Positions 1 through 17,036 of a stretch of DNA of 17,036 nucleotides are shown piece by piece (position 1 is the first letter of the stretch; every line of letters begins with the position of its first letter). A program made the translations under genes and the position numbers. The notes beneath the pieces are model-generated. The model had not been told where the DNA came from and ran no database searches. It saw only the letters and a program-made list of their open reading frames with translations. The DNA is from Desulfotignum sp. (lineage in GTDB: Bacteria; Desulfobacterota; Desulfobacteria; Desulfobacterales; Desulfobacteraceae): positions 1 to 17,036 of the forward strand of contig JAABSS010000469.1 in NCBI GenBank assembly GCA_011390235.1, in the 5' to 3' direction.

Positions 1-46
1 TCAAACTGGTAATTCGGCGGGTTGGCGGTATTGGCTGCGTGCTTTT

Positions 47-296
47 TTATATTAAATTTCCTTCAGATCCGTGCTGTTTGCACACATCCACCCAGTCTTT
101 ACAGTTTGAGAACTGCTTCAGCTCCGCTATTGTCAATCGTATGGATGCATTCCGGTCCCCGGCGGCCGATCTGATCGGGATCCACCCCATGTACCTTTGC
201 CGCCTCCTCAACTGTTGCAGTGGAGGTTTCTAACACCATGATGCGATGGTCCATTTGATAATCTGAAAAAAACTGTTTGACTGATTCCAATGACAT
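47..296 (-). pseudogene. YbaK/EbsC-type aminoacyl-tRNA deacylase, internally deleted
   Basis: Members of this family hydrolyse mischarged tRNA such as Cys-tRNA(Pro). From ATG at 296 about 43 residues match the family N-terminus (MSLESVKQFF, then LETSTATVEEAAKVHGVDPDQI). The frame then runs into unrelated residues and stops at 99. In another frame, from about 170 down to the stop at 47, the typical family C-terminus is present (PAAGDRNASIRL, then DWVDVCKQHG). About 70-75 central residues, including the core of the active-site fold, are missing, and the join is out of frame. The whole remnant is 250 nt against roughly 460 nt for an intact gene. An AGGA lies about 10 nt before the ATG. The family assignment rests on recognised motifs and is fairly secure. 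Whether the deletion is biological or an assembly error cannot be told from the sequence. Confidence 0.8.
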
Positions 297-346
297 AAGG
301 CTGTTCCTGTCTCTGGCATGTGTTGAAATGAATATTTCAGCATCCT

Positions 347-916
347 CTATTTGAGGCGCTTTCCAATGGAAAAGGCATCACCGATTTTGCTGCCGATACT
401 GAAATAGGCCTTTTCAGCCGTGGCATAAAGAATCGGTTTCACTTTTTCGATTGCAGGCAGGCCGTTTTCCGTCAGAATGGATTCCTCTGCTTTGATATCC
501 AGTATTTCTCCGACAAACTGGGTATGCAGCCCGATCTCCAGTGTGTGTATCAGTTTACACTCCAGAACCAGAGGAAATTCTTTGACGTAAGGGGCATTGA
601 CATGGTCGCTTTTCACCGGTGTCAGTCCGGCGGTTTTGAATTTGTCCTCTTTTTTGCCGGATGCCATGCCCAGATAATCCGCTGCCTCCACATATGTTTC
701 TGAAGGGATGCTCAGCGTGTAGCATCCGCTTTCAACGATACAATTGTAGCTGTAGGTCGCTTTTCTCAAAGACACGGTGACACACGGCGGGCTTGAACAG
801 CAGATGCCGCCCCAGGCGGCTGTCATGGCATTGGGCCTGCCCTCTTTGTCATAGGTCCCCACGATCAGCACCGGTGCGGGATACAGGATTGTCTTTGCGC
901 CAATGGATTTTTTCAT
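347..916 (-). CDS. Flavin reductase family protein (FMN-binding split barrel)
   Basis: A 189-residue protein of the flavin reductase-like, FMN-binding split-barrel family, which bind FMN and act as NAD(P)H:flavin oxidoreductases or flavoprotein electron carriers. The N-terminal stretch PVLIVGTYDKEGRPNAMTAA and the following GGICCSSPPCVTVSLRKATYS are typical of the FMN-phosphate binding part, and SGCYTLSIPS and FVGEILDI follow in the usual order. The frame is open to a TTG at 934, but the ATG at 916 is preferred because AAGGAAGG lies about 5 nt before it and the upstream TTG overlaps that site. It is on the same strand as the MFS gene, 163 nt downstream, so the two may or may not be co-transcribed. 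The substrate is unknown. In anaerobes such proteins often serve in oxygen defence or electron transfer. Confidence 0.85.
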   Translation of the reverse strand: MKKSIGAKTILYPAPVLIVGTYDKEGRPNAMTAAWGGICCSSPPCVTVSLRKATYSYNCIVESGCYTLSIPSETYVEAADYLGMASGKKEDKFKTAGLTPVKSDHVNAPYVKEFPLVLECKLIHTLEIGLHTQFVGEILDIKAEESILTENGLPAIEKVKPILYATAEKAYFSIGSKIGDAFSIGKRLK

Positions 917-1079
917 ATGTACCTTCCTTTTCAATGGTTCAAATGATATCCACCGACAGTATCAGGTTTGGCATCATTTTGGTATCTTTTATCAAAAGTT
1001 CTGGGAAAATTTCAGTAACAATAATGGCTGAGAGGCCACAAGGTTTTTCGGGTATGCCGGTCCGGGTGGATTTTCGGAT

Positions 1080-2264
1080 TCAGTTTTCCGGTTTGTGGAA
1101 GGTCAGAAAAAAGGGAACTACCGCCCCCGCCAGAACCAGGCCCCCGGCCGCCATAAACCCTGCAGCGAACCATCCCTTGTCCCCCAGGATACCGATGAGA
1201 CTGGGCACCAAACCGCCGCCCGCCAGAAAGGCCGCCGGTATGGTAAATGAGACTGCTACGCTGCGCATCTCCTCAGAGCCGATATGGGACAATGCAGCAA
1301 ATGCGGGCGGAAAAAAACACACCGCCACCACGGGCTGACAGAACACCCATACCTGCAGAAGAAATCCATTGGACACCCCGATACCGAACACCAGGATACC
1401 ATTCACCGCCAGCACGATGGCCAGCACCGGTTTCAGGCCGAACCGGTCGGAAATCCAACCGATCACCAGGGGCATGGGCAGCGTGGCCACCCGGGACAGG
1501 GTGATCAGGGTATTGGCCTGGGCCTGGGTCATGCCGTGCGCGTTCACTAAAAACAGCGGCAGCATGGCGTATATCCCCAGGGTTCCGGACACCCCCAGGC
1601 TGAACAGCAGCATCATGCACCAGAAGGACGGAGTGGCGGCCAGAGGAGCAAACGCTTTGAAATTCGGGGCTTTTCCGGCAAAATCCCGGATCCGGGAAAA
1701 CCGCAGAAAAGACAATCCCATCAAGATGGAGGCGGCCCCCACACAAAACAGCACCTGACGCCAGGTCATCCACAACAGCAGAGCCTCGCAAAGGAGCGGG
1801 GCCAGCAGAAAACTGATGTTGGGGGCCAGCTCGTGGATCCCCATGGCTTTTCCCCAGTTTTGTTCAGCAACAGTGGTGGTGAGGATGGCAATGCCTGACG
1901 GCAGATACAGCCCGGCAGCCATGCCTGAGGCAAAAACAGTCCACCGCATGAGAGTCAGATCGTGGGAGAGCCCGGTCAGCACCATCATCAGGCCGGTGGC
2001 AATGGCGGAAAACACGATGGTTTTGACATGCAGGAAGCGGGACGACACAAACCCGGAGCACAGAAGGGCCACGCAGTACCCGGATGCGGACACCAGAAAA
2101 AATGACCCGGCCTGGTCCGGGGTCAGTCCCATGTCCTCCAGGATAGTGGGCATGAGCGGAGAGATGATGATGCGGATGATAAAATTCAGAAAAAAGATGG
2201 CAGTCAGAAAAACCACGGCCAGATAGGGAAAATTACTGCTTGTCTGGTTCGGTGCCGGTGTCAT
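1080..2264 (-). CDS. Major facilitator superfamily transporter
   Basis: A 394-residue inner-membrane transporter of the MFS class with about twelve hydrophobic segments, the first near residues 14-34 and the last near 365-390. The loop between the second and third segments (GFVSSRFLHVK, about residue 71) corresponds to MFS motif A, and the loop in the second half (GWISDRFGLKP) is a good copy of the same motif, so both six-helix halves are present. The length is normal for the family. AAGGAG lies 5 nt before the ATG, which fixes the start. The residues visible do not identify a substrate; carboxylates, drugs and sugars are all possible. No frameshift was seen, in contrast to several neighbouring genes. 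Confidence 0.88.
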   Translation of the reverse strand: MTPAPNQTSSNFPYLAVVFLTAIFFLNFIIRIIISPLMPTILEDMGLTPDQAGSFFLVSASGYCVALLCSGFVSSRFLHVKTIVFSAIATGLMMVLTGLSHDLTLMRWTVFASGMAAGLYLPSGIAILTTTVAEQNWGKAMGIHELAPNISFLLAPLLCEALLLWMTWRQVLFCVGAASILMGLSFLRFSRIRDFAGKAPNFKAFAPLAATPSFWCMMLLFSLGVSGTLGIYAMLPLFLVNAHGMTQAQANTLITLSRVATLPMPLVIGWISDRFGLKPVLAIVLAVNGILVFGIGVSNGFLLQVWVFCQPVVAVCFFPPAFAALSHIGSEEMRSVAVSFTIPAAFLAGGGLVPSLIGILGDKGWFAAGFMAAGGLVLAGAVVPFFLTFHKPEN

Positions 2265-2864
2265 GTCACTCCTTATGCCATCACAGTTGAAACCATGCCG
2301 GAAATATCAGACCGGTCAAACGCCCGAATCCACCTTTGGTCTGCCGCCAGCCGGTTCCTGCGACTGTATGACAACCCTGCCGGATAATAATCAACCATAG
2401 GATTATCTTTGAGAGTTGTCCGGGGATTTATCTAAAACTTCCCGCACCTTATGCTTCAGTCTCGTTTACAAGCTAACGGTTGAGCTGCGGGGCCGGGGAA
2501 CATATACCACAGCCGATCTTTAATGCTTCAACTATTTCCACCAACCAAGGCTTTGGGAAAAAGCGAGAGGTTTTTCAATATTTTGTGATGCATACCATAT
2601 CAACACGACAAAAAGCAAGCAGGTGTTTCCAGTCGTTTCTAAATGATACTATCTGGCCTAAATGAGAGCCGGTTCCGATGTGATATTCATTATTGGGCAG
2701 TCACATTGACAAAAATTGACAGCAACCCATTATAGATTTATGGGGTTTTACCGGAACCCCCTGGTTTTAAGCAGGCATTGCTTTTTGATTTTGCCAGCAT
2801 GAAATTTGCGTGACATATTTTGTGGCAACATAAGACCCATAAAGAAATAGGGAGGACTTATTTC
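2265..2864. other. Gene-free 600-bp region between MFS gene and flagellin remnant
   Basis: No convincing coding sequence was found. A 61-codon plus-strand frame at 2480-2665 lacks a ribosome binding site and resembles no family. The segment should hold the promoter of the MFS gene on the minus strand and of the flagellin on the plus strand. A GC-rich piece near 2470-2505 (CTAACGGTTGAGCTGCGG) resembles half of a palindromic intergenic or attC-type site, but its partner arm is not present. Confidence 0.5.
2706..2735 (+). promoter_or_regulatory. Candidate sigma-70-type promoter of the flagellin remnant
   Basis: TTGACA at 2706-2711 is followed after 18 nt by TTATAG at 2730-2735, about 130 nt before the flagellin ATG. 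A second TTGACA at 2716 is too close to the same -10 to be used with it. Flagellin genes often use sigma-28 or sigma-54, and no good match to either was seen. A loose GG-N10-GC pattern at 2763-2776 lacks the rest of a sigma-54 site. Confidence 0.3.
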
Positions 2865-3273
2865 ATGAAAATAAATTCAAACACATCCAGCATGTTTGCC
2901 ACCAGGCAATTAGGCGATGCATACAAATCTTTTTCAGATTCGATCAATCGGCTGTCAACCGGGAAAAGAATAAACAAGGCGGCTGATGATGCATCCGGAA
3001 TGACCATTGCTGACAGATTGAACAGTCAGCTGCCGGCATGGGCCAGGCGATAAAAAATGCAAATGATGCCATTTTGTGGCCCAAATTGCAGATGGCGCCC
3101 TTGAAGAAGCTGCAGGTCTTATCAATACCATAAAAACCAAATCCATCCAGGCATCAAGTGACAGCCACTCACATGAAAGCAGGGCAGCCATCCAGTCGGA
3201 TATCAACCATGCGCTGAAATCACTGGACCGGATTGCCCAGACCACATCATTCAACGGCCAGAAACCTCTTTCA
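2865..3273 (+). pseudogene. Flagellin, N-terminal part, two frameshifts and 3' truncation
   Basis: The first 55 residues are a clear flagellin D0/D1 N-terminus: MKINSNTSSMFATRQL, then SINRLSTGKRINKAADDASG and MTIADRLNSQ. Translation in this frame stops at 3053. The homology continues in the next frame (AAGMGQAIKNANDAI, from about 3031), then shifts again near 3073 to VAQIADGALEEAAGLINTIK and on to RIAQTTSFNGQKPLS, ending at 3273. So about 135 residues of the N-terminal half remain, with two single-base-type frameshifts. The variable centre and the C-terminal D1/D0 half needed for filament assembly are absent. GGAGG lies about 9 nt before the ATG. The identification is secure. The copy cannot make a functional flagellin, and the cell may have another. 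Confidence 0.9.
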
Positions 3274-3331
3274 GGTGCCAGACCGCCCAGACAACTCCCA
3301 GCACGAGCGCTGCCCAGATGGGGCCATTCCA
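3272..3331 (-). pseudogene. Fragment of a CPBP (CAAX-like) membrane protease gene
   Basis: Read on the minus strand, this stretch encodes WNGPIWAALVLGVVWAVWHL. The part from ALVLG to WHL matches the second conserved motif of CPBP-family intramembrane metalloproteases, including the metal-ligand histidine. The fragment meets the end of the flagellin homology at 3272-3273, and an in-frame stop lies shortly upstream of it. Only 20-28 residues are present, so the call rests on one motif. The position implies a recombination or deletion that joined two unrelated genes head to head. Confidence 0.4.
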
Positions 3332-3436
3332 CGTTGAATGTACCAGATTCATTTGGAAATTTCAAATTTGCCCAAGACCACATCCCTGATTGCGATATCT
3401 TTTATCAAATCCCCTCAATAAATTTCCAGTATCGGA

Positions 3437-5914
3437 TTATGGTTGCGTGCTATACTTTGTCTGATCCAGTACATTGCGAACCATTTCAGCTATTTCAGAT
3501 TTGGCAACCGGCTTCATTAAAAAACCGTTGATACCAATAGCATCCGATTTTTCTCTGTTGATCCTTTCACTGAATCCGGTACAGATGATTACAGGAATAC
3601 CGGATCTAATGGCAGTCAGTTCTTCTGCAAGCTGCATCCCGTTTGTATTCGGCATATTCATATCGGTTATGATCAGATCAAAGCAGGATGGATCGGTCCT
3701 GAATGCTTTCAAGGCATCCACGCTGCTGGTAAAGCTGGTGATGCGGTATCCCAGGCGTTCAAGCATCTGTTTTTGAAGGTGAACAATCGGTGCTTCATCA
3801 TCCACCAGCAGGATATGTTCCGTGCCTGTGGGAATATCTTGATGCTGTTTTTCAGGAGCAACATCTGCCGATTTCTCCCTCACAGGCAAATAGACATGAA
3901 AGGAAGACCCTTTTCCCCTTTCACTGTAAACGCTGATGTTCCCTCCATGGGCTTTGATAATGCCGTATACCGTTGCCAGGCCAAGGCCGGTGCCCCTTCC
4001 ATTTTCCTTGGTCGTGAAATAGGGATCAAAGATCTTGTCCATGACAGCAGGGTCGATGCCGGTGCCGGTATCAGAAACCGACAGAACTGCGTAGCGGCCG
4101 GATGCCAGGTGAACAGCCGGGTCATCCTCGTCAATAAAATCGGTCTCTTTGAGCTGAACCGTTATGGTTTCGCCGGTGGATTCAACGGCATGATAGGCAT
4201 TGGTGATAAGGTTCATGGTGATCTGGTGGATCTGGGTGGGGTCTGCCATCACCGGTGCGCAGTCGGTCTGGATATCGGTTGTAATTGCGATATCCGCCGG
4301 AATAGTGACGCGGCAGAGTTTTAAAACCTCTTTGAGTACTTTCTGGATGTGAACAGGAATGAGGTGATGTTCCGACTGCCGACTGAAGGAAAGGATCTGC
4401 TGGACCACTTCCCGTCCTCTTTTGCCCGCCTTGAAGATTTCATACAGGTTATGATGTTCCGGGCTGCCGGGGGGAAAGTCATCCAGCATCATTTCCGACA
4501 GACCTACAATGGGAAACAGAATATTGTTAAAGTCATGGGCAATGCCTCCGGCCAGGGACCCGATGGATTCCATTTTCTGGGCCTGAGTAAGTTGGGCTTG
4601 GAGTTTTTTCCGCTCTTCCTCGGTCCGTTTACGTTCGGAGATATCCCTGCCCAGAACACAGTTATAGCGACTGTCTCCAAACTTCTGATGATGGATAGAC
4701 AACTCCATAGGAATCAATTGGTTGTTTTTGGTACGATGAACTGTTTCAAGAATCAATTTTCCTTGATTTTTCATTTCTTCCCAATGAGTCGGCCATCTTT
4801 CCTGTGAGAAATGAGGGTCTATATCGGACACATACATTTTAATCATTTCTTCACGGGAGTAGCCGAGTCTTTCGCACGATGTATTATTGAAATCGATGAA
4901 AGACCCTTCTTCACCCACCCATAGCACGCTTTCTGTAAGGTTCTCAATGGAATAGCGAACGCGCTCCAAATCTTTTTCAGCCTGGTTTCGCTCGGTGATG
5001 TCCCTGGTGTTTGCGATCACACCGGAAATATGATTTTCCCCATCCCGGTATGGGAAATAAGTTACATCAACAAATCTTTTTCCTTTTGTCGGATATTCAA
5101 ACCATTGCTGGTAATTGACAATTTCTCCATTCAAACATTTGTCCAGATTGGGCTTGATTTTCTCTTCAAAAAGTTCCTTCCCAAGATATTCAGCCACGGT
5201 CATGCCGATAAAATCATCCAGGTTAACCCCGGAAAAATCTTCGTAGGCATTATTTGCAAGAATGTATCGATAATTTTCATCAAGATAGGCGATGGCATCG
5301 GTAGTTGAAGAAACAATGTTTTTATATCTTTCAAGTGCCTCTTCCTCCCGCTTTCGGTTGGTGATGTCGCTCAGCACGACACGGCAGACCGGCGCACCGT
5401 CTTCCGCTTGAGCGGCGGTGCCCTTCAGATGAGCCCAGAAGAATACGCCATCCGATTTGACCATCCGCAGTTCGCATTCCCGGGGCTCGCCCGTCTCAAA
5501 GAGCTGTTTCCGATGCAGGTAGTAGATGTCCTGATCCTCTTTGAAGATGAAGCGGGAGATCGGCTGCTTGACCAGCGCGCTGCGGACCGCGCCCAGCAGT
5601 GTAGCGGCGGTGAGGTTGGCCTTCCGGATAAGTCCCTGCTCGGACAGGGTGCAATATCCCACCGGGGCCATATCATACAGATCAAAATAGCGGGAACGGC
5701 TTTCCTCCAGTTCTGCCTGGGCCGCCCGCAGTTCTTCGTTCTGTATTTCCAGCTCGATCTGGTGAACGCGCAGTTCATGAATTATTTCCTGAATCTGTTC
5801 AGGTGACAGGGCAGCGATATCCTCAGGCATTGGCAGGGACCGGCTTTTTAATTTGTATTCAGCTTTTTGGCGCAACGCCATTTTATCCTCAGATATTTTT
5901 TCCTTTTTTGTCAT
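3437..5914 (-). CDS. PAS-domain hybrid histidine kinase with receiver domain
   Basis: An 825-residue cytoplasmic signalling protein with no membrane segment. Order of domains: a coiled coil (about 30-75, rich in E, L and Q); PAS 1 (about 75-188); PAS 2 (about 195-308, ending DITERNQAEKDLER); PAS 3 (about 318-430, ending DISERKRTEEERKK); a HisKA dimerisation domain with phospho-acceptor His460 in GGIAHDFNNIL; an HATPase domain with N572, the DTGTGI box (615-620) and GRGTGLGLATV (639-649); and a C-terminal receiver (about 698-817) with acidic residues D705/D706, phospho-acceptor D751 and K801. All residues needed for phosphotransfer are visible. The ATG overlaps the TGA of the upstream CheB-PAS remnant as ATGA, indicating translational coupling. 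The stimulus is unknown; soluble PAS kinases of this layout often sense redox state or small ligands. Confidence 0.93.
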   Translation of the reverse strand: MTKKEKISEDKMALRQKAEYKLKSRSLPMPEDIAALSPEQIQEIIHELRVHQIELEIQNEELRAAQAELEESRSRYFDLYDMAPVGYCTLSEQGLIRKANLTAATLLGAVRSALVKQPISRFIFKEDQDIYYLHRKQLFETGEPRECELRMVKSDGVFFWAHLKGTAAQAEDGAPVCRVVLSDITNRKREEEALERYKNIVSSTTDAIAYLDENYRYILANNAYEDFSGVNLDDFIGMTVAEYLGKELFEEKIKPNLDKCLNGEIVNYQQWFEYPTKGKRFVDVTYFPYRDGENHISGVIANTRDITERNQAEKDLERVRYSIENLTESVLWVGEEGSFIDFNNTSCERLGYSREEMIKMYVSDIDPHFSQERWPTHWEEMKNQGKLILETVHRTKNNQLIPMELSIHHQKFGDSRYNCVLGRDISERKRTEEERKKLQAQLTQAQKMESIGSLAGGIAHDFNNILFPIVGLSEMMLDDFPPGSPEHHNLYEIFKAGKRGREVVQQILSFSRQSEHHLIPVHIQKVLKEVLKLCRVTIPADIAITTDIQTDCAPVMADPTQIHQITMNLITNAYHAVESTGETITVQLKETDFIDEDDPAVHLASGRYAVLSVSDTGTGIDPAVMDKIFDPYFTTKENGRGTGLGLATVYGIIKAHGGNISVYSERGKGSSFHVYLPVREKSADVAPEKQHQDIPTGTEHILLVDDEAPIVHLQKQMLERLGYRITSFTSSVDALKAFRTDPSCFDLIITDMNMPNTNGMQLAEELTAIRSGIPVIICTGFSERINREKSDAIGINGFLMKPVAKSEIAEMVRNVLDQTKYSTQP

Positions 5915-6449
5915 TGTTTTTCTCCAATGGGCGGTTGTAAGTCATCCGGCTGGGTAATCTCCATGATGACCCCGACCGCCCGGGTCACCTTTCCGTTTTC
6001 CATCACTGGTTCGCCCAGTGAACGGACCTGCCGGTGCCCGACATCACAATGGCGATGGATCGCTCCTGCTGGTCCTGGGCCAGGGAGCGGAAGAAAAAAT
6101 CGATGGGGAGGCGCTGACCACGGGGTGTACTGACTTCCAGCAGCTGCAGTGTGCCGTTGAGAAAAGCCATATCCCGGTTGGGCGGTATGATATAGGCGCA
6201 GTTGGGTGCGACCGTCATCCCGTCTTCGACTTCAAAGACCTGCATACGGGTGTATCGCCGAATAAGCTCGGTAAGAATGCTCTTGTGATCTGGAGCCAGG
6301 TGCTGCACCAGAACAAAGGCCATTCCCGTGTCCACATCCATCGGCATGCCGGAAAAAAAGGCCTCGAATGCTGCCAGCCCGCCGGCTGAAGCACCGATGC
6401 CCACGATGGGAAATGCCTCGGCAGTCCGGTCTTTATCTCTTTTTTTCAT
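5911..6449 (-). pseudogene. CheB-type methylesterase domain joined to a PAS tail by internal deletion
   Basis: From ATG at 6449 the protein matches the catalytic domain of CheB methylesterase as found in CheB-CheR-PAS fusions: GIGASAGG with nucleophile Ser21, then VLVQHLAPDHKS with His50, and a run up to IVMSGTG. The family normally continues with the catalytic Asp (GTGxDG), but this frame instead ends in unrelated residues at 6003. In the next frame, from about 6030 to the stop at 5911, a PAS/PAC C-terminus is present (RQVRSLGEPVMENG, then RAVGVIMEITQPDD). The parent was therefore probably a long CheB-CheR-PAS protein from which the rest of CheB, all of CheR and most of the PAS part were removed, with a frame change at the join. 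The TGA overlaps the next gene's ATG. The remnant is unlikely to be active. Confidence 0.8.
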
Positions 6450-6625
6450 GCCAATTTATTCCATGAAAAATGTTTGTGCATTCGCTGCAGATATCGTATC
6501 AATACCTTCCTGGCATCATGGTCACTCATGTCGGACAAATAATCATGCAATTCCGTTTTGATTGTGAACGTGAAAGATTTTTGAATAAACAAGCAAATGG
6601 AATTCAATATTATTGCATCCACCAT
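6446..6625 (-). CDS. Small unrecognised ORF overlapping the CheB-PAS remnant
   Basis: A 59-codon open frame beginning at ATG 6623-6625 and ending in a TGA that overlaps the CheB ATG as ATGA, the same junction type used between the CheB-PAS remnant and the kinase. The C-terminal half (TELHDYLSDMSDHDARKVLI) is helical and charged and looks more like coding sequence than chance. No good ribosome binding site precedes the ATG: GAGGG abuts it directly. It may be the tail of a longer, degraded upstream gene of the signalling operon. No function can be assigned. Confidence 0.35.
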   Translation of the reverse strand: MVDAIILNSICLFIQKSFTFTIKTELHDYLSDMSDHDARKVLIRYLQRMHKHFSWNKLA

Positions 6626-7201
6626 CCCTCAGAATCAGATCAGCAATATCACGTTTTGGGTAGAATTGGTATCATAAATATTTCAAGCCATAAATTTTCA
6701 GCCGTTGGACAATTATCTTTGATTAAGCTCAGCCGAAGTTCCGGATTTTAACATCAAAACCAATCCTTCACACTAATCCACGATGAGCCCATCTGTCATT
6801 GTCTGTGCAGGGAAACTTAGTTGATCCGGCTCTGTTTTTTGATGGGACAACCGAGCAATTGCTAAAGTAGTCAATGCCCTTTACAACAAAGCTCACTGCG
6901 TTTTAATAAACAGATTACTCTCTCCGCAAGATCTGCCAATGAGCTACCTTAATGCTTTGAGATTCGTACAGGGATATGACGGGGTGCTACCCGGATGTTG
7001 CAAAAGACCGGAATTGATGGAACAATTCAAACAAAAATGCGACATAATTTTGACATCGACCGTTAGACACAAGTTGAATTGTTGAACATTGTGAAAATCA
7101 TTCTTTTGCAAGAAACATTGGATTTCGGATCGTTATATTTACAAAATCTATTTGATTTATAGACAAAATTTGATACTTTGCTATGATTGATGCAATGTTA
7201 T

Positions 7202-7215
7202 ATGATAATTATCAT
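7202..7215. promoter_or_regulatory. 14-bp perfect palindrome resembling Fur-type half sites
   Basis: ATGATAATTATCAT is a perfect palindrome. Its GATAAT and ATTATC arms resemble the hexamers of Fur-family boxes, and a further ATCATTGATGATC follows at once. It lies about 160 nt upstream of the 7364 gene and about 90 nt upstream of its proposed -35. In AT-rich DNA such palindromes also arise by chance. Confidence 0.3.
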
Positions 7216-7304
7216 CATTGATGATCTTTTTTGAGGCTGAAAATTACCATTTTAGGATTTTCTGTGTTTTTGATAAATGCTTAATGCCTTACAAATCCTT
7301 TTTT

Positions 7305-7333
7305 TTGGCTGACTGCAGGGTTTGGGGTACAAT
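7305..7333 (+). promoter_or_regulatory. Candidate sigma-70 promoter of the 7364 gene
   Basis: TTGGCT at 7305-7310 and TACAAT at 7328-7333 are separated by 17 nt and lie 30 nt before the start codon, which would give a short leader. The -10 matches the consensus at five of six positions, the -35 less well. Confidence 0.4.
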
Positions 7334-7363
7334 ATTGAATTTATGTTTATAAAGGAGGGAAAA

Positions 7364-7891
7364 ATGACTGAAGAAAAAACTGAAAAATCATCAAATCCCG
7401 CTGCACCAAAAAGTAGAGGCGCTTTTTATTACATAGATGGTATTTTAGTTCGTTTATCACTGTTAGTAATTATTGTTGCTCTTCTTTGGACCTGGGATGG
7501 ATTCTGGAGAACAGATATAAAATTTCTTACCGATATTCAAAAAACATATTTTCCAATCAAGTATGAGGCAGAACATCTTAAAATTGCAGCACTAGATGAG
7601 AAATCATCACTTTTCACGAAAATGAATGAAAGAATTGTAAAGTATGAGCAGGAAAAAAATCAATCTTTAAAAGCTTTACAAGCTGTTGAAGAGGAGCTGG
7701 TTGGTGTAAATAAGAAAGCAACTGTATTGTTGCGCCATTATGATACTTCACTTCGAATTATCAATCAATTGCAACGAAAATTTTCTCCGGATGAATTTGA
7801 AGAGACACTGAAATGCAACAGTGCGGAATGCGAGAATATTGTCAAATTGAACCCAGAAGCTGATCCAGAGTCATATTCTTTTCAAGAATAA
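7364..7891 (+). CDS. Single-span membrane-anchored coiled-coil protein, unknown function
   Basis: A 175-residue protein that I do not recognise. A polar N-terminus of about 22 residues is followed by one hydrophobic segment (about 30-47, VRLSLLVIIVALLWTW) with no cleavage site, then a mostly helical, charged region (about 85-145) that looks like a coiled coil. Two cysteines near the C-terminus (CNSAEC) could form a disulfide or bind a metal. With the short N-terminus inside, the bulk would face the periplasm. The ATG at 7364 is preferred because AAAGGAGG stands 5 nt before it; the frame is open further upstream without a better start. It has its own promoter-like sequence and a strong terminator, so it is probably monocistronic. 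Its AT-richness sets it apart from the neighbouring genes and suggests acquisition from elsewhere. Confidence 0.75.
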   Translation: MTEEKTEKSSNPAAPKSRGAFYYIDGILVRLSLLVIIVALLWTWDGFWRTDIKFLTDIQKTYFPIKYEAEHLKIAALDEKSSLFTKMNERIVKYEQEKNQSLKALQAVEEELVGVNKKATVLLRHYDTSLRIINQLQRKFSPDEFEETLKCNSAECENIVKLNPEADPESYSFQE

Positions 7892-7906
7892 TCAAAAACT
7901 ATCTTT

Positions 7907-7947
7907 AAAGCTGTTATCAGTCCAACAGGGCAGATAACAGCTTTTTT
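7907..7947 (+). terminator. Rho-independent terminator
   Basis: A perfect 12-bp stem (AAAGCTGTTATC at 7907-7918 with GATAACAGCTTT at 7933-7944), a 14-nt loop and a run of six T starting at 7942. It lies 15 nt after the stop codon of the coiled-coil protein gene. The A/T flanks make it potentially bidirectional, but no gene reads into it from the right. Confidence 0.9.
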
Positions 7948-8486
7948 GCTCTTTCATAAGATTAATCGGCGTGAGATAACTTCCATCCCACATTTTCTGT
8001 CCATGATGGTAAATGGTGTCCACTATAATCATCTATTTCTGTTCTTCGAAAACAGAAGTTTTCTAAGGCCAACTATACCGTAATCATCATGCCTTTCCCA
8101 ATTACAAATAACATTTTTTGGATTGTATTGGTTATGCCAAAACAGACAGCCTGGTAATTTTAAGCCATTGGATTATCATTGGGCATCAGAAGGTTCATCC
8201 ATTCGCCGGCACCGGTATCACAGGCATCTATATTTAGGTCCAATACAGTCACCTAAGAGCGTAAGCGGTTTAACCGCCAGTCATAAGATTGATATGCGAT
8301 GTGAATGTCTGCGGCATTTTCCTCTCATTTTTTTATTACTTGTGTCTTCCTATAATTGAAAAAATGCGCTTGCAGATGATCGCGAATATCAAAGAAATCA
8401 GACCACGGTTCACAGGATGAATTGTCACTGTCTCATTGTGCATTTCCAGCAGCGTATGACCGAGATGATTAAGAAAAACAAAAGGG
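7948..8486. other. 540-bp region without a recognised gene
   Basis: No convincing gene. A plus-strand frame at 8123-8359 and a minus-strand frame at 8336-8521 are open, but neither has a ribosome binding site or recognisable motifs. The minus frame (NHLGHTLLEMHNETVTIHP) might be a remnant of something lost downstream of the YebB-like pseudogene. Confidence 0.4.
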
Positions 8487-9048
8487 TTACAGCTGCTCCA
8501 CCCACAGGGATTTGTAGTCAAAGGTTATATTGCCCAGGATATTGTACTTGATGATTTCAAAATTGGGGCTCAGGTCGAAATCCCCGGGAGTTATATGGGT
8601 GTAATGCCGCATGATCAGTCCGGCACCGTAAGGATTGTTTTCATCATACGCCCCATGGGACCGGGGCAGCATGGCCGGCACTATGGGGTATTTTACACTT
8701 TGGAAAGCCTGGGCGATCATGCCCGAACAGATGACCTGGTAATCATTGCAGTTTCCCAGGCAGGCCTTTAATGAAAGGGTGTTCACCGGCCGGAAAAGGG
8801 CCTGGAGGGCCATGGCGGCAATGGCCAGAATGTTCTGGTCATCATAGTGCATGCCCAGCCGGGCTGTTACCTGGGCAATGACCTGCTTCAGATCTGCCTT
8901 CCACCAGGACCACATCCCCCGGACGAATGATTTTATAAAGTTTTTCCAGGTTGTTGTACCCCCGCTGTTCATACCGGTGCTGCTGTTTTTCCAGTTTCTT
9001 GAGTATGAACCTTCTGAGCATGGCGGTCATGGATTTCATATGTAGCAT
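8487..9048 (-). pseudogene. YebB/YiiX-like NlpC/P60-type hydrolase family protein, internally deleted
   Basis: The N-terminal frame (from 9048, or more likely ATG 9039, which has GGGGGA at suitable spacing) encodes RFILKKLEKQQHRYEQ and then IRPGDVVLVEG, the conserved opening of this cysteine-hydrolase-like family, before shifting near 8890-8900 and stopping at 8842. In the next frame, down to 8487, the C-terminal half is complete: ADLKQVIAQVTARLGMHYD, then VICSGMIAQAFQSVKYPI, HYTHITPGDFDLSPNF and FDYKSLW. The family block after VLVEG, which normally contains the TQSxWSHxAL motif with the active-site histidine, is missing, so about 70 residues were deleted and the join is out of frame. The cysteine of the ICSGMIAQAF block remains. 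Family members are thought to act on lipids or peptides at the envelope. It sits 9 nt after the oxidoreductase remnant. Confidence 0.75.
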
Positions 9049-9057
9049 TCCCCCGGC

Positions 9058-9700
9058 TCATTCATTCAGGTGACACGCCCGTCCTTTGAGGTTGAAAAAG
9101 AACTTGAGCCCCTTTTGAACAGTGGGAGAAAAAATTTTGGGGGACAGATAGGTGCCGGCCACCCGCTTGTTGATTTCACCAATGGTGGGATAGGGATGGA
9201 TGGCAGCAGCAATGGTGGACAATTTCACATTGCCGTTGAATGCCGCCACCCATTCACTGATCAGGTTTCCGGCGCCAGGTCCCAGGATCTGCACCCCGAT
9301 GGGTTTTTCCTTTTCATCCAGCAGCAGTTTGATTTTACCATCTGTATGCTTTTCCGCCTGGGCCCGGTCATTGTCTTTAAAGGATTCGGTAATCACCCGG
9401 CATTGTATCCCGGCTTTTTCTGCCCCGGTTTCATTCATGCCGATACTGGCCAGTTCCGGGTCGGTATAGGTGACCCATGGCAGCCAGGTGTAATTGACCT
9501 TCCTGGGAAGGCGGAACACGGCATTGCTGATCACAATTCCCCCTTCATATCCTGCGGCATGGGTGAACTGGTATCCGCCGTTCACATCCCCTGCTGCATA
9601 GATGTGTTTATGGCTGGTGCGCAGCCGGCTGTCCACCTGAATGCCGGACCGCTCCACTGCGATGCCAATGCCGGACACGGTCCGGGAAAAAACAGCAGTG
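9058..9700 (-). pseudogene. Pyridine nucleotide-disulfide oxidoreductase (mercuric-reductase-like), 5' truncated
   Basis: The C-terminal half of a class I flavoprotein disulfide reductase. It begins near SGIQVDSRLRTSHKHIYAAGD, the second FAD-contact motif, runs through VNGGYQFTHAAGYEGGI and the dimerisation domain (TWLPWVTYTDPELASIGMNE, then VQILGPGAGNLISEW) to AIHPYPTIGEINKRVAG, and stops at 9058. This His-Pro-Tyr-Pro motif supplies the general-base histidine at the partner subunit's active site. The N-terminal FAD Rossmann domain with GxGxxG, the redox-active CxxxxC and the NAD(P) domain are all absent. Upstream of about 9700 all frames contain unrelated or degraded sequence. The open frame continues to 9774, but that part does not look homologous. 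The family is annotated variously as mercuric reductase or dihydrolipoamide dehydrogenase, and the remnant does not decide between them. Confidence 0.82.
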
Positions 9701-9830
9701 CGTTGAATGCCTGATTCCGTGAAGAAACAAACACTTTTTTTGCGCCAGAAAGGTTGCGGCTTGGGCGGGAACAATCAGGTTGCATCCGACTATCGCGGCT
9801 AACCCGGGCCTTTGGCCTAAAAATTTACAC

Positions 9831-9859
9831 TTGAAAATCACACCCTAATAGGCTATACA
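9831..9859 (+). promoter_or_regulatory. Promoter of the mazEF-type operon
   Basis: TTGAAA at 9831-9836 and TATACA at 9854-9859 are separated by exactly 17 nt and lie 26 nt before the antitoxin start codon. The -10 overlaps a short tandem repeat (9854-9876) that could hold the AbrB-type operator. Confidence 0.6.
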
Positions 9860-9876
9860 TAGGATATACATAAGGA
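9854..9876 (+). repeat. Tandem repeat over -10 and ribosome binding site of the antitoxin gene
   Basis: TATACATAGGA at 9854-9864 is followed directly by TATACATAAGGA at 9865-9876. The first copy contains the -10 box and the second the AAGGA of the ribosome binding site. A duplicated site at this place would suit autoregulation by the antitoxin, but it is a direct repeat, not the palindrome usual for MazE. Confidence 0.4.
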
Positions 9877-9884
9877 GGTGTTGG

Positions 9885-10133
9885 ATGCTTGCAAAAATAC
9901 AAAAATGGGGAAACAGCCAGGGGCTTCGGCTTGCAAAGAATCTGCTTGCAGATGCGCAGCTAAATGTTGGCGATGAGGTTGATATCAAGGTGAAAGACGG
10001 CATTATGCTTGTTGTACCTGCCAAAAGGATTCGTGGCCAGCACAATCTTAAGGAACTTGTATCGCGTATTCCTGAAAATTATCAAGCCGGTGAAATTGAC
10101 TGGGGACAACCAGTTGGCAAGGAGGTCTGGTAA
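9885..10133 (+). CDS. MazE-type antitoxin (SpoVT/AbrB fold)
   Basis: An 82-residue antitoxin. The N-terminal part (MLAKIQKWGNSQGLRLAKNL, then LNVGDEVDIKVKDGIMLVVP) is a canonical AbrB/MazE swapped-hairpin DNA-binding domain. The acidic C-terminal tail (residues about 55-82, ending IDWGQPVGKEVW) would wrap around and block the toxin. AAGGAGG lies 7 nt before the ATG. The toxin gene starts immediately after its TAA, the usual antitoxin-first arrangement. The operon is probably repressed by the antitoxin or the complex at the promoter-overlapping repeat. Confidence 0.92.
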   Translation: MLAKIQKWGNSQGLRLAKNLLADAQLNVGDEVDIKVKDGIMLVVPAKRIRGQHNLKELVSRIPENYQAGEIDWGQPVGKEVW

Positions 10134-10469
10134 ATGGCGATGTATATCCCCAAGCAGGGGGATATCATTGCAATTACATTTGACCCGCAATCAGGTCATG
10201 AGCAAAAAGGCAGGCGCCCTGCTTTTGTTGTAAGCAAGGACTTATTCAACCGAAGTACAGGTTTGGCTATCGTTTGTCCAATTACAAACACTGATCGCGG
10301 GTTCCCCTTTCACATACCTATTCCGGATGACAGTAAGTTGACAGGCTTCATTATGGTCGAGCAGGTCAAATCTGTCGACTTTCGGTCCCGACGCGCTAAG
10401 CGTATAGAACGAAGTAAAGATCGCCTGCTGTCAGAAGTGCTTTCCATTTTAGATGCATGTATCTATTGA
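10134..10469 (+). CDS. MazF/PemK-type mRNA endoribonuclease toxin
   Basis: A 111-residue toxin of the MazF/PemK/ChpB family, which cleaves RNA at short specific sequences and halts growth. The signature opening is present: YIPKQGDIIAITFDPQSGHE, then QKGRRPAFVVSK. So is the middle block GLAIVCPITNTDRGFPFHIP with its TNT, followed by GFIMVEQVKSVDFRSRRAKR, which carries the conserved region used in RNA binding and catalysis. The length is normal and nothing is missing. ATG follows the antitoxin TAA with no gap, and GGAGG within the end of the antitoxin gene provides the binding site. The cleavage sequence cannot be read from the gene. Confidence 0.93.
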   Translation: MAMYIPKQGDIIAITFDPQSGHEQKGRRPAFVVSKDLFNRSTGLAIVCPITNTDRGFPFHIPIPDDSKLTGFIMVEQVKSVDFRSRRAKRIERSKDRLLSEVLSILDACIY

Positions 10470-10499
10470 CAGGCCAACCAGAAAACACAGGAGGGTGAC

Positions 10500-10610
10500 A
10501 TGCATGCCACTTTGCCCAAGGATTTACGCAAAAAACTCTGTCTTTCCGCTAACCACAATATTCGTTATATGCCTCATATCCGGCCAAACGATACAGATTT
10601 ATGGTGCTGA
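10500..10610 (+). CDS. Possible 36-residue peptide downstream of mazF-type toxin
   Basis: A short frame (MHATLPKDLRKKLCLSANHN onward) begins 30 nt after the toxin stop codon, with GGAGG 5 nt before the ATG. It may be co-transcribed with the toxin-antitoxin pair. It matches nothing I know, and it overlaps a minus-strand frame that looks equally coding, so it could be chance. The strong ribosome binding site is the main argument for it. Confidence 0.25.
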   Translation: MHATLPKDLRKKLCLSANHNIRYMPHIRPNDTDLWC

Positions 10611-10940
10611 CCGTTTGGTCACGGGCAGCATGATTTTTTTCCAGTGCTGCAATACAGCGGTCAAGATCATTTGTGAAATAATAGAGGGAAGCTACCATAA
10701 AATGCGCATCTGATGTGATCAGGCCGTAAACCGTGACTAGTAGTTTTCCGTCAGTTCATGGATTTCTCTTCGGAGCGCGTCATCAACAGGAACTCCGTTC
10801 AAAGCATCCGGATCATATTTCTACGCCGGTCTCATGGCAACAACACCGTCAAACATGCGCCTGTTCTGGGCCGCTGTAAGAGCGAAGCCGATTTTTGCTC
10901 CCCCGTCATGTGGATGAGGTCCTTTTCAAGACAGGCCGGT
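10549..10940 (-). pseudogene. Unrecognised degraded gene on the minus strand
   Basis: Three consecutive minus-strand pieces look like one protein broken by frameshifts or stops. The first is around 10935-10835 (GAKIGFALTAAQNRRMFDGV, then VAMRPA, stop). The second is around 10820-10740 (DPDALNGVPVDDALRREIHE, then LTENY, stop). The third runs from about 10750 to the stop at 10549 (GKLLVTVYGLITSDAHFMVA, then DRCIAALEKNHAARDQTVST and NLYRLAGYEAYNEYCG). Composition and codon pattern resemble real genes of this window, but I recognise no family. Part of the third piece loosely recalls PIN-domain toxins, which is not enough to name it. It lies between mazF and znuA-like genes. Confidence 0.4.
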
Positions 10941-11010
10941 TCGGCGGTGCCGGGTCTGTTGTCATGGGAAACAGGAAGGTATCAGGTTCAGGTGGTATGG
11001 GTCTTTATTA

Positions 11011-12009
11011 TCAGGGGGCCAGGGCATCGGCAATGGTATCGGCTATATGTGCCATGTTCTCCAGGTAATCATAGGCCAGGGGATTGATGGACACCACCGC
11101 ACCGTTGACGGCCCGGGCGATTTTTCGGGCTGCCTGCTGGTCGAACTGGGGCTGCACAAAGATCACCCGGACCTTCTCCTGTCTGGCCAGCTTTATGAAG
11201 GCGGACAGCTCCTTTCCTTTGGGGGATCTGCCCATGGTTTCCACGGGAATCTGGTGCAGGCCGTAGGCATCGGCAAAATATCCGAATGCCGGGTGGAATA
11301 CAAAGAAATTCTGTCCTGCCAGCGGTGCCAGCAGGATTTTCAGCCGCTCATGAAGCTGATCCAGGTTCCGGGCAAACAGCGCATAATTCTCCCGGAACCT
11401 GGCCGCATGGGCCGGAGCCAGCTCACCCAGGGCTTTTGTCATGGTGGCGGCCTGCTGCTTCACCAGCATCGGGCTCATCCAGATGTGGGGATCCCTGCCG
11501 GCCGCAGTTTCCCCATGGCCGTAACCCTCCCTTGCTTCACCTTGGTGATCAGGGTCCGCGTCCGCCCCATGGGCTTGCCCTTCTTCACCATGGTGGTCCT
11601 GGTCGTTCGTCTTGTGGGGATTTTGGCTATGTGCTTCATGGTGGTTATCGTCATGGATATGGGCTTCCATCTCCCGCATCACGATCCCTTTGCGGGTATC
11701 CACCACCCGGGTGTCCGGGGCAATGGATATGATTTTGTGCATAAATCCGTTCTCAAACGCCACCCCGATTCTGAAATAGATATCTGCATTGGCCAGTTTT
11801 TTGATCTGGACGGGGGTGGGGGAATAGGTAGCCGGGCTTTTGCCGGGTGTCACCAGCACATCCACCTCTGCCAGATCTCCTGTAATCTGCTCAACAAAAT
11901 ATTTCTGGGGTACAATACTGACAAAAACCTGCAACTTTTCTTCGGCATTCAGCCCGGCACCCGTCAAAAAGACCAGTAAAGCCGCCAATATAATTGATTT
12001 CAGGCGCAT
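11011..12009 (-). CDS. ZnuA/TroA-type metal-binding protein of an ABC transporter
   Basis: A 332-residue periplasmic solute-binding protein of cluster A-I, which delivers Zn2+ or Mn2+ to an ABC importer. Residues 1-22 form a signal peptide (positive start, hydrophobic core, cleavage near GLNA-EE). The first lobe has VTPGKSPATYSPTPVQIKKL. Residues 117-165 form a charged loop with 11 histidines, typical of zinc-specific members. DPHIWMSP (173-180) supplies a ligand histidine, and FHPAFGYFADAYGL another. At the first ligand position the usual His is replaced by Ala (SPATYSP), as in a subfamily I recall from related bacteria. AAGGAG lies 5 nt before the ATG. No permease or ATPase gene adjoins it, so it must work with transporter parts encoded elsewhere. 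WrbA lies upstream on the same strand, 113 nt away. Confidence 0.9.
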   Translation of the reverse strand: MRLKSIILAALLVFLTGAGLNAEEKLQVFVSIVPQKYFVEQITGDLAEVDVLVTPGKSPATYSPTPVQIKKLANADIYFRIGVAFENGFMHKIISIAPDTRVVDTRKGIVMREMEAHIHDDNHHEAHSQNPHKTNDQDHHGEEGQAHGADADPDHQGEAREGYGHGETAAGRDPHIWMSPMLVKQQAATMTKALGELAPAHAARFRENYALFARNLDQLHERLKILLAPLAGQNFFVFHPAFGYFADAYGLHQIPVETMGRSPKGKELSAFIKLARQEKVRVIFVQPQFDQQAARKIARAVNGAVVSINPLAYDYLENMAHIADTIADALAP

Positions 12010-12122
12010 TTTTTCTCCTTACGTGTTTCTGTCAGGGCAGTGTGACCAATGTGCCGACCGCTGACCAGGCGACATCGTTCACCGGCTACGCTGCCGGTCT
12101 ACCCACTTCCAATCTGTTCAGG

Positions 12123-12734
12123 TCAACCTACCAGTTTTGCGGTTATTTTTGCCACATGGTTTCCCTGGAAACGGGCACCTTCCAGTTCATTTTCAGAGGG
12201 TCTCCGCGCCCCGTCTCCTCCGGCAATGGTGGATGCGCCATAGGGGGAACAACCGGTGATCTCATCGATACGCATCTGTCCCTGGAAAGCATAAGGCAGT
12301 CCCACCACCACAAACCCATGGTGCAGCAGCGTGGTATGGAAAGACAGAATGGTGGATTCCTGCCCCCCGTGCTGGGTGGCGGTGCTCACGAACACGCTTC
12401 CCACCTTGCCGATCAAAGAACCATTGGCCCACTGCTGGCCGGTGGCATCCAGAAACTGGCGCATCTGGCCGCACATGTTACCGAACCGGGTGGGGGTTCC
12501 GAAAATAATGGCATCAGCTTTTTCCAGTTCCTCCACCGTACACACCGGCACATGGGAAAATGCTTTTTTCGCCTCAACTGCTCCCATTTTTTCCAGCACT
12601 TCTGCAGAAAGCGTCTCCGGCACCTGCCGGATATCCACGTCAGCACCTGGAATCTGTTCTGCGCCCTGTGCAACTGCTTTGGCCATCTCATACACATGGC
12701 CGTAGGTGGAATAAAAAACGATCAGGATTTTCAT
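12123..12734 (-). CDS. wrbA: NAD(P)H:quinone oxidoreductase, WrbA type
   Basis: A 203-residue flavodoxin-fold enzyme that reduces quinones by two electrons using NAD(P)H and FMN, protecting against redox cycling. The FMN phosphate loop is [19 protein letters not shown] (residues 3-21). The flavin-contact segment [20 protein letters not shown], then DATGQQW, is the WrbA signature, and [14 protein letters not shown] and [12 protein letters not shown] complete the site. The length and motif order are normal for WrbA. AGGAGGG lies about 7 nt before the ATG. Its own promoter-like sequence is at 12773-12800. The downstream znuA-like gene, 113 nt away, may be read from the same transcript. Confidence 0.93.
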
Positions 12735-12772
12735 GGCAAGACCCTCCTCTCAGATTATAAGAATTACTCCTA

Positions 12773-12800
12773 AAAATATGATGTAATAACGGTTTGTCAA
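12773..12800 (-). promoter_or_regulatory. Candidate promoter of wrbA
   Basis: On the minus strand TTGACA (12795-12800) is followed after 16 nt by TATTTT (12773-12778), about 40 nt before the wrbA ATG. The region is very AT-rich. On the plus strand TTGACA and TATAAT also occur at 12840-12864, but with only 13 nt between them. Confidence 0.4.
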
Positions 12801-12862
12801 TAATGGATATTTTTTTAAGTTGAGGCTAACATTTTTTTATTGACAAGGTATTGTTTTCTATA

Positions 12863-13060
12863 ATATGTTTTTGCGAAATCAATCTCATCCTGACTGCGGA
12901 AGAGGACTCCTATATCCAGCAGATGACCAAGGTGATCATTAATGTGGGGGGCATCCCCGGAGAATGGATGGAACCTGCAGGCCTGCCTGCGGAGATCGTG
13001 CCTTTGAGCAAACCCTGCTCCAAAGACGCGGTGATCTGGATCAAGGCCGTGGGCATGTAA
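12863..13060 (+). pseudogene. 3' remnant of an unrecognised gene
   Basis: The frame ending in TAA at 13060 encodes TAEEDSYIQQMTKVIINVGG, then IPGEWMEPAGLPAEIVPLSK and AVIWIKAVGM. This is well-behaved protein sequence with the codon pattern of the GC-richer genes here. It has no ribosome binding site or plausible start, and upstream it runs straight into AT-rich promoter-like DNA. It appears to be the last 50-55 codons of a larger gene whose front was lost. I do not recognise the family. Confidence 0.4.
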
Positions 13061-13109
13061 AGGTTCTCATCTAACGCGGGAAATCCGTAACCTGCACCCT
13101 GTCCCTCCT

Positions 13110-13179
13110 GAATTCCCGGGTTTTTTCTGCCATCCCGGGAATTCTTCTCCTGCCGGGACCTGACCCATGGTCCCGGCAG
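13110..13179. repeat. Two adjacent long hairpins
   Basis: First hairpin: GAATTCCCGGG (13110-13120) and CCCGGGAATTC (13134-13144), an 11-bp perfect stem with a 13-nt loop. Second: CTGCCGGGACC (13150-13160) and GGTCCCGGCAG (13169-13179), an 11-bp perfect stem with an 8-nt loop. Neither is followed by a T-run, so they are not standard terminators, though they follow the remnant's stop by about 50 nt and may end or stabilise transcripts from either side. Confidence 0.6.
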
Positions 13180-13203
13180 CATCATACAGGACTTCAAAAA
13201 AGC

Positions 13204-13374
13204 CTATGACAAGACCTGATACCGCATTCCCCATCTGTCACGCCAACACCGGGCACCCGCATCGATGAAGCGTTTAGGGCAGTTCAGACGGCGGTCCAGA
13301 TCCATTGTCATACCTTCATAAAAGAGCCCAAAATCTTCCTGCAGTTCAATACAAAGATTGACAATGATTGTATT
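13204..13374 (-). pseudogene. Short remnant of an unrecognised gene
   Basis: An open minus-strand frame of 57 codons ending in TAG at 13204 encodes IELQEDFGLFYEGMTMDLDR, then RLNCPKRFIDAGARCWRDRW and GMRYQVLS. It reads like a genuine protein C-terminus, with four aromatic and two Cys residues. Upstream it runs into a stop codon within the AT-rich promoter of the parDE-type pair. An ATG at 13309-13311 has no good ribosome binding site. The family is not recognised. Confidence 0.35.
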
Positions 13375-13387
13375 TTAATTATTATAG
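13358..13387 (+). promoter_or_regulatory. Promoter and possible operator of the parDE-type pair
   Basis: TTGACA at 13358-13363 and TTATAG at 13382-13387 are 18 nt apart and end 32 nt before the antitoxin ATG. Between them ACAATGATTGT (13361-13371) is a perfect 5-bp inverted repeat around one base and overlaps the end of the -35, which is a suitable place for a ribbon-helix-helix repressor. Confidence 0.5.
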
Positions 13388-13419
13388 TAGGTAGTTTATG
13401 TTTAACAAGGAGGGCAGAT

Positions 13420-13668
13420 ATGCATATTTCATTGACACCTGAGCTTGAAAACAAAGTTAAGCAAAAAGTAGCATCAGGTTTTTATAACAATGCAAGTGAA
13501 GTTATTCGGGATGCTTTGCGGTTCTGGGAAAAAAACGAAGAACTGGTTCAGCATATGAAACTCGAATTGTTAAAAGAGCGCCTGTCCATTGGTGCGGATC
13601 AAGCCAAACAGGGGAAATTTGTGGCGCAATCCGTAAGCGAAATTATTGCTGAGGTCAGGAATGCCTGA
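13420..13668 (+). CDS. ParD-type antitoxin (ribbon-helix-helix)
   Basis: An 82-residue antitoxin. The N-terminal MHISLTPELENKVKQKVASG, then FYNNASEVIRDALRFWEK, is a ribbon-helix-helix DNA-binding domain of the ParD/CC2985 kind: a beta-strand ISLT followed by two helices with the typical YxNASEVIRDALR. The C-terminal helix (residues about 40-82) would bind and neutralise the toxin. AAGGAGG lies 7 nt before the ATG. The toxin gene overlaps its end by 8 nt, so the two are translationally coupled. Confidence 0.92.
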   Translation: MHISLTPELENKVKQKVASGFYNNASEVIRDALRFWEKNEELVQHMKLELLKERLSIGADQAKQGKFVAQSVSEIIAEVRNA

Positions 13669-13954
13669 ATACCGCCTTACCCCTTCAGCAAAATCAGATT
13701 TAATTGAAATTTGGAATTATACTGTTGAGACATGGGGTGAGCAACAAGCTGAAAAATATCTTCAAGATATCGAGGATACGCTTAATGAACTCGCTGCCAA
13801 TCCGGGGCTTGGAAGACGGCGACCTGAAATCTCTCCAGGATATTATTCCTTTCCAGCACGGAAACACATCATTTTCTATCTTAACTCAGGTCGTCACATT
13901 GATATCATTGGCATATTACATGGAAAAATGGATATTGATAAAAATTTAATCTAA
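13661..13954 (+). CDS. ParE/RelE-superfamily toxin
   Basis: A 97-residue toxin of the ParE branch of the RelE/ParE superfamily; characterised ParE proteins poison DNA gyrase. It shows the family order: YRLTPSAKSDLIEIWNYTVE at the start, QAEKYLQDIEDTLNELAANP in the helical hairpin, then the arginine-rich LGRRRPEISPGYYSFPARKH and the C-terminal strands IIFYLNSGRHIDIIGILHGK. The ATG at 13661 is chosen because it begins the homology and follows GAGG. An in-frame TTG further upstream lies within the antitoxin gene and is unlikely. The overlap with the antitoxin is 8 nt. Confidence 0.92.
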   Translation: MPEYRLTPSAKSDLIEIWNYTVETWGEQQAEKYLQDIEDTLNELAANPGLGRRRPEISPGYYSFPARKHIIFYLNSGRHIDIIGILHGKMDIDKNLI

Positions 13955-14151
13955 GGTGAGGACTACCTGTCTGATAGGCTCCGCTTATCGTCGGATTCAG
14001 CCGGTCCCGTGCTTTTGCCGGCGGATCATGCAAACCATTATTCTGTGAAGAAAACAAAACGTGCTGTGTCTTAGCGGACAAGCTCCCGTGCCGCCATATG
14101 AACGAAGCAAGGCCTTCCATGTCCGGATTCGGTGGGGATGACTTCCTTTTT

Positions 14152-14439
14152 TCAGCAGCAGCCGTCCCCGCAGGAGGCGTTTTCCTTGCCTTTTATCCAG
14201 ACCTGGATAATATAGGTGGCTCACCCTACCCCGGGACTGACAGATATAGCATCCACCGGGCAGTTGCTGACACAGGCCCCGCACTCCATGCAGGCATTGA
14301 AATCAACGATCTCGGCTTTATTTTCATTCATCTCAAACACGGCATGGGGGCAGACCTCGGTGCACAAGCTGCAGCCGATACATTTTTGGCCATCCAGCAC
14401 CAGGGTGGCCACATCCTCCAGATATCTGAAATCTTTCAT
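14152..14439 (-). CDS. hgcB: HgcB mercury-methylation ferredoxin with probable selenocysteine at residue 73
   Basis: HgcB is the [4Fe-4S] ferredoxin that with HgcA makes methylmercury; it is thought to reduce the corrinoid and bind Hg. The first 72 codons give MKDFRYLEDVATLVLDGQKC, two CxxCxxCxxxC cluster motifs (Cys20-30 and Cys50-60, with CMECGACVSNC) and PVDAISVSPGVG. Codon 73 is TGA (14221-14223). The frame then continues ATYIIQVWIKGKENASCGDG and ends in Cys94-Cys95 before TGA at 14152. The total of 95 residues is the length of the characterised HgcB of strain ND132, and residue 73 is where HgcB has its conserved lone Cys (GVGC). A SECIS-like hairpin follows at once. I read TGA as selenocysteine. 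The alternative is a nonsense mutation or sequencing error that would leave a 72-residue product. AAGGAG lies 7 nt before the ATG; hgcA ends 34 nt upstream. Confidence 0.9.
14185..14223 (-). promoter_or_regulatory. Sec codon and SECIS-like hairpin in hgcB
   Basis: In the mRNA the UGA (14221-14223) is followed, after 12 nt, by UUAUCCA-GGUC-UGGAUAA (14193-14210): a perfect 7-bp stem with a GGUC tetraloop. The tip CAGGUCUG is the same as in the E. coli fdhF SECIS as I recall it, where the G and U of the loop contact SelB. The first loop G stands 17 nt after the UGA, against 18 in fdhF, within the usual bacterial window. GCC just after the UGA can pair with GGC at 14185-14187 to extend the stem with an internal loop. 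The coding sense is kept throughout, as bacterial SECIS elements require. Confidence 0.82.
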
Positions 14440-14473
14440 TTTATTCTCCTTTTTTCTGCGCAGTCCTGACTAG

Positions 14474-15682
14474 TCAGAATGCGCTGTAGATCCACAATCC
14501 CGCAGACACCAAAACCCCGGCCAGCTGCACGGGAAGGTATTGCTTCATCTCTTTTTCCACCCCGGAAGGGGAGGTGAACGGGGTGGCCCCGGTGAAATTC
14601 ATGGCCAGATGGGAACTGACCATGACGCTGAAGATAAACAGGGCTGCTGCACCGGCAATGCTGCCGGCACCTGCGAAAACAACCGGCAGCAGTAACAGGG
14701 CGCACACACTACCTAAAAAAATGCCTTTGAGCGCAAATTTTCTTGACGGAATAAACGGCAGCAGCACCGGGGTCAGAACCGCACCGGAAATCAGTCCGGT
14801 TAGCAGGGCGGCCAGGGACACCAGGCCCCTTTCCCATGCCTCATGAAAAGAAAATATTCCCGGACCGATGCCTGAAAGTACAAACAGCACCAGGGCTGTG
14901 ACACCTGCCATTTTCAACGCCCCGTGCAGTTCCACCGGGGTCAGCACAAACCGCTCGAACAGGGGGAACGTGACCTGGCGCATGGATTTTTCCGCTTTTC
15001 TGCCGGTGTTCAAAAACAGCGGGATATCACAGGCCCGCACCGGGCCGTACACTACTCTGAACCCGGACTGTGTTTTAACCTGCCTGGCTGATACCCCTGT
15101 GGCCCCCAGCTGGGGCACGATGACCCGTTTATGGGTCACCACCTTTTCAAGGGAGGCTGCCTGGATTCTGTTTACCAGTTCCGGGGTGGAAAAGGTTTTT
15201 TTGCCTGCTGCGCACCAGACATTCACCCCGCGGGTGTCCAGCACCAGAATCCAGGCGCTGACATCACCAAGCGCAGATCTCAGATGATCAAAGGTCAGCT
15301 TGAAATTGGCGGTCACCAGCACCTCTGATGATGCATCCGGTGATCCGATGCCGTAAAGTCCGGGGCTCACCATGTACCGGTGGCGCCGGATGCCGCACCG
15401 GACCGCAATGGTGGACACCCGGTCCCATCTGTCCAATTCCCGCCTGATAACGGGCACCGGGCCGGCACCGGTATCAATGAAATGGTCAACATAGGGGCAC
15501 AAAGCATATCCGGGTTTTTCATATACGTCCAGGGGGCGGGTAACTTCCGACCCGCATGCCGGACCGGGCATGTGCATGGCTGGCATGATCTGTACATTGC
15601 CGGTTGACAGGCTGAAACCTTTTTTTTGAAAAGGATCGCTGTCCTGGTTTTTTTGCTTCTTGTTCATTGGGGGTATTTCCAT
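14474..15682 (-). CDS. hgcA: HgcA, corrinoid-dependent mercury methyltransferase
   Basis: HgcA transfers a methyl group from its corrinoid to Hg(II). The corrinoid domain holds GPVPVIRRELDRWDRVSTIA, then SPGLYGIG, VLVTANFKLTFDHLRSALGD and ILVLDTRGVNVWCAAGKKTF. NVWCAAGK (154-161) is the cap-helix motif diagnostic of HgcA, with Cys157 as the lower axial Co ligand. VPQLGATGVSARQVK and GFRVVYGPVRACDIP also match. Residues about 258-400 form five membrane spans, as in known HgcA. The distance from the cap Cys to the C-terminus (245) equals that in ND132 HgcA as I recall it, but the N-terminus is about 64 residues longer. The ATG at 15682 has a weak GGAAA before it, and the ATG at 15667 is an alternative. 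It lies 31 nt after arsR and 34 nt before hgcB. Confidence 0.96.
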   Translation of the reverse strand: MEIPPMNKKQKNQDSDPFQKKGFSLSTGNVQIMPAMHMPGPACGSEVTRPLDVYEKPGYALCPYVDHFIDTGAGPVPVIRRELDRWDRVSTIAVRCGIRRHRYMVSPGLYGIGSPDASSEVLVTANFKLTFDHLRSALGDVSAWILVLDTRGVNVWCAAGKKTFSTPELVNRIQAASLEKVVTHKRVIVPQLGATGVSARQVKTQSGFRVVYGPVRACDIPLFLNTGRKAEKSMRQVTFPLFERFVLTPVELHGALKMAGVTALVLFVLSGIGPGIFSFHEAWERGLVSLAALLTGLISGAVLTPVLLPFIPSRKFALKGIFLGSVCALLLLPVVFAGAGSIAGAAALFIFSVMVSSHLAMNFTGATPFTSPSGVEKEMKQYLPVQLAGVLVSAGLWIYSAF

Positions 15683-15713
15683 AATTTTTTCCGGTTTGTC
15701 TATTCCAAATTTT

Positions 15714-15980
15714 CTATAAGGTTTTCACATATTGCTTGAACTGGTCCAATACGGTTTTATCCACGCAAAAATAGGTTTTTGGGCCTTCCACCTCTCCGCA
15801 GACAATGCCAGATTCCTTGAGTATCTTCAAATGCTGGCTGATGGTGGACTGGGAATAGGGAAAAATACCCACGATCTCGCCGCAGATGCAGGTATCGATC
15901 GCAATCAGGTGCTGGACAATCTTGATCCGGGTAGGATGGCCCAGGGCTTTGAAAATTTTTGCAGTCTGTTCCAGATCCAT
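15714..15980 (-). CDS. ArsR/SmtB-family metalloregulator of the hgc operon
   Basis: An 88-residue winged-helix repressor. LEQTAKIFKALGHPTRIKIV, then QHLI, forms the first helices, and YSQSTISQHLKILKESGIV the recognition helix. The motif DTCICGEI (Cys31, Cys33) lies where the classic ArsR As/Sb site ELCVCDL is found, so a thiophilic metal or metalloid is a plausible inducer. Cys61 and Cys72 could add ligands. The frame is open to 16079, but the ATG at 15980 starts the homology and has AAGGA 9 nt before it. The protein begins the arsR-hgcA-hgcB operon and has a strong inverted repeat just upstream. ArsR-type regulators next to hgcAB have been reported in other sulfate reducers. Which ligand it senses (As, Hg, Cd or another) cannot be read from the sequence. 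Confidence 0.9.
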   Translation of the reverse strand: MDLEQTAKIFKALGHPTRIKIVQHLIAIDTCICGEIVGIFPYSQSTISQHLKILKESGIVCGEVEGPKTYFCVDKTVLDQFKQYVKTL

Positions 15981-15996
15981 GGAAAAAGTCCTTTTA

Positions 15997-16043
15997 ATCG
16001 TTAATCGACTTTTAACGATGACATGTCTTTGTTTTCCTGTCAA
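15997..16043 (-). promoter_or_regulatory. Operator-like inverted repeat and -35 of the arsR-hgcAB operon
   Basis: ATCGTTAA (15997-16004) and TTAACGAT (16012-16019) form a perfect 8-bp inverted repeat with 7 nt between, ending 17 nt before the arsR start codon. On the minus strand TTGACA lies at 16038-16043. A -10 at normal spacing would fall at 16015-16020 (CATCGT, poor) inside the repeat, so repressor binding would block RNA polymerase. The placement fits autoregulation by the ArsR protein. The inverted repeat is certain; its role is inferred. Confidence 0.6.
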
Positions 16044-16144
16044 CCCCAAAAAGCCAAACGGGATATTTGCCATAAACATGTCAGATTTCCGATCGCTTTG
16101 TGCAGGATTTTATTTATCAGGTGGAGTTATTCAGAAAAAAATTG

Positions 16145-16150
16145 TATACT
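16145..16150 (+). promoter_or_regulatory. Possible -10 box of the Fic gene
   Basis: TATACT at 16145-16150 matches the -10 consensus at five of six positions and lies 64 nt before the Fic start codon. The -35 position 17 nt upstream reads TGGAGT, which is weak. Confidence 0.3.
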
Positions 16151-16214
16151 TCATTGCTTCCGCAGCAGTGCGGCCGTTCGAAACCTATACTCCATAATTA
16201 AGTCGGTGTGTGAA

Positions 16215-16904
16215 ATGAATGAAACGCAATGGGGCATTAAACCAAATAAAGCAAAAGCAATAATGCTTGCGAAGCGCCAACTATCTGAGTTTGTATGTGA
16301 CGCAGTTAATTTGGAAGGGATTAATTTAACTTTGCCGGAAATCCAAACATTACTTGGCGGGATTACAGTTGGAGGACATAAATTATCTGACCAGCAGATA
16401 GCATTGAACCAAGCCGATACATGGCGCACGTTATTTGGGTTAATTGATAAAAATCAGTTTGAAATCACCTATGAAAAAGTCTGTGCATTACATCGCATAG
16501 CGGGTAAGGACGAGGCATTGGATTGGGGAAAGTTTAGATCTGGTGGGGTTACTATAGCAGGGACAGGCTATATGCCGCCACAGGCTGATGCGTTACCGGA
16601 GTTGTTTGAAAAAATGGTTGACGACTCATATAGTATACCCGATATTTACGATCGTGCTATCCATTTTTTTCTTACAATGGCAAGATGCCAATTTTTTTAT
16701 GATGTCAATAAGCGTATGGGGCGTTTTATCATGAATGGACTTTTGTTGAGTTGCGGATACCCTGCAATTAATCTTCCTGCGAAGAGACAATTGGAGTTTA
16801 ATCAATTGATGCTCGATTTTTATAAAACTGGTAATCAAAAACCGATGAATACCTTTCTACTCTCCTGCTTAGATGAAAAAGTAATACAAATCATGAAAGA
16901 ATAG
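16215..16904 (+). CDS. Fic-domain protein with non-canonical active site
   Basis: A 229-residue Fic/DOC-superfamily protein; active members transfer AMP or other nucleotide groups onto target proteins. An N-terminal helix bears NLEGINLTLPEIQTLL (residues 32-47), resembling the inhibitory-helix region of self-inhibited Fic enzymes, with Glu34. The Fic core is at 159-170, QFFYDVNKRMGR, against the usual HPFxDGNxRxxR: the catalytic His is Gln159 and the DGN glycine is Val164, while Asp163, Asn165, Arg167, Gly169 and Arg170 are kept. This points to a subfamily with altered chemistry or no AMPylation. The ATG at 16215 begins the plausible protein; the frame is open to 16023 but that part looks random. 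The ribosome binding site is weak. The gene is AT-richer than the hgc operon, with which it is divergent, and was probably acquired separately. Confidence 0.82.
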   Translation: MNETQWGIKPNKAKAIMLAKRQLSEFVCDAVNLEGINLTLPEIQTLLGGITVGGHKLSDQQIALNQADTWRTLFGLIDKNQFEITYEKVCALHRIAGKDEALDWGKFRSGGVTIAGTGYMPPQADALPELFEKMVDDSYSIPDIYDRAIHFFLTMARCQFFYDVNKRMGRFIMNGLLLSCGYPAINLPAKRQLEFNQLMLDFYKTGNQKPMNTFLLSCLDEKVIQIMKE

Positions 16905-16974
16905 CGCATTCACCGAATGCTTTCATCCCGCAGTTGCAGGATTTCATTCAATATCTTACATATAAACAGGCAAG

Positions 16975-17002
16975 GATGCGCCGTCCGGCAGGAAGGCGCA
17001 TC
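16975..17002. repeat. Hairpin downstream of the Fic gene
   Basis: GATGCGCC (16975-16982) and GGCGCATC (16995-17002) form a perfect 8-bp stem with a 12-nt loop, 70 nt after the Fic stop codon. No T-run follows in either direction, so it is at best part of a factor-dependent terminator or a repeat element. The remaining bases to the window end hold no recognisable gene. Confidence 0.4.
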
Positions 17003-17036
17003 GGATGACATGAAGTCATAACAGAAAAGTCAAGGA

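What the first reader, a model, noticed from the sequence alone, without database searches (positions are those of the whole stretch)
14152..14439. HgcB with an in-frame TGA at the conserved Cys73: a probable selenocysteine mercury-methylation ferredoxin
The hgcB frame is broken by TGA exactly where HgcB has its strictly conserved lone cysteine (GVG-C), and continues for 22 family-typical codons to Cys94-Cys95, for a total of 95 residues as in characterised HgcB. A SECIS-like hairpin with a GGUC loop lies at the right distance. Mutational work on HgcB showed, as I recall, that Cys73 is critical for methylation. A selenolate there would change Hg affinity and redox behaviour, since Hg-Se bonds are stronger than Hg-S. 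I do not know of a described selenoprotein HgcB. Automated annotation would call a 72-residue truncated protein and miss it.
Basis: partly seen in the sequence, partly recalled or inferred. Interest (0 to 1): 0.96.

Follow-up and report, generated by a model that had tools for sequence, protein, structure and literature searches.

The report
Selenium-type mercury-methylation ferredoxin HgcB
This bacterial mercury-methylation gene has a TGA codon exactly where most relatives encode an essential cysteine, followed by an RNA hairpin sequence kept in all 64 other TGA-type copies compared, so it is likely read through as selenocysteine, a form of this protein that others had already predicted.

Summary
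Confirmed, but not new in kind. hgcB (14439-14152, minus) has an in-frame TGA at codon 73 (14223-14221), then 22 family-typical codons ending Cys94-Cys95, behind arsR and a complete hgcA. It is no sequencing error or nonsense mutation: of 86 genomes held for one GTDB family, 55 carry HgcB over the curated cut-off, and all 55 have TGA at codon 73. Across 65 TGA genes, codons after the TGA drift synonymously except those forming a 7-bp hairpin (UUAUCCA-GGUN-UGGAUAA): ATT77, ATC78 and ATA82 are 65 of 65, CAG79 64 of 65; 39 other near-constant codons changed 4-26 times on the tree. Only 2 of 86 Cys-type genes form this stem. tRNA-Sec was found in 39 of 43 TGA-type genomes searched; SelB in 20 of 23, SelA and SelD each in 10 of 11. 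The window's own genome is not held. 'I do not know of a described selenoprotein HgcB' does not hold: a 2026 review lists HgcB (NF040864, motif GVGU), crediting Haft & Gwadz 2023, which I could not read. Possibly new: family-wide fixation, the frozen SECIS codons, and selenium in HgcA or HgcB but never both in the loci read. Selenium insertion remains unproven by experiment.

The parts
14152..14439 (-). hgcB, 95 codons with in-frame TGA at codon 73; dicluster ferredoxin of mercury methylation
   Evidence: NF040864 124.8 bits with TGA read through, cut-off 99; translation
14221..14223 (-). TGA codon 73, predicted selenocysteine, at the column of the conserved Cys73
   Evidence: TGA at this codon in 65 genes
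14189..14216 (-). predicted SECIS hairpin: upper stem UUAUCCA/UGGAUAA (14210-14204 with 14199-14193), loop GGUC (14203-14200), short lower stem CCU/AGG (14216-14214 with 14191-14189)
   Evidence: fold, coordinates; upper stem complete in 65 of 65 TGA genes and 2 of 86 Cys genes
14152..14154 (-). terminal TGA stop codon of hgcB, right after Cys94-Cys95
   Evidence: the terminal stop is TGA in 45 of 65 TGA-type genes
14474..15682 (-). hgcA, corrinoid protein of mercury methylation, complete, 34 nt upstream of hgcB
   Evidence: NF040863 416.5 bits, cut-off 275
15212..15214 (-). cap-helix Cys codon of HgcA (NVWCAAGK), still Cys
   Evidence: Cys in 64 of 64 TGA-type loci in which this part of HgcA could be read
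15554..15556 (-). Cys of the HgcA N-terminal motif (GPACGSE), at the place where other lineages have CCG or the Sec form CUG
   Evidence: homology of the place judged by eye from the spacing to the conserved PGY block
15714..15980 (-). arsR-family regulator directly upstream of hgcA
   Evidence: NF033788 68.4 bits, cut-off 55; PF01022; by a crude motif scan ArsR-like upstream in 14 of 23 TGA-type and 1 of 42 Cys-type loci with enough flank

Best explanation
hgcB in this window has an in-frame TGA at codon 73, exactly at the conserved cysteine of the family, and is likely translated in full as a 95-residue selenoprotein in which a predicted SECIS hairpin just after the TGA directs selenocysteine insertion. 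Shown by sequence: the TGA, the conserved translated tail, the frozen hairpin codons, and the Sec machinery in relatives. Inferred: SelB, charged with Sec-tRNA, binds the loop GGUC hairpin and recodes UGA73, while the second UGA at codon 96, with no hairpin at the right distance, ends the protein. Inferred from the published HgcAB model (PMC7305189), in which the C-terminal cysteine pair brings Hg(II) to the corrinoid and carries CH3Hg+ to Cys73: here a selenolate at position 73 would take that role, binding or releasing Hg species with different strength and speed than a thiolate. That last step is untested.
For: Same codon: 23 of 80 named loci, 55 of 55 HgcB-positive genomes among 86 of one GTDB family (codon checked), and 7 of 7 further loci fetched because their row showed a TGA, from 6 genomes outside that family. 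Translated tail: codons 83, 84, 86 and 88 took 13-25 synonymous changes while the residue stayed the same in 61 or 62 of 62 genes. RNA constraint: codons 77, 78, 79 and 82 took 0, 0, 1 and 0 changes, 39 other near-constant codons 4-26; stem complete in 65 of 65 against 9.8 expected from synonymous draws. Protein bent to the RNA: residue 80 is V in 57 and G in 1 of 58 TGA genes, keeping G in the loop, but T, S, G, E, V and others in 56 Cys genes. Machinery: tRNA-Sec over cut-off in 20 of 23 and 19 of 20 genomes, SelB 20 of 23, SelA 10 of 11, SelD 10 of 11. Function of the position: Cys73 to Ala abolished methylation (passage of PMC7305189). Prior prediction of the same form: PMC13188914.
Against: The window's own genome is not held, so its Sec machinery was not seen. 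The single-sequence fold is not striking (25 of 200 shuffles as stable for 50 nt; for the window 6% of synonymous variants fold as well). Because the stem never varies there is no covariation. Four of 43 TGA-type genomes lack a tRNA-Sec over cut-off (G002, G003, G019, G081) and three lack a full-score SelB (G002, G005, G010); all are draft genomes, G002 also lacks SelA, and G081 SelD. tRNA-Sec at 70 bits or more also occurs in 16 of 31 Cys-type genomes, so machinery does not imply the Sec form. One homologue, P0002 (86% identical, JGI), has Leu at this column. No Se insertion has been measured here, and the Hg hand-off step is a model.
Confidence: 0.92

Rival explanations
1. The TGA is a real stop: the organism makes a 72-residue HgcB without Cys73 and the C-terminal cysteines, or the gene is decaying.
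For: A mechanical reading ends there, and databases hold 72-80-residue forms.
Against: The 22 codons after the TGA keep their amino acids while changing synonymously in 62 genes; 60 of 65 TGA genes still end in Cys-Cys; the hairpin codons are frozen. Cys73 and the C-terminal pair are needed for methylation in a characterised relative.
Confidence: 0.03
2. UGA73 is read through, but by a near-cognate or suppressor tRNA, giving Cys, Trp or a mixture, not Sec.
For: Sequence alone shows recoding, not the inserted residue. The terminal stop of the same gene is also UGA, so reading must be site-specific.
Against: A stem with G in the first two loop places, 17 nt after the UGA, frozen in 65 genes, is what SelB-dependent recoding needs (SECIS rules recalled); tRNA-Sec in 39 of 43 such genomes; the column is otherwise Cys.
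Confidence: 0.04
3. Sequencing or assembly error turned TGC or TGT into TGA.
For: Other genes of this window look broken or partial (flagellin 2820-3050, CheB 6006-6449, Pyr_redox 9061-9774).
Against: The same TGA occurs in 64 other genes, among them loci on contigs of 4.96 and 6.04 Mb (L129, L130) and the named strain Desulfocicer vacuolatum DSM 3385 (L036), always with the hairpin.
Confidence: 0.01

Closest known systems
Selenoprotein form of HgcB, NCBIfam NF040864, motif GVGU (Haft & Gwadz 2023, J Bacteriol 205:e00259-22, as listed in Table 1 of PMC13188914)
   Same: Same family, same position (U directly after GVG), next to hgcA.
   Different: No difference seen. The original paper is not held, so whether it reports the family-wide spread or the frozen hairpin is unknown to me.
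Cys-type HgcB, as in the strain ND132 studied in PMC7305189
   Same: Two 4Fe-4S motifs, length about 95, GVG before position 73, helix YIIQ-W-I-KG, C-terminal Cys-Cys.
   Different: Cys73 instead of Sec73; no complete stem in 84 of 86 Cys-type genes; residue 80 free.
Selenoprotein form of HgcA, NCBIfam NF040863, motif CU (PMC13188914, Table 1)
   Same: The other subunit of the same complex, also predicted to carry Sec.
   Different: Here HgcA has Cys at the N-terminal motif and in the cap helix; CUG-type HgcA was seen only beside Cys-type HgcB (15 of 78 usable Cys loci, 0 of 62 usable TGA loci).
Bacterial SECIS elements such as that of E. coli fdhF (recalled, not compared here)
   Same: Short stem, G-rich apical loop, within the coding sequence just after the UGA.
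   Different: Sequence of its own; Rfam gives no match at this place.

Membership tests
HgcB, mercury-methylation ferredoxin (NF040864) | Profile score over the curated cut-off of 99 bits | tested here: met
   124.8 bits read through, 104.6 bits for the 72-residue piece
HgcB, mercury-methylation ferredoxin (NF040864) | Two CxxCxxCxxxCP motifs | tested here: met
   CIGCSLCTEVCP and CMECGACVSNCP in the translation
HgcB, mercury-methylation ferredoxin (NF040864) | Lone conserved Cys after GVG and C-terminal cysteines | tested here: inconclusive
   C-terminal Cys94-Cys95 present; the lone Cys is a TGA codon, which meets the feature only if read as Sec
HgcB, mercury-methylation ferredoxin (NF040864) | Next to hgcA with its cap-helix Cys | tested here: met
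   hgcA 34 nt upstream, 416.5 bits; NVWCAAGK
HgcB, mercury-methylation ferredoxin (NF040864) | Mercury-methylation activity | not testable with these tools
   no experiment
Bacterial selenoprotein | In-frame UGA aligned with a conserved Cys of homologues | tested here: met
   80-locus comparison and alignment
Bacterial selenoprotein | Conserved translated sequence after the UGA | tested here: met
   synonymous changes without residue changes at codons 83, 84, 86, 88
Bacterial selenoprotein | SECIS hairpin just downstream of the UGA | tested here: met
   stem in 65 of 65, frozen codons; a dedicated SECIS program was not available
Bacterial selenoprotein | Sec machinery in the same genome | tested here: inconclusive
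   host genome not held; relatives: tRNA-Sec 39 of 43, SelB 20 of 23, SelA 10 of 11, SelD 10 of 11
Bacterial selenoprotein | Selenium shown in the protein | not testable with these tools
   no experiment

The most novel reading that the evidence does not exclude
Mercury-methylating complexes use one selenol on their mercury relay, placed either in the HgcA N-terminal tail (CUG) or at HgcB position 73, never in both; in the HgcB-Sec lineage the selenol has taken over the work of the HgcA vicinal cysteines, whose CCG motif is mostly gone, and its SECIS now dictates the protein sequence of the HgcB helix. In the loci read, CUG-HgcA is 15 of 78 beside Cys-HgcB and 0 of 62 beside Sec-HgcB, and CCG or CUG is 64 of 78 against 11 of 62.
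Probability: 0.3. Interest if true: 0.72.

Novelty: new member of a known kind. Interest (0 to 1): 0.45.

Why it matters
HgcAB makes the neurotoxin methylmercury in sediments and waters. If every HgcB of a common family of sulfate reducers depends on selenium, then selenium supply could limit their methylation, protein databases hold only a 72-80-residue truncated form of their HgcB, and pipelines that discard or cut stop-containing hgcB would miscount them. The frozen hairpin gives a simple DNA signature (ATTATCCARGKNTGGATAAAR after GVG-TGA) by which to recognise the Sec form. It also makes the question of what Cys73 does chemically open to a direct test, since nature has run the Cys-to-Sec exchange.

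Tried and rejected
Rfam: no match in the window over gathering scores, and only meaningless weak matches around the TGA. Single-sequence folding: weak support only. Second origin of the TGA form: on the free quick tree of HgcA, L165 (genome G237) fell among Cys-type rows (SH-aLRT 94 with L133) and its hgcB looked mosaic (best DNA match of codons 1-72 is Cys-type, 70%; of codons 73-89 Sec-type, 94% to L036). I took this at first for a transfer of the 3' end. The one-clade test, run while rechecking, found a better tree (log-likelihood 12 higher) with all 63 Sec rows together, p-AU 0.63, so I dropped the claim of two origins; a single origin is the simpler reading. Sec in HgcA of the window: rejected, both relevant HgcA codons are TGC. 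One TGA-type locus, L166, was flagged by my script as CUG-HgcA; the match lies about 50 residues before the conserved block and before a Met, unlike the 15 others, and was judged spurious. Rows dropped before counts: L058 (anchor misread by my pattern; it is a Cys type) and L146 (no pattern match) were left out of the 65 against 86 comparison; the 86 Cys genes include three genomes counted twice (L024/L141, L031/L167, L039/L143, identical rows); 2 TGA-type and 5 Cys-type loci with hgcA too short or at a contig edge, and 1 and 3 with no hgcA found, were left out of the HgcA motif counts. The order-level table was cut by the tool, so TGA forms there are a lower bound. Structure prediction was not run: the HgcAB model in print already places position 73.

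Full report
WHAT IS THERE. On the minus strand the window carries arsR (15980-15714), hgcA (15682-14474) and hgcB (14439-14152), with 34 nt between hgcA and hgcB and the sequence AAAAAAGGAGAATAAAATG at the start of hgcB. HgcA scores 416.5 bits against NF040863 (cut-off 275) and keeps the cap-helix Cys (NVWCAAGK). The hgcB frame is interrupted by TGA at codon 73 (14223-14221) and goes on for 22 codons to Cys94-Cys95 and a terminal TGA. Read through, it scores 124.8 bits against NF040864 (cut-off 99); the 72-residue piece scores 104.6. By HgcA protein the nearest relatives are MAGs named Desulfotignum (89% identity over the aligned columns to L002). No genome is held for the window.

NOT AN ERROR. 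Of the 80 best HgcB loci kept from the genome collection (524 candidates were confirmed), 23 have TGA at codon 73, among them Desulfocicer vacuolatum DSM 3385 (L036). The tool searched the 86 genomes it holds for the GTDB family of that strain (the family is unnamed in the output; presumably Desulfobacteraceae): 55 have a match over the HgcB cut-off and all 55 contain a TGA. I read all 55 at the codon: 50 as L081-L130 and 5 as L009, L011, L013, L018 and L025; all have TGA at codon 73. L129 and L130 lie on contigs of 4.96 and 6.04 Mb. In 389 genomes of the order (a sample; 164 over cut-off, table cut) I fetched 7 further loci from 6 genomes whose row showed a TGA and that lie outside the family list; all 7 have it at codon 73. 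G016 and G017 (L016, L017) also lie outside the family list. In all: 65 TGA genes (window, 55, 2, 7).

THE TAIL IS TRANSLATED AND THE HAIRPIN IS SELECTED. On the HgcA tree of the main clade (62 TGA genes) codons 83, 84, 86 and 88 changed synonymously 14, 18, 13 and 25 times while the residue is the same in 61 or 62 of 62 genes. Codons 77 (ATT), 78 (ATC), 79 (CAG) and 82 (ATA) changed 0, 0, 1 and 0 times; the 39 other near-constant codons of the gene changed 4-26 times. In all 65 genes the only exception is CAA79 in L123. These are the codons of a 7-bp stem UUAUCCA/UGGAUAA around the loop GGUN. The stem is complete in 65 of 65 TGA genes (9.8 expected from synonymous draws) and in 2 of 86 Cys genes (2.1 expected). 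Residue 80, whose codon supplies the second G of the loop, is V in 57 and G in 1 of 58 TGA genes, but T 16, S 11, G 11, E 6, V 4 and others in 56 Cys genes, so the RNA element seems to dictate the protein there. There is no covariation, because the stem does not vary. As a lone fold the window's hairpin is only modest, and 6% of synonymous variants fold as well as the window's own.

SEC MACHINERY. tRNA-Sec (RF01852) is over cut-off in 20 of 23 and 19 of 20 TGA-type genomes, at 73-77 bits; missing in G002, G003, G019 and G081. SelB is over cut-off in 20 of 23 (G002 and G005 hold partial matches, G010 none of note), SelA in 10 of 11 (not G002) and SelD in 10 of 11 (not G081). The controls show that low tRNA-Sec scores mean little: all 14 control genomes have some match and 5 are over the cut-off. 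At 70 bits or more, 16 of 31 Cys-type genomes also have tRNA-Sec (21 of 31 over the cut-off), so the machinery is necessary, not sufficient.

HOW IT LIKELY WORKS. Inferred: SelB recodes UGA73 at the hairpin; the second UGA, at codon 96, has no such hairpin and ends the chain. Passages of PMC7305189 report that Cys73 to Ala abolished methylation in vivo and propose that the C-terminal cysteines hand CH3Hg+ to Cys73; PMC11588087 (passages) names C73, C94 and C95 as crucial. A selenolate at 73 would take that place. Its effect on rate or release is unknown.

WHAT IS KNOWN. PMC13188914 (passages only) lists in its Table 1 'Mercury methylation ferredoxin HgcB, NF040864, GVGU, 1, WP_250697400.1', crediting Haft & Gwadz 2023, and HgcA NF040863 with motif CU. 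PMC11588087 cites the same work. That paper is not held. Searches of the held library for HgcB with selenocysteine, selenoprotein, UGA codon, stop codon, and mercury methylation with selenoprotein and Haft found no other paper on the Sec form in what I read; listings and passages only. So this is a new member of a described, experimentally unproven kind.

WHAT MAY BE NEW (with the caveat that the source paper was not read). (a) In the family searched, every HgcB found is of the Sec type (55 of 55). (b) The SECIS is so strict that it freezes four codons and fixes residue 80. (c) CUG-type HgcA, the other predicted selenoprotein of the complex, occurs in 15 of 78 usable Cys-HgcB loci and in 0 of 62 usable Sec-HgcB loci, after one spurious flag (L166) was set aside; the N-terminal CCG or CUG motif is in 64 of 78 against 11 of 62. 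The Sec-HgcB genes may be one clade, so these counts are not independent and the contrast may be mere ancestry. (d) Origin: the free quick tree needs two changes of state, but the tree with all Sec rows together fits better (p-AU 0.63); one origin is the simpler reading.

VERDICT.

Noticed in passing
P0002 (JGI protein, 95 aa, 86% identical): Has Leu at column 73, neither Cys nor Sec; one base change from TGA would give a Leu codon. Contig not fetched, so an error is possible.
   Followed up: no
L061 1502-1504: HgcB with TGA at Cys23 of the first 4Fe-4S motif and Cys at 73; single MAG, probably an error, not tested.
   Followed up: partly
L033, L043, L044, L049, L051, L052, L055, L060, L064, L071, L073, L076, L145, L155, L158: HgcA with in-frame TGA in an N-terminal C-TGA-G motif (the known Sec form of HgcA), all beside Cys-type HgcB.
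   Followed up: partly
L160 and L161 (genome G327): One genome carries two hgcAB pairs, both with TGA at codon 73 of hgcB.
   Followed up: no
L165 (genome G237): TGA-type hgcB with a 5' part nearest to Cys-type genes and a 3' part 94% identical to L036 over 51 nt; the one-clade test does not reject a common origin.
   Followed up: partly
window 13420-13954 (+): ParD/ParE-type toxin-antitoxin pair just downstream of hgcB, on the other strand.
   Followed up: no
window 9885-10469 (+): PemK/MazF-like toxin gene (PF02452 at 10134-10466) with a small gene before it that looks like its antitoxin (the antitoxin by eye).
   Followed up: no
window 16023-16904 (+): Fic/DOC-family protein divergent from arsR-hgcA-hgcB.
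   Followed up: no
window 9061-9774, 6006-6449 and 2820-3050: Partial genes: pyridine nucleotide-disulphide oxidoreductase matching only its C-terminal part, CheB matching 122 of 174 profile positions, flagellin N-terminus of 77 aa; decay or assembly errors.
   Followed up: no
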